From contig JAQYVX010000002.1 in NCBI GenBank assembly GCA_030145305.1, positions 310,001 through 374,000 of the forward strand: DNA of 64,000 nucleotides, given 5' to 3'. The position numbers and the translations under genes are program-made. How positions within the stretch are numbered: position 1 is the first letter of the stretch; every line of letters starts with the position of its first letter. Shown one piece after another: positions 1 to 64,000 of the stretch. A model generated the notes under the pieces. That model did no database searches. It was not told the origin of the DNA and saw nothing but the letters and a program-made list of their open reading frames with translations. This stretch comes from Halarcobacter sp. GTDB lineage: Bacteria; Campylobacterota; Campylobacteria; Campylobacterales; Arcobacteraceae.

Positions 1-285
1 TCTGGAATATCAATAGTTCTAGGCTATATTATGAGCAATTATACAAATGCAGATTTTGCTTATATCGATTCCTTTACTACAGTTTTTGCCATATTTAGCA
101 CATATATGTTAGCTAAAAAAGTTTTAGAAAATTGGATTTATTGGATTGTAATTGATACAATTTCTATTTATATTTATATTCAAAAAGGATTGGATTTAAC
201 AGCAATTTTATTTACAATATATACATTCCTCGCTTTTATAGCTTATAAAAAATGGAAAGAAGAGTATGAACTTTCTAAAGCTTAA
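1..285 (+). CDS. pnuC: PnuC-type vitamin/nucleoside transporter, C-terminal part (5' end outside window)
   Basis: The reading frame is open from base 1, so the true start lies upstream; the ATG at 31 is internal. The visible 94 residues hold three hydrophobic segments and end in a basic cytoplasmic tail (KKWKEEYELSKA). The spacing of Trp and Asp in the segment NWIYWIVIDTISIYIY fits the C-terminal half of the PnuC family (SWEET-like facilitators of nicotinamide riboside, with PnuT relatives for thiamine). The stop overlaps the next gene by 20 bp, so the two are translationally coupled. The partner is a small-molecule kinase, which fits PnuC-type uptake by facilitated diffusion and phosphorylation trapping. 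The substrate (nicotinamide riboside or thiamine) cannot be decided from the visible part. Confidence 0.8.
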   Translation, partial: SGISIVLGYIMSNYTNADFAYIDSFTTVFAIFSTYMLAKKVLENWIYWIVIDTISIYIYIQKGLDLTAILFTIYTFLAFIAYKKWKEEYELSKA

Positions 286-1042
286 AAAGCTTAATAAATT
301 AGATATTTTTAAAAATGAAAAACTTCTAAGCCTTGAAAAATTAAAAAAACAAGGCTTTTGTAATATAAATTATAAATTAAACTCCTGCACAAACTCTTAT
401 TTGCTTCGTGTTTTTAAAGATGACTCAACGGTAAATATAAGTAGAGAATATGAATATAAGATTCAAAAAAAAGCTTGGGAGAAATCAATTGCTCCAAAAC
501 CTTTATACTTAAACAAAAAAAAGAGTTTTATGATTACAGAGTTCTTAGAAGGAATTCACAAATATAAGCTTAGAAAAACTGAAGTAAGAAGTATTATAAA
601 AAATATTAAAAAACTCCATAAAATAAAAAGTTCAGAAAAAAGTTATGATATAAAAAATGATTTTGAAAACTATAAAAAACTTTTACAGGACAAAGATTCA
701 AAAAAGATTATCCAAGAATCTTTAAAAGAATTAAAAAAAATAGACAAATATAAAAAAAGACCTGTAAGTACACATCATGATTTAAATCCAAGAAATATTA
801 TTTTTTATAAAAATAGTGTCAAGTTTATTGATTGGGAATATGCAGGAGTAAATGATTGTTTTTTTGATTTAGCAACAATTTGTGTAGAGTTTAAATTAAA
901 TAAAAAAATGCAAAACTTAGCACTTGAATACTATTTTAAAAAGAGCAAAGAAAAAAATAAAAAGGCACATAAAAAGTCTTTAAATTCTTATATGAAAATA
1001 TACAAAAATCTATGTATTCTTTGGTTTAAAACTTTAAAATAA
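266..1042 (+). CDS. Choline/aminoglycoside-kinase-fold phosphotransferase (thiamine kinase-like)
   Basis: A 258-residue protein with the APH/choline kinase fold. The catalytic loop is HHDLNPRNIIF (about residues 170-180) and the metal-binding motif is IDWEYAG (about 188-194), matching the HxDxxxxN and D-W/F-E/D pattern of ThiK and choline kinases. It should phosphorylate a small alcohol with ATP in the cytoplasm. It starts inside the PnuC-type gene, with an AAGAG ribosome site just ahead of the ATG. Coupling to the transporter suggests it phosphorylates the imported compound, with thiamine the best guess by analogy with PnuT-thiamine kinase pairs. Choline or another alcohol remains possible. 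Very Lys-rich. Confidence 0.75.
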   Translation: MNFLKLKKLNKLDIFKNEKLLSLEKLKKQGFCNINYKLNSCTNSYLLRVFKDDSTVNISREYEYKIQKKAWEKSIAPKPLYLNKKKSFMITEFLEGIHKYKLRKTEVRSIIKNIKKLHKIKSSEKSYDIKNDFENYKKLLQDKDSKKIIQESLKELKKIDKYKKRPVSTHHDLNPRNIIFYKNSVKFIDWEYAGVNDCFFDLATICVEFKLNKKMQNLALEYYFKKSKEKNKKAHKKSLNSYMKIYKNLCILWFKTLK

Positions 1043-1161
1043 AGTTTATTCTTTTAACTCTTCTTTTTTTATTTTTTAATAAAAAAGTACTCTTAATCAT
1101 TTTTTAAATTTCTTTTTACTTTTTTACATTATACTTCCACAAAACTAGAAAGTTGAGATTA

Positions 1162-2049
1162 ATGAATAACCCTTTATTATATATTTTTATAATTTTTATA
1201 ATTTTTATTCAAAATATAAATGCAAACATAAAAACAATTCAAAAAGTAGAAAATCAAAAAATTCTTATTGGATATTATGGAAGACCTAATACTAAATCTT
1301 TAGGAATATTAGGGGAAAGTAATATTGATACTCTAGTTAAAAAAATGAAAATAAAAGAAGAATACTTTAAAAAAGAACTCAATAATAAAGTTGATATTCA
1401 AATGGCTTTCCATATTATTTATGGTTTAGCAACACCTGATCCAGGAAAAAGAAATACTTATATGCTAAGACTTTCAGAAAAAAGTTTATTAAAATATATA
1501 AAGAGAGCTAAAGAAGAAGGTTTCAAAGTAATTATTGATTTACAAATGGGAACAAACTCAGCAGTTGAAGCACTAAGTTTAGTTTTAAAATATCTAAAAT
1601 ATGACAATGTACACTTAGCCCTTGACCCAGAATTCAGAATTCCAAAACATAGAAGATATCCTCCAGGAAGATTTATAGGACATATTTTTGCAAAAGAATT
1701 AAATACAGCACAAGAGTTAGTAAATAATTATATTATTGAAAATGATCTTGAAAAAAAAGATTTAATAGTTCATATGTTTCACAAAAGAATGTTAAGAAAA
1801 AAAGATGAAGTTAAAAACTATGAAAATGTAAATCTTGTTTATAATATAGATGGTCATGGAGATCCTGCTGTAAAAATAAAAATCTATAATAATTTGTACA
1901 CTAAAAATGAAATGAAATTTGCAAAAAGTGGCTTTAAGATTTTTTATAATGCAGATACACATATAATGACACCAAAACAATTATTTGGATTAGAACCTAC
2001 AAGAGGAAGACAAATCTGGACAAATCCTTATTATATAAATTACCAATAA
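1162..2049 (+). CDS. Secreted protein of unknown function, possible TIM-barrel-like fold
   Basis: About 295 residues with an N-terminal hydrophobic stretch (YIFIIFIIFIQNINA), which I read as a signal peptide or anchor. I chose the ATG at 1162; a TTG at 1153 in frame would add three residues. Repeated beta-alpha-like units follow, with motifs VIIDLQMG, HLALDPEFRI, LIVHMFHKRM, LVYNIDGHGDP and FKIFYNADTHIM, and a Tyr-rich end (NPYYINYQ). The LDPE and HxF motifs and the ending resemble a family of secreted proteins I associate with actinobacterial lipoproteins that look like glycoside hydrolases, but I cannot assign a substrate. It stands alone, with about 110 bp of non-coding DNA on each side. 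Confidence 0.6.
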   Translation: MNNPLLYIFIIFIIFIQNINANIKTIQKVENQKILIGYYGRPNTKSLGILGESNIDTLVKKMKIKEEYFKKELNNKVDIQMAFHIIYGLATPDPGKRNTYMLRLSEKSLLKYIKRAKEEGFKVIIDLQMGTNSAVEALSLVLKYLKYDNVHLALDPEFRIPKHRRYPPGRFIGHIFAKELNTAQELVNNYIIENDLEKKDLIVHMFHKRMLRKKDEVKNYENVNLVYNIDGHGDPAVKIKIYNNLYTKNEMKFAKSGFKIFYNADTHIMTPKQLFGLEPTRGRQIWTNPYYINYQ

Positions 2050-2165
2050 TTATTTAGATAAATATTAAGGATTTAGACTTGCAATTATAGTCTTTATTAT
2101 AAACTATTTTCAACTTCTTTTTTTATATTATTTAGTAAAATATAAACTTAATATCAAGGATTCTC

Positions 2166-3884
2166 ATGTCAAATGCACATTTATTAAATTCTATTCTTTA
2201 TCTTATTATTGTAGCTACTATTTTAGTAACTATCTCTAAAAGATTGGGCTTAGGTAGTATTTTAGGTTTATTGCTTGCAGGAGTAATTGTAGGTCCTTAT
2301 TCTTCTGGTCCAATTCTAACAAAAGAGGTGGAATCTGTAAGACATATAACAGAGTTTGGTGTAGTTTTACTTTTATTTGTAATTGGCCTTGAAATGCAGC
2401 CTAAAAAACTTTGGAGCATGAGAAAAGAAGTTTTTGGCTTAGGAAGTGCGCAAATTCTTATTTCTGGATTTTTTATATCTTTATACTCTATTTATTATAC
2501 TGATTCTTTGCAAGTTGCTATGTTAGTTGGATTAACTTTTGCTCTTTCTTCTACTGCTTTTGTAATGCAAATATTACAAGAAAAAGGGGAACTTTATTCA
2601 CCTATGGGAAAAAGTAGTTTTTCAATTCTTTTAATGCAAGATTTAGCTGTTGTTCCTTTATTAGCTCTTGTACCAATATTAGCTGATAAAGGGGATTTAA
2701 CTGATGGACATCCCCTTTGGCAACAAGTTCTAATCGCTGTTAGTTTGATTCTTATTCTATTTGCTTTTGGAAAGTATATTATTCCTAAACTTCTTGATTA
2801 TTTAGCTTCTAATCAAAATAAAGAAGCCTTCTTTTTTTCTGTAATCTTATCAGTAGCCTTCGCTGCTTGGGCTATGGAACAAGCTGGTTTGTCTATGGCT
2901 TTAGGTGCATTTATTATGGGTATGATTTTATCTAGTTCTAAATACCACTATCAAATTCAAGCAAATGTAGAACCTTACAAAGGTCTTCTAATGACTTTGT
3001 TTTTTGTTGCTGTTGGAATGTCTATTGATTTAAATGCCATGATGGATAATCCTTATATTCTAATTCAACATTTAATAGTAATTATGGGAATAAAAATACT
3101 CATATTATTTTTAATTATGTTATTTATGGGATACACTCGTTCTACAGCTATCTCTGTTTCATTTTTATTAGCTCAAAGTGGAGAATTTGGCTTTGTACTT
3201 TTTGGTGCCGCTAAAGCCTTAGGTGTAATTAGTGATGAACTGTTTGTTGCAGCTGTTACTATTATCTCTTTTAGTATGCTATTAACTCCTCTTGTAATAA
3301 ATATAAGTGAAAAACTTAGCATAAAATTCGATAATACTCCAATAGAAATAAAATCAGCTTATGTTCCAGAAGAAGAATGGAATGGTGTATTTATTGTAGG
3401 ATATGGTAGAGTTGGTAGACTTATTGCTACAATGTTAGACCGAGCAAATGTACCTTTTATAGCTTTTGACATTGATACAAAAAGAGTAGAAATTGGCCAA
3501 AAAGAAGGAAGAGCTGTTTATTATGGAGAATTAAGCAATCTTGAGTTTTTATCAAATATTGGACTTTCAAGAGCAAATGCTGTTATTGTAACTGTGGATA
3601 ATCATCATACCTCATCAAAAATTGTTTCACATATTAGAAATATTTCATCTGGATTAAGAATTTTAGCAAGAACTAAAAATATGAAAACTAGAGATGCCTT
3701 ATTAACACATGGCGCTTCTTGGGTAATGCCTGAATCCTCTGAGGGAAGTCTTAGACTAGGAGAAGAGACTTTATTAAGTCTTGGCATGTCAAAAGAAGAT
3801 GTAAGTGAGCTTTTAACTTTCTTTAGAAAAGATGACTATGAAACTATTAGAAAACTCCATAGAATTGTTGATAGTGAAGATTAA
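2166..3884 (+). CDS. Monovalent cation:proton antiporter-2 family protein (KefB/KefC-like)
   Basis: A 572-residue inner-membrane protein. Residues 1-385 form about twelve to thirteen hydrophobic segments of the Na+/H+ exchanger fold (GLGSILGLLLAGVIVGP, LLLFVIGLEMQP, FALSSTAFVMQ, LLMQDLAVVPLL). Residues about 405-525 form an RCK_N/TrkA-N Rossmann domain (FIVGYGRVGRLIA, then FDIDTKRVE) that would bind a nucleotide. The length and order match KefB/KefC-type K+/H+ antiporters and their YbaL relatives. No TrkA-C domain is evident. It probably exchanges K+ or Na+ for H+ under nucleotide or glutathione-adduct control; the ion is not decided by sequence. Confidence 0.88.
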   Translation: MSNAHLLNSILYLIIVATILVTISKRLGLGSILGLLLAGVIVGPYSSGPILTKEVESVRHITEFGVVLLLFVIGLEMQPKKLWSMRKEVFGLGSAQILISGFFISLYSIYYTDSLQVAMLVGLTFALSSTAFVMQILQEKGELYSPMGKSSFSILLMQDLAVVPLLALVPILADKGDLTDGHPLWQQVLIAVSLILILFAFGKYIIPKLLDYLASNQNKEAFFFSVILSVAFAAWAMEQAGLSMALGAFIMGMILSSSKYHYQIQANVEPYKGLLMTLFFVAVGMSIDLNAMMDNPYILIQHLIVIMGIKILILFLIMLFMGYTRSTAISVSFLLAQSGEFGFVLFGAAKALGVISDELFVAAVTIISFSMLLTPLVINISEKLSIKFDNTPIEIKSAYVPEEEWNGVFIVGYGRVGRLIATMLDRANVPFIAFDIDTKRVEIGQKEGRAVYYGELSNLEFLSNIGLSRANAVIVTVDNHHTSSKIVSHIRNISSGLRILARTKNMKTRDALLTHGASWVMPESSEGSLRLGEETLLSLGMSKEDVSELLTFFRKDDYETIRKLHRIVDSED

Positions 3885-3915
3885 AAATCAAGAGAATGCT
3901 TTAATAAGCTTTGGG

Positions 3916-3921
3916 TATAAT
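3916..3921 (+). promoter_or_regulatory. -10 element of uvrC, placed for a leaderless transcript
   Basis: A perfect TATAAT preceded by TTGGG ends only five bases before the uvrC ATG at 3927. Transcription from it would start at or one or two bases from the A of the ATG. No Shine-Dalgarno sequence is present in the bases ahead of the start codon. Confidence 0.5.
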
Positions 3922-3926
3922 CCAAA

Positions 3927-5759
3927 ATGAATTTAGAAGAAAAACTACAAAATTTGCCAAATGAGGCAGGTGTTTATCAATACTTTGATGAAGAAGGACA
4001 TTTACTTTATATTGGAAAAGCTAAGGTTTTAAAAAACCGAGTAAAATCTTATTTTAAATTTACCCCTGAACTTCTTCCTAGTGATAGATTAAGTGCTCGT
4101 ATTTATAAAATGATTACAGAGGTTAAATCCTTAGAATGGATTGTTGTTCCTAATGAACACGATGCTTTAATTCTAGAAAATTCTTTAATAAAACAACTAA
4201 AACCAAAATACAATATTTTACTAAGAGATGATAAAACTTATCCCTATCTTTACATAAATTTAAATGAAGAGTTTCCGAGAATAGAGATTACAAGAAAAGT
4301 TTTAAAAGAAAAAAATATCAAATACTTTGGGCCTTATTCCACGGGTGCTAGAGATATGTTGGATTCTATTTATGAAATAATACCTTTAGTTCAAAAAAAA
4401 TCTTGTATCAAAGGAAAGAAAGCTTGCTTATTTCATCAAATAAATAAATGCCTAGCACCTTGTGAAGGAAAGATTAACAAAGAAGATTATTCGAAACTTG
4501 TAGAAGAAGCTCTAGGATTTATTTATAATAAAAATAAATTGATAACAAGATTAAATCTCAAAATGGAAGAGTATAGCTCAGAATTTAGATTTGAAGAGGC
4601 TTTGAAATTAAGAGATAGAATAAAAACAATTAAAAAATCTCAAATCCATACAGGTATGGATTTAGCAACAAATGAAAATATAGATCTATTTGCAATAAAA
4701 GCTATAAATAATAAAGCAGTTCTAGTTCGTATGTTCTTTAGAGATGGAAAATTAGCATCAAGTAACCACAACTATATAAAACAAAATAAAGATGATATAA
4801 ATATTGATTTAAATGAAGCCTATAGTAGAGCTATTATAAATTACTACGATAATGAAATCCCCCTACTTCCTTCTGAAATACTAATTGCTGATGAGCTTGA
4901 AGAAAAAGAAGATATTGAAGAGTTTATAAAACAAAAATTTTCAAAAAGTATTAGTATTATTAACCCAAAAAGAGGAAAAAAGAAAGAGATAATTCAAGTT
5001 GCACATAATAATTGTGATGAACTCCTTAGGCTTTCAAATACTACAACTCAAACTTCACTTTATCAAGATTTAAAACTATTATTTAATCTTGAAAAAACTC
5101 CAAATAGATTTGAATGTTTTGACAATTCTCATATGATGGGACAAGCTACGGTTGGGGCGATGGTAACTTGGGAAGAAAACTTTATAAAATCCGATTTTAG
5201 ACATTATAATTTAGAATCAAAAGATGAATATGGACAAATGAGAGAAACTCTAATTAGGCGAGTTGAAAGCTTTGAAAAAAATCCAGCTCCTGATGTCTGG
5301 GTTTTAGATGGAGGGGAAACTTTATTGAAGCTAGCAAGAGATATTAGAGATTCCTGTGGAGTAAACCTAGATCTTGTTGCTATTGCTAAAGAAAAACTTG
5401 ATTTTAAAGCTCACCGAGCTAAAGGGAGTGCTAAAGATATACTCTTCTATGAAAGAGCTGGTGAAATTTTAAAGCTAGAACTTGTGCCCTCGGATAAAAG
5501 ATTACAATTTATTCAAAGACTAAGAGATGAAGCACATAGATTTGCAATTACTTTTCACAAAAAACAAAAGAGAAAAGAAGATACTCAAATCTCACTTTTA
5601 CAAATAAAAGGTATAGGCGAAGCAAAAATTAAAAAGTTACTTTTATATTTTGGAACATTTGAAAATATAAAAAATGCAAAATTAGAAGAATTAAAAGATG
5701 TTCTAAACGAAAAAGATGCTATTCTTCTGATTAATTATTTTAAAAATCTAGAGGCTTAA
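3927..5759 (+). CDS. uvrC: Excinuclease ABC subunit C
   Basis: 610 residues, the usual UvrC length. It makes the 3' and 5' incisions in UvrABC nucleotide excision repair. The GIY-YIG nuclease domain occupies about residues 13-90 (GVYQYFDEEGHLLYIGKAK, then NRVKSYF). The UVR motif that contacts UvrB is near 215-240 (EEALKLRDRIKTIKK). The RNase H-like second nuclease domain is in the middle (FECFDNSHMMGQATVGAMV; VWVLDGGETLL). The C-terminal helix-hairpin-helix pair (IKGIGEAKIKKLLLYFGT) binds DNA. A TATAAT ends five bases before the ATG and no ribosome site is seen, so the mRNA may be leaderless. The gene is followed after 3 bp by alr. Confidence 0.97.
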   Translation: MNLEEKLQNLPNEAGVYQYFDEEGHLLYIGKAKVLKNRVKSYFKFTPELLPSDRLSARIYKMITEVKSLEWIVVPNEHDALILENSLIKQLKPKYNILLRDDKTYPYLYINLNEEFPRIEITRKVLKEKNIKYFGPYSTGARDMLDSIYEIIPLVQKKSCIKGKKACLFHQINKCLAPCEGKINKEDYSKLVEEALGFIYNKNKLITRLNLKMEEYSSEFRFEEALKLRDRIKTIKKSQIHTGMDLATNENIDLFAIKAINNKAVLVRMFFRDGKLASSNHNYIKQNKDDINIDLNEAYSRAIINYYDNEIPLLPSEILIADELEEKEDIEEFIKQKFSKSISIINPKRGKKKEIIQVAHNNCDELLRLSNTTTQTSLYQDLKLLFNLEKTPNRFECFDNSHMMGQATVGAMVTWEENFIKSDFRHYNLESKDEYGQMRETLIRRVESFEKNPAPDVWVLDGGETLLKLARDIRDSCGVNLDLVAIAKEKLDFKAHRAKGSAKDILFYERAGEILKLELVPSDKRLQFIQRLRDEAHRFAITFHKKQKRKEDTQISLLQIKGIGEAKIKKLLLYFGTFENIKNAKLEELKDVLNEKDAILLINYFKNLEA

Positions 5760-5762
5760 CTT

Positions 5763-6785
5763 TTGGCAAAAATTGTCTTAAACAAATCTAACTATTTTCA
5801 CAATCTAAATACTATTTCAGAACATATTGGTTCAAAAGAAAAAATAGCTGTTGTCTTAAAAGATAATGCTTATGGACATGGATTAGTTGAAATTGCAAAA
5901 CTTGCAAATGAATTCGGAATCAAACACGCAGTTGTAAGAACTATTCAAGAAGCTACAAAAGTAGAGGCTTATTTCAATCAAATCTTAATTTTAGCTGACA
6001 CTAATATTAAAACTTATTCACATACTTTTCACATAGTAATCAACTCCTTAGAAGATATTGAGAAACTGCCCGAAAACACGAATGTTCATCTAAAAATAGA
6101 CACAGGAATGCATAGAAATGGAATTTCTCCAAAGTCCTTAGAAAAGGCTATTTATGGGATTCATAGACGAAAATTAAATTTATGTGGAGTAATGACACAC
6201 TATAGAGCTGCTGATGAACTCTCATGTGATTTCTTTTGGCAAAGGTCAATTTTTAGGGATGTAAAAAAAGAAGTGAAAAGAATATGTGAAAAACTTTTAT
6301 TAACTATTCCAAAGTTTCATTCTGCTAGTTCTTCTGCTTTATTTAGATTTAAGAATTGTGATGACGATTTAGTAAGAGTAGGAATTGCACAGTATGGATA
6401 TTTAGAAACAGATATAATTTTTTCAAATCCAGAACTTAAACCAGTGATGTCATTATGGGCCAAAAAAATTGCCACAAGAGATTTGAAAAAAAATCAAAAA
6501 GTTGGCTATGGAGGAATCTATTTAGCAAAAAAAGATATGAAAATTTCTACTTATGATTTAGGTTATGGAGATGGATTCTTCAGATTAAATGGAAAAGAAA
6601 AATATCTTACACCTAAAGGATATGAAATTTTAGGAAGAGTATCTATGGATAATATTTCTGTAAATAGTACAGATGAAGAAATCTGTATTTTTGATGATAT
6701 TACTAAATTAGCAAAGATGCACAATACAATTGTTTATGAAATAACTGCCACATTAAATCCAGACATAGAAAAAGTAATACAATGA
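5763..6785 (+). CDS. alr: Alanine racemase
   Basis: A PLP enzyme that interconverts L- and D-alanine for peptidoglycan. The start is TTG at 5763, three bases after uvrC. PLP binds Lys33 in [10 protein letters not shown]; the second catalytic Tyr lies in VGYGGIY, and the SMDNIS motif matches the C-terminal beta domain. 340 residues is slightly short for the family (about 355-375), with a compact N-terminal barrel. The stop overlaps the start of the Sel1 protein gene by 4 bp (ATGA). D-alanine made here feeds the Ddl and MurF enzymes encoded near 36-39 kb. Confidence 0.95.
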
Positions 6786-7444
6786 TAAAAGAAATTATTG
6801 CTTTTGCTCTTTTAATTTCAAGTTTACAAGCAATGACTTTTGAAGATGCTAAAAATGTTGAAGAAAAATATGGAATACTAAAAGCTTTAAGTATGTATAA
6901 ATCTTTAGCTAAAGAAGATGATGCTAAATCGATATTTCATTTAGCAATAATTTATTCAAAGAATAAACCATTTAAAAGAAACCTCACTAAAACTCATGAT
7001 TTATTGCAAAGAGCTAGCCAATTAGATTATCATAAAGCTACCTATTATTTGGGGAAACTTTATTTATCAAAAAAAAGTCCTTATTATGATGTAAAAAAAG
7101 CATATAACACTTTTTTAATAGCTGCAAATAAAAACTATGCTCCTGCTCAAAATATGATTGGACAATTTCTTCTTGTAGGAACTGTTGTAGAAAAAGATTA
7201 TAAATTGGCTGTAAAATACTTTGAAGAAGCCTCAAAGCAAAACTATATAAATGCTCAATGTAATCTAGCTTTTATGTATGCAAGTGGAAAAGGTGTTTTC
7301 CCAAACTTTGGAAGAGCTAATCTTTTTGCAAAAGAAGGTATGAAAAAAGGCAATAAAAAATGCGTAAAAGTTTGGAAAGAATATAATTTACAAAAATATA
7401 GTGAAGATAAAGGCTGGAAATTTAACTTTTATACAAAACCGTAG
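6782..7444 (+). CDS. Exported Sel1-repeat protein
   Basis: 220 residues with a short signal-like N-terminus ([13 protein letters not shown]) and then about four Sel1/TPR-like repeats ([75 protein letters not shown]). Sel1 repeats are alpha-helical solenoids that bind other proteins, usually in the periplasm or outer membrane in this phylum. The start overlaps the alr stop (ATGA). No enzymatic motif is visible, so the partner is unknown. Confidence 0.75.
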
Positions 7445-7797
7445 ATTCAATAAATTAAATAGTTACTCTACAATGTTGAATTTAAATAAATATAGATCTC
7501 ATCGAAAATATTTTAGGTATATAAATATCACTCTTTTTCTATTTCTTTCATCTGTATCAATCCTTTTTTAATTATTAATTATAGTAATAAAAGAATCATA
7601 TTCATCTTTTAAACCTACACTTGTGTAGTTTATCACTTAATAATATTCTTTTATCTCAATGTTTTCACAAGAGTAGCCTTCAATATAAGACTTTAAAAAA
7701 TGATTTAACTTAAATTTTATAAATATGTGATTATAGTTACTTTATATAATTTTATGAATTATTATGATATTATTATACCTTATTTTAAGGAGTAAAT
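7445..7797. other. Gene-free 353-bp stretch with a possible minus-strand coding remnant
   Basis: No intact gene here. On the minus strand, about 7570-7745, one frame reads as plausible protein (for example FIKFKLNHFLKSYIEGY and SVGLKDEYDSFITIINN). It is interrupted by TAA and has no start, so it could be an eroded gene or chance. At the right end, AAGGAG (7787-7792) is the ribosome site of the next gene, and TATGAT/TATTAT-like boxes near 7762-7775 are candidate -10 elements. Confidence 0.4.
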
Positions 7798-8544
7798 GTG
7801 AAAAGATTTTTTTTTTTAGGTATGTTTGTGATTATTTCATTAATTCTTTTTCCAAAGAATTTGGATGCAAGAGCAGGTGGAGGGGGAAGTTACAGTAGTG
7901 TTTCTATTTCTTCAAGTTCAGGTTCTTCTGGCTCATCATCTGGTGGAGAGGGATTTCTAGCTTTTATTGCAGGATTTATATCTTTATTTATAGGAGGGGC
8001 AGGAGGTGTAGCCTTAGGGAAAAGTATTGAGAAAAAAAATGCTAAAGCATTAATACTACTTGATAAAATTGATGAAACAGATGAAATTTGGAATTATAGA
8101 ACAATAAAGGAAAGAATGGAAAATATCTTTTTTAATGTACAAATGGCATGGACAAAAAGAGATCAAGATATAGCAAAAGAGTATATGAGTAATAAAATAT
8201 ATAAAAAACATAAAATGCAAACAGACAGACTTATTGAAAATAAACTAATTAATAAACTTGAGAGAGTTAATCTCATAAGTACAAAGATTATTGGAATTTT
8301 TGATGATGAAGAAAATGACAAAGATAGTCTAAAAGCAGTTATAAATGGTGGGATGATTGATTTTATGTATGATGAAGAAAATAATAAAATTATTGCAGGT
8401 AGTGACAAAGATTATGAAGAGTTCAGTGAGTTGTGGACATTTATTAGAAAAGATGACAATTGGGTTTTAGACAATATAGAACAGTCTGTAGAAAGTAGAA
8501 GTGTAAAAAATACAAAGATATTTTCTCATTTGCTTGAAGTTTAA
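7798..8544 (+). CDS. Tim44-like domain protein with a Gly/Ser-rich linker and one TM segment
   Basis: 248 residues, starting at GTG 7798, five bases after a strong AAGGAG; the overlapping ATG at 7796 is followed at once by TGA, so GTG is the start. The order is a signal peptide (FFFLGMFVIISLILFP), a Gly/Ser-rich linker (about residues 25-55), a TM segment (FLAFIAGFISLFIGGAGGVALG), and a C-terminal alpha+beta region (about 95-245) of the Tim44/NTF2-like type with a WNYRTIKERMENIFFNVQMAW helix and closing WTFIRKDDNWVLDNIEQ strands. Bacterial Tim44-like proteins are membrane-bound and mostly uncharacterised. An 11-base T run (7807-7817) encodes the Phe codons of the signal peptide. Confidence 0.75.
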   Translation: MKRFFFLGMFVIISLILFPKNLDARAGGGGSYSSVSISSSSGSSGSSSGGEGFLAFIAGFISLFIGGAGGVALGKSIEKKNAKALILLDKIDETDEIWNYRTIKERMENIFFNVQMAWTKRDQDIAKEYMSNKIYKKHKMQTDRLIENKLINKLERVNLISTKIIGIFDDEENDKDSLKAVINGGMIDFMYDEENNKIIAGSDKDYEEFSELWTFIRKDDNWVLDNIEQSVESRSVKNTKIFSHLLEV

Positions 8545-8605
8545 GGAAGCATTCAAAAATCTTATATAATAAAATACTAGAAAGATGATAGTATATTTTT
8601 ATAAA

Positions 8606-8613
8606 GGGGGGGG
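8606..8613. repeat. G8 homopolymer in the gap between convergent genes
   Basis: Eight consecutive G bases in very AT-rich DNA, about 60 bp after the Tim44-like gene stop and about 30 bp beyond the 3' end of the converging CinA-like gene. It belongs to no gene that I can see. Confidence 0.9.
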
Positions 8614-8643
8614 AGTGTTAGAAATTTGATGTAAAATGCTTTA

Positions 8644-9387
8644 TTATTTTATATCAAAAGAGTCATATTTTATTTTTCTTTTCTCTAAAAAAACTATAAA
8701 TAAACTAAAGTTTTCTTCTAAAATTACTTTGTTTAAACTACTTAATGAAAGCACAACTCTTCTTTTATTATTTATAATTTTTGGCAAAGAGGATAATTCT
8801 ATTTCTTTTGGGATTTTTTTCATTAAAGGTATTAAATCATTTTCACTACATTGAGCAGTCAAAGTTAGTCTATATTTTTTAATGCAGTTTCTAAGATAAT
8901 GTGTATTTAAAGCTTCAATTACCATAGTTTGGCTCATTGAAGGAAATCCAGGAGTAAAGAAAAATCTATCTTCTAAATAAAATCCAGGAACATTATTTAC
9001 TACATTTTTAAGAAGTTTTGCATTTAAAGGTAGTTTTCCCATTTCTATTCTATGAGGGTAAGCTTCTTCTCCAAATTGATTTAAGATTAATTCTTTAGCT
9101 TTCTCATGAAATTCCATTTTATTATTAGTAAAAACTTCAGCGGCAATTTGTCTTGTATAATCATCAGGAGTAGCTCCAATTCCACCAAAACAAAACATTA
9201 CAGAGTTTTTATCTTCTTTTATTAGTTTAAAAATATTTTTCATAAGATTTGTATCATCTTCTATAACAAAAGATGCTTTGTGAGTCCAAGCTCGTTTTAG
9301 AAGTTCCTTATTTAAAAATGAAAAATGGGCATCATTACGACGCCCATTTAAAAGTTCTGTTCCTATTATTACGCTATAAAAATTCAT
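8644..9387 (-). CDS. Molybdopterin-binding / CinA N-terminal-like protein
   Basis: 247 residues of the MoCF_biosynth (MoaB/MogA/CinA N-terminal) fold. The signature includes IIGTELLNGRRND near the N-terminus and FCFGGIGATPDDYTRQ (about residues 65-80), matching the GG-G-TxDD-T motif. The C-terminal CinA amidase domain is absent, so this is the short form common in Campylobacterota. Such proteins may have a pyrophosphatase role, but the substrate is uncertain. It begins at the base after the adk stop, so it is probably co-transcribed with and translationally coupled to adk. Confidence 0.85.
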   Translation of the reverse strand: MNFYSVIIGTELLNGRRNDAHFSFLNKELLKRAWTHKASFVIEDDTNLMKNIFKLIKEDKNSVMFCFGGIGATPDDYTRQIAAEVFTNNKMEFHEKAKELILNQFGEEAYPHRIEMGKLPLNAKLLKNVVNNVPGFYLEDRFFFTPGFPSMSQTMVIEALNTHYLRNCIKKYRLTLTAQCSENDLIPLMKKIPKEIELSSLPKIINNKRRVVLSLSSLNKVILEENFSLFIVFLEKRKIKYDSFDIK

Positions 9388-9972
9388 TTAAACCCGTGAT
9401 TGAATAAACTTATCCATTTCAGATACAATTTCTTCAATAGTACCTTCACCACTAATTTGTTTTAAAAGATTTTTTTCACTATAAAATGCTTGAATTTCTT
9501 CTAATGGATCTGTAAATAGTTTCATTCTATTTAAAAATACTTCTTCATTATCATCAGCTCTAACAACTTCAGCATCAGCAGCTCTTCCTAAAACTCTTTG
9601 GAAAGCTGTTTCTTTAGATACTGCAACTTCAATAACATTCATTAATTCAACTTCATCTTCAGTAGCTAAATATTTATCTAACTCAGTCATTTGTTCACCA
9701 CTTCTTGGGTATCCATCAATAATTACAACATCAGTTGGAGCTTTTTTAATTGCACCTACGATTGTTTCAATTACAATTTCAATTGGAACTAAATTTCCTT
9801 TTGAAACATAAGAATCAATTAATTTTCCTTGCTCACTTCCACTAGCAACTTCTGCTCTAAACATATCACCTGTTGAATAATGAGTAATTGTGTCATGCTT
9901 TGCTGCGATTAATTCTGCATCTGTAGTCTTTCCTGAACCTGGTGCCCCAATAATTAAAAATAGTTTTTTCAT
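9388..9972 (-). CDS. adk: Adenylate kinase
   Basis: 194 residues, the short-LID form. It catalyses ATP + AMP = 2 ADP. The P-loop is GAPGSGKT (residues 8-15), the AMP-binding region includes [10 protein letters not shown], and the IIDGYPRS motif and [19 protein letters not shown] form the shortened LID, without zinc Cys. A clear AAGGAAA ribosome site precedes the ATG. Two TATAAT boxes lie upstream (9992-9997 and 10020-10025, minus strand). The CinA-like gene follows directly. Confidence 0.96.
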
Positions 9973-9991
9973 CTAAATTTCCTTGTTAAAT

Positions 9992-9997
9992 ATTATA
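9992..9997 (-). promoter_or_regulatory. -10 element for adk (proximal)
   Basis: TATAAT on the minus strand (context GACTATAATATT), about 20 bp before the adk ATG. A second TATAAT (AGATATAATACG) at 10020-10025 could be an alternative start site. Confidence 0.5.
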
Positions 9998-10019
9998 GTC
10001 TGTTTGTTTGAATTTGCGT

Positions 10020-10025
10020 ATTATA
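10020..10025 (-). promoter_or_regulatory. -10 element for adk (distal)
   Basis: TATAAT on the minus strand, about 48 bp upstream of the adk ATG and just beyond the bioA stop. It would give a leader of about 40 nt. Confidence 0.45.
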
Positions 10026-10037
10026 TCTAATAAAAAC

Positions 10038-11327
10038 TTATATAATTGATTCCACAATTTCATATGTAACATCAATCATTTTATTAAGTTCTTCATCTGT
10101 AAAACAATATGGTGGCATAAAATAGATTGTATTGCCTAAAGGTCTAATATAAACGCCTTTACTTAAAGCTTCTTGAAAAATTTCTAAATTTATTCTTCTA
10201 TTTGAATCTAACTTTTTAAGCTCAATTGCACAAACCATTCCTCTTTGTCTAACTTCAAGAACATTATCTAAAGTTTTAAATCTTTGTGTTTTTTCTCTTA
10301 TTAACTTACTTTTCTTTTTGTTTTCTTCAATTACATTATCTTTTTCAAAAATATCTAATACAGCATTTGCAACTGCACAAGCAATAGTATTTCCTGTATA
10401 AGAATGTGAGTCTAAGAAAGATTTTCCTTCGTTGTAATCACAATAAAAGGCATTATAAATATCATCTGTAAACATTACAACTGAAAGTGGCATATAACCA
10501 CCTGTTATTCCTTTTGATAAGCATAAAAAATCAGGAGTAATATTAGCTTGTTCTATTGCAAACATTGTTCCTGTTCGTCCAAAACCTACAGCAATTTCAT
10601 CTGCAATTAAAAATACACCAAACTCGTCACAAACTGCTCTTAGTTTTGTAATATATGAAGCATCATACATAAGCATTCCACCTGCACATTGAATCAAAGG
10701 CTCAATTACTACAGAAGAAACTTTTCCCTCATTCTCTTTTAAAACTCTTCTCATATCTTCAATTGCTTCATCTTCATCATGAAGTGAAGGAGTTTTTGCA
10801 TGAAGTGCTTTTATTAAAATATCATTATAAATATCTTTATACAATCCTGTATCAGAAACTGCTAATGCTCCCATAGTTTCCCCATGATATGAGTTTTGTA
10901 AAGATACAAATAAAGGTCTGCTTTCACCTTTGTTTTTAAAATACTGAAAAGCCATTTTTAAAGAAATTTCTATAGCACTTGAACCATTATCGGCAAAAAA
11001 TATTTTTTGCAAAGGCTCTGGTGTTAAATCAACTAATCTTTTTGCTAAAGTAATTGCTGGTTTATGAGTAAAACCTGCAAAAATAACGTGTTCTAAATCT
11101 TGTAATTGTTCATTTATTTTTTGATTTATATAATCATTACTATGTCCAAAAATATTTACCCACCATGAACTAATACAATCTAAATATACATTCTCTTCAA
11201 AGTCTTCAATATATGAAGCTTTTCCTTTTTTTATTGGTATCAAAGGAAGTTTTTCATAATCTTTCATTTGCGAACAAGGATGAAAAATGTGTTTTAAATC
11301 TTCATCCATTAATTCTTTATTTGTCAT
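10038..11327 (-). CDS. bioA: Adenosylmethionine--8-amino-7-oxononanoate aminotransferase
   Basis: 429 residues, the full length for this class III PLP aminotransferase, which makes 7,8-diaminopelargonate in biotin synthesis using S-adenosylmethionine as amino donor. Motifs: DCISSWWVNIFGHSN near residue 50, FFADNGSSAIEISLKMAF, LQNSYHGETMGALAVSD, LIADEIAVGFGRTG and the PLP-lysine motif LSKGITGGYMPLS. The IADEI Asp and the Lys of LSKG are both present. No other biotin genes are nearby in the window. Confidence 0.95.
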   Translation of the reverse strand: MTNKELMDEDLKHIFHPCSQMKDYEKLPLIPIKKGKASYIEDFEENVYLDCISSWWVNIFGHSNDYINQKINEQLQDLEHVIFAGFTHKPAITLAKRLVDLTPEPLQKIFFADNGSSAIEISLKMAFQYFKNKGESRPLFVSLQNSYHGETMGALAVSDTGLYKDIYNDILIKALHAKTPSLHDEDEAIEDMRRVLKENEGKVSSVVIEPLIQCAGGMLMYDASYITKLRAVCDEFGVFLIADEIAVGFGRTGTMFAIEQANITPDFLCLSKGITGGYMPLSVVMFTDDIYNAFYCDYNEGKSFLDSHSYTGNTIACAVANAVLDIFEKDNVIEENKKKSKLIREKTQRFKTLDNVLEVRQRGMVCAIELKKLDSNRRINLEIFQEALSKGVYIRPLGNTIYFMPPYCFTDEELNKMIDVTYEIVESII

Positions 11328-11407
11328 ATTATTCTCCAGTTCTATCTATTTTTCTTTTTATATTTTTACTAAAAAGTTCAAAAAAAATTGTGATTTTATT
11401 TTTGTAT

Positions 11408-11462
11408 CCTAGCACTTTTTTTATAATAGTTCGATAATTTATATTTATAAAAAAGTGCTAGG
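11408..11462. repeat. Long inverted repeat upstream of bioA
   Basis: Two arms, CCTAGCACTTTTTTTATAA (11408-11426) and its near-perfect reverse complement (11445-11462), are separated by about 18 bases. The match extends outwards as GTA(T)CCTAGCAC with a single bulge. It lies in the 209-bp gap between the ygiQ end and the bioA start. The stem is not followed by a T-run on the transcribed strand, so it is not an ordinary terminator. Confidence 0.8.
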
Positions 11463-11466
11463 TACA

Positions 11467-11522
11467 ACTTTTGTTTTAAATCTTTTTTTTTGCCTTTTCT
11501 AAGGCAAAATTAAACAAAAGTT
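11467..11522. repeat. Nested inverted repeat after the YgiQ-type gene
   Basis: Outer arms AACTTTTGTTTTA (11467-11479) and TAAACAAAAGTT (11511-11522) enclose a second hairpin, TTTTGCCTT-TTCT-AAGGCAAAA (about 11488-11509). It is immediately downstream of the YgiQ-type gene on the minus strand and may end that transcript, although the T-run lies on the wrong side for a classical intrinsic terminator. Confidence 0.6.
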
Positions 11523-11536
11523 TATATTTTATTTTT

Positions 11537-13291
11537 CTAGCTTTGCATTCCAGGAGAGCCTTGTTTTCTTCTTTGATAATATTTTTTATCAATTACTATA
11601 TCTTTTTGCTTCTCTTTTCTAAGTCTATCTTTTTCTACAAAAATAGGTTTTCTTGTTTCTGGGTCTAGCTCTGTATAGTACATCACAGCAGAATATGTAC
11701 TTGGAGTTGGAGTAAAGACTTGTGCTTGTTCTGGATTCATTTTAAGTTCATGAGTTGTAAATTGTTTTAAATCATGCATATCTTTTTCTTCACATCCTGG
11801 ATGTGCTGCAATTAAATAATAAGTTAAAAACTGTTTTTTACCAGATTCTTTATTTAATTTATCATACATCTTTTTAAACTCAATTAAGGGTTGTTTTCCA
11901 GGTTTACCCATTAGCTTTAAAACTCTGTCCGAAGTATGCTCAGGAGCTACTTTCATCTGTCCTGAGATATGGTGATCAACTAACTCTTTTAAATACTCTT
12001 CTCCATGTTTTTTATCAGCAGGAATAAAATCATATCTAAGGCCAGAAGCTACAAAAGCTTTTTTAATACCAGGAACTTTTCTAATATCCCTTAAAAGTTT
12101 TAAATGTCTAGAATGATCAACTTTCATAACCTTACAAAGCCTGTCATAATCTACACACCTAATATCATCACAAGTACCTTTTTTAAGCTTTTTCCCACAC
12201 TCATAACCATACATATTGGCAGTTGGTCCTCCAACATCTGAGATAATACCTTTAAAGTCTTTTAGTTTTGTAAACTCTTTTGCTTCTTCTAAAATATTTT
12301 TTTCACTTCTTGTTCTTATTGTTCGCCCTTGATGAACTCCAATTGCACAAAAATTACACTCTCCCCAACATCCATGATGTGTTTGAATAGAAAATTTAAT
12401 AGTCTCTAAACACTTTACTTTTCCCTCTGGTTTATGATGAGGATGTAAATCTCTTTGATATGGATACATAGCAATTTCATCCATCTCTTTTTCATCTAAA
12501 TAATCACAAGGTGGCGTTTGAATAGAGTATCTAGTATCAATTTTTTGGCAAAGTCCTTTTGCAGATATTGGGTCATTATTTTGATAAAAAGCATCAAAAA
12601 GATCAATATATTTTTCTTTATCTTTTAAGCATTCATCATGACTTGGAATTTGAAGATATTCTTCAACTGGTTCTTTTGAAATATAACAAATTCCTCTAAC
12701 ATTTTTTGGGTCTTCACCATTTGCAAGAGCTGTCGTAAACTCTCTAATTGCAATCTCACCCATTCCATAAATTAAATAATCAGCTTTTGCATCGAATAAA
12801 ATTGGTTTTCTTAATTTATTTGACCAAAAATCATAATGCGTTACTCGTCTAAGGCTAGCTTCAATTCCACCTAAAACAATAGGAACTGTATTTTTATATT
12901 TTTGTCTAAGAAGATTTGTATAAACTAAAGTTGCTCTATCAGGTCGTTTATCATTTTTCCCACCAGGAGTATAATCATCAGAGTTTCTAAATTTCTTTGT
13001 TGCAGTGTAATTTGAAACCATTGAATCAATACTTCCACCACTAACTCCCCAATAAAGTTTTGGTTCGCCTAATCTTTTTATATCATCTGTTTTAATATTA
13101 GGTTGTCCTATAATTCCAACTTTAAAGCCAAGTGTTTCTAAAATACGTCCAACTACAGCAACACCAATAAAAGGTGAATCTATATAAGCATCGCCACTTA
13201 TTAAAATTACATCACATTGATCCCAACCAAGGGCATTCATTTCTTCTTTCGTAGTGGGTAAAAATCTACCTGCTCCGTTTATTTTACTCAT
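11537..13291 (-). CDS. YgiQ family radical SAM protein
   Basis: 584 residues of the UPF0313/YgiQ family, radical SAM enzymes of unknown reaction. An N-terminal cobalamin-binding-like Rossmann region (about 1-200: VILISGDAYIDSPFIGVAVVGRIL) precedes the radical SAM core. The [4Fe-4S] ligands are in HHGCWGECNFCAIGVHQGR (CX3CX2C, about residue 310). A second Cys group (CGKKLKKGTCDDIRCVDYDRLC) is typical of the family. The C-terminal segment (TPTPSTYSAVMYYTELDP) matches family members. The length is slightly below the usual 600-700. No neighbour hints at a substrate. Confidence 0.9.
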   Translation of the reverse strand: MSKINGAGRFLPTTKEEMNALGWDQCDVILISGDAYIDSPFIGVAVVGRILETLGFKVGIIGQPNIKTDDIKRLGEPKLYWGVSGGSIDSMVSNYTATKKFRNSDDYTPGGKNDKRPDRATLVYTNLLRQKYKNTVPIVLGGIEASLRRVTHYDFWSNKLRKPILFDAKADYLIYGMGEIAIREFTTALANGEDPKNVRGICYISKEPVEEYLQIPSHDECLKDKEKYIDLFDAFYQNNDPISAKGLCQKIDTRYSIQTPPCDYLDEKEMDEIAMYPYQRDLHPHHKPEGKVKCLETIKFSIQTHHGCWGECNFCAIGVHQGRTIRTRSEKNILEEAKEFTKLKDFKGIISDVGGPTANMYGYECGKKLKKGTCDDIRCVDYDRLCKVMKVDHSRHLKLLRDIRKVPGIKKAFVASGLRYDFIPADKKHGEEYLKELVDHHISGQMKVAPEHTSDRVLKLMGKPGKQPLIEFKKMYDKLNKESGKKQFLTYYLIAAHPGCEEKDMHDLKQFTTHELKMNPEQAQVFTPTPSTYSAVMYYTELDPETRKPIFVEKDRLRKEKQKDIVIDKKYYQRRKQGSPGMQS

Positions 13292-13409
13292 AAATCTTCT
13301 TTTTATTAATCTGTTAGGCTCTTAAGTTATTGAGCTTTTTTTGTATTGTGCCTTAATCTATTTTAACTACAACTATAAAGAAAATATTAGATTTTAAGAT
13401 TGTAGTTTT

Positions 13410-14216
13410 TCAAAAATTTGAGATTTGTCTAGTAAAGACATATAAGTTTGATTTCCAATTTTTGGAATATATATCAACTTCTACAATCTTTCCATTTATA
13501 TGTCCACTTATTGATTGTCCAATAGCGTACAAGCTATTTTTTTCAATAACTATATGTTTAATATGCTCTTTTTCTGATAGATTTATAATATTTGGCACTT
13601 CTGAAATATTAAGATATCTATTCTCTTTATGATATATATTTAATCTAAATCTCTTTGCAAAATAGTCTAATTGATTATTAAATACAAAGAAGCCATAAAC
13701 TTCACTATTATCAAGTCTTCTTTTTATATGTAAATAAACTTCATCAATTTCATTTAAAAATTTTTCATAGTTTTCTTTTAATACATGCCTATCATAATAT
13801 CTTATTCTAGCAAGTTCTTCATATATATTTTTGGCTATTTCTCTTACTAATATTGGATCAAACCAAATATAAGGATTTTCTTTATTGGTTTTAGTTCTTA
13901 GTTTTTCTATATTTTTACTAATATCAATAACTTTTAAATCTTTATTTATAGATTTAAACTTTTCTTCTATAAGTTTTTCATCTTCTAAATTTAGTTTAAA
14001 ATAATACTGATTACTAGCTAAAGATTCTACTAAGTCTTTATTTTTAAAATTAAACTTTCTTGTTCTATCAAAAACTACTTTTACATAAATATTCTTACTT
14101 GCAATTTTTTCAATAAAATATTTTTCAATTGGATGGGTAACAGTTATAGAAGTTTTTGCAAAAATGAAGAGAGGGTTTGTAAGAAAAAGCAATAATATGA
14201 AAAGAATTTTATACAT
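13410..14216 (-). CDS. ZnuA-family substrate-binding protein with metal ligands missing
   Basis: 268 residues with a clear signal peptide (ILFILLLFLTNPLFIFA). The fold markers are those of cluster A-I metal-binding proteins: an N-terminal TVTHPIEKYFIEKI, the middle ENPYIWFDPILVREIAKNI (family NPHxWLDP), FVFNNQLDYFAKRF (family FHPAFGYFA) and a final GKIVEVDIY. The His of NPHxW is Tyr, the His of FHP is Asn, and no His replaces the PHxYEP ligand; only the late Asp remains. There is no acidic His-rich loop and no permease or ATPase gene beside it. It may bind a different ligand or have a structural role. Confidence 0.7.
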   Translation of the reverse strand: MYKILFILLLFLTNPLFIFAKTSITVTHPIEKYFIEKIASKNIYVKVVFDRTRKFNFKNKDLVESLASNQYYFKLNLEDEKLIEEKFKSINKDLKVIDISKNIEKLRTKTNKENPYIWFDPILVREIAKNIYEELARIRYYDRHVLKENYEKFLNEIDEVYLHIKRRLDNSEVYGFFVFNNQLDYFAKRFRLNIYHKENRYLNISEVPNIINLSEKEHIKHIVIEKNSLYAIGQSISGHINGKIVEVDIYSKNWKSNLYVFTRQISNF

Positions 14217-14248
14217 ATTATTGCCTTTTTTAAAAATATAATTTGGTG

Positions 14249-16003
14249 TTAAGCTTCTAAGTTTTTTCTAATTCTTAAACTTAAATCTTTTAATTGTTCA
14301 GCATCAACAGGACTTGGAGCACCTGTTAATAAACATTGAGCTTTTTGAGTTTTAGGGAAAGCAATTACATCTCTAATAGAATCAGTTCCAGCTAAAAGCA
14401 TAATCATTCTATCAAGTCCCATTGCAAATCCACCATGCGATGGAGCTCCATATTGAAGGGCATTAAGTAAGAAACCAAATTTTTCATCTGCTTCTTCTTT
14501 TGAAATCCCCATTAATTCAAATACTTTTGATTGAATCTCTTCTTTATGAATTCTTATACTTCCACCACCTAGCTCCATACCATTTAATACAATATCGTAT
14601 GCAATAGATTCAATAGCCTCTAAATCACTTACATCATCAAGTGATTTAGGCATTGTAAATGGATGGTGAAGTGCTTTTGTTTTACCATCTTCAATTTCAA
14701 ACATAGGGAAATCAACAACCCATAAAAATTCATAAGCATCAGCAGGAATAGAGTTTGTTTGCTCTGCAAGGTAAAGTCTAAATCTTCCCATATAATCCCA
14801 TACAGTTTTTTTATCACCAGCTCCAAAGAATACTACATCACCAACTTCAAGCTCTGTAACTTTTACAATTTCTTCTAAATCTGCTTCACTGAAGAATTTA
14901 GTTAAAGGACCTTTAAGACCATCTTCTTTCATTTGGAAATAACCAAGACCTTTAGCTCCAAATTTTCTAACGTAATCTTCAAAACCTTTCATTTGTCTTT
15001 TAGAGAAAATATTATCTCCGTTTGGACATTTAAGAGCTTTGATTCTATTCTTCTTTTTATCTTTTGCTATATCTGCAAAAATTTCATTTGTTGAGTTAGC
15101 AAAAATATCAATTACATCAACTAATGGCATGTCAAATCTGATATCAGGTTTATCTGAACCGTATTTTTCCATTGCATCCCAGTATCTCATTCTTGGGAAA
15201 GTTGAAGGTACTGTTTTTCCACATTTTGTAAATACATCATAAATTAATTTTTCTGCAACTTTCATAATGTCTTCTTGATTACAAAAAGACATTTCAACAT
15301 CTATTTGAGTAAATTCAGGTTGTCTATCAGCTCTTAAATCTTCATCTCTAAAACATTTAGCAATTTGAAAATATTTATCAAAACCAGCAACCATTAATAA
15401 TTGTTTAAAAAGCTGTGGAGATTGTGGAAGCGCATAAAACTCTCCACCATGAACTCTTGATGGTACTAAATAATCTCTAGCTCCCTCAGGAGTTGATTTA
15501 GTTAAAATTGGAGTTTCAACATCTAAAAATCCTAATTCATCTAATGTATTTCTAACTTGAATAGCAGCTTTAGATCTTAATTGAAAAATATCAAACATTT
15601 TTGTAGATCTTAGTTCTAAAAATCTATTTCTTAATTTAATTTCATCATTTACTTTTTCATCATTTAAATCAAAAGGCATTGGCTTAGATTTATTTTCAAT
15701 AACAAGTTTTTCTAAAATAATTTCAATTTTTCCAGTTACTAAATTTGGATTTTCTAATCCTTCTCCTCTAGCTCTTACTTTTCCACTTGCAATTAAAACA
15801 AATTCATCTCTAACTGTTTCTGCAACTTCTAAAGCTTCTTTACAATCAGCTGGATCTGCTACAAGTTGAACTAATCCACCTTTATCTCTTAAATCTATAA
15901 ATATAATTCCACCGTGATCTCGTCTACTATTTACCCAACCTGCAACAGTAACTGTTTCACCAATGTTATTTTCGTTTATTTCTGTACAATAATGCGTTCT
16001 CAA
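14249..16003 (-). CDS. aspS: Aspartyl-tRNA synthetase
   Basis: 584 residues, full length for the bacterial class IIb enzyme that charges tRNA-Asp. The start is TTG at 16003, with a GGAG ribosome site about 6 bases upstream. The order is an OB-fold anticodon domain (about 1-105, [23 protein letters not shown]), class II motif 2 ([18 protein letters not shown]), the GAD insertion (about 290-400) and motif 3 ([16 protein letters not shown]). In this phylum the enzyme is commonly non-discriminating and also charges tRNA-Asn for GatCAB, but sequence alone does not settle that here. A TATAAT lies at 16048-16053. Confidence 0.97.
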
Positions 16004-16047
16004 ATTTGACTCCGTCTTTTATTCTTTTTTATTTACTAATATTCGCG

Positions 16048-16053
16048 ATTATA
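16048..16053 (-). promoter_or_regulatory. -10 element for aspS
   Basis: TATAAT on the minus strand (context TAGATATAATCGCG), 45 bp upstream of the aspS TTG start, in the 69-bp gap after the lipoprotein gene. Confidence 0.5.
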
Positions 16054-16072
16054 TCTAAATATTACTTATTCT

Positions 16073-17179
16073 TCAATCTGTTAATACTTTTTGGAAACCG
16101 TAAAAAGTACTTCTATATAGTGTTTGTTTATAATTAACTTGATTATCAACTAAATCTATTTTTATAAATCTAGGTTCCATACTATTGCTATTATCATTGA
16201 TTAAATAATCAATTCCAATTAAAGAAGAATAATCAACCCAGTTGTAAGTAATATCTGAGCCTAATAGTTTTGCATAATCTTCAATATAATTATCAACCTC
16301 CGAAATTGAACTTACCACATAAAAATTCTCTCTATCTCTTTCTTGTGTAAGTTTTAATAAAAGAGGATTATAGTTTAACTGTGTAGATAAAATTTTTGAA
16401 GGAGAAATTTCATAAGCTGTTAATTGTGTCATTATAATTGAAGATTTGATTATTGGAGTATTTAATAAAACAGTAGAGCCAATAATTCTTTCATCATTCA
16501 TAATATATTTAAATCTATTGTTATTTCTTGCAATCTCTTTTACAATTGAAGGTCCAAAAGTATTTAAATATGAGTCTTTTAATTTATTACCTAAATAAGA
16601 GTTTATATAAAACATAGAGTTTTTATCACTTGCTATAGTTTGAAGTAATTCAATCTGTTTTTGATATGAAATTCCACCAAAAACAAAATTATCATTATCA
16701 GTATTTATTTCTTCTTTATTTATTAAAGGAAAATATATTTTAAGATTTTCAGATCCTTCTACTGAATTTAAAAGATTAAAACCATTTTTAGTAAAAAGTG
16801 CAATTACTTTTGTATAAGCTTTATCCTTTAAACTATTTAATTGAGTAAGAATAGATTCTAAACTTTCATCTTTTGTATCAAAGGTTTCAATTTGAAATTT
16901 TTTATTATTAAACAATAAATATGCACTAATAGTACTAATTGTAGATTTTGCATATTTCCCAACTACTTTAGAAGGATAAATAACCGCAATCCTATTTAAT
17001 GAAGTATTTTCCAAAAGGAAATCCTCAGATTCAATATCTAAAGGTTCAATTAAAACTTGTTCTTTAAGAACTTCTGTTTGTTTTTCATCTATTGTAGATG
17101 GTTTGGAAACAACAATAGGCTTTTGTGCACAGGCTACGAATAGAAAAAATGAGCATAAAATAAGTATAAAATTTTTCAA
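16073..17179 (-). CDS. LpoA-like lipoprotein (periplasmic-binding-protein fold)
   Basis: 368 residues beginning with a lipoprotein signal peptide (ILILCSFFLFVAC, lipobox Cys at about residue 17). After a linker, about residues 60-365 show the pattern of type I periplasmic-binding folds: RIAVIYPSKVVGKYAKSTIS, KVIALFTKNGFN, FVFGGISYQKQIELLQTI, SMFYINSYLGNKL. This resembles the C-terminal domain of LpoA, the outer-membrane activator of PBP1A, but lacks its TPR part. A role in cell-wall synthesis is inferred only. The gene starts 4 bp inside the stop of the uracil-DNA glycosylase-like gene, so they form an operon. Confidence 0.65.
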   Translation of the reverse strand: MKNFILILCSFFLFVACAQKPIVVSKPSTIDEKQTEVLKEQVLIEPLDIESEDFLLENTSLNRIAVIYPSKVVGKYAKSTISTISAYLLFNNKKFQIETFDTKDESLESILTQLNSLKDKAYTKVIALFTKNGFNLLNSVEGSENLKIYFPLINKEEINTDNDNFVFGGISYQKQIELLQTIASDKNSMFYINSYLGNKLKDSYLNTFGPSIVKEIARNNNRFKYIMNDERIIGSTVLLNTPIIKSSIIMTQLTAYEISPSKILSTQLNYNPLLLKLTQERDRENFYVVSSISEVDNYIEDYAKLLGSDITYNWVDYSSLIGIDYLINDNSNSMEPRFIKIDLVDNQVNYKQTLYRSTFYGFQKVLTD

Positions 17180-17841
17180 TTTAACTCCAAAATAGATTTA
17201 ATTTTTAGCATATCATAATATGCTTCTTTTTTTGATGATGGATTACGTAAAAGATAAGAAACACTATGTGTTGGAACCAATTTATAGTTTTTAAAACTCA
17301 TAATTTGACCTCTTACTTGATTTAAAGAACTTGTATCATTACATAAAAATTGATATGCTTTTTCTCCAAAAGTAACAATTAATTTTGGATTAATCAAATC
17401 TATTTGTTTATGTAAATAAGTGCTACAAGAGTTATAAGAAGAGGCATCCATTCCATTAGAACTTTTACACTTAACTAAAGTCGTAATATAAACATCTTCT
17501 TTTTTTAAAGACAATACATTCTCTATCATTTTAGATAATTGTTCTCCTGTTTTTCCAACAAAAAAACTTTTTAATTCATCCTCAGTAGAAGTTGGTTCAT
17601 CAAATATCAACATTAAAGATGCATTTAAATTACCCTCTCCAAAAAGAATATTTTTTCTTGTTTTAGATAATTCACATAAATAACAGTTCTCCACTAAATT
17701 TTTTAGTTCATACATATTATTTGGTAACATACTACTATTTACTTCTTGATTAGAAAGTTTTAACATTCCATGATAATCATAACCAATAGATTTTAAGAAA
17801 TTTAATTGGTATAAAACTTTTTCTTTAACTGCTTTTGTCAT
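17176..17841 (-). CDS. Uracil-DNA glycosylase superfamily protein (family 4-like, altered active-site motif)
   Basis: 221 residues. Four Cys at family-4 positions (CYLC near residue 53; one in VKCKSS; one in YNSCSTYL) could hold an [4Fe-4S] cluster. The block FFVGKTGEQLSKMI matches FVGxAGxLL, and THSVSYLLRNP matches the C-terminal HPxYLLRNP motif with its His kept but Pro replaced. The GEAPG motif that positions the catalytic Glu reads FDEPT. Fold and family are therefore clear, but uracil excision is not assured; some relatives are attached to phage polymerases or have other substrates. It starts divergently from the HTH gene and is coupled to the LpoA-like gene. Confidence 0.75.
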   Translation of the reverse strand: MTKAVKEKVLYQLNFLKSIGYDYHGMLKLSNQEVNSSMLPNNMYELKNLVENCYLCELSKTRKNILFGEGNLNASLMLIFDEPTSTEDELKSFFVGKTGEQLSKMIENVLSLKKEDVYITTLVKCKSSNGMDASSYNSCSTYLHKQIDLINPKLIVTFGEKAYQFLCNDTSSLNQVRGQIMSFKNYKLVPTHSVSYLLRNPSSKKEAYYDMLKIKSILELN

Positions 17842-17888
17842 GCAAAAGTTTACAAAAAATCTACTTTTAAGCTTATTTGTTCCATTAT

Positions 17889-17927
17889 TACATACAAAAA
17901 TTAATATAAAATTGACTTTTGTATGTA
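17889..17927. promoter_or_regulatory. 11-bp inverted repeat, probable operator
   Basis: TACATACAAAA (17889-17899) and its exact complement TTTTGTATGTA (17917-17927), centre to centre 28 bp. The right arm lies in the spacer of the 17912-17940 promoter and the left arm lies upstream of it, towards the divergent glycosylase gene. This is the layout expected for a repressor or activator site, probably for the HTH protein encoded at 17963. Confidence 0.6.
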
Positions 17928-17940
17928 TTATTTGTACAAT
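17912..17940 (+). promoter_or_regulatory. Near-consensus sigma-70 promoter of the small HTH gene
   Basis: TTGACT (17912-17917), a 17-base spacer, then TACAAT (17935-17940). Good -35 boxes are rare in this phylum, so this promoter is unusually strong. The predicted start near 17947 leaves a leader of about 16 nt, with an AGGAA ribosome site before the ATG at 17963. Confidence 0.7.
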
Positions 17941-17962
17941 GTGTTATCTTTTAGGAAATAAA

Positions 17963-18172
17963 ATGTCAATACCAAGCTTAAGAAAATTAGAATCAGATTT
18001 AGAAGTGAATAAAACAACACTACAGAATTGGAAAAAAAATAGACCAAAATTGTATGAGTTTATAATTGAATCATATAAAAATAAAGAATTAGTAAAAAAA
18101 CATTTGGATTTTATGTTAGAACAGAAAAAAACTATTGAAGAAGAGATTGATTTAATAAAAAATAGAGTATAA
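17963..18172 (+). CDS. Small HTH-like DNA-binding protein
   Basis: 69 residues starting at ATG 17963; a longer frame from 17840 crosses the promoter and is not real. Residues 1-30 (SIPSLRKLESDLEVNKTTLQNWKKN) have the spacing of a helix-turn-helix with LEVNKTTLQNW as turn and recognition helix. Residues 32-69 are a charged helix (KLYEFIIESY...KKTIEEEIDLIKNRV) suited to dimerisation. It has its own strong promoter with an overlapping inverted repeat, so autoregulation and control of the divergent glycosylase-lipoprotein operon are likely. I recognise no named family. Confidence 0.7.
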   Translation: MSIPSLRKLESDLEVNKTTLQNWKKNRPKLYEFIIESYKNKELVKKHLDFMLEQKKTIEEEIDLIKNRV

Positions 18173-18202
18173 AAAAGAGATACCTTAGACTAAGGTATCT
18201 CT
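18171..18202 (-). terminator. Terminator of the S10-spc operon
   Basis: A perfect 12-bp stem, AGAGATACCTTA (18176-18187) and TAAGGTATCTCT (18191-18202), with a 3-base loop. On the minus strand it is followed by T6 and lies just after the infA stop. It may also serve the converging HTH gene. Confidence 0.85.
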
Positions 18203-18208
18203 AAATAA

Positions 18209-18427
18209 TTACTTATATCTATGAGTAATTCTACCCTTATCTAAAGAATAAGGTGTAATTTCAACTTTTACCTTATCGCCTGGTAAAATTTTGATATAGT
18301 GCATTCTCATTTTTCCTGAGATATGGCATAAAACCATATGACCATTATCTAACTCTACTTTAAACATTGCATTTGGTAGAGCTTCTGTCACTTTACCATC
18401 AATTACTATAACATCATCTTTTGCCAC
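18209..18427 (-). CDS. infA: Translation initiation factor IF-1
   Basis: 72 residues, the standard IF-1 length. It is an OB-fold protein that binds the 30S A site during initiation. Motifs: [39 protein letters not shown] and the C-terminal [11 protein letters not shown]. It is the last gene of the ribosomal protein operon, 14 bp after map, and is followed by a strong terminator hairpin. Confidence 0.97.
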
Positions 18428-18441
18428 TTTTTCTCCTAAGT

Positions 18442-19206
18442 TTACTCTTCTACTTGACTTAAAATTACTGCTTTACCATCGATAACAGCAACTGTATGCT
18501 CATAATGACTACCTCGTAATTTATCTTCTGAAACAACATCCCATTTATTATCTAAAATAACAGGTTCTCGCATCTTTTGACAAATCATTGGCTCTAAACA
18601 AAATACCATACCATTTTTAATTTTTGGTCCAGACTTTACATTTGGTGCATCAACATAATTTGGAATTTCTGGTTCATCGTGTGGCTTTTTACCAATACCA
18701 TGTCCACAAAATCTTATTAAAGGTTGATACCCACGTGCAACGATGAAATTTTCAATCTCTTTTGAAAGTTCTTTAAATCTCATACCTTCTTCTATAATGT
18801 CAATGGCATGATATAAAGCATCTTTTGAACAAGCGATTAATTCTTCATCTTCTTTTGATATTTTTCCTATAGGCATAGTAATAGCTGCATCACCATACCA
18901 TCCATCAATTTCAGATCCAATATCAATACCTAAAATGTCGCCTTCTTTTAATACAGTATCATCAGGAATACCATGAATAATAACTTCATTTAAAGAAGTA
19001 CAAACAGCACCAGGAAAACCATATAAACCTTTAAAAGATGGACGTGCGCCCAAGTTTCTTAAGAATTTTTCTCCCATTGTATCAACTTCTTTTAAAGTCA
19101 TACCAGCTTTTACATTTTGATTTAAATATTGTAAAGTCTTCGCAACTGCCAAAGAGGCAGTTCGAAGTTTTGAAATTTCATTAGGTTTTCTTAAAGGAAT
19201 AGCCAT
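18442..19206 (-). CDS. map: Methionine aminopeptidase type I
   Basis: 254 residues. It removes the initiator Met from nascent proteins. The dinuclear metal ligands are the two Asp in [14 protein letters not shown], the His in [16 protein letters not shown], the Glu in VFCLEPM and the Glu near YEHTVAV. There is no N-terminal zinc finger, so this is the short type Ia form. It lies between secY (3 bp away) and infA, the usual place in the spc operon of this phylum. Confidence 0.97.
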
Positions 19207-19209
19207 AAT

Positions 19210-20472
19210 CTATAGTCCTACGGCACTAAGAGTATCATATTTATTCATATATTGTTGTGCTTCTATTTTTCTCATAGTATCAATAGCAACTTGAACAACA
19301 ATAAGTACAGCAACACCACCAAAATAGAATGGAACGCCCATTGCTTTTACTAAAAGCCATGGAACTGTTGAAATAGCTCCTAAATAAATAGCTCCCCAGA
19401 AAGTTAATCTACTTGCAGTTTCATTTAAAAATTCTGCTGTAGAAGCTCCTGGTCTAACACCTGGAATAAACCCACCTTGTTTTTTTAAGTTTTCAGAAAT
19501 ATCTTTTGCGTTAAATGTAATTGAAGCATAAAAGAATGCAAAGAAAACTACAAATAAGAACATAAATACATTAAATGTATAAGATTGAGGACTTAAAAAA
19601 TCTGCTACAACTAAAAGGTATTCATTAGTAGAACCTTGTAATATTGTCGCAGGGAACATTAGAATAGCTGAGGCAAAAATTGCTGGAATTACACCCGCAA
19701 GGTTTACTTTAATTGGAATATAGTTCATTACTCTTTTGCTTTGATTTTGCATCATAACTTTTCTTGAGTAAGAAACAGGTACTCTTCTTTCACCTAGTTC
19801 TACATAAATAATTGCTCCTACAGTTGCTAGAATAATAACTAAAATAGCGATTACTGTTAAGAAATTCATTTGTCCGTTATTAACTAAGTCAATAGTTCCA
19901 CCAATTGCACTTGGAATTGCAGAAACAATACCAGCAAAGATAATTAATGAAATACCATTACCTATACCTTTTTGTGTGATTTGTTCACCAATCCACATAA
20001 GAAGCATAGTTCCAGTTAACATAGAAATTGATGATACAGCTACAAATGTATCCATATCAATTGAAATAGCACTTTGCCCTGATTGACCAGTTAATGAATT
20101 AAGACCCATTGAAACACCAATAGATTGAATTAATGTAATTACAATAGTAGTATATCTGATGATCTGCATATATTTTTGCATTCCATCTCTTTCTTTTTTC
20201 ATTTTACCAAGTGCGGGGAAAGTTGCGGCTAAAAGCTCCATTATAATTGAAGCTGTAATGTAAGGCATAATACCTAAAGAGATAATTGACAATCTTTCAA
20301 TTGCATTACCACTAAACATATTAACAAGACCTAATGCATTGTTTGCATTTGAATCGAAGAATTCTTTAACTACGTCAATATTAACACCAGGTACTGGCAC
20401 ATAAGCCAGTAACCGGTACATTAATATAAAACCTAATGTAATAAGAATCTTATTTATCAGATCTTTACTCAT
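19210..20472 (-). CDS. secY: Preprotein translocase subunit SecY
   Basis: 420 residues with ten hydrophobic segments forming the Sec channel. Recognisable pieces are YRLLAYVPVPGVN, the plug and TM2 region (LGIMPYITASIIMELL), the cytoplasmic loop ELGERRVPVSYSRK, and GFIPGVRPGASTAEFL ahead of the last segments. It is located after rplO in the spc operon, separated by 2 bp. Works with SecE, SecG and SecA encoded elsewhere. Confidence 0.97.
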   Translation of the reverse strand: MSKDLINKILITLGFILMYRLLAYVPVPGVNIDVVKEFFDSNANNALGLVNMFSGNAIERLSIISLGIMPYITASIIMELLAATFPALGKMKKERDGMQKYMQIIRYTTIVITLIQSIGVSMGLNSLTGQSGQSAISIDMDTFVAVSSISMLTGTMLLMWIGEQITQKGIGNGISLIIFAGIVSAIPSAIGGTIDLVNNGQMNFLTVIAILVIILATVGAIIYVELGERRVPVSYSRKVMMQNQSKRVMNYIPIKVNLAGVIPAIFASAILMFPATILQGSTNEYLLVVADFLSPQSYTFNVFMFLFVVFFAFFYASITFNAKDISENLKKQGGFIPGVRPGASTAEFLNETASRLTFWGAIYLGAISTVPWLLVKAMGVPFYFGGVAVLIVVQVAIDTMRKIEAQQYMNKYDTLSAVGL

Positions 20473-20474
20473 AA

Positions 20475-20873
20475 TTAGTTTCCAGTAGTTGTAACGTTTT
20501 CGTCTTTAATTTTAGAAGCTAAATCTTTAGCAGCTGTTCCAATTAATTTAACTTTTGTAACACTTCTAGAAAGTTTGTAAACAGCTTTGATTGAATCAAG
20601 TGTAATTTCTTCAAGTGCTGCCACTTGTTTAATTTTATCAACATTGATTGAATAAGGTTTTGCTACTCTTGAAAAGAATCCAATTTTAGGAACTCTTTTT
20701 TGAAGTGGTTGTTGACCACCTTCAAAATGTCTCTTAATTTTGTATCCAGATCTAGATTTTTGACCTTTTTGACCTCGTGTAGATGTCTTACCCATTCCTG
20801 AACCTTGACCTCTACCTACTCTTTTAACATTTTTTGTACTACCAGCTGCTGGTTGTAAGTTATCTAATACCAT
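20475..20873 (-). CDS. rplO: 50S ribosomal protein L15
   Basis: 132 residues. The Gly/Lys-rich N-terminus ([20 protein letters not shown]) and [17 protein letters not shown] are diagnostic of L15, which binds 23S rRNA late in 50S assembly. It lies 4 bp after rpsE; rpmD (L30), which sits between these two genes in many bacteria, is absent, as in other Campylobacterota. Confidence 0.97.
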
Positions 20874-20877
20874 AAAA

Positions 20878-21324
20878 TTACCCTTTAATTCTTGCTAAAG
20901 CTTCAACTGTAGCTTGCACAAGGTTATTTGGATTATTTGAACCTAAAGATTTTGCAATAATATCTTTAAGTCCTGCTAATTCAAGTACTGGTCTTGCCGC
21001 ACCACCTGCGATAAGTCCTGTACCTTCAGATGCTGGCTTTAATAATATTTTACTTGCATTATATTTGTGCTCAATATCGTGATTAATTGTTGTACCATGA
21101 ATATTAACTTTTATTAATGATTTGAATGCATCATCTAAAGCTTTCTTAATTGCATCAGGAACTTCTTTTGCTTTTCCTGTACCAAATCCAACTGTACCGT
21201 TTTTATCACCAACAACAACTAAAGCTGTAAATCTGAATCTTCTACCACCCTTTACAACTTTTGTTACTCTTCCGATTTTAACGATTGCTTCTTGAAAATC
21301 TTCTCTATTTACTGCTGCCATCAT
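20878..21324 (-). CDS. rpsE: 30S ribosomal protein S5
   Basis: 148 residues with the S5 N-terminal dsRNA-binding-like domain ([22 protein letters not shown]) and the C-terminal S5 fold ([19 protein letters not shown]). S5 sits at the mRNA entry site and affects decoding accuracy. Two ATGs in tandem (21324 and 21321) follow an AAGGG site; either may be used. Slightly shorter than the E. coli protein at its N-terminus. Confidence 0.97.
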
Positions 21325-21330
21325 TAACCC

Positions 21331-21690
21331 TTATAATTTGATACCATTATCTCTTAGTGCGTCAGCAAATGCTGCAACTACACCATGATAAAGGTATCCA
21401 TTTCTATCAAATACTACTGTTTCAATACCAGCAGTTTTTAAGCTCTCAGCAAATTGTGCTGCAACTTTTACTGCACCTTCTTTATTACAAGGTAATTCTA
21501 ATGTTTTAGAATTTACTGCTGCAAGTGTAACACCAGCAACATCATCAATTGCTTGTGCACTTAAATATCTATTTGATTTAAAAATAGATACTCTAGGTGT
21601 TTGCGCAGTTCCTGAAATATTACCTCTAACTCTTCTTTTTCTAATAGCTCTTAAAGAGTTCTTTTTAGCTAAATCTTTTGCTCTACTCAT
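21331..21690 (-). CDS. rplR: 50S ribosomal protein L18
   Basis: 119 residues. The N-terminus is basic ([20 protein letters not shown]), as is usual for this 5S rRNA-binding protein, and [12 protein letters not shown] and [20 protein letters not shown] match the family core. It lies between rplF and rpsE with gaps of 11 and 6 bp. Confidence 0.97.
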
Positions 21691-21701
21691 TTTCTCACAC
21701 C

Positions 21702-22235
21702 TTACTTAGCAGTTTTTCCGGCTTTTCTAACGATATGCTCGTCAGTATACTTCACACCTTTACCTTTGTACGGTTCTGGTTTTCGGTAGCCTCTAATGAT
21801 TGCAGCAGCTTGACCAACTTGTTGTTTGTCAGCACCTTTTACATGAATTAAGTTTTTCTCAACAGTAATTTCTAATCCATCAGCGATTTCATAGTTAATT
21901 GGGTGAGAATATCCTAATTGTAGTTCTAAAACTTTTCCTTTTACAGCAGCTCTATAACCAACACCGTTTACTTCTAAAGATTTTTGAAAACCTTTATCTA
22001 AACCTTCAATAGCGTTGTTTAATAATGCTCTGTAAGTTCCCCAGAAAGCAGAAGATTCTTTTGATTCTCCAACTTTTCCTAAGTTTACATTACCATCTGC
22101 AATTTCAACTGTAACTCTACCATGTGTTTCAACACAAGAAGTTTTGTTACCTTTTTTTACATCAATAGTAGTACCATTAACTGATACTTCAATCCCTGAA
22201 GGGATTGCGATAGGTTTTTTTCCAATTCTAGACAT
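21702..22235 (-). CDS. rplF: 50S ribosomal protein L6
   Basis: 177 residues with two repeated L6 domains: [17 protein letters not shown] at the start and the second ending in [20 protein letters not shown], the family signature. L6 lies near the factor-binding site. It is 9 bp after rpsH in the operon. Confidence 0.97.
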
Positions 22236-22244
22236 TACACTCTC

Positions 22245-22643
22245 CTACCAAACTGTACATAGTAACTCACCACCAACGTTAGCAGCAAATGCTTCATCGT
22301 TAGCGATTATACCTTTGTTTGTAGAAACAATGATAGTACCATATCCATTTTTAAAAGATTTGATTTCTGAAGCGTTTTTATAAACTCTTCTTCCTGGTTT
22401 TGAAACTCTTGTGATTTCATTGATAACTGATTTCTCGTTATCATCATATTTTAATGTTACTTGAATAGTTTTCTTATTGTTTGTACCATCAATTACTTTG
22501 AAACCATCAATGTATTCTTTTGATTGTAATACATTTAAAACTCCAACTACCGTGTTAGAATGTAATAATGTTGCAACATCTAATTTTCTCATTGCAGCAT
22601 TTCTAATTCTTGTTAAAGCATCTGCGATTATATCATTCATCAT
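22245..22643 (-). CDS. rpsH: 30S ribosomal protein S8
   Basis: 132 residues (130 if the second or third Met is used; [14 protein letters not shown] is the conserved start). The C-terminal signature [17 protein letters not shown] matches S8, which binds the central domain of 16S rRNA and in many bacteria is the translational repressor of the spc operon. No matching leader hairpin before rplE was identified here. Confidence 0.97.
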
Positions 22644-22656
22644 AGCTTATATTCTC

Positions 22657-22842
22657 CTACCAACTAGATTTTTTAACGCCAGGAAGTAATCCCTCGTTAG
22701 CCATTTTTCTTAAACAAATTCTACAAAGACCAAAGTCTCTGTATACTGAATGTGGTCTTCCACAAACAGAACATCTTGTATATGCTCTTGAAGAGAACTT
22801 AGGAGTTCTCTTTTGTTTAGCAATCATAGATTTCTTTGCCAT
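22657..22842 (-). CDS. rpsN: 30S ribosomal protein S14 type Z (zinc-binding)
   Basis: 61 residues, the short zinc form. The ligands are CSVC and CRIC, in [17 protein letters not shown] and [14 protein letters not shown]. It binds 16S rRNA in the head of the small subunit. Its start shares one base with the rplE stop. The zinc form ties ribosome assembly to zinc supply; no zinc-free paralogue is in the window. Confidence 0.97.
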
Positions 22843-23390
22843 TACGCTCTTCCTTTTGTAAATGGAATTCCAACTAATTCTAATAATCTATATGCTTCAG
22901 CATCGTCATTAGCAGTTGTTCCAACTGAAATATTCATACCATGAGTTTTAATAATATCATCGTATACAACTTCAGGGAACATTAATTGTTCATCTAATCC
23001 AAAGTTGAAGTTTCCTCTACCATCAAAACCATTTCTGTTAAGACCTCTAAAGTCTTTTACTCTTGGTAATGCAATTGAACAAAGTTTGTCTAAGAAGTTA
23101 TACATTTGTTCACCTCTAAGTGTAACTTTAATACCTACAGGGTAACCTTCTCTTACTTTAAAACCAGCAACTGATTTCTTAGCAATAACTTTAACTGCTC
23201 TTTGACCAGCAATTAAAGAAATAGTATCTTGAATGTTTTGCATTAATTTACTATCTTTCATAGCTTCACCAGCACCAACAGAGATAACTACTTTGTTTAA
23301 CTTTGCAGTTAACATTTTGTTTTTTGGAAACTCTGTTTCTAAAACTGGTTTAATTTCTGAATTATATCTTTCTAATAATCTTGATGCCAT
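22842..23390 (-). CDS. rplE: 50S ribosomal protein L5
   Basis: 182 residues starting at ATG 23390 ([10 protein letters not shown]), two bases after the rplX stop; an in-frame GTG at 23399 lies inside rplX and is less likely because AAGGTG sits at ribosome-site distance from the ATG. Family motifs are [19 protein letters not shown], the [21 protein letters not shown] segment and [14 protein letters not shown]5 binds 5S rRNA and contacts P-site tRNA. Confidence 0.96.
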
Positions 23391-23391
23391 C

Positions 23392-23631
23392 TTATTCACC
23401 TTCTACTTTTGCTACATTAGAAATGTCAATAGGCATTTCTTTGTTTACAAAACCACCCTCAGGGTTTTTATCTTGATCAGGTTTAACTGTTTTTTTAGCA
23501 ACTTTACAATCTTTAACAATTACTTGTCTAGATGTAGGTAAAACTTGTAATACTTCACCAGTTTTCCCTTTATCGTCACCAGCAATAATTTTTACAGTAT
23601 CACCTTTTTTAATTTTTAATTTAACAGCCAT
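23392..23631 (-). CDS. rplX: 50S ribosomal protein L24
   Basis: 79 residues from ATG 23631 ([20 protein letters not shown]), preceded by a strong GGAGGT. A frame extended to 23661 lies inside rplN and is discarded. The KOW motif ([19 protein letters not shown]) is intact. L24 starts assembly of the 50S subunit. The C-terminus is short compared with the roughly 104 residues of E. coli. Confidence 0.95.
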
Positions 23632-23632
23632 A

Positions 23633-24001
23633 TTATAGTACCTCCGGAGCAAGTGAAACAATTTTCATGAAACCTGAGTATCTAACTTCTCTAGCTACAG
23701 GTCCAAAAATTCTTGTTCCGATTGGGTCTTTTTTAGCATCAAGAATAACAGCAGCGTTATCATCAAATCTAATTAAAGAACCATTTTCTCTTTGAATTTC
23801 TTTGTGCGTTCTTACAACAACAGCTTTAACAACAGCACCCTTCTTAACTTTACCAGTTGGTAAAGCTTTTTTAACTGAAGCAACAATAACATCACCAACA
23901 GATGCATATCTTCTCTTAGATCCACCAAGAACTTTGATACACATGATTTCTTTAGCACCAGTGTTATCAGCTACATTTAATCTAGTAAAACTTTGAATCA
24001 T
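23633..24001 (-). CDS. rplN: 50S ribosomal protein L14
   Basis: 122 residues, exact family length. It starts with [19 protein letters not shown] and contains the signature [17 protein letters not shown] and [13 protein letters not shown]. The ATG shares one base with the rpsQ TAA. L14 lies on the subunit interface and is a target of ribosome silencing factors. Confidence 0.97.
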
Positions 24002-24255
24002 TATTTAACTCCTGTAGCTACAATCGTTTTTAATCTAAAAGATTTAGTTTTAGATAAAGGTCTACACTCAATAGCAATTACAGTGTCACCCTCGTTTAAT
24101 TCATTTTTTTCATCATGAATTAAATATTTTTTGAATCTTTTTACAGTTTTGTGATATTTAGGATGCATAACTGATCTTGTAACTAGTACAGAAGCAGTTT
24201 TTTCTCCAGATTTTTTAACCACAACACCTTGAATCTCTCTTTTATGTGAACTCAT
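24001..24255 (-). CDS. rpsQ: 30S ribosomal protein S17
   Basis: 84 residues from ATG 24255 ([20 protein letters not shown]); the longer frame to 24309 overlaps rpmC and is not used. The OB fold includes [21 protein letters not shown] and [19 protein letters not shown], the S17 signature. It binds 16S rRNA early in 30S assembly. Confidence 0.96.
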
Positions 24256-24265
24256 ACTTAGATCC

Positions 24266-24457
24266 TTAATTAGCTTGTGCTGCAGTAATAGCTGTGTTAA
24301 TTTGTGCAATTTCTTTTTTGCACGCTCTTAACTCAGTTGTATTAGTTAACTGCATAGTTTTTAGCTTAGCTTTTAATTCAAAAAGAAGCACCTTTTTTTC
24401 TTTTAATAACTCGTTTAACTCTTGTAAACTTTTTTCTTTTAAATCAGAATAAATCAT
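24266..24457 (-). CDS. rpmC: 50S ribosomal protein L29
   Basis: 63 residues from ATG 24457, inside the 3' end of rplP, so the two are coupled. Two helices ([39 protein letters not shown]) form the L29 hairpin at the exit tunnel. An in-frame GTG at 24463 is an alternative start. Confidence 0.95.
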
Positions 24458-24863
24458 TTTCACTATCTCTTGTTACAATTTTAGTTTTGAATGGTAATTT
24501 ATGTCTTGCTAAAGTTAAAGCAGCTCTTGATAATTCTTCATCAACACCAGCCATTTCGAAACAGATTCTACCTGGCTTAATATTCATAACCCATTTATCA
24601 ACTGCACCTTTACCTTTACCCATTCTTGTTTCTAATGGTTTAGCAGTAAGCGGTTTATCAGGGAATACCATAATCCATACTTTTGCTTGTCTTTTAACTT
24701 TTCTAGTCATTGCAATTCTGGCAGCTTCGATTTGTCTTGAATCTATTCTTCCATGCTCTAGAGCTTTAAGTCCAAAGTCTCCGTAAGCAAGAGTATTAGC
24801 TCTAGCTGACTTACCTCTGTTTCGACCTTTCATTACTTTTCTAAATTTCGTTCTCTTAGGCAT
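24444..24863 (-). CDS. rplP: 50S ribosomal protein L16
   Basis: 139 residues from ATG 24863 ([17 protein letters not shown]). An upstream ATG at 24869 (MLMPKRT) is possible but less conserved. Motifs: [21 protein letters not shown] and [13 protein letters not shown]16 shapes the A-site region of the peptidyl transferase centre. It overlaps rpmC by 14 bp. Confidence 0.96.
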
Positions 24864-24871
24864 TAACATAA

Positions 24872-25573
24872 TTATTTACCTCTTCTCTTTTGTGGTCTTC
24901 TTTTTGGTTTAGAATCAGCAGTGTCTTTCTCAGTTGGAATACCTTTTGCAAGTACTTCACCTTTGAAAATCCAAACTTTGATACCAATACAACCATAAGT
25001 AGTGTGAGCTTCAGCAAAACCGTAATCGATTCTAGCTCTTAAAGTATGTAAAGGAACTCTACCTTCTAAGTACCACTCAGTTCTTGCCATTTCAGCTCCA
25101 CCAAGTCTACCAGAAACAGATACTTTAATACCTTTTGCACCAGATTTAAGAGCGTTTTGCATAACTCTTTTCATAGCTCTTCTAAATGCAACTCTTCTTT
25201 CTAATTGTTGAGCAACATTTTCAGCAGAAAGTTGACCAGATAATTGTGGTTTTCTCTCTTCTTTAATATTAACTGCGATTTCTTTTCCAACTAATGCTGC
25301 AAGATTAGTTTTAAGTTTTTCAACGTCTGCACCTTTTTTACCAATAATGATACCAGGACGAGCAGCTACAATAGTAACTCTAACTTTTTTAGCAGTTCTC
25401 TCTACGATAGTTTGAGCAACACCTGCATAGTATAACTCTTTTTTAACGTATTTTCTGATTTTATCATCTTCAGCAACATTAGCAGGCATTGTAGAAAATT
25501 TTGGAAACCATCTTGATTCCCAGTTTCTATTAATACCTAATCTTAAACCTATTGGATTAACTTTTTGACCCAT
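24872..25573 (-). CDS. rpsC: 30S ribosomal protein S3
   Basis: 233 residues. The N-terminus [21 protein letters not shown], the KH domain ([21 protein letters not shown]) and the C-terminal domain ([16 protein letters not shown]) are all canonical, with a Lys/Arg-rich tail. S3 lines the mRNA entry channel. Its start shares one base with the rplV stop. Confidence 0.97.
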
Positions 25574-25905
25574 TACTTGTCTCCTTGTGATGCAGCAGCA
25601 ACTTCAATCATGATATGCGCAGTTGGTTTATGTTTTGGTGATGCACTACCTCTTGCTCTTGGAGTAAATCTCTTAAGAACAGGACCTTTATCAACTCTTG
25701 CAGATGTGATAATCGCATCTTCTGGCTCTAAACCAGCATTAGCAACAGCTGAAGCAATAACTTTTGAAATAATTCCCGCAGCTTTATTTGGAGTGAATTC
25801 TAAAGATGCAATTGCATACTCAGCGTTCATACCTTGAACTTCTCTAGCAATTAATCTTGCTTTTGTAGGAGATAATCTAATGAATTTTAATACAGCTCTA
25901 GCCAT
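25573..25905 (-). CDS. rplV: 50S ribosomal protein L22
   Basis: 110 residues, standard length. [19 protein letters not shown] and the beta-hairpin motif [20 protein letters not shown] reach into the exit tunnel where macrolides bind. The stop of rpsS and this start share one base. Confidence 0.97.
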
Positions 25906-26183
25906 TATCCTACCTTTCTTTGTACAGAACCTTTGTGGCCTCTGAACGTTCTAGTTGGTGCAAATTCACCTAACTTATATCCAACGTGGTTTTCTGTAAT
26001 ATTTACAGGTACAAAGTTTCTTCCGTTATGCACATTAAATGTTAATCCAATCATGTCAGGTAAAATCATAGATCTTCTTGACCATGTTTTGATTGGTTTT
26101 TTATCATTAGCTTCAACAGCTTTTAATACTTTTTTCATTAAGTGTGCGTCTATGAATGGACCTTTTTTTATTGATCTTGCCAT
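25905..26183 (-). CDS. rpsS: 30S ribosomal protein S19
   Basis: 92 residues. [32 protein letters not shown] and the signature [20 protein letters not shown] match S19, which lies in the head of the 30S subunit with S13. It follows rplB after 9 bp. Confidence 0.97.
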
Positions 26184-26192
26184 CTTAAACCC

Positions 26193-27020
26193 TTACTTCT
26201 TTTTTCTTGAAATGATTAACTTATCACTAGCTTTTTTCTTTCTAGTTTTGTAACCTTTAGTTGGCATACCCCATGGAGTAACCGGATGTCTACCAGAGTT
26301 AGTCTTACCTTCACCACCACCATGTGGGTGATCAATAGGGTTCATTGCTGATCCTCTTGTTTGTGGTCTCTTACCTAAGTGTCTTTGTCTACCAGCTTTT
26401 CCAACAACCATGTTAGAGAAATCTTCGTTTCCAACGATTCCAACTGTACCAATACAAACACCTAAGATTTTTCTCATTTCACCTGAAGGAAGTCTCATAA
26501 TTACATATTTGTCTTCTCTACCCATGATTTGAGCGTATCCACCAGCAGATCTTGCAATTTGTCCACCTTTCCCTGGTTTTAATTCAATATTATGAACCAT
26601 TGTACCAACAGGAATGTTTGTAAGTCTCATTGCATTACCTGGTAAAATATCAAGTCCAGACTCTGCTGCTTGAACTTTATCACCAACTTTTAATCCAGAA
26701 GGTTGTAAGATATATCTTTTATCTCCATCTGCATAAGTAACTAAACAAATTCTACAGTTTCTGTATGGGTCGTACTCAATAGTTGAAACAGTACCCTCAA
26801 CACCAAATTTATTTCTTTTAAAATCAATAATTCTATATAGTTTTTTAGCACCTGCTTCTTTGTGTCTTGAAGTAATTCTACCATTATTATTTCTACCAGC
26901 ACTAGCTTTTACTCTTACAAGTAAAGATCTAACTGTTGGTTTAGAAGTAATTTCAGAAGTATCCATAACAGACATAAATCTTCTTGCAGGAGTTATTGGT
27001 CTAAATTTTTTAATTGCCAT
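26193..27020 (-). CDS. rplB: 50S ribosomal protein L2
   Basis: 275 residues, full length. [20 protein letters not shown] at the start, [18 protein letters not shown] in the middle and the signature [20 protein letters not shown] at the end are diagnostic. L2 is needed for subunit association and peptidyl transfer. Confidence 0.98.
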
Positions 27021-27031
27021 CTATAATCTCC

Positions 27032-27313
27032 TTAAGCTGAAAGGTTCGCTATTTCAGCGCCCTCTGGTAATGTAACGTAGAATTTCTTGAAATCTGGTCT
27101 TCGACCTGGTTTCCCTCTAAATTTTTTAACTTTACCATTTTGTCTTAAAGAGTTGATTTTTGATGGTGTAACACCAAAATACTCTTTAAATACTTCTTTT
27201 AAGCTGCTCTTAGTCATTCTTGGACTAGTTTGAACAACCACAACACCATTTTCTTGAAGCTCGATTGTCTTTTCTGTATATAATATTGCTTTAATATCTG
27301 TAATATCTGCCAT
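27032..27313 (-). CDS. rplW: 50S ribosomal protein L23
   Basis: 93 residues. [19 protein letters not shown], the [19 protein letters not shown] segment and [16 protein letters not shown] correspond to L23, the docking site for trigger factor and SRP at the tunnel exit. It begins 2 bp after rplD. Confidence 0.96.
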
Positions 27314-27315
27314 CT

Positions 27316-27906
27316 CTACGCCTCTTTAGTTAGTGATTCAAATACTGATTTTTCAATTAGTATTGAATGATATGCAGAAATTAAATATGCATTAATTTCT
27401 TGTTTTTCAATCATGTAACAATTTTTAATGTTTCTAAACGCTAAATAAGATTTTTCTTCTATTGAATCAACAATAATAAGAGTGTCTCTTTGGTTTAATT
27501 CATTAACAATTGAAATCGCATCTTTAGTTTTACCAGACTCAACTTTTACTGAATCAGCTACAAATAAAGAACCCTTTTCAACATGAGCGTTAATAGCAAA
27601 GTTTAATGCTAAACCTTTTTGCTTTCTGTTGATTTTTTGCTTATAATTTCTTTTAGTAGGACCAAAAACTTGACCACCACCTACGAATAAAGGAGATCTT
27701 TTAGAACCCCATCTAGCACCACCAGAACCTTTTTGAGCTTTAGGTTTTTTACCACCACCGCTTACTTCAGATCTGTTTTTTACTCTAGCTGTGTTTGCTC
27801 TTTGAGCTGCTAGGTATGATTTAACATATAAGTATAAGTTATGCGAGTTAATGTCTTTAAAAGACGCTGGTAACTCGTTTGTTTGTACTACTACTGCATT
27901 ACTCAT
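27316..27906 (-). CDS. rplD: 50S ribosomal protein L4
   Basis: 196 residues. The central loop motif ([21 protein letters not shown] and [13 protein letters not shown]) is the L4 signature that reaches the exit tunnel. In E. coli L4 represses its own S10 operon; whether it does so here is unknown. Its start overlaps the rplC stop by 4 bp. Confidence 0.97.
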
Positions 27907-28478
27907 TTAGCAATCCTCACTTTTCCTAATCCACCATTTGGTCCTGAAACAGCACCTTTTACAACTAAAATACCAGTCTCTGCATCAAATGAAATAACAT
28001 CATTTCTTACAGAATTTGTTGTATTTCCGTATTGTCCTGGCATTTTTTTACCTGGCATAACTCTACCTGGCCATTCACACATACCAATAGAACCAGTTCT
28101 TCTACCCATTCTATGTCCGTGAGATGCTCTACCACCTGCAAAATTCCATCTTTTAACTACACCAGAGAAACCTCTACCTTTAGTTTTAAAAGTTGTTTTT
28201 AATAATTTTGCTTCTGATAAACCAGTTACATCTAAATCACCTGCTTCAGTGTTTGCTACAGTAATTGTTGCAAATCTGTTAAACTCTTTAGATAAGTTAA
28301 ATTTCTTTTGTTGACCTTCAATTGTTTTATTCATCTTTTTACCAGATGAATAAGAAACAAATGCTACGCCGTCAGTCACTGCACATACTTTAGTATCAAG
28401 AACTTTCAAAAGTGTAACAGGAGTACTAGGAACAGATATAGTTCTGCTCATACCGATTTTTTCTACGATAAATTCCAT
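27903..28478 (-). CDS. rplC: 50S ribosomal protein L3
   Basis: 191 residues. It contains [39 protein letters not shown] and [12 protein letters not shown], the L3 signature near the peptidyl transferase centre. Follows rpsJ by 17 bp with an AAAGGG ribosome site. Confidence 0.97.
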
Positions 28479-28495
28479 TTATATTACCCTTTCTT

Positions 28496-28810
28496 TTATT
28501 CTTGACCCATTGATCTAACTTCAACGTCAACTTCTGGAGCTAAGTCAAGTTTCATTAATGAATCAACTGTGTCAGGAGTCGCAGCTATGATATCAATCAT
28601 TCGCGTATGAACTCTGATTTCAAATTGCTCTCTTGCGTCTTTGTTTACGTGTGGACCTTTAAGAACTGTATACTTTCTGATCTTTGTTGGTAAAGGTATA
28701 GGACCTCTCAACTCAGCACCAGTTCTTTTAACAGCTTCAACAATTGAAGCAACACTTCTGTCTAAAACTCTGTGATCGTAAGCTTTAAGCTTTAATCTAA
28801 TTTTTTCCAT
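28496..28810 (-). CDS. rpsJ: 30S ribosomal protein S10
   Basis: 104 residues from ATG 28810 ([20 protein letters not shown]) with AAAGGA before it; the in-frame ATG at 28843 lies within the leader hairpin and is not the conserved start. [20 protein letters not shown] is the S10 signature. First gene of the S10-spc operon. S10 also pairs with NusB in antitermination. Confidence 0.97.
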
Positions 28811-28834
28811 GTATTTTTTTCCTTTAAAGAACTC

Positions 28835-28862
28835 GTTAGACATACGAAAAACGCACTCTAAC
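28835..28862 (-). promoter_or_regulatory. Hairpin in the S10 operon leader
   Basis: On the minus strand GTTAGA and TCTAAC close a hairpin whose inner part (TGCG-TTTTT-CGTA) also pairs. It sits in the roughly 60-nt leader between the promoter and rpsJ and is a candidate site for regulation of the operon. Its 3' arm contains an in-frame ATG (28843). Confidence 0.5.
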
Positions 28863-28879
28863 CCTTTTTATGGACGCGG

Positions 28880-28908
28880 ATTATAACTCAAAGTAGATTA
28901 AATGTCAA
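28880..28908 (-). promoter_or_regulatory. Perfect-consensus promoter of the S10-spc operon
   Basis: On the minus strand TTGACA (28903-28908), exactly 17 bases, then TATAAT (28880-28885), followed by CCGCG. Transcription should start near 28873. Both boxes match the sigma-70 consensus exactly, which is fitting for an operon of 23 essential genes. Confidence 0.9.
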
Positions 28909-29098
28909 GATTTATGGCCTTTAGAGTAAAATTTTTAGTATTTTTTTTCCTTTTAAAAAGGATAAATTAGTTTATAATCAATCCTCTTTAAGTAAAATAG
29001 AAGATTGAGATTTTTAAATATAAATTGTTAGTTTTGAAATGTTAGTGTAAAACGGTTTATGAAATGTTAATTATTTGCTAATGAAAAGTAAGTGTCTA

Positions 29099-29770
29099 TT
29101 AAAAGTTTGGTTTTTCCTTTTCTTTCTCTAAGTGATCTATAAGTATACTAACAGATTTAATTGCCAAACTTATTACATTTATATGTTTAAATATATCAAC
29201 CTTTTCATTCTTATCTTGTTCCATTTTAAGTATATATGTACTTATTTTTGACTCAACTTCATCAATAGATGTAAATACATTTGATAATTCAGTACTCATT
29301 TCCTTCTCAAATATCCCAGTTAATAATACTTCCTCTTTTACTTCTCTTTTTAGCTTAATTAACTGATTGGAATAATTTGAAATATACATAACTTGGATAT
29401 AGTTTAAAGGAGAAAAAATTCTTTTATTTTCTAATATTATCAAAATTTGATTGATATCATTCAAATTAAAGATTAAGCTTCTTATTGACTTTCTCATTTT
29501 ATCTTGTTTTTCTTGATTATTAATTTCTTTTGTATTTAAAACACTTTTCATAACTGTTGAAGAAGCTAGTAATGCTGATAAACCAATTAGAAATGCACTT
29601 ACAAGTTTATCATTCAGATTATCTACTATAGAAAAAAGTATTAAAAGAAAAGCGCCTATTATTAGTATCCATAAAATTGAAATAACAAAATCTATCTTTT
29701 TTTCTATTTTTCCAGATAATGATTCAATTACTTCTAGTATGGGTGTGTAGCCTTTTTCTTTTTTCTCCAT
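29099..29770 (-). CDS. Two-TM membrane protein of unknown function
   Basis: 223 residues, not recognised. After a charged N-terminus (about 1-25), two hydrophobic segments (FVISILWILIIGAFLLILFS and LVSAFLIGLSALLASSTVM) form a membrane hairpin. About 150 residues of charged, probably coiled helices follow (IRSLIFNLNDINQILIILEN; LKREVKEEVLLTGIFEKEM). Such a hairpin-plus-helix design is used by many accessory proteins, including some phage-defence effectors, but no specific motif supports that here. It lies upstream of the ribosomal operon and next to decayed phage-type genes, so it is probably part of the accessory island. Start codon after a run of Lys/Glu codons; no strong ribosome site checked. 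Confidence 0.6.
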   Translation of the reverse strand: MEKKEKGYTPILEVIESLSGKIEKKIDFVISILWILIIGAFLLILFSIVDNLNDKLVSAFLIGLSALLASSTVMKSVLNTKEINNQEKQDKMRKSIRSLIFNLNDINQILIILENKRIFSPLNYIQVMYISNYSNQLIKLKREVKEEVLLTGIFEKEMSTELSNVFTSIDEVESKISTYILKMEQDKNEKVDIFKHINVISLAIKSVSILIDHLEKEKEKPNF

Positions 29771-29781
29771 TCTTTAATCCT

Positions 29782-30429
29782 TTATACTTTTATTAATACT
29801 CCACAAACTCTTCCTATGATATCTATTTCATCTATATTATAATGTATATCATCAAAGGCTGTGTTAGTTGATATGAGTGTAATATTACTCTTATCCTGTT
29901 TAATACTCTTTATCTATAAGGAGTCATTTACTCTTATCATATATATATAGTCTTGTTTTATATCTGTTTGGCTTTTATCAACAAAGATTAAACTGCCCTC
30001 TTTTATATCTGGCTCCATAGGCTCACCAAACACCTGTACTATATCTGTATATTTATAGCTACTATTTATATGATCTAACAGCTGCTTATCTATTACTAAT
30101 GGTTGTTGATCTATTTCATAGTTTATTGCTCCACCTCCAGCAGATGCAATAACACTCTTTTGATATTTTAATATAATGTAGTTAGATGTAGTTTCTATTA
30201 ATGATTCAGGAAGTTGATTAAAAAAGAACCAATTGATAGAAATATTTCTTTTAGCTAAAAAACTCATAATCTCATAATATGGAATCGAACCTCTAGCTTT
30301 TGCTTTTCTAAAGTTGTTGTAATTTAATTCAAGAGCTATTGCTACATCTTTATCATATATTTTTTTATTTTCAAAATCATTAGATATAATGTCTTTTAAC
30401 TTATTTATTATTTCAATATAATTATTCAT
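29782..30429 (-). pseudogene. S24-family phage-type repressor with in-frame amber codon
   Basis: The frame from ATG 30429 codes for 171 residues to a TAG at 29914-29916, then stays open for 43 more codons to TAA at 29782-29784. Residues 1-70 form a CI-repressor-type HTH (DVAIALELNYNNFRKAKARG). ASAGGG near residue 96-100 resembles the autocleavage linker, and VQVFGEPMEPDIKEGSLIFVD is the S24 core. The nucleophile Ser of GDSMEP is Pro here (GEPMEP). The catalytic Lys (IKS-IKQDK) and the last strands (DEIDIIGRVCGVLIKV) lie beyond the amber codon. I read it as a decayed, non-cleavable prophage-type regulator. The truncated product would keep the HTH and could still bind DNA. Confidence 0.8.
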
Positions 30430-30456
30430 AAGTGATTATATACAAAAAGGTTTTAT

Positions 30457-31175
30457 TTGAAAATTCAAGAGTTCCCAAATCATCAACCGAATAATGAGAA
30501 TTGCAAAATCTGGAGGTTTATGGATTTTAGTAAATTAATTAGTTTAATTTCATCTGAAAAGATTTTTTTAGCAAAAGCTTCTAGTTTTGAGGATCCTTAT
30601 GAAGGCTCACTTACTGAAAAAGACCGAGGGGAGTATTGTAGAGGAGATTCGTTTTTACTTGGTCACCAAAGTAATTTATTGGCTGAGCAATTAAAGTTTG
30701 AAACTTTTATAAGCTGTTGGCATATGAATAAACATGAATCAGCTGGTATGTGGAATTTATATACAAAAACCAAGGAATCTGTTGCTATTGTAAGTACATA
30801 TAAACAACTTAAAAACTCCATACAACCCTTGGATGAGAATAATTACTATATTGGAAAAGTTAATTATTTAGATTATTCTCAAGATAACATTTCAGATCAT
30901 AAAAAAACTCACTAAGCCCTTTTTTTCATAAAAGGTTATCTTTTAAACACGAAGAAGAAGTAAGAGTGATTGGATACAACAATAAAGCTGATAAAGTAGT
31001 ATTAGATGTTAATCGAGAAAATCTTATAAATTATATCTATATTAACCCTCAAGCTCCAAAATGGTTTTTTAATTTAGTTGAAAAAACTATCAATGATGAT
31101 TATGATTTAAAGGATATTGAGATAATCCAATCAGATATATATATAAACATTTATGACTTAAATAAATATAGATAA
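30457..31175 (+). pseudogene. DUF2971-type protein gene split by a frameshift
   Basis: The first frame (30457-30915, TTG start, AAAAGG site 6 bases before) gives 152 residues with the family pattern IWRFMDFSKLISLISSEKIF, FEDPYEGS and ISCWHMNKHESAGMWNLY. The second frame runs through CCTTTTTTTCAT (PFFHKRLSFKHEEEVRVI) to 31175. The two join if the ribosome slips -1, or one A is removed, at the A7 tract 30901-30907. DUF2971 proteins are common in phage-linked and defence islands with unknown activity. I read this as an inactivated gene, but A7 is also a known slippery sequence, so a frameshifted product is possible. Confidence 0.75.
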
Positions 31176-31193
31176 GAGGTGTTTTCCTCTTAT

Positions 31194-31463
31194 CTAATAA
31201 TTACTAATAAACACCTCTTTAACCTTTTTCTCTACCTTACTATCATTTGCTCCAAGTGTATATGATATCTCTTTTGTAGGTCTTATATTAAAGCCTTTGT
31301 ATAGTTCTCTAACCACAACACTATCATTAAATACTTCTACATATAACTTATGTTCTGCAGGAATAAGATCTATAATATCTTGTGATAGTTTAGACTTTCC
31401 ACCTACCCAACCAAATGGGGCTTTAATGTTCTTCTTTGCATAATTATCCTTTGTGAAAAAACG
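31194..31463 (-). pseudogene. Remnant of a D12-class DNA adenine methylase (internal deletion)
   Basis: No start codon; the frame is open from about 31463 to TAG at 31194. The start reads KAPFGWVGGKSKLSQDIIDLIP and KLYVEV, the SAM-binding motif I (PFxWxGGK) of Dam-type N6-adenine methylases. It then jumps to NDSVVVRELYKGFNIRP and KVKEVFISNY, which match the C-terminal end of these enzymes. The centre, with the catalytic DPPY, is missing, consistent with an internal deletion of roughly 150-190 codons if the parent had the usual 260-290 residues. Not functional. It is the third broken gene in a 2-kb island. Confidence 0.75.
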
Positions 31464-31848
31464 TCACTTTTTTAAGTTAAATTGATATTTTTAGTTAAAA
31501 TTCTTATGCTGTCAATTTAGAGTATTCGCACATGGCGAACAGGTCAATTCTCTATCTCAATCCTTACATTCCATCTATTTTCATCTAAGGCATGAGTTGC
31601 CTTTTTTAAAGGAAAATAAAGGAGTGATCACTTTTTAATTTTCTTAATCAAAAAGCACGGCGAATAACGATTATTAGGGTAGTTTAGGAGTAAAATCCTT
31701 TTATAAGCTTAGTAACTTTTTATTTCATGCCTTACAGTTAGCATGCGAAACTACACAATACACTATATATAACTAAGAGCTTCAAAAGAAAATACTATTT
31801 ATCTTTCTTTTTAGCTCTTAAAAATATACACTTAGGGGGATTCATTTA
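31464..31848. other. Gene-free 385-bp stretch with hairpins
   Basis: No coding frame stands out. It contains a plus-strand terminator (31587-31607), a TTCGC-GCGAA hairpin near 31525-31540, and a hairpin TAAGAGCT/AGCTCTTA (31775-31782 and 31814-31821) beyond the DoxX gene. Base composition is a little richer in GC than the surroundings in 31500-31740. It forms the right end of the decayed island. Confidence 0.5.
31587..31607 (+). terminator. Intrinsic terminator (orphan)
   Basis: AAGGCA-TGAGT-TGCCTT followed by a T6 run on the plus strand. No intact plus-strand gene precedes it, so it may have belonged to a lost gene or a small RNA. Confidence 0.55.
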
Positions 31849-32268
31849 TTACTTTTGTATCTTATTGTCAATACTAATTCTACCTGATCCAAATGAAAAT
31901 AATAAAAATAAAATTGAAATATATGCAAGTGGAACTTCAACACCAAAGTTTGATGCAGCAAATCCATTTCCTAGATTTACTAGAAAAAATGCAACAAGCA
32001 TCGTAATAATTAGAGGAAGAGAGATAACTCTTGTTAGAAATCCAAAAATAAGTAATATTCCACCTATTCCCTCAACAGCCATAACTAAATAAAGATTTAT
32101 CATTGGAAATGGTAAATCTAACTTATCTGAAAACAATACAACATAATTATCAAAGCCTTGCACTTTTTTTATTGCATAAACCAGAAATGTTCCACCCATG
32201 AAAACTCTAAGAACTAATAAAGCAAAGTCCTCAAATACTCTTTTTTTGTTAAATAATAATTCAATCAT
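31849..32268 (-). CDS. DoxX family membrane protein
   Basis: 139 residues with four hydrophobic segments (LLVLRVFMGGTFLVYAIKKV; LYLVMAVEGIGGILLIFGF; LPLIITMLVAFFLVNLG; LAYISILFLLFSFGSGRIS). The start LLVLRVFMGGTFL and the VEGIGGILLIFGFLTR motif match DoxX/DUF417-type proteins, which have been linked to redox and thiosulfate or sulfhydryl-stress functions. The specific role is unknown. A short inverted repeat (32326-32341) lies near the likely -35 position. Confidence 0.8.
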   Translation of the reverse strand: MIELLFNKKRVFEDFALLVLRVFMGGTFLVYAIKKVQGFDNYVVLFSDKLDLPFPMINLYLVMAVEGIGGILLIFGFLTRVISLPLIITMLVAFFLVNLGNGFAASNFGVEVPLAYISILFLLFSFGSGRISIDNKIQK

Positions 32269-32325
32269 TTTAATCCTTTTGTAAATTGATGGCGAATAAT
32301 AGAGATTTTTTGTTTACTCTTTATT

Positions 32326-32341
32326 TACTAGTAAACTAGTA
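32326..32341. promoter_or_regulatory. Inverted repeat between doxX and the next gene, possible operator
   Basis: TACTAGT-AA-ACTAGTA, a 16-base perfect palindrome with a 2-base centre in the divergent intergenic region. It lies about 25-30 bp upstream of a TATTAT box that could serve doxX, a position suited to a regulator. Confidence 0.4.
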
Positions 32342-32404
32342 TTGTTTATTCAACCTTATTTAGATAATAAAAAAGATATAATATTAAAAATATTAAGGTG
32401 TAAA

Positions 32405-32674
32405 ATGTCAGAAGTAAAACAAAATCTAAAAGATATAGTTGAAGAAACAATGATTCCTGAAGTGGAAGAATATTTAGAAGATTTGCATAAATTATTGGAA
32501 GAAGAAAAGGCAAGTGATGATGATATGGATGCCATTAGAGAAATGGAATCATTTTTAGTTGAACTAGAAAATATTCTTTTAGTACTTAAAGAAAATAAAA
32601 TTAGTGATGAAGAAGCAGACCAAGTTTATCAAAATATTTTACGTATGATTGAAGAGAGTAAAGAAATAAATTAG
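32405..32674 (+). CDS. Small acidic helical protein of unknown function
   Basis: 89 residues from ATG 32405, with AAGGTG before it and a TATAAT at 32377-32382; a frame from 32342 crosses the promoter and is discarded. The protein is strongly acidic and almost entirely helical (VEEYLEDLHKLLEEEKASDD; FLVELENILLVLKENK), with no Cys, His or catalytic signature. I do not recognise it. It lies 33 bp before a flavoprotein gene that seems to have its own promoter. Confidence 0.65.
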   Translation: MSEVKQNLKDIVEETMIPEVEEYLEDLHKLLEEEKASDDDMDAIREMESFLVELENILLVLKENKISDEEADQVYQNILRMIEESKEIN

Positions 32675-32695
32675 AAGAAATTTTACAAATTTTGA

Positions 32696-32701
32696 TATAA
32701 T
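32696..32701 (+). promoter_or_regulatory. -10 element placed for a leaderless flavoprotein mRNA
   Basis: TATAAT in the context TTTTGATATAATTAAGCTATGG, ending six bases before the ATG at 32708. The predicted start coincides with the A of the ATG, and no Shine-Dalgarno is present. Confidence 0.5.
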
Positions 32702-32707
32702 TAAGCT

Positions 32708-33985
32708 ATGGAAAATCTAAAATTAAACTCATATTATGATGTAATTATTGTAGGTTCAGGGCCTGCTGGTCTTGGAGCTGCATTTAAAATTGCACAATCT
32801 TCAAAAAAAAAAGTTCTACTAATTGAAAAGAAAAAAATTAGTTCAGGTGGATTAAGAAATGATTGTAAACAAAATTATACTTATCCTGTGGGATTCCCTT
32901 TAGAGCATTGGGAAAAAGACGAAGCTGATATTTTATTAAAAGAAGTGGCCGGGCATTTGAAGCCTAAAATGGAAACTAGATTAAATATTGATAAATACAT
33001 AAAAAGAGCACAAAAACTTAATGTAGAAATTCTTGCAATTGATCAAGCTCATGTTGGAACGGATAAATCATCTAAATTAATTAATGGACTTATTGAACAG
33101 CTAAAAGAATTGGGAGTAACTGTAAGTTTAGAAACGGAAGTAAAAGAATTAGATGGAGAAAAAAAAGAATTATGCTTAAGTGATGATTCAAAAATTGCTT
33201 TTGACAACATAATACTAGCACCTGGTCGAGCTGACTATGACTGGATGCAAGAACAAATGAATAAATTAGGTGTTGAATATAGTGATAATATAGTAGATAT
33301 TGGAATTAGAGTTGAAATGAAAGAGGAAAATTATCCTATTGTAAAAGATTATTATGATCCTAAGATTCTTTTTCCAAATAAAGTAAGAACTTTTTGTACA
33401 AACTCAGGCTGTGCAAATATTGTAAGAGAGAAATACAAAGGCTATTATTCTGTAAATGGTCACTCTTTATCCAGAGATAAAAAAGCTAACAATCTTGTAA
33501 ACTTCGCCATGTTAAAAACTATAAAACTTACCCAACCAGTTGTTAGTGGTCAGCAATTTGGTAAAATCTTAGGTGAAATGGTTATGCAGTTAAGTGGAGG
33601 CTCTGTTATTATGCAAAGAGTTGGCGATTTTAGATTAGGACAAAGAAGTAAAAAAGAGACTTTTAATGATGATTTATATGATTTTAAGCCAACTTTATCA
33701 AATGCCGTTGCTGCTGATTTAAGTCTTAGTATGCCAGCAAAGATTTTAAGAGATATTTGGAGTGCTTTAAAAAAACTTGACTCTATAGTTCCTGGAGTAC
33801 TACATCCTTCTACTATTCTTTATTATCCTGAAATAAAGACCTACTCAAATAAACCACAATTTATAAATGATAATTTTATGGTAAAAGAAGGTTATTATAT
33901 TATTGGAGATGGAGCTGGAACTTCTAGAGGAATAACTGCTGCTTGGGCTTCAGGGATTAGAGCATCTAAGGATATTTTGAAATAA
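32708..33985 (+). CDS. FAD-dependent oxidoreductase (COG2509-type dehydrogenase)
   Basis: 425 residues. The N-terminal dinucleotide fold is VIIVGSGPAGLGAAFKIAQ with the ribose Glu in LLIEKKKISSGG. The C-terminal FAD contact is YIIGDGAGTSRGITAAWASGIRASKDI. The middle (NIVDIGIRVEMKEENYPIV; CTNSGCANIVREKYKGYYSVNGH) matches uncharacterised FAD-dependent dehydrogenases of the COG2509 group, whose substrate is unknown. The promoter arrangement suggests a leaderless transcript. Confidence 0.8.
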   Translation: MENLKLNSYYDVIIVGSGPAGLGAAFKIAQSSKKKVLLIEKKKISSGGLRNDCKQNYTYPVGFPLEHWEKDEADILLKEVAGHLKPKMETRLNIDKYIKRAQKLNVEILAIDQAHVGTDKSSKLINGLIEQLKELGVTVSLETEVKELDGEKKELCLSDDSKIAFDNIILAPGRADYDWMQEQMNKLGVEYSDNIVDIGIRVEMKEENYPIVKDYYDPKILFPNKVRTFCTNSGCANIVREKYKGYYSVNGHSLSRDKKANNLVNFAMLKTIKLTQPVVSGQQFGKILGEMVMQLSGGSVIMQRVGDFRLGQRSKKETFNDDLYDFKPTLSNAVAADLSLSMPAKILRDIWSALKKLDSIVPGVLHPSTILYYPEIKTYSNKPQFINDNFMVKEGYYIIGDGAGTSRGITAAWASGIRASKDILK

Positions 33986-34012
33986 AAGTTAATTAAAAAA
34001 CTTGAATATAAA

Positions 34013-34039
34013 TTCAGGCTTTATTGATAAAAGCCTGAA
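34013..34039. terminator. Hairpin between convergent flavoprotein genes
   Basis: TTCAGGCTTT (34013-34022) pairs perfectly with AAAGCCTGAA (34030-34039) over a 7-base loop. It covers the stop of the minus-strand gene and lies 28 bp after the plus-strand gene, so it may end both transcripts. The flanks are A-rich, which gives a T-rich tail for the minus strand only partly. Confidence 0.55.
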
Positions 34040-35265
34040 AAAAGTAAAATATCATCACTTTTTGCATTTTGTTTATCATTTACTATTAAATCACAAATGA
34101 TATTTCCAAGAGCAGGAGCGAAAGTCATACCAAGCCAACCAAGACCCATTGCGTAACTTAAATTATTGTATTCTTCATCTCTACCAATTAAAGGTATATC
34201 ATTGGGGGTTAAGGGTCTAAATCCACTCCAATGAACTTCTTCTTTCATTTCAAATTTATTATTGTATTCAAAAAAATTCTTTTTTATACTATCTATTTGT
34301 TTTTTAACAACATTTTTATCAACACTTCCTATTTCAAGTTTTGAAGTGAGTCTTACATTATCTCGTCTTGGAGTCATTACTATAAAAAGGTCATTAAAAA
34401 GTACTGAGGTTTTAGGTTTTAATACTTCTGGCATTTCAAAAGTTATACTATATCCCTTTGCTGGCGTCATTAATAATGGTTTTTTTCTTATATCAGATAA
34501 AAGTGTTTGATAACCTGTTGATAAAACAAAATGCTCTGCCTCATAAAAATTTTTATTTTCTGAAAGGATATAGTTTACTTTCTTATCTTTAAAATTAATA
34601 TTTTTTATTTTTTCATTGAGTATAAATTCAGCACCTGATTCTTCTAAATGTCTTTTAAGTTCAAGCATTACTCTTTTTGAATCAAAGTGAGCATTCTTTT
34701 TAAATAGTATTGCACCTTTTACTTTTTCATTTGCACTTGGTAAATACTCACTTAAATCACTTTTATCTAAAATTTTAAATCTATCTTCATCCACATAATT
34801 ATAATTTTTTAATTTTGCTTCATAAGTTTTATTTTCAGTGAAAACTGAAAGCATTCCTGTATGATGAAAATCAAAATCTAAATTATCTTCTTTTATCATC
34901 TGCTTATACAAATCAAGGGAAATTTCACCATATTTTTCAAAAAGCATCATTGTTTTTTTAGTTCGTTTAGAATTTGCATTTATTGCAAAATTTAAAAGCC
35001 ATTTACAAATTTTTGGGTCTAGAGTTGGATGAAGAATAGCAGGAGATTGACCTTTTAACATTAGTTTAAAAGTATTTAATAAAACGCCTGGATTACTTAA
35101 AGGAGTTTTATCAAAGGCAGATAATAATCCTGCATTTCCAAAAGAAGTAGAATCTGTAATATTGCCTTCGTCTATAATAGTAACTTTTCTTCCATTTTTT
35201 TGTAAAAAATAAGCACAAGTAAGTCCCATTATTCCGGCGCCAATAATAACTACATCTTTTTTCAT
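34021..35265 (-). CDS. DadA-like FAD-dependent D-amino acid dehydrogenase / DAO family oxidoreductase
   Basis: 414 residues of the DAO family. The FAD motif is VVIIGAGIMGLTCAYFLQ with VTIIDE; SFGNAGLLSAFDKTPLSNPG matches the DadA N-terminal half, and HWSGFRPLTPNDIPLIGR with YAMGLGWLGMTFAPALG the C-terminal one. DadA oxidises D-amino acids (mainly D-alanine) and passes electrons to the quinone pool. The substrate is inferred from similarity; proline or hydroxyproline dehydrogenases share the fold. D-alanine metabolism genes alr and ddl are in this window but not adjacent. Confidence 0.8.
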   Translation of the reverse strand: MKKDVVIIGAGIMGLTCAYFLQKNGRKVTIIDEGNITDSTSFGNAGLLSAFDKTPLSNPGVLLNTFKLMLKGQSPAILHPTLDPKICKWLLNFAINANSKRTKKTMMLFEKYGEISLDLYKQMIKEDNLDFDFHHTGMLSVFTENKTYEAKLKNYNYVDEDRFKILDKSDLSEYLPSANEKVKGAILFKKNAHFDSKRVMLELKRHLEESGAEFILNEKIKNINFKDKKVNYILSENKNFYEAEHFVLSTGYQTLLSDIRKKPLLMTPAKGYSITFEMPEVLKPKTSVLFNDLFIVMTPRRDNVRLTSKLEIGSVDKNVVKKQIDSIKKNFFEYNNKFEMKEEVHWSGFRPLTPNDIPLIGRDEEYNNLSYAMGLGWLGMTFAPALGNIICDLIVNDKQNAKSDDILLFSGFYQ

Positions 35266-35373
35266 CTAATAATCCTCATATCTAATGTAAATCAAATTTT
35301 ATTGAAATATATAATTGAACTTATACTACTATGATACTAAAATACAAATATAATAATATAAGTAATTTTTCTT

Positions 35374-35865
35374 TTAAATGAAATATTTTGTTGAATTTTC
35401 TTTTAGTTTTTGGAATATTTTGTCAAAGTCTACAGGGTAGACTCTTGTATTTCCAATTGAGCTTATAAAATTTGTATCTCCTAGCCATCTTGGAAGTACA
35501 TGATAATGAACATGTTCAGCAATTCCAGCTCCTGCTGCTTTGCTTAAATTCATTCCAATATTTACGCCCTCTGCATTTAATACTTCTTTTAACATCTTTG
35601 TTGCTTGCTTTACTCTTAAAGACATTTCTATCCAAATTTTATCATCTAATTCTTCTATTTTATCTGTATGAATATTTGGAATTATCATCATATGTCCTGG
35701 AGAATATGGATATTTATTCATAACTACATAAGAGTTTTCATCTCTAAATAAGACGCCAAGCTTTTCATCATCATTTGGGTTTTCACAAATATGACAAAAT
35801 ACGCAACCTTCAATTTTATCTTCAGTTACATACTCAAATCTCCAAGGTGCATACATTCTGTCCAT
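35374..35865 (-). CDS. HIT family protein
   Basis: 163 residues. The histidine triad is HVHYHVLPRW, and the N-terminus has the CVFCHICEN zinc motif paired with later His residues. This combination and PWRFEYV near the start fit HIT hydrolases or Ap4A phosphorylase-like enzymes of the COG0537 group, which act on AMP-linked substrates. The specific substrate is not predicted. It stands alone after two hairpins that end the upstream murF operon. Confidence 0.88.
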   Translation of the reverse strand: MDRMYAPWRFEYVTEDKIEGCVFCHICENPNDDEKLGVLFRDENSYVVMNKYPYSPGHMMIIPNIHTDKIEELDDKIWIEMSLRVKQATKMLKEVLNAEGVNIGMNLSKAAGAGIAEHVHYHVLPRWLGDTNFISSIGNTRVYPVDFDKIFQKLKENSTKYFI

Positions 35866-35876
35866 TTTTATTCCTT

Positions 35877-35896
35877 AAAATCCCTTTTTTAAGGGA
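35877..35896 (-). terminator. Hairpin between murF operon and HIT gene (distal)
   Basis: TCCCTT-TTTT-AAGGGA, followed on the minus strand by TTTT. Located after the murF operon and before the HIT gene start. Confidence 0.5.
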
Positions 35897-35922
35897 CCAT
35901 ATATTTTATGATTACTTTTATC

Positions 35923-35941
35923 AGTGGAAGTAAATTCCACT
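35923..35941 (-). terminator. Hairpin downstream of murF (proximal)
   Basis: AGTGGAA-GTAAA-TTCCACT, a 7-bp stem about 80 bp after the murF stop. There is no T-run on the minus strand, so it may protect the 3' end rather than terminate. Confidence 0.4.
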
Positions 35942-36019
35942 TAAAGGTAGTCTAAAAAAACTAGTTTTTTCAGGCACCTTTAGTAACAAAGCCTAAAGAG
36001 AACAACGAGTTGTCCTTAA

Positions 36020-37456
36020 CTAAATAAAATTTGGTGCATCGTTTGCAAAAAGAATTAAATCCCCTGCTTTAGTTTTTGAAGCTAAAGTTGATTCTAAATC
36101 TTTTTTGTCTTTTAAAATAAATAGTTTCTTTTCATCTATATTTGCACTTAAAAGATGAGTATTTAAATTTCCAGTAATTATAGCAAAATCAAACTTTTCA
36201 TTTATTTCATTTGCAATAAGAATATTAGCCTCTGATGTTGATTCCACTAAGCCTGGTGTTACAATCACTTTTCTTCCTTCATATGAAGAACAAATATTAA
36301 TACCTTCTAACATACCTTCAAGATTTCCATTAAAGCTATCATCAATAATAATTTTACCACCTGCTTCAATTTTTTGTAATCTATGTTCAACTTGAGGTAA
36401 ATCTTTTATTGCTAGCTTTATTTCATCAATACTCATATTAAGTTCGTAAGCCACCAAAATAACAGCTGTTAAATTAATTGCGTTAAAGCTTCCAAGTATT
36501 GGAGCATGGAAATGTTGTTGTTTGCCATCAATAATAATATCAAACCAAATACCATCAAGATTTGACATGGTAACATTTAGGTTATTAGGAAACTTTATAA
36601 TAGTGTCATAATCTTTCATAGGAACAGATTCATGTACAAAACCACGAATCATCTTAGGAGACTTTAGTATCTCCATTTTTGTATGAATAATATTATCTAA
36701 AGTTTTAAAATACTCAATATGCTGTTCTCCTACTGAACCTAATACACAATACTCAGGCTCCAAAAACATGGTAATTTCTTCAATATCACCTTTTTCTCTA
36801 GCTCCTGCTTCTGCAATATAAATTTGAGTATCAAGTGGTAAATCTTTATTAACATCTAAAACTATTCCAGCCATAGTATTTACAGATCTTGGAGTTTTAT
36901 ATACTTTATATTTTCTTTTTAAAACTTGGTAAAGATAATTCTTGATTGAAGTCTTTCCGTATGATGCGGTAATTGCAACTGTTTTTAAATTAGGAATTGC
37001 TGAAAACCTCTCTTTTGCTCTATGTTTAAAAGAGATAAAAAATATTTTTTCTAAAATTAAAGAAATACCATAAGCCAAAAATAGTGGTATAAATATGGCT
37101 GTTGAATGGCAAGATTCACTAGCTAAACATAAGGCTGTAATAGTAAAAGTTGTAAACAATAAAATTGCTAAAAATCTTTTCACCCGCCCAGTTAATACTA
37201 CAGGACGATCTAGCTTTTTATTCCACAAGATAAAACTTGTTAAATATAAAACATAAAAATAAATTGCAAAATATAAATCAGGCAAAATATGAAAGAATAC
37301 AATAGGTGCTACAAAATATGTAATATGCCATTGCCATTTATGATGCTTAAGAACAACTCTTTCTAACTTATAGTTATACCATTGCAAATTTGTAATTAAA
37401 TACCAGCCTAGGGCCATTATTAGTATTATGTGTGTAAATATATTAAAGTATTCCAT
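36020..37456 (-). CDS. murF: UDP-N-acetylmuramoyl-tripeptide--D-alanyl-D-alanine ligase, membrane-anchored form
   Basis: 478 residues. The first 150 form several hydrophobic segments (THIILIMALGWYLITNL; ITYFVAPIVFFHILPDLYFA; FLAILLFTTFTITALCLA; FIPLFLAYGISLILEKIFF), an N-terminal extension known in Campylobacterota MurF and absent from E. coli. The Mur ligase domain follows: ATP motif VAITASYGKTSIKNYL, then IYIAEAGAREKGDIEEI and the VGEQHIEYF region, and the C-terminal GKIIIDDSFNGN. It adds D-Ala-D-Ala to the stem peptide. It is the last gene of a ruvA-ddl-hydrolase-murF operon and overlaps the hydrolase by 14 bp. Confidence 0.92.
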   Translation of the reverse strand: MEYFNIFTHIILIMALGWYLITNLQWYNYKLERVVLKHHKWQWHITYFVAPIVFFHILPDLYFAIYFYVLYLTSFILWNKKLDRPVVLTGRVKRFLAILLFTTFTITALCLASESCHSTAIFIPLFLAYGISLILEKIFFISFKHRAKERFSAIPNLKTVAITASYGKTSIKNYLYQVLKRKYKVYKTPRSVNTMAGIVLDVNKDLPLDTQIYIAEAGAREKGDIEEITMFLEPEYCVLGSVGEQHIEYFKTLDNIIHTKMEILKSPKMIRGFVHESVPMKDYDTIIKFPNNLNVTMSNLDGIWFDIIIDGKQQHFHAPILGSFNAINLTAVILVAYELNMSIDEIKLAIKDLPQVEHRLQKIEAGGKIIIDDSFNGNLEGMLEGINICSSYEGRKVIVTPGLVESTSEANILIANEINEKFDFAIITGNLNTHLLSANIDEKKLFILKDKKDLESTLASKTKAGDLILFANDAPNFI

Positions 37457-38174
37457 CTTTTATTCCATTTTCTATTCTAAAGGCAACATCTTGCGCATAT
37501 TTAATGAAAAAATAGTGATCACTATTGTATGAGTTAAAACTACTATTTTCTATTAAATCATGTATTTTTTCACCTGAACTAAGTGAAGTTGCACTGTCAT
37601 ATTCGCCCCAGAAAATCATAGCATTTTTTTTATAAGATTCAAAGACTTTTGAAAAGTCTTCATCAACTACATTTTTAAAAGTATCATACATGTTTTCACT
37701 CATACTATCTACATCTTTACTTCTAAAAGCTTTTGTAATTTTTCTAAGCCCTAAAGAATTGAAAGCTTTTGCTATTTTTATTTTCATTTTAACATCAAAA
37801 CTTTTTTCTTCTAAAATTCCAGCTGTGCTAAGTAAAATAAGATTTCTAGGATTTAATAAAGTTGCAACTTTACCTCCAAAAGAGTGTCCAGCTACGGCAA
37901 TAATATTTGTATTTAAAACAGTAAAAAACTCTTGCATAATTAAAGCATAGTCATTTGTAGTAAGAACATATTTATTTGAACTTCTTCCAAAACCTGGCAT
38001 ATCCACATAAATATGCCTATAGTTGTTTAAACAAGAGCCAAAAGCTTGTTTCATAATATCTTTATTTGAACCCCAACCATGAAGAAAAACTATATCTTGA
38101 CTTGCACTTGGATTTACAATTTCATAAGATATATCAAAATGTTTTTCTAATAGCTTTATACTCTTTAGAGCCAA
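37443..38174 (-). CDS. Alpha/beta hydrolase
   Basis: 243 residues. The oxyanion region is FLHGWGSNKDIM, the nucleophile elbow AVAGHSFGGKVATLL, and the acid/His pair is in the C-terminal FWGEYDSATSL and SDHYFFIKY. A member of this family sits between ddl and murF in other Campylobacterota; its substrate is unknown. The start directly abuts the ddl stop and the end overlaps murF, so it is tightly coupled to D-Ala-D-Ala metabolism. Confidence 0.85.
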   Translation of the reverse strand: MALKSIKLLEKHFDISYEIVNPSASQDIVFLHGWGSNKDIMKQAFGSCLNNYRHIYVDMPGFGRSSNKYVLTTNDYALIMQEFFTVLNTNIIAVAGHSFGGKVATLLNPRNLILLSTAGILEEKSFDVKMKIKIAKAFNSLGLRKITKAFRSKDVDSMSENMYDTFKNVVDEDFSKVFESYKKNAMIFWGEYDSATSLSSGEKIHDLIENSSFNSYNSDHYFFIKYAQDVAFRIENGIKDGIL

Positions 38175-39209
38175 TTATTTTCCCTTAGCCGCATGAATTT
38201 TATTTACATATTCATATGTAATTTTAATATCTTTTGTTTTAGGTAATGATTTACAAAGTGAAAGTAAAATATTATTAAAATCTTCAAAAAGATAATTCGC
38301 CATTGAACCAGGAATTGGATTAATTTCATTTAAATAAACTTCATTATCTTGAACAAAAAAATCACATCTGATTAAAGAACCATCAAATTGAGTATTATAA
38401 ATCTTTTTAAATGACTCTTTTATTCTTTCTTCTAAATCTTCGCTAATATCAGCTTTTGAAGCAGTTGAAGTTCTTGCAAAATCAAGATATTTTTTGTCAA
38501 AATCTAAAAATTCTGTTTTTTGAGGTTCTTCTACAATAGAAAATTTAAACTCATCATTTATTTTAGTTCCAGCTAAATTGTATTCTTTTATTCCAGAAAT
38601 AAATGGCTCAATTATAATTGCATCATCAAATTCAAAAGCAACATCTAAAGCGTATAATAACTCTTCTTGTGTTTTTACAATTGAAACTCCTATTGAACTT
38701 CCTAAAGTAACTGGCTTAATAATAACAGGGAATTGTACAACCTTTACCGGGTCATTTTTCGTATAATATTTATATTGAATAGTTTTTACATCTACGCTAT
38801 GGGCATAACCTTTTGTTAAAAACTTATTAAAACTAACAGAACTAGCAGCTTTTCTTGGGCCAATGTAAGGAAGATTATAAAATTCAAACAAAGAAGCTAA
38901 TAGCCCATCCTCGCCATCACCACCATGAGTAATATTTAAAATAACATCAACATCTAAGTTTTTATCACCAAACATAGCTTTTTTTGCAAAGGCACCTTTT
39001 TTAAGAGTTAAGGTGTCACATTTTTTATAATCACCTGTACTGAACAGTTTTGATTTCATTACGTTTGTTGGGATATGGTAAAAATCTCTATTTTGATCAC
39101 AGAAAATATATACTAACTCTTCTTTTAAAACATCTTTCATTGCAATTGCAGAAACAATTGAAATTTCATGTTCATATGATTTTCCACCAAATACTATTCC
39201 TATTTTCAA
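38175..39209 (-). CDS. ddl: D-alanine--D-alanine ligase
   Basis: 344 residues of the ATP-grasp fold. N-terminal VFGGKSYEHEISIVSAIA, the NITHGGDGEDGLLASLFEF loop, ATP lysine region FPVIIKPVTLGSSIGVSIV and the metal site YLNEINPIPGSMANYLF are typical of Ddl. It condenses two D-alanines made by Alr for MurF. The central insert (about 190-240) is a little longer than in E. coli DdlB. Confidence 0.95.
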   Translation of the reverse strand: MKIGIVFGGKSYEHEISIVSAIAMKDVLKEELVYIFCDQNRDFYHIPTNVMKSKLFSTGDYKKCDTLTLKKGAFAKKAMFGDKNLDVDVILNITHGGDGEDGLLASLFEFYNLPYIGPRKAASSVSFNKFLTKGYAHSVDVKTIQYKYYTKNDPVKVVQFPVIIKPVTLGSSIGVSIVKTQEELLYALDVAFEFDDAIIIEPFISGIKEYNLAGTKINDEFKFSIVEEPQKTEFLDFDKKYLDFARTSTASKADISEDLEERIKESFKKIYNTQFDGSLIRCDFFVQDNEVYLNEINPIPGSMANYLFEDFNNILLSLCKSLPKTKDIKITYEYVNKIHAAKGK

Positions 39210-39229
39210 ACTATCTCCTATCTAAATTT

Positions 39230-39793
39230 CTATTTTTGTAATTTTTTAAGTGCTTGTTTTACTAACTCACCAGTTGTTATAGCATCACAAGTTCTCAAGA
39301 CTCTTGAGACTACATCTTTTTTGAATCCTAAAGACTCTAAGGCTAAAGATGCTTCTAAACTTGTATTTGCGGAAGAATTCTCTTCACTATCTTCACCATC
39401 AATTATAAATCCTGAAAGTTCAACAAGAATTCTACTTGCTCCTTTAGGACCAATTCCAGGAACTCTTTTTAACATTGAAATATCGTTTGAACTTACAATT
39501 TGAGAAAAAGATGCAGGGGTGAAAGTTGAACAAATAGCAAGAGCCACTTTGGGTCCTACTCCATTTATTTTAATTACTGTATCAAAAAGTTTTTTTTCAT
39601 TTGCTTCTAAAAATCCATACAAAGTTTGAGAATCTTCTCTTATAATATGTGTAATAAATAATTTTATTTTATTGTCTGTAATTTTTGAACTACAGTTAAC
39701 AGAAACAAAAATTTCATAAATAATTCCATTAACATTAACATTTAATAATGTTGGTTCTTTTCTTTCAATAATGCCTTCTAAGCCTATGATCAT
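39230..39793 (-). CDS. ruvA: Holliday junction branch migration protein RuvA
   Basis: 187 residues. Domain I ([23 protein letters not shown]), two helix-hairpin-helix motifs ([15 protein letters not shown] and [18 protein letters not shown]) and a C-terminal RuvB-binding helix bundle ([16 protein letters not shown]) are in place. It loads RuvB onto Holliday junctions. ruvB is not in the window. First gene of the ruvA-ddl-hydrolase-murF operon. Confidence 0.95.
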
Positions 39794-39890
39794 GATTTTC
39801 TCTTGAATTGTAAAATAATTGCACTTTTTAATTAATAATAAATAATATAGATTATATAATAAATTAACTTAAACCAAAAGGTACGTAAAG

Positions 39891-42080
39891 ATGCTTCAAT
39901 TTATAATGAAAAAGATAAGCAATAAAATTATTCTTGCTTTATTTATTTTAATGACTTCGTCAAGTTTAGTTGTAACTTATTTTATTACTAACCAAGTAGA
40001 AGAAGATGCAATTTTCGCATCAAAGAAAAATCTAGAAATGATTAACGCAGCAATGTTTCAAAGTCTTAGAACAGCAATGAATACAGGAGACCCTGCTCAA
40101 ATAGCAAAAGCAGAAAAGGAAGCCAGTGAAATTGAGGGTGTAAAAAAATTAACTATTGCAAAAAGTAAGCCTTTAATTGAGATGTACTCTCCTGGTGAAA
40201 AATTTACAGAAAATAAAGCTATATTAAAATCTTTCAAAGATAAACAAAGTCAAATAATTGAAAGCACAGAAGATGGTCATAGTTTAAGAATGATAAAACC
40301 TATGGTTGCAACAAAAGATTGTTTAATGTGTCATGCAAACCAAGCTGAAGGTGATATTATTGGAGTAATGGACTTAACATTTTCACTTGATGAATCTGAT
40401 TTAAGAATTAGTGATTTAATAATAGATATTTTAATTATGTCTACACTTTTTGGCTGGATTACTATTGGTCTTATTTTCTTAATTGTAAAAAGAGCTACAA
40501 ACCCTATTTCAAAATTAAAAGAAGGTTTCCAAAACTTACTTCATTCTAATGATACAAGTATTAATTTAGAAATCGAATCAAAAGATGAGATTGGTGAAGT
40601 TGCACAACTATTTAATTCATACATGGGAAAAGTTCGTGAGGGCTTAAAAGAAGATGAAAAAGTTATTGAAGAGGCAAATGATATTTTAGAAAAAACAAGT
40701 AATGGATTCTTTGTTTATCAAGTTAACTCAACTGCATCTAACCCATATGTAGAAGATCTAAAAAACAAATTAAATACAATGATTTTAAGTACAAAAAATA
40801 CCCTAGATAAAATAAATATAACTTTAAGAAACTATTCTGAATCAAAGTTTGATTATAGAATAGATGACAAAGGTATATACGGAGATTTAGCTTCATTAAC
40901 AGCAGGAATTAAACTAGTAGGAAATAATACTTCTGAAATTTTAGCAATGATTATGAATACTGGTGATTCATTAAATAGAAATACACATACCTTATCAACT
41001 GCATCAAATAATTTATCAAAATCATCAAATCAACAAGCAGCTTCACTAGAAGAAACAGCAGCTGCACTTGAAGAAATAACAGCAAATATTCAAGGTAATA
41101 CACAAGCTTCAATACAAATGGCAAACTTAGCTGATAATGTTACAAAATCTGCCCAAAATGGACAAAACCTTGCAAATAGAACTGCTGGGGCAATGGATGA
41201 TATAAATAAACAAGTTACTTCTATTACAGAAGCAATTGAAGTAATAGACCAAATTGCTTTCCAAACTAATATCCTATCTTTAAATGCGGCTGTTGAAGCT
41301 GCAACAGCAGGAGAAGCAGGAAAAGGTTTTGCCGTTGTTGCACAAGAAGTTAGAAATCTTGCAAGTAGATCAGCAGAAGCTGCAAAAGAAATAAAAGAAA
41401 TTGTTCAAAAAGCTACTAGTAAAGCAAATGATGGTAAAAAGATTTCAGATGAAATGATTGCAGGTTATGATGAATTAAATACAAATATTAAATCTACAAT
41501 TGAAAAAATTGAATATGTAGCAACTGCTTCTAAAGAGCAAGAAAAGGGTATTACTCAAATTAATGATGCTGTAACTATGTTAGATAAAGCAACACAAGAA
41601 AATGCCCATGTAGCAGAAGAAATATCAAGTATGTCAACTCAAATTGCAGATATGTCAAACTCTTTAGTAACAGCAGCATCACGAGCTAGCTTCTTAGAAG
41701 ATGCAAGAGAAGAAGTATGTAACGTAGATTTAGTTTATGATACAGCAAATTTAAAAGTTGATGTGTTAAAACTAAAAGATAGTGTTTACTCTCAACTTGG
41801 TAAATATCAAACTTGGAAAGTTACAAAAGATCAATCTTTAGAAGATTGGATTACAAATTATACTAATACGAATCCAAATGTTAATATGGGTTCAATAGAT
41901 AACTTAAGAGATTTAAGTGCTAGTCTTAATATAAAACTACAAAACTTAGTTGATTCAAATGCTAATAAAAAAGAGAATGTAATATTAAATGAAAAAGCGA
42001 AAGAAGTAGAGATAGAAACTCTTAGAATATTTGGAACACTAAATCAGCTTAAAAAAGATGCTTGTAAAATAAGCAAATAA
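39891..42080 (+). CDS. Methyl-accepting chemotaxis protein with a c-type haem sensor domain
   Basis: 729 residues. After TM1 (about 13-30) a periplasmic DUF3365/Tll0287-like domain (35-170) contains C144-L-M-C-H148, a CXXCH haem-binding motif followed by FSLDE near TM2 (about 175-205). HAMP follows ([17 protein letters not shown]), then a second HAMP-like stretch, and the signalling hairpin with the MCP tip ([41 protein letters not shown]). The last 120 residues (about 610-729) form a helical extension after the signalling domain that I do not recognise. It is probably a receptor for redox state, oxygen or NO. A CheZ-like protein is encoded just downstream on the other strand. Confidence 0.88.
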
Positions 42081-42088
42081 AAAGAAAT

Positions 42089-42110
42089 AAAAAGGATTAA
42101 TTTCCTTTTT
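42089..42110. terminator. Bidirectional terminator between MCP and the CheZ-like gene
   Basis: AAAAAGGA (42089-42096), loop TTAATT, TCCTTTTT (42103-42110). Convergent genes end on either side and each strand has a T-rich 3' side. Confidence 0.7.
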
Positions 42111-42113
42111 ATT

Positions 42114-42485
42114 TTACTTCCCCATACTTTGAATTAAAGCCTCTAGTTCATCATTAGAAACCATATCTTCAGAGTCATTTTTTCCTATATTTTTAGCACT
42201 TGGTGCTATATTATAATCGCTTATATCAATATTGTTTGTTTGAGATACATAATTAACAATTTTTTCTATTTTTTGTCTATGTAAATCTTGATGTTGTAAC
42301 ATACCAAAAGAGGTAGAAACTAATTTGCTAACTTTTTCTATTTCGTGTGAATGAATACTAGAATTAATTATTATAGAATTAATTGATTCTAAATTATCAT
42401 AAATTGCGATTGAGTTTGATTCAGACTCTTTTATCACGTCACAAAGCTCTTTTATTAATTCGTCATAAGTCATATATTTCTCCAA
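42114..42485 (-). CDS. Very small CheZ-like / chemotaxis phosphatase-like protein
   Basis: 123 residues. Residues 5-80 are two amphipathic helices. MLQHQDLHRQKIEKIVNYV carries D-x3-Q (D-L-H-R-Q), the spacing of the CheZ catalytic Asp and Gln in QDLTGQxIxxV. The last 14 residues (SNDELEALIQSMGK) resemble the C-terminal CheY-binding helix of CheZ and the FliM N-terminal EIDALL peptide. CheZ is normally over 200 residues, so this would be a minimal version. It is downstream of a chemoreceptor gene on the opposite strand. Assignment is inference from motif spacing only; an unrelated flagellar or chemotaxis protein is possible. Confidence 0.55.
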   Translation of the reverse strand: MEKYMTYDELIKELCDVIKESESNSIAIYDNLESINSIIINSSIHSHEIEKVSKLVSTSFGMLQHQDLHRQKIEKIVNYVSQTNNIDISDYNIAPSAKNIGKNDSEDMVSNDELEALIQSMGK

Positions 42486-42499
42486 AAAGTAATCCGTTG

Positions 42500-42539
42500 T
42501 ACTTAAGTTTAATTAGTTTAACCTATTTAAACTTAAGTA
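42500..42539. promoter_or_regulatory. 13-bp inverted repeat upstream of the CheZ-like gene
   Basis: TACTTAAGTTTAA (42500-42512) and its exact complement (42527-42539) with a 14-base loop; each arm contains the palindrome ACTTAAGT. TATAAT-like boxes lie on its upstream side for the minus strand (about 42542-42556), so the repeat would cover the start of transcription of the CheZ-like gene. It could be an operator or the end of the truD transcript. Confidence 0.55.
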
Positions 42540-42557
42540 TATTATATAATTATATCT

Positions 42558-43622
42558 CTAATGAATAACTTCTGCAACAAATTCTGTAGCATAAGAACCT
42601 TTTGGCAGTGAAAATTGTATTTCCATCCAGTTTTTATCTTCTTTATAGTTTGTTTGTACCTCATCAGGGAATACCCAAGAAAATCTTCTAGCACCATCTT
42701 CTGGTATTTTTATATCATATTCTTTTTCTATTTCATAAGCTAAATCAACTGCAATTTTCACTCTTTTTCCACATAAAATTCCTGTTGCTACTCTATCTTT
42801 TTTAGAAAATTTCTCAGCTTCTGCTTCTAAATCTTCAACATGAAATATTTTTCCAAAAGGATAATGACTCATCAAATCACCAGGTAATAATTTAAAAGGG
42901 TGTTCTTGTTTCTTCATATTCTTCACAATATCTAAAGGTAAATTTAGTTTTTCAAAAATCTCTTTTGGAGCAAAAGCATCAACTAATTTTGATACTTCTA
43001 TTCTTTTTGATAACCAAGAATTAAAAAGATGACTTTGATAAGCATTTATATACATTTGCTTTAGTTTTCTATTCTTTTCTTTTAGTTCACCTTTTATAAT
43101 AGCTTCACCCTTCTCATAATTATTCCCCTCGATTCCAAATCTTTGAAAACCGAAATAATTTGGCATACCAAAATTAACAATTCGTGAAATTGCTTCTTCA
43201 ATTTTTCTTGCATCCATTGGAGTTACTCTTTTTAATCTAATGAAAAATTTATTTCCTTTTAAATGCCCTATTTTAATCTTATTGTTATGTCTATTAGTTT
43301 CAAGAATTTTGATATTTGCGTGATTAAATTTATTTAATTTTTCTTCACAAGACTTAGGAATAGATATTTGTTGTACTGTCATTGCATTTTTATCTTTTAA
43401 ACCTGCATATCCTATATCTCTATTTTTACATCCCAGTTGTTCTGCGAATATAGAAAGAGCATCCCATGTTGTCAAATCTTTTTTTCTAAATTTAACAATG
43501 ATATGTTCCCCTTCCCCACTAAATTCATATAAGGGAATTTCTGTCACAACAAAATCATCTTTGTTTTGTTTAAATAGAACATCAATTTTTGAGTGATTTA
43601 AGTATCTTTGTAATTGTTTCAA
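42558..43622 (-). CDS. truD: tRNA pseudouridine synthase TruD
   Basis: 354 residues. It modifies U13 of tRNA-Glu. The catalytic Asp is in GYAGLKDKNAMTVQ (about residue 83); FFIRLKRV, MPNYFGFQRFGIEG and MYINAYQSHLFNSWLS also match. The TRUD insertion domain is short, as in other members of this phylum. It follows thiL after 12 bp. Confidence 0.93.
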   Translation of the reverse strand: MKQLQRYLNHSKIDVLFKQNKDDFVVTEIPLYEFSGEGEHIIVKFRKKDLTTWDALSIFAEQLGCKNRDIGYAGLKDKNAMTVQQISIPKSCEEKLNKFNHANIKILETNRHNNKIKIGHLKGNKFFIRLKRVTPMDARKIEEAISRIVNFGMPNYFGFQRFGIEGNNYEKGEAIIKGELKEKNRKLKQMYINAYQSHLFNSWLSKRIEVSKLVDAFAPKEIFEKLNLPLDIVKNMKKQEHPFKLLPGDLMSHYPFGKIFHVEDLEAEAEKFSKKDRVATGILCGKRVKIAVDLAYEIEKEYDIKIPEDGARRFSWVFPDEVQTNYKEDKNWMEIQFSLPKGSYATEFVAEVIH

Positions 43623-43634
43623 TTAGTTTCCTTT

Positions 43635-44471
43635 TTAATTAAAATGATGATTTTTACAATCACATTTATATTTACCTTTTACAGCTTTTGCAAAGATATT
43701 TAAATTTACATTATGTTTTTTTGCAATATTTTCTATTTTTGCTTGATATTTTAATGGAAAAGAAAATAGTAATTCATACTCTTCCCCGGAACAACCTATA
43801 TGAGTGGGAATGTCATAAAAAAACTTAAAACTTTTATTATTTTGTTTTGAAAGTCTTTCAAGTTCGAAAAAAAGTCCATCTGATATATCCATGGATACAT
43901 TTATATATTTTGAAGCTTCAAAAAAGAAATCTGCATTTAATTTTGGCTCTATAAATTTTGATTTTTTTGAGATTATACCTCCACTTAAAAGTGTTTCTAA
44001 ATCTCTTTTTGAAGTTCCTAAATCACCGGTATAACAAAGTAAATCATCTTTTTTCATTCCACTTCTTAGCTTTGCTTTTTTTGTTTTTGAAATAATTGTA
44101 ATACTAATATCAAGCTTTATATTTGATATTGTATCTCCACCAATAATTTCGATTCCATATCTTTTTGCAATATCTAAAAATCCACTTGCTAATTCTTTTA
44201 TCTCTTTTTTTGAATACTCTTTTGGTATTGCTACACTTAAAAGTGCATATTTGGGTCTTGCATTCATTGCAATTGCATCTGAAATATTAACAAGCATTGC
44301 TTTTCTTGCAATCTGTTTTAAACTCATCCACTCTCTTTTAAAATGCACGTTCTCAAAAAAAGCATCACAACTATAAACTAAATTGCCTATTACAGCACCA
44401 TCATCACCAATTATTTTTGACTTTTTATTAAATTGATTTATAAAAAAATCTTCTTTATTCTTTTTTCTCAT
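43635..44471 (-). CDS. thiL: Thiamine-monophosphate kinase
   Basis: 278 residues of the PurM/ThiL fold. DDGAVIGNLVYSCDAFFENVHF, the nucleotide motif KAMLVNISDAIAMNARPKYALL, GGDTISNIKLDISITI and SMDISDGLFFELERL are diagnostic. It makes thiamine diphosphate from the monophosphate. The length is short (E. coli is 325) and the C-terminus is truncated relative to it, ending KCDCKNHHFN. Probably co-transcribed with truD. Confidence 0.92.
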   Translation of the reverse strand: MRKKNKEDFFINQFNKKSKIIGDDGAVIGNLVYSCDAFFENVHFKREWMSLKQIARKAMLVNISDAIAMNARPKYALLSVAIPKEYSKKEIKELASGFLDIAKRYGIEIIGGDTISNIKLDISITIISKTKKAKLRSGMKKDDLLCYTGDLGTSKRDLETLLSGGIISKKSKFIEPKLNADFFFEASKYINVSMDISDGLFFELERLSKQNNKSFKFFYDIPTHIGCSGEEYELLFSFPLKYQAKIENIAKKHNVNLNIFAKAVKGKYKCDCKNHHFN

Positions 44472-44566
44472 AACGCGATATTATCATAACTGTGCTTTTT
44501 TTCTAATTTTTTACTTAAAAAATTTGCTAAGATATAAACTATCCTAATAAATTTAATTATTTTAGA

Positions 44567-44572
44567 TATAAT
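44567..44572 (+). promoter_or_regulatory. -10 element of the superoxide reductase gene
   Basis: TATAAT in TTAGATATAATGCGC, 30 bp before the start codon at 44602, with AAGGAG at 44589-44594 as ribosome site. Confidence 0.6.
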
Positions 44573-44601
44573 GCGCACAATTTAACTTAAGGAGAAGAGA
44601 A

Positions 44602-44988
44602 ATGCCAAAAATTAACAAATATGTTGACATTGATACTGTAGAGAGAGAAGCTAAGAAAGATTTAATTGATAGACATAGCCCGTTTATTCACTGTAATGAC
44701 ACTGCAAAAGCAGGTGAACCATTTGAAGTAACTGTAAAAATGGGTAATGAATATACTCATCCAGATGATTTTGATCATTATATTGAATCTGTATCATTAT
44801 TTAATGGAGAAACATTATTAGCAAAAGCTTCATATGTTCCAGGAACTTTAGGAAATGTAAAAGCTCATAATACAACAACATTTACTATTATTCCAACTTC
44901 TAAAAAATTAAACTTAGTTGCTCACGGATACTGTACAAAGCACGGAATTTGGGAATCTACTCCTGTAGTTGTTGCTGTAGCTGAATAG
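44602..44988 (+). CDS. Superoxide reductase (neelaredoxin-type desulfoferrodoxin)
   Basis: 128 residues. It reduces superoxide to hydrogen peroxide at a single iron site. Ligands: His in DRHSPFIH, two His in YTHPDDFDHYIE, and Cys and His in GYCTKHGIWES. No N-terminal desulforedoxin domain is present, so this is the one-iron class. The position of the usual Glu ligand is occupied by Asp (LIDRH), as can occur in this class. Strong AAGGAG and a near-perfect promoter suggest high expression; an efficient terminator follows. Confidence 0.9.
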   Translation: MPKINKYVDIDTVEREAKKDLIDRHSPFIHCNDTAKAGEPFEVTVKMGNEYTHPDDFDHYIESVSLFNGETLLAKASYVPGTLGNVKAHNTTTFTIIPTSKKLNLVAHGYCTKHGIWESTPVVVAVAE

Positions 44989-45009
44989 TTTATAGTTAAC
45001 AATATAATC

Positions 45010-45042
45010 AAAAGGTAGAGATTATTATCTCTACCTTTTTTT
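45010..45042 (+). terminator. Terminator of the superoxide reductase gene
   Basis: AAAAGGTAGAGA (45010-45021) and TCTCTACCTTTT (45028-45039), a 12-bp perfect stem with loop TTATTA and T-run to 45042. Confidence 0.88.
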
Positions 45043-45147
45043 ATGCTTTTTAAAACCTTAGGAAGTATTTTTTATCTTCAACTTTCTAAGTAAAAAAGAA
45101 AAATCTATTATTTTTATTTAATCTTTATAATCTATATTATAATTAGC

Positions 45148-45153
45148 TATAAT
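45148..45153 (+). promoter_or_regulatory. -10 element ahead of the rimB-like gene
   Basis: TATAAT in AGCTATAATATTG, 22-28 bp before the possible ATG starts (45176, 45182). It could drive rimB, rimK and the deacylase gene as one unit. Confidence 0.5.
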
Positions 45154-45181
45154 ATTGTTAAATTTTTTACAAAGAATGATA

Positions 45182-45601
45182 ATGGAAAACAAAAAAATAG
45201 TTGGAAGAAAAGAGATTATATCAATTCTTGATTTGGACTTAGTAGATTTAGATGCTAAAATTGATACAGGTGCTGATTCAAATGCACTTCATTGTGATCA
45301 TATTGAGATAATTGATAATAATGTTCATTTTACACTCCTTGATGAGATACATCTTGCATACCATGGAAAAAGAATAAGCTTACCTTTATATAAATTAAAA
45401 AAAATAAAAAGTTCTAATGGTGAAACTCAGTTAAGACCCTCTATAAAAGTAAGCGTTTTATTTATGGGGAAGAAGTATAAAAGTATAATATCTTTAACTA
45501 ATAGAGCAGATATGAAGTTTCCTATGCTTATAGGAAGAAAATTTTTAAAAGATAGGTTTTTAGTTGATGTTTCAAAAGAGTATTTAAGTAAAGATGCTTA
45601 A
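45182..45601 (+). CDS. rimB: RimB-like retropepsin-fold peptidase (Zn_protease family)
   Basis: 139 residues from ATG 45182 (an ATG at 45176 is also possible). The core is AKIDTGADSNALHC (about residues 24-37), the Asp-Thr-Gly active site of retroviral-type aspartic peptidases, then LRPSIKVSVLFMGKKYKSI and FPMLIGRKFLKDRFLVDV, which complete the fold. Named an ATP-dependent zinc protease in older annotations. In Pseudomonas, RimB trims poly-glutamate tails added by RimK, and here rimK is the next gene. It is cytoplasmic, with no signal peptide. A secreted paralogue is encoded at 50446. Confidence 0.85.
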   Translation: MENKKIVGRKEIISILDLDLVDLDAKIDTGADSNALHCDHIEIIDNNVHFTLLDEIHLAYHGKRISLPLYKLKKIKSSNGETQLRPSIKVSVLFMGKKYKSIISLTNRADMKFPMLIGRKFLKDRFLVDVSKEYLSKDA

Positions 45602-45639
45602 TTTTTTAAAACAGAATAAAAAATAAAAAGGAAAATAAA

Positions 45640-46572
45640 ATGATTTTATATATATTATCTAGAAATGCAAATTTATACTCGACTAGTAGATTAGTAGAAG
45701 CAGCAGAAGAGAAAAACTGGGATGTAAAAGTTATTGATTATTTAAAATGTACTATTGAGATTATGAAAGGTGAATTAGTAATTAATTACTTAGGTAAAGT
45801 TTTACCAACACCTGATGCAATTATTCCAAGAATTGGAGCGAGTAGAACTTTTTATGGAACAGCAATGGTTAGACACTTTGAAATGATGGATGTATTTAGT
45901 ACTTCTGGAAATCTTGCAATCGCAAGAAGTAGAGATAAACTAAGAAGCTTACAAGTTCTATCAAAAAATGATGTAGATATGCCAAAAACTGTTTTTGCTT
46001 CAAATAAATCAAGTGCAAAAGATGTTATTGAATTAAGTGGTGGAGCACCCTTAGTTTTAAAAATATTAGAAGGAACACAAGGGGTTGGAGTTGTACTTGT
46101 AGATAGTGAAAAAGCTGCAAAATCAGTGCTTGATGCTTTTTATGGAATGGATGTAAACTTACTTGTTCAAGAGTTTATTGAAGAAGCAGGAGGAGCTGAT
46201 ATTAGAGCTTTAGTTGTAGGTGGTGAAGTAGTTGGTGCTATGAAAAGACAGGGTGCTGAGGGAGACTTTAGATCAAACTTACATCAAGGTGGAAGTGCAA
46301 CTTCATATAAGTTAAATAGAAAAGAAAAATCAACTGCTTTAGCAGCTGCTAAAGCTATGGGACTTGGTATTTGTGGGGTTGATATGATTCCATCTAGCCG
46401 TGGACCTTTGGTAATGGAAGTTAATTCAAGTCCAGGATTAGAAGGAATTGAAAAGTCAACTAAAATTGATATTGCTGGGAAAATCATGGATTATATTGAA
46501 AAAAATGTAACTCCAGCAACAGAGCTTACAACCAAAAAACGAAAAATCAAAAGAGATAATATCGGAGCATAA
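45640..46572 (+). CDS. rimK: Ribosomal protein S6--L-glutamate ligase-type ATP-grasp enzyme
   Basis: 310 residues. The preATP-grasp part ([40 protein letters not shown]) precedes the ATP-binding lysine ([19 protein letters not shown]), a second ATP motif ([20 protein letters not shown]) and the Mg site ([24 protein letters not shown]). RimK ligates glutamates to the C-terminus of S6 or makes poly-alpha-glutamate. A basic tail (KKRKIKRD) is extra. Downstream is a deacylase, upstream a RimB-like peptidase. Confidence 0.9.
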
Positions 46573-46574
46573 TC

Positions 46575-47618
46575 TTGAAAATAATAAATATTGCAGGAAC
46601 AGATATACAAAGAGGAACAAATGTAACTATTAATTTAGAACTTCCTAAACTATATCATTCTCCAATGAACCTACCTATTAGAATAATTAGAGGGAAAAAA
46701 GATGGCCCTACTATTTTTATTAGTGCAGCGGTGCATGGTGATGAATTAAATGGTATTGAAATCATTAGAAGATTTAGAAAACTAAGTATTTTAAAAAGAT
46801 TAAGAGGTACGGTTATTTTAATTCCTATTGTAAATATCTACGGAGTTATAACTTTGTCAAGATATATGCCAGATAGAAGAGATTTAAATCGTTCTTTCCC
46901 TGGTTCAAAAAAAGGTTCACTTGCAAGTAGAATTGCAAAAATATTTTTTGATGAAATTGTTTGCAAGTGTGATTTAGGAGTAGATTTACATACAGCTTCC
47001 ATTCATAAATCAAATTTTCCTCAAGTTAGAACAAATTTGAATAATGAGTATACATATAAATTAGCTAAAGCCTTTGGAGCACCTGTCGTTTTACATTCAG
47101 AATTAAGAGATGGTTCTTTAAGAGCAGAAGCACAAGAAAAAGGTATCCCTGTACTTTTGTATGAAGCAGGAGAAGCTTTAAGATTTGATGAAACGTCTAT
47201 TAGAATTGGTGTAAAAGGAATTGTTAATATTTTAAGAGAAGTTGAAATGCTTCCTATAAATACAAAAAAAAGAAAATATAGACTTCCAATTATTACAAGA
47301 AGTAGTCAATGGATAAGATCAGCCGAAGGTGGAATTATTAGAACAATAAAAGCCTTAGGAGACATTGTAAAAGAGAATGAAATTATTGCTTATGTGGATG
47401 AACCACTTGGAGACAAAAGTTTTGAAATAATTGCTACTTTTGACGGGGTTATTATTGGAAAATCCGAAATACCTTTAATTCAAGAAGGAGATGCTGTTTT
47501 TCATATTGCAAAGTTAAAAGATTTACAAATTGCTGAAGATAAAATGGAATTTTACAACGAATCTACAATTGAGATAAGTGAATTTAATGAGTTAAAAGAA
47601 GAAGAAATTATAGAATAA
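46575..47618 (+). CDS. Succinylglutamate desuccinylase / aspartoacylase family protein
   Basis: 347 residues starting at TTG 46575, two bases after rimK. The zinc site pattern is SAAVHGDELNGIEIIRRF (His, Glu) and GVDLHTASIHKS (His). Further motifs are RDLNRSFPGSKKGS and VLLYEAGEALRFDE. A C-terminal barrel-like domain (about 245-325) begins with RSAEGGIIRTIKALGD, as in AstE/AspA relatives. Family members cleave N-acyl amino acids; here the link to RimK suggests an N-acylated glutamate or glutamyl-peptide substrate, which is inference. Co-transcribed with rimB and rimK. Confidence 0.82.
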   Translation: MKIINIAGTDIQRGTNVTINLELPKLYHSPMNLPIRIIRGKKDGPTIFISAAVHGDELNGIEIIRRFRKLSILKRLRGTVILIPIVNIYGVITLSRYMPDRRDLNRSFPGSKKGSLASRIAKIFFDEIVCKCDLGVDLHTASIHKSNFPQVRTNLNNEYTYKLAKAFGAPVVLHSELRDGSLRAEAQEKGIPVLLYEAGEALRFDETSIRIGVKGIVNILREVEMLPINTKKRKYRLPIITRSSQWIRSAEGGIIRTIKALGDIVKENEIIAYVDEPLGDKSFEIIATFDGVIIGKSEIPLIQEGDAVFHIAKLKDLQIAEDKMEFYNESTIEISEFNELKEEEIIE

Positions 47619-47635
47619 GGCAAAAGCCTTATTCT
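47612..47635. terminator. Bidirectional terminator between the AstE-like gene and mgtE
   Basis: AGAATAAGGC (47612-47621), AAAA loop, GCCTTATTCT (47626-47635), a perfect 10-bp stem spanning the AstE-like stop and lying 3 bp from the mgtE end. Confidence 0.7.
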
Positions 47636-47637
47636 CT

Positions 47638-49011
47638 TTACAATAAAACTAAAGTTGCCAACCCAAGGAAACTAAAAAATCCTACAATATCTGTTACAGT
47701 AGTCAAAATTACAGTTGAGCCAATTGCTGGATCTATTTTAAATTTTTCTAAAACAAGTGGAATAACCGCACCAAAGAAACCTGCACTAAAAAGATTAATT
47801 ATCATAGAAGCTGCTATAACAAATCCAAGAAGTGGTATTTTAAACCATAAATATGACACAACACCAATTATAAAGGCAAATAAGAAACCATTTACAAGTG
47901 AAATAATTACCTCTTTATAAATAGTTTTCTTTGCATCTTCATACTCAATTGCACCTAATGCCATTTGTCTTACAGTTACAGTTAGTGTTTGTGTTCCTGC
48001 ATTTCCACCCATGGAAGCTACTATTGGCATTAGAACAGCTAAGGCTACTAAAGATTGAATGGTTGCATCAAATAAACCAATAACAAGAGAAGCTAATATT
48101 GCAGTTATTAAGTTTATGCTTAACCAAAATGCCCTATTCTTACCAATCTTATAAATACTCTCTACTTCTTCTACTTTATTATCAACTCCAGCTAAAGAGT
48201 ATAATTGTTTTGTATCTTGGTCTTGCATAACATCACGAATTTCATCATGTGTTATTCTTCCTAATAGTTTATTTTCACTATTTACTATTGCTAAAGCATT
48301 TAAGCTGTAATTTGAGAAAAGATTAACGGCTTCTTTAATATCATCTTTTTCATTAAAAGAGTAATGTTCTATTCTATCATTTGGTATCTCAGCAAATTTT
48401 TGTGTTCTTTCAAAAAGAATTAATTCTTCTAAGCCAATTGAACCTAAAAAAGTATTATCTTTATCTACTAAAAAAGCGTGAAAAATATTATTCAATATAT
48501 TTAAATCTTTTTTCTCTTTTAATCTTTTTAAGGCTTCACCAATAGTTTCATCGATACTTGCCCAAAAAAGTTCTTTTTGCATATAAGCACCAGCTTCATG
48601 AAAATCATATGCATTTAGTTCATTAATAACTTCTTTTTCATCTTTATTCAATTTTGATAAGACAGTTTGTGCAGCCTCTTCATTTTTTAAAGAGATATTA
48701 TAAATCAGCATTGAAGCATCATCACTATCCATATTTGAGGTGACTCTTGCAACTTTTTGTTCACTTATTATATCTGTGATTTCTTCTTGAACATAATCTG
48801 GCATTTCTACTAATATTTGAGCAAATAATTCACTTGGAATTTTTTTACAAACTGCTTTATACTCTTTTTGATCAAGATCTCTTATTATCAAAAGATCTTT
48901 TGATAAATCAAAAGGATGATAAGAACATATTCCCTCTTTATAATCTATAATTACTTTGTGAATATGTTTATTTAAGATTTCTAGTTTTTCTATTTTTTCT
49001 TCATGTTTCAT
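47638..49011 (-). CDS. mgtE: Magnesium transporter MgtE
   Basis: 457 residues. The N-domain with Asp/Glu-rich helices (about 1-130), the two CBS domains (about 135-260, including the LNALAIVNSENKLLGRITHDEIRDV stretch) and the five-helix pore (about 285-457, with IASMGGNAGTQTLTVTVRQMA) match MgtE, which closes when cytosolic Mg2+ is high. It faces the AstE-like gene and shares a terminator with it. Confidence 0.93.
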   Translation of the reverse strand: MKHEEKIEKLEILNKHIHKVIIDYKEGICSYHPFDLSKDLLIIRDLDQKEYKAVCKKIPSELFAQILVEMPDYVQEEITDIISEQKVARVTSNMDSDDASMLIYNISLKNEEAAQTVLSKLNKDEKEVINELNAYDFHEAGAYMQKELFWASIDETIGEALKRLKEKKDLNILNNIFHAFLVDKDNTFLGSIGLEELILFERTQKFAEIPNDRIEHYSFNEKDDIKEAVNLFSNYSLNALAIVNSENKLLGRITHDEIRDVMQDQDTKQLYSLAGVDNKVEEVESIYKIGKNRAFWLSINLITAILASLVIGLFDATIQSLVALAVLMPIVASMGGNAGTQTLTVTVRQMALGAIEYEDAKKTIYKEVIISLVNGFLFAFIIGVVSYLWFKIPLLGFVIAASMIINLFSAGFFGAVIPLVLEKFKIDPAIGSTVILTTVTDIVGFFSFLGLATLVLL

Positions 49012-49031
49012 TAATATCCTAGTATGCTTTT

Positions 49032-50438
49032 TTATTCTTCATCATCTTTTTTTGTATTTTTAGTTGATGTTTTTAATTTAATAAGTTCATTATTTGTATA
49101 CTCTTTTAATAAAGATATTGAAATTTCACCCCTTTTTTGTGATGCTATTTTATAATTTACCTCATATGAAATTAGAGCGCTTATTCCTGTTTTTGAAGAG
49201 TTTAAGGAAAAAATCATATTAAAAGGGAATGAAAATTTCTCAAATACTTCTTGTGTAACTGTTTGTAGAAAATCAAAATCATTATTTACATCAAATTCAA
49301 ATTCAATTAAATCATTTATAATTCCATTTTTCTTTAATGAATAATTATAAAATACTTTTGTAAAAATATAACTATTTGGAATATAAATTGTTCTTCCTAC
49401 ATTTTTTATATCTTTTATATTTGTATAATCAACAACTTCATTCAATTTCATTTTTACAAATGAAATATCTACAATATCACCAACTGTATGTTTTGTTTCA
49501 AATTGAACCATAACTCTATTTCCAACTCGTACAACATTACTAAAAAAGATATATATTGCACCTGCTATATTTAGTATAATATCTCTTGTTGCTATTGTAA
49601 GTGCTGCTGCTATTACCCCTAGAAAAGTTATAATATAAATAAAATCATTTATATAGCGAATAATTACAAAAATTAAAATTGACAATACAAAAAGTAAAGA
49701 CAATACTTTTCTATAACTAATCTCAAGTTCGATATTTTCTTTATTTCTAGAAAGATAAAAAAATGCAAAAAGTAAAAATTTATAAAGAACATATGAAACA
49801 AAAACTATACTTAAAGTAATCAAATGTTTTATAAAAACTTCATTTTTATATTCATCATATTTTTTTTCTATCTCAGTTTTTATTTCAAAAAGATTTTGGC
49901 TCATTTTTTCTATGTTTTCTGAATATTCGCTAAAATAATCAAGCTCTTCTTTCAAAAATTGCATTTTTTTAAGATTATTTGCTAACTCTTCACTATTAGA
50001 GTTTGCATTTTGTAAAAAAATTAAAGCCTCGTAGAATTCTCTTTTTAAAGCTTCATATTTTATGATTTTTGATTTTAGTTCTTCTAAAGATATAGAAAAT
50101 AAAAAATCATAAATAGTGACGCTTCTCATTTCATATTTATAGTTTTTTAGTAATTCATCAAAGCTATTACTTTTTTCATATAAAGTAAGTTTGGATTTAT
50201 ATATTAATATTTTATTATTTAATTCTTGTATTTTTGCTATATTATTTTTTTTTACAATCTTTTCAAGTTCTTGCTCAACTTTTGCAATATTTCCTAGGAC
50301 AATATTATAGTTTTTATAATTTGAATAAATTTTTAACCATATATTGTCAACTTTTTTATTTTTCTCTTGTTCTAGATCTTCATTGTTTGCAACTAAAAAT
50401 GAACTACAAAGAAGTAATATTAAAAATAATTTCTTCAT
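49032..50438 (-). CDS. Mechanosensitive channel of the MscS family
   Basis: 468 residues. A signal peptide (LFLILLLCSSFLVAN) is followed by a long helical periplasmic region (about 20-195), then three or more TM segments (LITLSIVFVSYVLYKFLLFAFFYL; VLSLLFVLSILIFVIIRY; FIYIITFLGVIAAALTIATRDIILNIAGAIYIFF) and the MscS beta domain (VGNRVMVQF, VGDIVDISFVKMKLNEVVDY). Channels of this family open under tension to release solutes on osmotic downshock. It is 7 bp before a gene for an exported retropepsin, so they form one unit. Confidence 0.85.
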   Translation of the reverse strand: MKKLFLILLLCSSFLVANNEDLEQEKNKKVDNIWLKIYSNYKNYNIVLGNIAKVEQELEKIVKKNNIAKIQELNNKILIYKSKLTLYEKSNSFDELLKNYKYEMRSVTIYDFLFSISLEELKSKIIKYEALKREFYEALIFLQNANSNSEELANNLKKMQFLKEELDYFSEYSENIEKMSQNLFEIKTEIEKKYDEYKNEVFIKHLITLSIVFVSYVLYKFLLFAFFYLSRNKENIELEISYRKVLSLLFVLSILIFVIIRYINDFIYIITFLGVIAAALTIATRDIILNIAGAIYIFFSNVVRVGNRVMVQFETKHTVGDIVDISFVKMKLNEVVDYTNIKDIKNVGRTIYIPNSYIFTKVFYNYSLKKNGIINDLIEFEFDVNNDFDFLQTVTQEVFEKFSFPFNMIFSLNSSKTGISALISYEVNYKIASQKRGEISISLLKEYTNNELIKLKTSTKNTKKDDEE

Positions 50439-50445
50439 TTATGTC

Positions 50446-50925
50446 TCACTTTTTAAATTTTTGTGAATGAGAAAGGTATTGCTTATTTACATCAATTAAA
50501 AAACCTTGTCTTAAGAATTCTCTTCCTAAAAGTATCGGGAAACTCATTTTTCTTCGGTTTCTTAAAGAGTACTCAACGTCATAGACTTTATTAAAAATTA
50601 CTGTTTTTATTAAAACTACAAATCTTTCTTCTTCCATTCCATTTGAGCTTCTGATTTTTGCAATTCTTTTTATTGGAAAGATGTATCTATTTTTTTTATA
50701 CTTTTTATGGCTATTATCTAAAACTTCAAAAATTACTCTATTTCCATCTAAGCGTTTTATATATCCACAATGTAAAGAAGAGGTTTTAGCCCCACTATCA
50801 ATTTTGGCTCTTATATTCTTTAGGTCTAATTGAGGAAAATCAACTCTATCATACTTTCCAATAAGAATATTATCTGCAAGTAAAAATTGAAGAAAAAATG
50901 AAATTAAAAAAACTGTTCTTAACAT
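50446..50925 (-). CDS. Exported retropepsin-fold peptidase, paralogue of RimB
   Basis: 159 residues from ATG 50925, preceded by AAAAGGG; the longer frame to 50973 overlaps the ZntB gene. A signal peptide (RTVFLISFFLQFLLA) precedes the same core as the RimB-like protein: RAKIDSGAKTSSLHC (Asp-Ser-Gly in place of Asp-Thr-Gly), KIRSSNGMEEERFVVLIKT and FPILLGREFLRQGFLIDV. It should act in the periplasm. The active-site Asp is kept. Its job is unknown; processing of an exported peptide or protein partner such as the adjacent MscS channel is possible. Confidence 0.8.
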   Translation of the reverse strand: MLRTVFLISFFLQFLLADNILIGKYDRVDFPQLDLKNIRAKIDSGAKTSSLHCGYIKRLDGNRVIFEVLDNSHKKYKKNRYIFPIKRIAKIRSSNGMEEERFVVLIKTVIFNKVYDVEYSLRNRRKMSFPILLGREFLRQGFLIDVNKQYLSHSQKFKK

Positions 50926-50963
50926 AGGTTTATCCCTTTTAATTATCTGATTTATATTTGCAG

Positions 50964-51935
50964 TTATAGCCACTTTTTCTTTTTAAATACATATAATTGA
51001 AGACTTACAACAAGAATAAGCATAATTACAAAAATTGAAAAAGAAAAAGGGTTTTCAGAACCTGGAATTCCACCAACATTTATTCCTAAAAGTCCCGTTA
51101 AAAAACCCAGAGGTAAAAATATTGCTGAGATTAAAGAAAGCACATACATTCTATTATTTAATTGCTCATCTAGTTTTAAAGATATTTCTTCTTGGATTAA
51201 AGAAAGTTTATCTTTTATAGAATCTAAATCTTCCACATATTTTATAAGTTTATGATTAATCTCTCTTAAACGTATTTTCTCATATTCACTAACCCATGAA
51301 ATTTTTTGCTCATGAAGTTTATATACTGCTTCTTTTTGAGGTGAAAGATACCTTTTAAAAGAGATAGATTCTCTTTTTATTTCAGAAATTGAACTTCTTA
51401 GTTCTGAATTATTTGTTTCTAAACTCAACTCTTCTAACTCAGAAACTTTCTCTTCCATATCAATAATATAGTCTTCCATTCTTCCTGTTAGTTTAGTTAC
51501 TAATTCAATTAAAAATTCTGAAGATGTTTTTGGTCCTACACCTTCATCTAAGTTTTGTAAAATATCACGTACAGATAAAAGATCTCTTTTCTTACTACTT
51601 ATTATTATATTTTTCTTTACATATAATCTAATAGAAATCATATCTTCAGGATCAGAATCTGGATTTAAATTAATTCCCCTAAGAGCTAATAAAACAGAGT
51701 CATTTAAGATTGTAGTTCTTGGTCTTGTTGTATTACTTAGTAAAGAATCAATTGCAATTTCATCAATTCCACTTTTATTTCTAAGCCAATCTATTGACTT
51801 TGGATGTGAATAATCAAAATGGATCCACAATAAGCCCATACTTGAATTATAATTTTCAAGTTCTTCAAAGCCAATTTTTCTTGCCCCTCCTTGCTCATCC
51901 AAAAGTAAGGCATGTGAAAAAGTATTATCAAGCAT
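50964..51935 (-). CDS. CorA-family transporter of the ZntB type
   Basis: 323 residues from ATG 51935 with ATAGGAA before it; the frame extended to 51983 is less likely. The pore motif is GINVGGIPG, the ZntB variant of the GMN signature, between TM helices (SLISAIFLPLGFLTGLLG and FSFSIFVIMLILVVSLQLYVF). The N-terminal domain (about 1-240) is the CorA-type cytoplasmic funnel. ZntB carries Zn2+, although the ion cannot be read from the sequence. It precedes the exported RimB-like gene after a short gap. Confidence 0.85.
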   Translation of the reverse strand: MLDNTFSHALLLDEQGGARKIGFEELENYNSSMGLLWIHFDYSHPKSIDWLRNKSGIDEIAIDSLLSNTTRPRTTILNDSVLLALRGINLNPDSDPEDMISIRLYVKKNIIISSKKRDLLSVRDILQNLDEGVGPKTSSEFLIELVTKLTGRMEDYIIDMEEKVSELEELSLETNNSELRSSISEIKRESISFKRYLSPQKEAVYKLHEQKISWVSEYEKIRLREINHKLIKYVEDLDSIKDKLSLIQEEISLKLDEQLNNRMYVLSLISAIFLPLGFLTGLLGINVGGIPGSENPFSFSIFVIMLILVVSLQLYVFKKKKWL

Positions 51936-52066
51936 AAAATTTCCTATTATATTTTCTTTTTTATTATATTTTATTCTTTGCATACTTAAAGAGTGTTATT
52001 TCAAAAAGCGCTCTTTTTTAATACAAATATAATATAATCATACATTAATATAAGGAAAATATAACA

Positions 52067-53881
52067 ATGAAATACCTACTTCTATTTATTTTAAGTATAA
52101 ATATATCTTTTTGTGCACAAATTGATACAAAATTATTTGATACAGCTAAAAACGTATCATATTTTAAAGAAATTGAACAACAAATCTTAAAAGAAGAAAA
52201 AACAAAAGCTAAAAGTAATGAGATAATAAATATACAAAAAGCTCATTTAAAAAGATTAGAAGAGAGCACTTTAATAAAAGTACCTTTTGAAAAGTTTGAT
52301 TTAAACTCTTTAAAAGAGGAAGAAAACTTATTAGATTCTATATTAAAAGCTATTTTTTATATTTCCGAATTAGAAATAAAAGAAAAAAAACAAAATGAAC
52401 TTTTAATTGATATTCAAAATAAATTAGCTTTATTAAAAAAAAGAATAGAAAATATTCTTGAAGAAGAAAAAAAATATTTATTATCTTATCAATTACAATA
52501 TGCTTATTATAAAATCCAAAGAACAAATATTGAAAGTAGATTACAAGTAGCTACATTAAACAAAAATAATCTTATAAAAGAAATTGACATTGCTCTAAAA
52601 AAAGAGATAAAGTCCTCTTCTGATTATATTAAAGAAGAGATAAATAAACTTGATATAAAAATAAGAAAAATAAAGCAAGAAAAAGTTGCATTGGAGCTTG
52701 AATTAGAAAAAGAGCTCATAAATGAAAACTATATTAAAAAAGAGGATTTAGAAGTAGAGATTCAAAAACTAGATAAACCCTTACAAAACCTTCTAATAGA
52801 GAAAATTAACTTTTTAAATAAAAAATTAATAAATACTATAATACAAAAAAATGATAGTAAATACTTAAAGATACATGATGAAATAGATTCTTTATTATTA
52901 GAATTAAACGGCGAAGTTCAAGAAATATATCAAAACCAAAATCTTTTTATAAAAGAGCTTGCAAAAAAAATGCTTGGAAATACAAAATTAATTATTAGTA
53001 ATTCATTATCTCAAAGTAAGAACTTTTTTGATCAATTTAAAGGTTATTTCACTTCAACACTTTTTGTTTTTAATGAACAATCAATATCTTTTTTGAGTTT
53101 GGTTAAGGCAATATTACTAATAATTTTTGGTTTTTTAATTGGTTCACTTTACAAAAAATGGATTTATAAAATTTCAAATAGATGGCCTAATATGAGCCAA
53201 ATGTTATTAAAACTAACTTCTAATGTTGGCTTCTATTTAATAGTATTTATTACCACTATGATTTCAATGGGAAGCTTAGGTATTGATATGTCGTCAATTT
53301 CTTTAATTGCAGGTGCACTTTCTATTGGTATTGGATTTGGATTACAAACCGTTGTTTCAAACTTAATAGCTGGAATAATTTTAATGTTTGAAAGAACAAT
53401 TAGAATTGGAGATATTATTGAAATAGATGCCTTACTAAAAGGAACAGTTACTGATATAAGAATTAGATCTACTACTATTAAAACTTTTGACAATATTGAT
53501 ATTATTATTCCAAACTCATCATTTATTCAAAATAATGTAATAAATTGGACTTTAGATGATGTAACAAGAAGACTACATATTCCTTTTGGTGTTGCTTATG
53601 GAACAAAAATTGAAACAGTAAAAGAAGTTGTTTTAACAGAACTTGATAATTGTGATTTAATTTATATAAAAGATGTAAAAGATAAAGAACCTGAAATTAG
53701 ATTTGATAATATGAATATGAATAGAGTTGAGTTAGAACTTCTTGTTTGGGTTAAGGCAAATGATAAATTTAGACCAAATTCATTAAAGTCAGATTTTTTA
53801 ATTTTAATTTATAACTCTTTATATAAGCATAATATTGAGATTCCATTTCCACAGCTTGATTTACATCTAAAAAAGAACTAA
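52067..53881 (+). CDS. MscS-family channel with a long coiled-coil periplasmic region
   Basis: 604 residues. A signal peptide (LLLFILSINISFCAQ) is followed by about 300 residues of coiled coil (very Glu/Lys rich), then TM segments (LVKAILLIIFGFLIGSLY; VGFYLIVFITTMISMGSLGIDMSSI), the pore helix LIAGALSIGIGFGLQTVVSNLIAGIILMF and the beta domain (RIGDIIEIDALLKGTVTDI, RSTTIKTFDNIDIIIPNSSF), the strongest MscS signature. It is similar in design to MscK/MscM. It is divergent from the ZntB gene. The C-terminal cage (about 515-604) is complete. Confidence 0.9.
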   Translation: MKYLLLFILSINISFCAQIDTKLFDTAKNVSYFKEIEQQILKEEKTKAKSNEIINIQKAHLKRLEESTLIKVPFEKFDLNSLKEEENLLDSILKAIFYISELEIKEKKQNELLIDIQNKLALLKKRIENILEEEKKYLLSYQLQYAYYKIQRTNIESRLQVATLNKNNLIKEIDIALKKEIKSSSDYIKEEINKLDIKIRKIKQEKVALELELEKELINENYIKKEDLEVEIQKLDKPLQNLLIEKINFLNKKLINTIIQKNDSKYLKIHDEIDSLLLELNGEVQEIYQNQNLFIKELAKKMLGNTKLIISNSLSQSKNFFDQFKGYFTSTLFVFNEQSISFLSLVKAILLIIFGFLIGSLYKKWIYKISNRWPNMSQMLLKLTSNVGFYLIVFITTMISMGSLGIDMSSISLIAGALSIGIGFGLQTVVSNLIAGIILMFERTIRIGDIIEIDALLKGTVTDIRIRSTTIKTFDNIDIIIPNSSFIQNNVINWTLDDVTRRLHIPFGVAYGTKIETVKEVVLTELDNCDLIYIKDVKDKEPEIRFDNMNMNRVELELLVWVKANDKFRPNSLKSDFLILIYNSLYKHNIEIPFPQLDLHLKKN

Positions 53882-53911
53882 GAAACAATTATTTTAATAT
53901 CGTTTAGAGAT

Positions 53912-53942
53912 AAAATCCTATATCTACAAGTTATAGGATTTT
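53912..53942. terminator. Terminator between the MscS channel and the hybrid kinase
   Basis: AAAATCCTATA (53912-53922) and TATAGGATTTT (53932-53942) with a 9-base loop, between convergent genes; the T-run follows on the plus strand. Confidence 0.75.
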
Positions 53943-53956
53943 ATTTTCTATTTATT

Positions 53957-56900
53957 TTATTCACTAATTATTATATTTATTTCATTTTTTATTATTTTAA
54001 ATTTTTCAAGTTTCTCATTTTTATCTAATTCTAAAGATTCTAATTCTTTTAGAACTTCACAAACCTCATCTAGAACTAAATTTAAGCAAGAATTTTTAAT
54101 ATAGTGTGCTTTTTCTTTTATTTTTGTTTTATCATCTTTTTTTATAAATTCAGATAGTTCATCTATATCTTTTGATATATCATTTTTAAATTTGTTTATA
54201 ATAAGACTAGCAATATTTTCACTAACTCCTAATTTTTTTGTAATTTTTGATATATCAATTTTACTTCCAAGCCTTTTTACTTTTTTATTACTTTTTAAAA
54301 ACATTCTAAATATTCTTTTTAGCTCTTCTGTATTTATTGGCTTACTTAAATATTCATTCATTCCGATATCTAAAAACTTTTCCCTATCGCCTTTAATAGC
54401 ATTTGCTGTTAATGCAATAATTGGAATATTTTTTAACTTATTCTCTTTTTCATAATTCCTTATTTTATGGAAAGCTCCAATTCCATCTAAAATTGGCATA
54501 TTAATATCCATTAAGATCATATTAAATTCACCATTGATATAAGCTTGAAATGCCTTTTCTCCATCTTCTTGTATATCAAAATCAATATTCATACTAGTTA
54601 ATACAAAAGATAAAAGTTCTTGATTAGCCTTATTATCTTCAGCTATTAATACCCTTCCTTCAATTTCCATATCTTCCATTTTTTCTACTATTTTTTTGTC
54701 ATATCTTAAAAGAAGTTCTTGCAAGGCATCATTTATCTTTGATGGATAAAATGGTAAAGATAAGCTAATTTCATTTGAGTTAAACTTTATTTTATTTATA
54801 TTATTAGCATATTCAAATAAAATTAAAGTCTGCGTATTAGGAAATTTCTCCCTCATTTCTTCTAAATCTTCTCTACTTTTAAAACAATGAACTAAAATAT
54901 TAGTTTTAGTGTCATCTTTATTTCCATTTGTAGTTCCAAATATTTCTAAATATTTTTTTATATAAGAATATAAATTGTTTTCTATATCAAAAATAGTAAA
55001 ATTCAAATGATGCAAATAGTTTTTTGTATCTTCTACTTCCTCTTTACATACATTAAAATTCACATCAAACCAAAATTTACTTCCTTTTCCTAATTCACTT
55101 TCAATATAGATTTTCGAATTTAAAGACTCAATTATATGTTTACAAATACTAAGTCCTAAACCGGTACCTTCAAATTCTTTATTTGATTTGTGATCTACTT
55201 GAATAAAGGGTTCAAAAATATTTTGAACTTTATTATTTGCTATTCCAATTCCCGTATCAATTACTTCAAATCTAATTAATGCATTTTTATCTAATCTTTT
55301 TAGCACAATAATATTTACGTTTATTGTTCCCTCTCTATTTGTAAATTTAATTGCATTACTTATTAAATTTGACAATATTTGTCTAATTCTTGTTCCATCT
55401 GTTAATACACAAATAGGAGTTTTATTATCTAAGTTGAATATTAGTTTTAAATGTTTGTCATTAGCCCTTTTTGAAAAAAGTTCTACCACATCTTCACTAA
55501 TCAAATAAATATCAGTTTCATAAATACTTAATTCAAAATTTCCACTTTCTATTTTTGAAATATCCAAAATATCATTTATAATGCTTAAAAGTGATTTAGC
55601 ACTTGTTTGAATAATAGTAGCTTGCTTTTTCCCTTGTATATTCAAATCATCTCTATTTGAAATTAACTCAGAAAAACCTATTATGGCATTTAAAGGAGTT
55701 CTTATTTCATGAGAAATATTTGCCAAAAATGAAGACTTGGCTTCATCAGCTTTTTGGGCTTTAATTAATGTTTCTTTTAAGTATTTTGTTCTTTCTTCAA
55801 TTTGTTCTTCTAAGCCATGATTTATATCTATTAACTCTATTGTTTTTTCATTTACTTTTTCTTCTAAATGCTCATTTAACTCTTTTTGTTCATTAATTAA
55901 GTTTTTGACCTTTGAAGCCATATTATTAAATGATTTTTCAAGATTCCCAATTTCATCATTTGATTCAACTTCTATTCTATAATCTAAATCATTCTTAGCA
56001 AATTTTTCAGTTCCTATTAAAAGTCGTTCAATCTTTCCACTAATATAATTAGACATCCAAATAGCAATTGCAATTATTAAAACCAGCATCAATAATGTTA
56101 TAAAGGACAACTCATTTATTAGATTATTTATTAATTCTTCAATTTCTAAAGTATTCTCTTCTAACATAAGATCCATTTGCTCTGTTTGAGAAGATAAAAT
56201 CTCTTCTACACTTTTCTTTGTTTCATTTGCTGCTGCGTGAAATTCTTCTACATTTGCTCCAATTGTTACAAAGCCAAAGCCTCTTTTACTATTTGCAAAT
56301 TTCCCTGTATAATAAGGAATTGTTGCCGCTGTTGTTAACTTCCAAACATTACTCCAATAAATTAAAAAAGAGCCATATCCTCCATTTTTTGTTAGTTGCA
56401 TCCAACCTTGACATTGGGGTGCAAAGTTAAGATATCTACAATCAAGAGCAACATTTCCATCTTCTAAAACTTGGGAGAAATTCGCATTTTTATTTAAACT
56501 TTGTTCTTCAAAGATGGGATAATCTTTTAAAAAATCATTAATTTCTTTTTTTGAATCTTTATATTTTAAAAATAACTTATTACTTAACCAAGGCATTGCT
56601 CTTTTCCCTGTTTCTTTGTCATATCCTACAATAAAATAATCCCTTGCATGTGAGATATTCTTACCTTCATAATCCCACATAAAAGCATAATTACCTTCGC
56701 CTGCGTCAGAAATACTTTGTTTTGCATCTAGGCTAACAGGGTTTGAAGTATCAGTAAATTGCATAATATGTTCATGGTCAAGAGCTAAAGAGACATAAGC
56801 TACTTTTTTATTATTTTTAAAAATAGGAGTTACAAATCTAATAATTCCTTCAAATTTCTTTCCTAAAGGATTTTCTTTTCCTGCATAAGCATGCTCTTCT

Positions 56901-57688
56901 GGCTTAAATTCAATTTTTTGTTTTTCTGTTTTCTCTTTATTGAAAGTTCCTATTACTTTTGATTTTACATATTCACCAATTACATCTGAAACAAAAATTT
57001 CTCCTTGTTTTAAATCTTTAATCTTTTCAAAATAAGTTTCAGAGTTTACATATGTATTTTCTTTATTTGAGATATTTGTAAGTTTATTATTTATTTGTGA
57101 AACTTTGTAAATCTCATTTCCACTTAAATCAAAATAATTTATCTCTTTGTAAATAGGTATTTTTTTTGTTTTTAATGTTAAAGGATCATGAAAACTAAAC
57201 TCTCTTTTATTTTCTTCTAAATCTGCTGTATTTTTTAATCTTAATTCTTTTCTCTCTTTGTTAACAATCTCCCAAGTGCTAGTTTTATCATTATATTTAT
57301 AATCTCCATGAACTATAATATTTCTTTGCTTGCTTTTGCTAAATTCATTTAAAATTTGATTATTTATGTTTATTTTTGATAAGAATAAAAGATCATTATC
57401 TCTTTCATATAAAAAACTTGCTACATTATTTGCAATTTCAAAAGATATTCTTTCCATAGAATTTTGTGATTTTTTATCTAAATATCTAATACTATCTTCA
57501 ATTGAGGCATTTGTTGTGGCTAAAATAATCTCTTTATTTTTATTAAATAAATATCTCGTACTATTTTGAACATATCCTTCAAGATTGACAGTTCCTTCAT
57601 ATGCAATGTATGAAATAAAAAGAAGAGGTACTATTTTTATTAAAATAAATAATAAAACTAATTTTACTTTTATTGTTATATTTTTCAT
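53957..57688 (-). CDS. Large hybrid sensor histidine kinase with cache-like sensor, REC and HPt domains
   Basis: 1243 residues. TM1 (about 8-28), a long periplasmic sensor (about 30-530) with features of double-cache sensors (FAPQCQGWMQLTKNGGYGSF; RDYFIVGYDKETGKRAMPW), TM2 (about 532-553), HAMP, coiled coil, HisKA (SFLANISHEIRTPLNAIIGF, His about 656), HATPase (VIDTGIGIANN; EGTGLGLSICKHI), a degenerate receiver-like region (about 890-990), a canonical REC (VLIAEDNKANQE about 1011, phospho-Asp in MILMDINMP about 1059, YLSKP), and an HPt domain with AHYIKNSCLN near 1196. It is adjacent to a REC-HD-GYP protein gene 30 bp upstream. The stimulus is unknown. Confidence 0.88.
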   Translation of the reverse strand: MKNITIKVKLVLLFILIKIVPLLFISYIAYEGTVNLEGYVQNSTRYLFNKNKEIILATTNASIEDSIRYLDKKSQNSMERISFEIANNVASFLYERDNDLLFLSKININNQILNEFSKSKQRNIIVHGDYKYNDKTSTWEIVNKERKELRLKNTADLEENKREFSFHDPLTLKTKKIPIYKEINYFDLSGNEIYKVSQINNKLTNISNKENTYVNSETYFEKIKDLKQGEIFVSDVIGEYVKSKVIGTFNKEKTEKQKIEFKPEEHAYAGKENPLGKKFEGIIRFVTPIFKNNKKVAYVSLALDHEHIMQFTDTSNPVSLDAKQSISDAGEGNYAFMWDYEGKNISHARDYFIVGYDKETGKRAMPWLSNKLFLKYKDSKKEINDFLKDYPIFEEQSLNKNANFSQVLEDGNVALDCRYLNFAPQCQGWMQLTKNGGYGSFLIYWSNVWKLTTAATIPYYTGKFANSKRGFGFVTIGANVEEFHAAANETKKSVEEILSSQTEQMDLMLEENTLEIEELINNLINELSFITLLMLVLIIAIAIWMSNYISGKIERLLIGTEKFAKNDLDYRIEVESNDEIGNLEKSFNNMASKVKNLINEQKELNEHLEEKVNEKTIELIDINHGLEEQIEERTKYLKETLIKAQKADEAKSSFLANISHEIRTPLNAIIGFSELISNRDDLNIQGKKQATIIQTSAKSLLSIINDILDISKIESGNFELSIYETDIYLISEDVVELFSKRANDKHLKLIFNLDNKTPICVLTDGTRIRQILSNLISNAIKFTNREGTINVNIIVLKRLDKNALIRFEVIDTGIGIANNKVQNIFEPFIQVDHKSNKEFEGTGLGLSICKHIIESLNSKIYIESELGKGSKFWFDVNFNVCKEEVEDTKNYLHHLNFTIFDIENNLYSYIKKYLEIFGTTNGNKDDTKTNILVHCFKSREDLEEMREKFPNTQTLILFEYANNINKIKFNSNEISLSLPFYPSKINDALQELLLRYDKKIVEKMEDMEIEGRVLIAEDNKANQELLSFVLTSMNIDFDIQEDGEKAFQAYINGEFNMILMDINMPILDGIGAFHKIRNYEKENKLKNIPIIALTANAIKGDREKFLDIGMNEYLSKPINTEELKRIFRMFLKSNKKVKRLGSKIDISKITKKLGVSENIASLIINKFKNDISKDIDELSEFIKKDDKTKIKEKAHYIKNSCLNLVLDEVCEVLKELESLELDKNEKLEKFKIIKNEINIIISE

Positions 57689-57718
57689 ATATTTTAATCC
57701 AATTATTATTTTTAGTAT

Positions 57719-58762
57719 TTATTCTTCTTGGAAAGAATTATAAATTGTTTTTACCTCATCAATATTTTTAACAAATAAATCTACAATCACCGGATCAAAA
57801 TGCTTTTGTTTTTCTTGTATTAATAAATTTAATGCATCATCAAAATTCCAAGCTCTCTTATATGGACGATTTGAAGTCAAGGCATCAAAAACATCTACTA
57901 CAGCTACTATTCTTCCAAAGATATGAATATCTTCACCTTTAATTTGACCAGGGTATCCATTTCCATCAAATTTTTCATGATGAGATATAGCAATCATAGC
58001 TCCTGCTTTTAAATATTCACTTTGTGAATCTTTTAAGATTTCATAACCAATTTGAGCATGAGTTTTCATAATTTCAAACTCATCTTTATCTAATCTTCCA
58101 GGTTTTAATAAGATTTTATCTTCAATTCCTACTTTTCCTAAGTCATGAAAAGGAGAAGCGTAAAAAATTAAATCTTGGTCTACTTTGCTTAAGCCATATT
58201 CTCTTGCTAGCATTTTTGAATAATGTGCCACACGCGATACATGAGAGGCAGTTTCAGGGTCTTTATATTCTGCTGTTTTTCCTAAAATATTTAAAGTTTC
58301 TTGTTCTCTATTAATCAACTTTTGAGTTGCTTTTTGAACTTCAAACTCTAGTAGTTTTGCTTTGTCTTCTAAAAGAATCCTATTTTCATAACTATCTAAT
58401 AAGTTCAAGACTCTTGCTTTAAATAACAAAGAATTAACAGGTTTACTCAAAAAATCATTAACGCCAGCATCAAATGCATTTTTATGTATTTGATCATTAT
58501 TTCCTGATGCTGTTACCATAATAATTGGAACTTTTTTATTTTTATTTCTAAACTCTTTTATAAAATCAATACCATTTAAATTTGGCATCATATAATCAAT
58601 TACAATCATGTCAACATGATTTTTTAAAACATACATTAAAGCTTCTAATGGGTCAAAAAAACTTTTTACATTTAATTCAATTTCTACACACATCGATTCT
58701 ATTAAAAACAGATTATTTTTGTTATCATCTATTGACACAATTTGCATATTATGGAATTTCAT
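57719..58762 (-). CDS. Response regulator with HD-GYP phosphodiesterase domain
   Basis: 347 residues. REC (about 1-125) with phospho-Asp in MIVIDYMMPNLNG and DFLSKPVN, then a coiled coil (about 125-165) and the HD-GYP domain: TASHVSRVAHYSKMLA, the metal motif HDLGKVGIEDKIL, HAQIGYEIL, HHEKFDGNGYPGQIKGEDI and DVFDALTSNRPYK. All metal ligands appear intact, so it should hydrolyse cyclic di-GMP. It lies upstream of the hybrid kinase on the same strand, so it is a likely partner. A conspicuous output of the nearby kinase. Confidence 0.9.
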   Translation of the reverse strand: MKFHNMQIVSIDDNKNNLFLIESMCVEIELNVKSFFDPLEALMYVLKNHVDMIVIDYMMPNLNGIDFIKEFRNKNKKVPIIMVTASGNNDQIHKNAFDAGVNDFLSKPVNSLLFKARVLNLLDSYENRILLEDKAKLLEFEVQKATQKLINREQETLNILGKTAEYKDPETASHVSRVAHYSKMLAREYGLSKVDQDLIFYASPFHDLGKVGIEDKILLKPGRLDKDEFEIMKTHAQIGYEILKDSQSEYLKAGAMIAISHHEKFDGNGYPGQIKGEDIHIFGRIVAVVDVFDALTSNRPYKRAWNFDDALNLLIQEKQKHFDPVIVDLFVKNIDEVKTIYNSFQEE

Positions 58763-58956
58763 CGAATACCTTTATCTAAACTTAATATTATTCTATTATT
58801 ATTATTCTTAAAATATGGCAGTTAAATGAGAGATATAAGCAAGTTTTGAAAATTATTAGTATTAAAAAAAAAGAAGTTATTGCTAAATTTATTATACATA
58901 TAATAAATTGTTTAATTTAGCAAGAGAAAAATATATATATTTTTCTCTTTTTTATT

Positions 58957-59277
58957 TTATTTATAAGTTACTTTAATAAAAGAACAACAATAATCAACTA
59001 ATGATGTCACTTTTAATTTATATTTAGAATTTTGTGCAATTTTAACGCTCGCTGGAGCTACATACTCAACCCAATCTTCTGCTGGTAACATAACTTCTAA
59101 ACTACCGCTGTTAATGTCAATAACTGCTTTATTCACAGTATTTAATTCATATTCACCTGGAAGCATAATTCCTAAAGTTTTTTTGCTACCATCTCCAAAA
59201 GTGATACTTCTACTTGTTATATTCCCATCATATAAAATATTTGCTTGCTTTGCAATGCTAACGTTACCAAAATCCAT
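58957..59277 (-). CDS. ppnP: Pyrimidine/purine nucleoside phosphorylase PpnP
   Basis: 106 residues of the cupin-type DUF1255/PpnP family. SIAKQANILYDGNITSRSI, FGDGSKKTLGIMLPGEYELNT and SGSLEVMLPAEDWVEYVA match the family. It phosphorolyses several nucleosides. It stands alone between two control regions, divergent from recO. Confidence 0.9.
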   Translation of the reverse strand: MDFGNVSIAKQANILYDGNITSRSITFGDGSKKTLGIMLPGEYELNTVNKAVIDINSGSLEVMLPAEDWVEYVAPASVKIAQNSKYKLKVTSLVDYCCSFIKVTYK

Positions 59278-59391
59278 CTATATTCCTTTATCAAAAATAA
59301 TTTTCAGTAATTTTAGCATAATTTTTATTTGAAGCAAGTATCTAATATTAATTTGTTATAATTTTTCCAAATTAACTCAATAGAAAGATAT

Positions 59392-60009
59392 ATGCAAGGT
59401 TATATAATAGACATAAAAGCAGTTAAAGATGATGACTTAATAGTTTCAATTTTAACTGAAAATCAAATTTATACTACTTATAGATTTTATGGAGCAAGAC
59501 ACTCTAATATTAATGTAGGATATAAAATAGACTTTGAACTTGAAAGTAATATGAGAAGTTCAATTCCTAGATTAAAAGATGTAATTCAACTTGGCTTTGA
59601 ATGGATTTTTGATAATGAGAAACTTTATTGTTGGCAAAGATTTATAAAACTCTTTTATCCACATTTGAAAGATATTGAAGATATTGATAATTTTTATTTT
59701 AAACTTTTAGATAAACTATCACATAAAATGATAAAACAAAATGCAAAAAGAGCTATTTGTAAAAGTTATTTAAAACTTTTACAACATGAAGGACGTTTAC
59801 ATACAGACTTCACTTGCTTTTTATGTGAAAATGAAATACTAGAAGATATTTCTTTAGTAAGAAGTTTTATGCCAGTTCATTCAACTTGTACTTATAGTAA
59901 AGCCTTTAAAATAAAAAAAGTAGAAGAACTTTTCTTTGAAAAATCTCTTATTTTATTTGAAGATGAAGAAGTAGATTACTTATGGAATATCTTACTTCAA
60001 GGATTATAA
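59392..60009 (+). CDS. recO: DNA repair protein RecO (Campylobacterota type)
   Basis: 205 residues, shorter than E. coli RecO (242). The N-terminal OB-fold (GYIIDIKAVKDDDLIVSIL; TTYRFYGARHSNINVGYKIDF) is followed by a helical domain and a partial zinc site (CFLCENEI; STCTY). It supports RecF-pathway recombination repair. Divergent from ppnP; followed after 44 bp by a large unknown gene. Confidence 0.82.
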   Translation: MQGYIIDIKAVKDDDLIVSILTENQIYTTYRFYGARHSNINVGYKIDFELESNMRSSIPRLKDVIQLGFEWIFDNEKLYCWQRFIKLFYPHLKDIEDIDNFYFKLLDKLSHKMIKQNAKRAICKSYLKLLQHEGRLHTDFTCFLCENEILEDISLVRSFMPVHSTCTYSKAFKIKKVEELFFEKSLILFEDEEVDYLWNILLQGL

Positions 60010-60053
60010 GTTACAAAGTTATATAATATATAAGTTCAGCACTAGGGGAAAAA

Positions 60054-62456
60054 ATGTATATATTTGAAAATAGTAATGTATCGAATTATCTAGATATAAA
60101 AACTGAAGATTTAGCAGTTACAAAACTTTTAGAAAAATTAAATATAAATGTAGAAACATCCTTCTTATATAATCGAAATGATGACTACAAAGCCTTAGTA
60201 GAGTATATTAGTGATTTATATAATGATAAAAAAGAAATCTCTAAAGAACTTACTTATGAGATAAATAATAACCTAAACTTTAAAGCATATTTAGTAATTT
60301 TAATAAAAGAAAAAATGCAAAATATTCTTTCAAATAATACAACTATTATATTTAAAGAAATAGTTACAATTGTAAACTTACTATCATTTGGTAAAAAATT
60401 TGAAATATTTGAAAATTACAATTCTTATAATTTAGAAAATCTTCGAGCTTTATTTAGAGAATTTGAAGATAATCTTAAAGAAGCAAAACAATTAGATGAA
60501 GATAATTTTCTACTTATTTTTAATCAATATATAGCTTTAATTGAATTATTTAATGGCCTATGTATAATTAATTCAACTGATGTTCTAAGGAAAAAAACAA
60601 TTAATTCTTTAATTAATGTTATTAGTGAGACAATAAATACATTAAAATTCAATATAAAACTAGATGATGCACAAATTAATTCTTTAAATAATATCCAAGG
60701 GAAAATGCTATTTTATTATTCTCATATTCCATATATAAATGAAGCAAATAAAGATTCACAGTATTTAATTGATGAATTTAAATTTATCTTTGAGAAACTT
60801 TGTGATGGTTATAATTTATCAAAAAACACAAGATTATCTTCTGAAGCTAAACAAAAAGATTATTATAAAACTTTTCTTAACTCATCAAGCACTTTGCTTT
60901 CTGCACTTTTTTATAAATTAGAAAATACTTATCAAAAAGAAGATTATACTGATATAAGTAAATACAGAAATATCATAGAATTATATGAATTAGAAATAAA
61001 TCACATAAAAAATGAAAAGTTTGAAACAATTGATGATTTTAAAAATGCTCTTTTGGTTAATTATCTTTATATATATAATGAATCTTCTAATGATAATTTC
61101 TTACTTATTATTGAAGACTTTATTAAAAATCCTGTCTTAAATAGTTTGAATATGAATATGATTCATTCAATTATTCTTTTTACTAAAGAAATAGAAGAAG
61201 AGACACTTTTAAAAATCTTGAAGAATTTAATATCAACTGAAAAATATAAAAATGATTACCATGAATTTTATAAATTAAATATTTGTGATTTAATTATTAA
61301 TAAACTTATTAATAATAAAAATAAATCTATTGATGAAAAAATAGTAGATGATCTTGTAGATTATATTGAAACAAACAAAATAGCTTCCCATCTAATGTCA
61401 ATTTATTCAAAATTATATCTCTCTTTATCTCTTTATTATTCATATTATGAAAATTATGAAGAAATTGAAAAATCTAAATTCTATTATTACAATTATTTAA
61501 TAATTAATGGAAAAGAATTATTAGATAACGAGTATTCAAATTTTAATAAAAATATCTTATACAATCATGGAAAAAAACTAATAAGTGATTTAGATTTAGA
61601 AAATGTAATGGTATCAGACCAAAAATGTATTAAGATTGGAACAAATCTTTTACTAAAATTTTCAGAGCAACAAGAGATAAATTTAAAGTATACTATTAAC
61701 CAAAAACTATCAAATATAATTACAGAAATTTTTACTAATGAAAGTTTAAATAACGAACTTCTTGATAAGAAAATTGAGAGTTTTATATCAAGAGATATTT
61801 TCCATGGACTTATATTTTCATCTGTCCAAGGTCTTTGTGAGAAAGAGTGTAGTTTAATTGATTTAGGTTATGAAAAAATAGAAATTCCACTTATTGATGA
61901 ATATAAATTAAAAATGGCATATTCTATTGTTTATAAAGATATTTTTGAAAATATTTTTGAAAAAAACAAGGACTATATAAAACAAAATCTTATTAATCTA
62001 ATTGTTAGTTATAAAAAAAGTATTCCAATTTATAATGATCCAATTACAACACTATATAATTTTGAAAAACTAAAAACTGAGCTTTTGCAAAAAGAGGATG
62101 AAGATGAACTTATTTTTCTAAGAGTTTATATTGAAGATTTACAAAAATTAAATAAAAAATATGGGTATTTAAAAACGAATATCTTATTTAAAGAGTATGT
62201 TCTAAAAATTAATAATATTGTAGATTCATTTAGATTAAATGGCCCAGAAATAGGATTATTTATTGATAAAAATCATAACTATGAAGAGATTATTAAAAAA
62301 ATAAAATCTATTGAAATTACTTATAAAGAAGATCAAATAAAACTAAATCTTGTCTTTGCAATTTCTTGGGGAAATAAAAATAATTTAATAGAGAAATCAT
62401 CATATGCAATGAGTTTAGCTCAAAACTCAAAGAATAAATATTATGAATTTAAGTAA
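60054..62456 (+). CDS. Large helical protein ending in a degenerate GGDEF domain
   Basis: 800 residues. The first 650 are helical, Asn/Lys/Glu-rich and have no domain I recognise; there is no signal peptide or TM segment. The last 145 (about 655-800) follow the GGDEF outline: NDPITTLYNFEKLKTELL, IEDLQKLNKKYGYLKTNILF, SFRLNGPEIGLFI and YAMSLAQNSKNKYYEF. The active-site GGDEF reads NGPEI, so it is unlikely to make cyclic di-GMP; it may instead bind it or a partner. AGGGG precedes the ATG. Confidence 0.75.
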   Translation: MYIFENSNVSNYLDIKTEDLAVTKLLEKLNINVETSFLYNRNDDYKALVEYISDLYNDKKEISKELTYEINNNLNFKAYLVILIKEKMQNILSNNTTIIFKEIVTIVNLLSFGKKFEIFENYNSYNLENLRALFREFEDNLKEAKQLDEDNFLLIFNQYIALIELFNGLCIINSTDVLRKKTINSLINVISETINTLKFNIKLDDAQINSLNNIQGKMLFYYSHIPYINEANKDSQYLIDEFKFIFEKLCDGYNLSKNTRLSSEAKQKDYYKTFLNSSSTLLSALFYKLENTYQKEDYTDISKYRNIIELYELEINHIKNEKFETIDDFKNALLVNYLYIYNESSNDNFLLIIEDFIKNPVLNSLNMNMIHSIILFTKEIEEETLLKILKNLISTEKYKNDYHEFYKLNICDLIINKLINNKNKSIDEKIVDDLVDYIETNKIASHLMSIYSKLYLSLSLYYSYYENYEEIEKSKFYYYNYLIINGKELLDNEYSNFNKNILYNHGKKLISDLDLENVMVSDQKCIKIGTNLLLKFSEQQEINLKYTINQKLSNIITEIFTNESLNNELLDKKIESFISRDIFHGLIFSSVQGLCEKECSLIDLGYEKIEIPLIDEYKLKMAYSIVYKDIFENIFEKNKDYIKQNLINLIVSYKKSIPIYNDPITTLYNFEKLKTELLQKEDEDELIFLRVYIEDLQKLNKKYGYLKTNILFKEYVLKINNIVDSFRLNGPEIGLFIDKNHNYEEIIKKIKSIEITYKEDQIKLNLVFAISWGNKNNLIEKSSYAMSLAQNSKNKYYEFK

Positions 62457-62479
62457 TTAAGATTAAAATCTTAATTACT
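62452..62479. terminator. Bidirectional terminator
   Basis: AGTAATTAAGAT (62452-62463), TAAA loop, ATCTTAATTACT (62468-62479), a perfect 12-bp stem between the convergent degenerate-GGDEF and HDOD genes, covering both ends. Confidence 0.72.
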
Positions 62480-63296
62480 CATCAAGTAGTCTATCTTGTA
62501 GTTTTTCTATTGCTTTTTCTAAATTTTTAACATCTAAATTATACTTTTTAGCTTTTGCAATTCCTTTTTCAATACTTTCATCGCTCATAGCATTAGTAAC
62601 ACAACAAATTGTTTTAATAACGTCCAAGATTTGAGTTTCTTCTATATATTCATCTGGGCAGTTTTCAATATCATCTACATGTTCAATAACATTAATAAGA
62701 TTATCACTTAATTTCCAATATTTGAAAATTGCAGCTGTTATTTGTGAAGTTGTTATTCCTACTATCTCTTTTTCTGCTTGGGAAATAGAGTTACCTTTTT
62801 CTAAAGATAACTTAAATTTTTCACTTTTACCTTCACTATCAATAATATCAGCCAAAATAAATTTTCCTGCTTCTTGTAAAAGTGCAGGTAAAACTAACTC
62901 TTCTTTTAAATCAAAAGAGACTTTTGAAAGCCATAAAGCTGTCAAAGTAGTAGCTAAATTTGAAGCTCTCATAAAATCATCGCTATTAATACCATATGCG
63001 GATAAATTAGTTTTTAATAAATTTTGTACAGTTCCACCAATAGCAATTGAAATTGTAAAATTAATTCCTAATAAATTAATAGCTTTACTCGCTGTTTCTA
63101 CTTTACTTCTAAAGCCAAACATTGCGGAGTTTGAGACCTTTAATAAAGTTGATACAATAAGAGCATCTTTTTCTATTATTTTCAATAATTCAAATGCTTC
63201 TTTTTCACTATCTTGTCTAAACTCTTCAATTTGCATTATTGTTTTCGGTAAAGGGGGTAAAGATTCTATTCTTTCTATAATGTTACTATTCATCAA
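62475..63296 (-). CDS. HDOD domain protein
   Basis: 273 residues. The HDOD core includes ESLPPLPKTIMQIEEFRQD, LLKVSNSAMFGFRSKVETASKAINLLG, LPALLQEAGKFILADI and QAEKEIVGITTSQITAAI, with the catalytic HD pair absent, as usual in the family. HDOD proteins serve in chemotaxis, signalling and biofilm pathways without catalysis. Two ATGs in tandem (63296, 63293). The stop is inside the shared terminator with the preceding gene. Confidence 0.85.
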   Translation of the reverse strand: MMNSNIIERIESLPPLPKTIMQIEEFRQDSEKEAFELLKIIEKDALIVSTLLKVSNSAMFGFRSKVETASKAINLLGINFTISIAIGGTVQNLLKTNLSAYGINSDDFMRASNLATTLTALWLSKVSFDLKEELVLPALLQEAGKFILADIIDSEGKSEKFKLSLEKGNSISQAEKEIVGITTSQITAAIFKYWKLSDNLINVIEHVDDIENCPDEYIEETQILDVIKTICCVTNAMSDESIEKGIAKAKKYNLDVKNLEKAIEKLQDRLLDE

Positions 63297-63359
63297 AACT
63301 CCTATTTAAATCTATCAACTTGCCTATATAAAGATTATTATATCAAAATATACTTATTA

Positions 63360-64000
63360 TTAAACATTAAATCTAAAATGCATCACATCGCCATCTTGAA
63401 CGATATAATCTTTTCCTTCTAGTTTTAATTTACCAGCTTCTTTACATTTAGCTTCGCCACCAAGTTCAACAAAATCATTATACCCAATAACTTCAGCTTT
63501 AATAAAACCTTTTTCGAAATCATTATGTATAACAGCTGCTGCTTGTGGAGCTTTCGTATTTTTCTTAATAGTCCAAGCTCTAACTTCTATTTTTCCAGCA
63601 GTGAAATATGATTGAAGACCAAGTTTATCAAATGCACAATGAATGATTTTTTCTAAGCCTGATTCTTCAACACCTAAATCATTTAGCATCTCTTTTGCTT
63701 CATCATCTTCCATACCAATTAGTTCTTCTTCAATTTTTGCACAAAGCATAACTAAATCAGCACCTACACTAGCTGCATGTTCTTTTAAAATTTCAACAAA
63801 ATTATTACCATCAACTAATGAATCTTCATCAACATTTGCACCATAGATAACATCTTTATTTGATAAAAATCTTAATTCTTTATCTAAAGCTATAAAATCT
63901 TCATCATCTTTATTTTCAAATGTTTTTACAGGTTGTAATTCTTCTAAATGCTTCATTACTTCTTGTGCAATTTCTAGACTAGCAGCAGCTTCTTTTGAAA
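63360..64000 (-). CDS. ychF: Redox-regulated ATPase YchF, C-terminal part (5' end outside window)
   Basis: The frame is open to the window edge on the minus strand; the internal Met at 63956 is not the start. The visible 213 residues contain the end of the G-domain/coiled-coil region and the C-terminal TGS domain: IHCAFDKLGLQSYFTAGK, VRAWTIKKNTKAPQAAAVIH, FEKGFIKAEVIGYNDFVELG and a final QDGDVMHFRFNV, which are family signatures. YchF/OLA1 is a ribosome-associated ATPase. Confidence 0.94.
   Translation of the reverse strand, partial: SKEAAASLEIAQEVMKHLEELQPVKTFENKDDEDFIALDKELRFLSNKDVIYGANVDEDSLVDGNNFVEILKEHAASVGADLVMLCAKIEEELIGMEDDEAKEMLNDLGVEESGLEKIIHCAFDKLGLQSYFTAGKIEVRAWTIKKNTKAPQAAAVIHNDFEKGFIKAEVIGYNDFVELGGEAKCKEAGKLKLEGKDYIVQDGDVMHFRFNV

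Follow-up and report, generated by a model that had tools for sequence, protein, structure and literature searches.

Sequence analysis of a shortened second CheZ conserved among the Arcobacteraceae

Introduction

Can a protein of about 120 residues, encoded by an unnamed gene that converges on a chemoreceptor gene, be a CheZ, and if so, which parts of CheZ has it given up? The question arose in a stretch of 64,000 nucleotides of a Halarcobacter genome (the window, hereafter), in which the initial annotation had proposed a minimal, one-hairpin CheZ next to a haem chemoreceptor. Comparison of sequences and predicted structures indicates that the small gene is a shortened second CheZ, real and conserved, which is additional to a long CheZ of 334 amino acids in the window genome.

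The gene and its product

The gene had been drawn as a frame of 123 codons (42114-42485, reverse strand) containing QDLHRQ and ending in SNDELEALIQSMGK. The frame and both peptides were confirmed, but the TTG start at 42485 was four codons off. This TTG touches the GGAG ribosome-binding site, and most orthologues open at an ATG equivalent to 42473, with N-termini of the form M-T/K-Y-E/D-E/D-L. Since the GGAG precedes this ATG and most orthologues start there, the ATG was taken as the start, giving a product of 119 amino acids (Table 1). Convergence with the chemoreceptor gene was observed as claimed. Between the two genes lies an inverted repeat, which was absent from the list of a promoter and terminator scan of the window, a scan that was otherwise uninformative.

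Table 1. Features of the short cheZ locus in the window (positions in the 64,000-nucleotide stretch)
Feature	Position	Strand	Remarks
Short cheZ gene	42114..42473	-	ATG start, 119 codons and stop; start from orthologues and Shine-Dalgarno
Shine-Dalgarno-like GGAG before the ATG	42480..42483	-	Read directly
Helix 1 of predicted hairpin, residues 3-37	42363..42467	-	AlphaFold2 model; residues 6-38 align with residues 70-102 of CheZ L033
Helix 2 of predicted hairpin, residues 43-79, bearing the active site	42237..42347	-	AlphaFold2 model; aligned with L033 from about residue 150
Catalytic motif D63-L-H-R-Q67	42273..42287	-	Invariant in 27/27; motif in 55/55 open homologues
Linker, residues 80-106	42156..42236	-	Partly of low confidence; pLDDT under 50 at 94-103
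C-terminal acidic amphipathic peptide SNDELEALIQSMGK	42117..42158	-	Predicted helix 107-117; aligns with the E. coli C-terminus via sister-family CheZ
Inverted repeat AAAAAGGA/TCCTTTTT	42089..42110	.	8 bp, perfect, terminator-like; between convergent genes; read directly
Chemoreceptor, 729 aa, with HAMP and MCP signalling domain	39891..42080	+	One CxxCH in sensor; relative beside short gene in 44/55 loci
truD, upstream neighbour	42558..43622	-	In stretch at 49/55 loci: 45 same strand, 4 opposite

Homology to the CheZ family

Across Pfam and NCBIfam, the sole significant match of the window protein was NF041271 (Phos_CheZ, 'protein phosphatase CheZ'), which the 119-residue form matched with 42.2 bits (E 6.3e-11) and which all 27 aligned short orthologues matched at E<=1e-3. 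It is to be noted that the short proteins score far below the curated cut-off of this model (350 bits), a value that none of 60 genomes passes, full-length CheZ included. HHalign comparison of the 27 short proteins with 17 CheZ proteins of sister families (218-266 amino acids) gave E 6e-25 and a probability of 99.6 over 112 columns, with 33% identity. In this alignment residues 6-38 of the short protein pair with residues 70-102, and residues 42-119 with residues 150-236, of the full-length sister-family member L033; the pairing is interrupted by a large gap where the hairpin tip would be and by a smaller one where helix 2 ends. The profile alignment and the NF041271 matches thus bear out the CheZ homology that had been proposed.

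The sister-family proteins of the Campylobacterales have in common with the short CheZ a helix-1 block, the active site QDxHRQKIERV, the linker motif SAxHIxGD and the tail DDxEALI; the CheZ proteins of H. pylori and C. jejuni are described as prototypes of this type in the portion of PMC9321776 drawn upon here. The Pfam CheZ family PF04344 was matched neither by the window protein nor, at 0.01, by any of the 27 short members; among longer relatives, a protein of intermediate length (L028) reached E 5e-4 and L033 reached E 3e-4, both under the curated cut-off. A PDB sequence search with the short profile did not retrieve E. coli CheZ (1kmi), and HHalign of the same profile against E. coli CheZ gave only a spurious alignment of 17 columns. 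For the sister-family CheZ, 1kmi_Z was the top match (E 0.067), and a second comparison gave E 0.071, both values being marginal. In this register the D-x3-Q and the C-terminal peptide of E. coli CheZ line up with those of the sister-family proteins; no direct similarity of E. coli CheZ to the short protein was detectable.

Other searches returned little. Two of the 27 short members matched AnkX, an unrelated NCBIfam model (best E 1.2e-5), which was taken as chance helical similarity. No Spo0E family was among the Pfam matches of the window protein up to E 10, in a search in which HMMER filters drop weak matches, and nothing in PHROGs was significant (best E 0.014). In viral contigs, 126 stretches fitted a pattern and none was a relative. 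A scan of named contig records found a single relative, from an Arcobacter sp. MAG (L032, 66% identity), and a plasmid search with a sister-family CheZ found one Campylobacter record.

Active site, C-terminal peptide and selection

The D-x3-Q of QDLHRQ had been put forward as the CheZ catalytic pair, and it was lost in none of 55 open short homologues. BLAST or profile searches had already supplied these 55 loci, at each of which a script then located the gene through the motif without a failure. The D and Q columns were invariant in the 27 aligned orthologues, and likewise in a set of 30 short, 17 sister-family and 13 long CheZ proteins, every one of which had both residues. By itself D-x3-Q is a weak signature: it occurs in 10 of the 33 ATG-to-stop frames of 80-200 amino acids in the window, and in 6295 of 20000 shuffles of the short protein, one of which had QDxxRQ. 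A chance D-x3-Q can be ruled out because the two columns are conserved. Besides D63 and Q67, the residues M1, L10, V13, E18, Q60, R66, E70, A93 and K94 were invariant in all 27. The register of D63 and Q67 corresponds to D143 and Q147 of E. coli CheZ by way of the sister family, a step that is marginal (E about 0.07). In the CheZ mechanism, as set out in the text excerpted from PMC3035606, the glutamine orients a water molecule and the acidic residue contacts a receiver lysine.

The C-terminal end had likewise been likened to a CheY-binding peptide. Inspection by eye of the 55 homologues agrees with this, an acidic peptide being seen in each and one like that of full-length CheZ in nearly all, and a helix is predicted there. 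The peptide is most divergent in G018, G021, G028, G029, G090 and G091. The gene is under selection, with dN/dS of 0.07-0.20 in the four closest pairs and a median of 0.29 over 329 pairs with dS<2; one of the 14 closest pairs reaches 1.02.

Predicted structure and the missing segments

AlphaFold monomer models, made with two sequences in the alignment, predicted two long helices, a loose linker and a short C-terminal helix. The model of the window protein had a modest pLDDT of 72.1 (boundaries in Table 1), and that of its relative L032, with helices at 3-37, 42-79 and 107-118, a modest 67.5. Fold searches with these models gave only generic helical hairpins, with nothing under E 0.001 in one of them, and 1kmi was not among the best 50 rows of either list. 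In E. coli CheZ a hairpin of residues 35-168 is followed by a linker and a C-terminal helix, according to the sections of PMC7750401 on which we draw, and the modelled short CheZ would have the same order of elements. These sections also bear on the earlier remark that a one-hairpin CheZ is unusual: the reduction of the hairpin is indeed unusual, but its being single is not, as every CheZ monomer gives one hairpin to the bundle (PMC7750401). The oddity is therefore the shortened hairpin.

Relative to a CheZ of about 240 residues, the short protein is missing the N-terminal peptide MTQEELDALMAG and a Pro-rich linker. It also lacks some 45 residues around the tip of the hairpin and a few more where helix 2 ends. 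In L033, nothing in the short protein corresponds to about 69 residues at the N-terminus or to residues 103-147, and the canonical full-length architecture is thus not found. The main missing block is 103-147; because its centre, near 125, is close to the turn Phe-Pro at 127-128, the losses from the two arms of the hairpin appear roughly equal.

Seven of the 55 genomes (G016, G023, G032, G095, G112, G125 and G126) have intermediate forms of 152-171 amino acids, in which an N-terminal MTQ[ED]ELD is kept and L033 residues 104-144 (109-144 in G095) are absent. NF041271 is matched in pieces by the G016 intermediate (1-31, 75-102 and 168-238) and by that of G023 (73-101 and 149-239), and that of G032 likewise matches in pieces that skip the tip. 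In a tree of 119 columns, a branch with support 100/98 set the 30 short and intermediate proteins apart, 13 long Arcobacter CheZ proteins were split off with 100/99, and the 17 sister-family proteins with 93/69; the tree is unrooted, and at its start the M-T-x-E of long and of short proteins is aligned in a few columns that may not be homologous. A topology in which the intermediates group with the sister-family CheZ and not with the short ones was not rejected (AU p 0.104). Given the unrooted tree, the few columns and this AU value, loss of the tip before the N-terminus is the simplest reading, although unproven. The short CheZ would then descend from the CheZ type of about 240 residues of the Campylobacterales, first losing the tip-centred block and afterwards, in most lineages, the N-terminal peptide and linker.

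A different N-terminus was seen in genus g7, in which three genomes (G097:C47, G021:C15 and G101:C40; loci L114, L106 and L115) have a short CheZ of 129-134 amino acids, with neither truD nor the receptor within the stretch of 5-7.5 kb that was read.

Distribution and co-occurrence with CheA

Of the 104 genomes surveyed in the family, the window genome included, at least 90 have a short-type match, and in 3 of these 90 the copy is broken, split or partial: G100 has a partial copy, and in G119 and G123 the copy is divided in two. Since the G119 pieces sit at contig ends, that copy may be split by the assembly only. These tallies were made by eye from the matches listed, and the genomes, some of them incomplete, are related and therefore not independent. 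Among the matches listed, six genomes had the long CheZ only (G019, G035, G036, G098 and the incomplete G076 and G106), and 8 of the 104 had neither CheZ, all 8 lacking CheA. Across 298 genomes of the order, matches listed outside the family were all in frames of at least 177 amino acids, which suggests that the short form is confined to the family.

Of the 104 genomes, 49 were examined for CheA. An intact short gene was present in 32 of these, all 32 with CheA, and none of the 11 genomes without CheA had an intact short copy among the matches listed. Of the 14 genomes lacking the short gene among the matches listed, 9 lack CheA. The CheA-less genomes include G106, G100 (partial copy) and G123 (broken copy); G119 has CheA. 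Five genomes with CheA had no short gene among the matches listed (G019, G035, G036, G098 and G076, the last 54% complete), so the gene is evidently dispensable. In the CheA-less G123 (L122), the short cheZ and the adjacent haem receptor are both decayed, as would be expected if both serve chemotaxis.

Proposed function

From its sequence, we consider the short CheZ very probably an active CheY-P phosphatase. It would be a cytosolic helical-hairpin protein that most likely forms dimers, giving a short bundle of four helices. Its C-terminal peptide would catch phosphorylated CheY, and Gln67 would be placed at the phospho-aspartate and Asp63 against the CheY lysine, speeding hydrolysis and ending the signal. 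It would act alongside the long CheZ of the flagellar locus and not in its place. The comparisons themselves establish the homology, the conserved catalytic pair, the tail, the shortening, the co-distribution with CheA and the selection; the order of the losses, the dimer, the phosphatase activity and the CheY that is served are what we infer from them.

The loss of matching lengths from the two arms, with later removal of the N-terminal peptide, might further mean that the docking parts of CheZ were stripped and its chemistry kept. Two CheZ proteins would then divide the labour, the long one docked at the motor or array and the short one diffusing freely and acting on a different CheY; we offer this as a possible but doubtful extension.

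The short CheZ could help to tell the indispensable parts of CheZ from the rest. In the consulted part of PMC7750401, residues 70-133 of E. coli CheZ, tip included, are reported to suffice for polar localisation, and by the register above this is probably about the part that the short CheZ is missing. It thus amounts to a natural deletion probing whether the bundle tip, which localises the protein in E. coli, is needed for catalysis, and the 152-171-residue forms provide an intermediate step. A further question on which it touches is the separation of signals in cells with several CheY proteins.

Genomic neighbourhood and alternative readings

The placement of the gene beside a haem chemoreceptor, as first described, holds at 44 of the 55 loci; at the other 11 there was no such receptor in the stretch. 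The stretches are about 2 to 10 kb long, and the contig itself stops at the end of some of them, so that absences of neighbours are upper bounds. The receptor is on the opposite strand at 38 loci and on the same strand at 6. CxxCH was present in all 19 neighbouring receptors with a translated sensor part, and the window receptor had sub-threshold matches to two sensor families. At the six same-strand loci, which come from two genera (G026, G028 and G102-G105), the haem MCP overlaps the short gene or ends within about 25 nucleotides of it, the distance in G102 being taken from a BLAST match with an unclear start codon. Just upstream of the MCP in G026, G102 and G104 is a stand-alone receiver gene, which suggests one possible partner of the short CheZ.

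This arrangement, together with the 44 adjoining MCPs, favours the reading that the short protein is a phosphatase dedicated to the response regulator of the haem chemoreceptor and not to the flagellar motor. We regard this as unlikely, since the two genes are on opposite strands at 38 of the 55 loci and the parts do not always occur together. The window genome yielded no close relative of the receiver of G104, its best match (59 bits) being in a frame of 234 amino acids, and neither did G028, G103 and G105. Moreover, in G030, G018 and G095 the short gene is present although a search for close relatives of the haem sensor found none; the reverse holds for G035 and G098, which have the sensor with the short gene absent among the matches listed. 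An obligate tie to the haem receptor is not supported by these five genomes, and the tie is mainly positional.

The second alternative is a CheZ-derived regulator that is no longer mainly a phosphatase, but binds CheY or forms unequal dimers with the long CheZ and so tunes it. A long CheZ coexists in many genomes of the family, the predicted CheY-binding peptide is retained, and shortening of the hairpin might weaken an active bundle. Against these stands the invariance of D63 and Q67, along with Q60, R66 and E70, in 27 of 27 orthologues; the catalytic pair would be superfluous in a protein that only binds, and this regulator is quite improbable. That the gene encodes an unrelated helical hairpin with a chance D-x3-Q, for which the frequency of the motif in shuffles and the generic structural matches might speak, is hardly conceivable and is refuted by the profile homology, which spans both helices and the tail, and by the NF041271 matches of all 27 members.

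Several further features of the neighbourhood were observed. In two genera there is an apparent three-gene unit of receiver, haem chemoreceptor and short CheZ (L109, 3468-6404; L112, 3239-6191; G026:C30, 110772-113709). Past its signalling domain, the window chemoreceptor continues for about 120 residues (41690-42080) in a C-terminal extension, also seen in the neighbouring receptors of relatives, and no Pfam match above cut-off covers it; its LGKY stretch may be akin to the CZB domain, although the zinc ligands are missing. In G033 (L105, 1513-2877) a 454-residue open frame of transposase-like look cuts the 3' end of the receptor gene, and the short cheZ stays open.

Relation to known CheZ proteins

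Because the short protein has no Pfam match and lies far below the NCBI CheZ cut-off, this second CheZ, which most genomes of the family carry, is probably still annotated as a hypothetical protein. In searches of open-licence PMC papers, none of the listings showed a description of a short or second CheZ in Arcobacter relatives. CheT of Sinorhizobium meliloti is a small protein. It is described, in the extract of PMC12654446 at hand, as having a DXXXQ motif and a CheZ-like predicted structure and as speeding dephosphorylation of one of two CheYs. The suggestion that a minimal CheZ is new must therefore be narrowed: what is unusual is the shortened hairpin, and a small CheZ-like DXXXQ phosphatase was already known in CheT (PMC12654446, same extract). 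We liken the two by description alone, and CheT differs in being alphaproteobacterial and in binding CheR (same extract). The CheZ of Azorhizobium caulinodans also has a bundle about 25 residues shorter than that of E. coli, with gaps on either side of the turn; in contrast to the short CheZ, it is 236 amino acids long and keeps a long N-terminal helix (PMC7750401, sections as above). For Arcobacter, the cited portion of PMC9321776 gives one CheZ, in the flagellar locus beside CheYz, and in the relevant passage of PMC2147049 A. butzleri is credited with CheC, and CheZ is mentioned solely in connection with other taxa, as their phosphatase.

The long CheZ of the same genomes (292-384 amino acids in the complete ones read) has the domain and the D/Q pair of the short CheZ, but forms a separate clade and has a full hairpin and a long acidic N-terminus. 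In L001 and L108 its gene adjoins a cheY in a flagellar locus. Peptides in this acidic N-terminus resemble what we take to be the FliM CheY-binding motif. Full-length CheZ proteins of the order start with MTQEELDALMAG, and many long Arcobacter CheZ proteins with MSMSQEEIESLMNG followed by a second similar stretch (L001, 1417-2421, which is C72 of the window genome; L033-L049). Both starts presumably resemble the same FliM motif, and with such a FliM-like peptide at its N-terminus, CheZ may be able to bind CheY through a peptide at either end.
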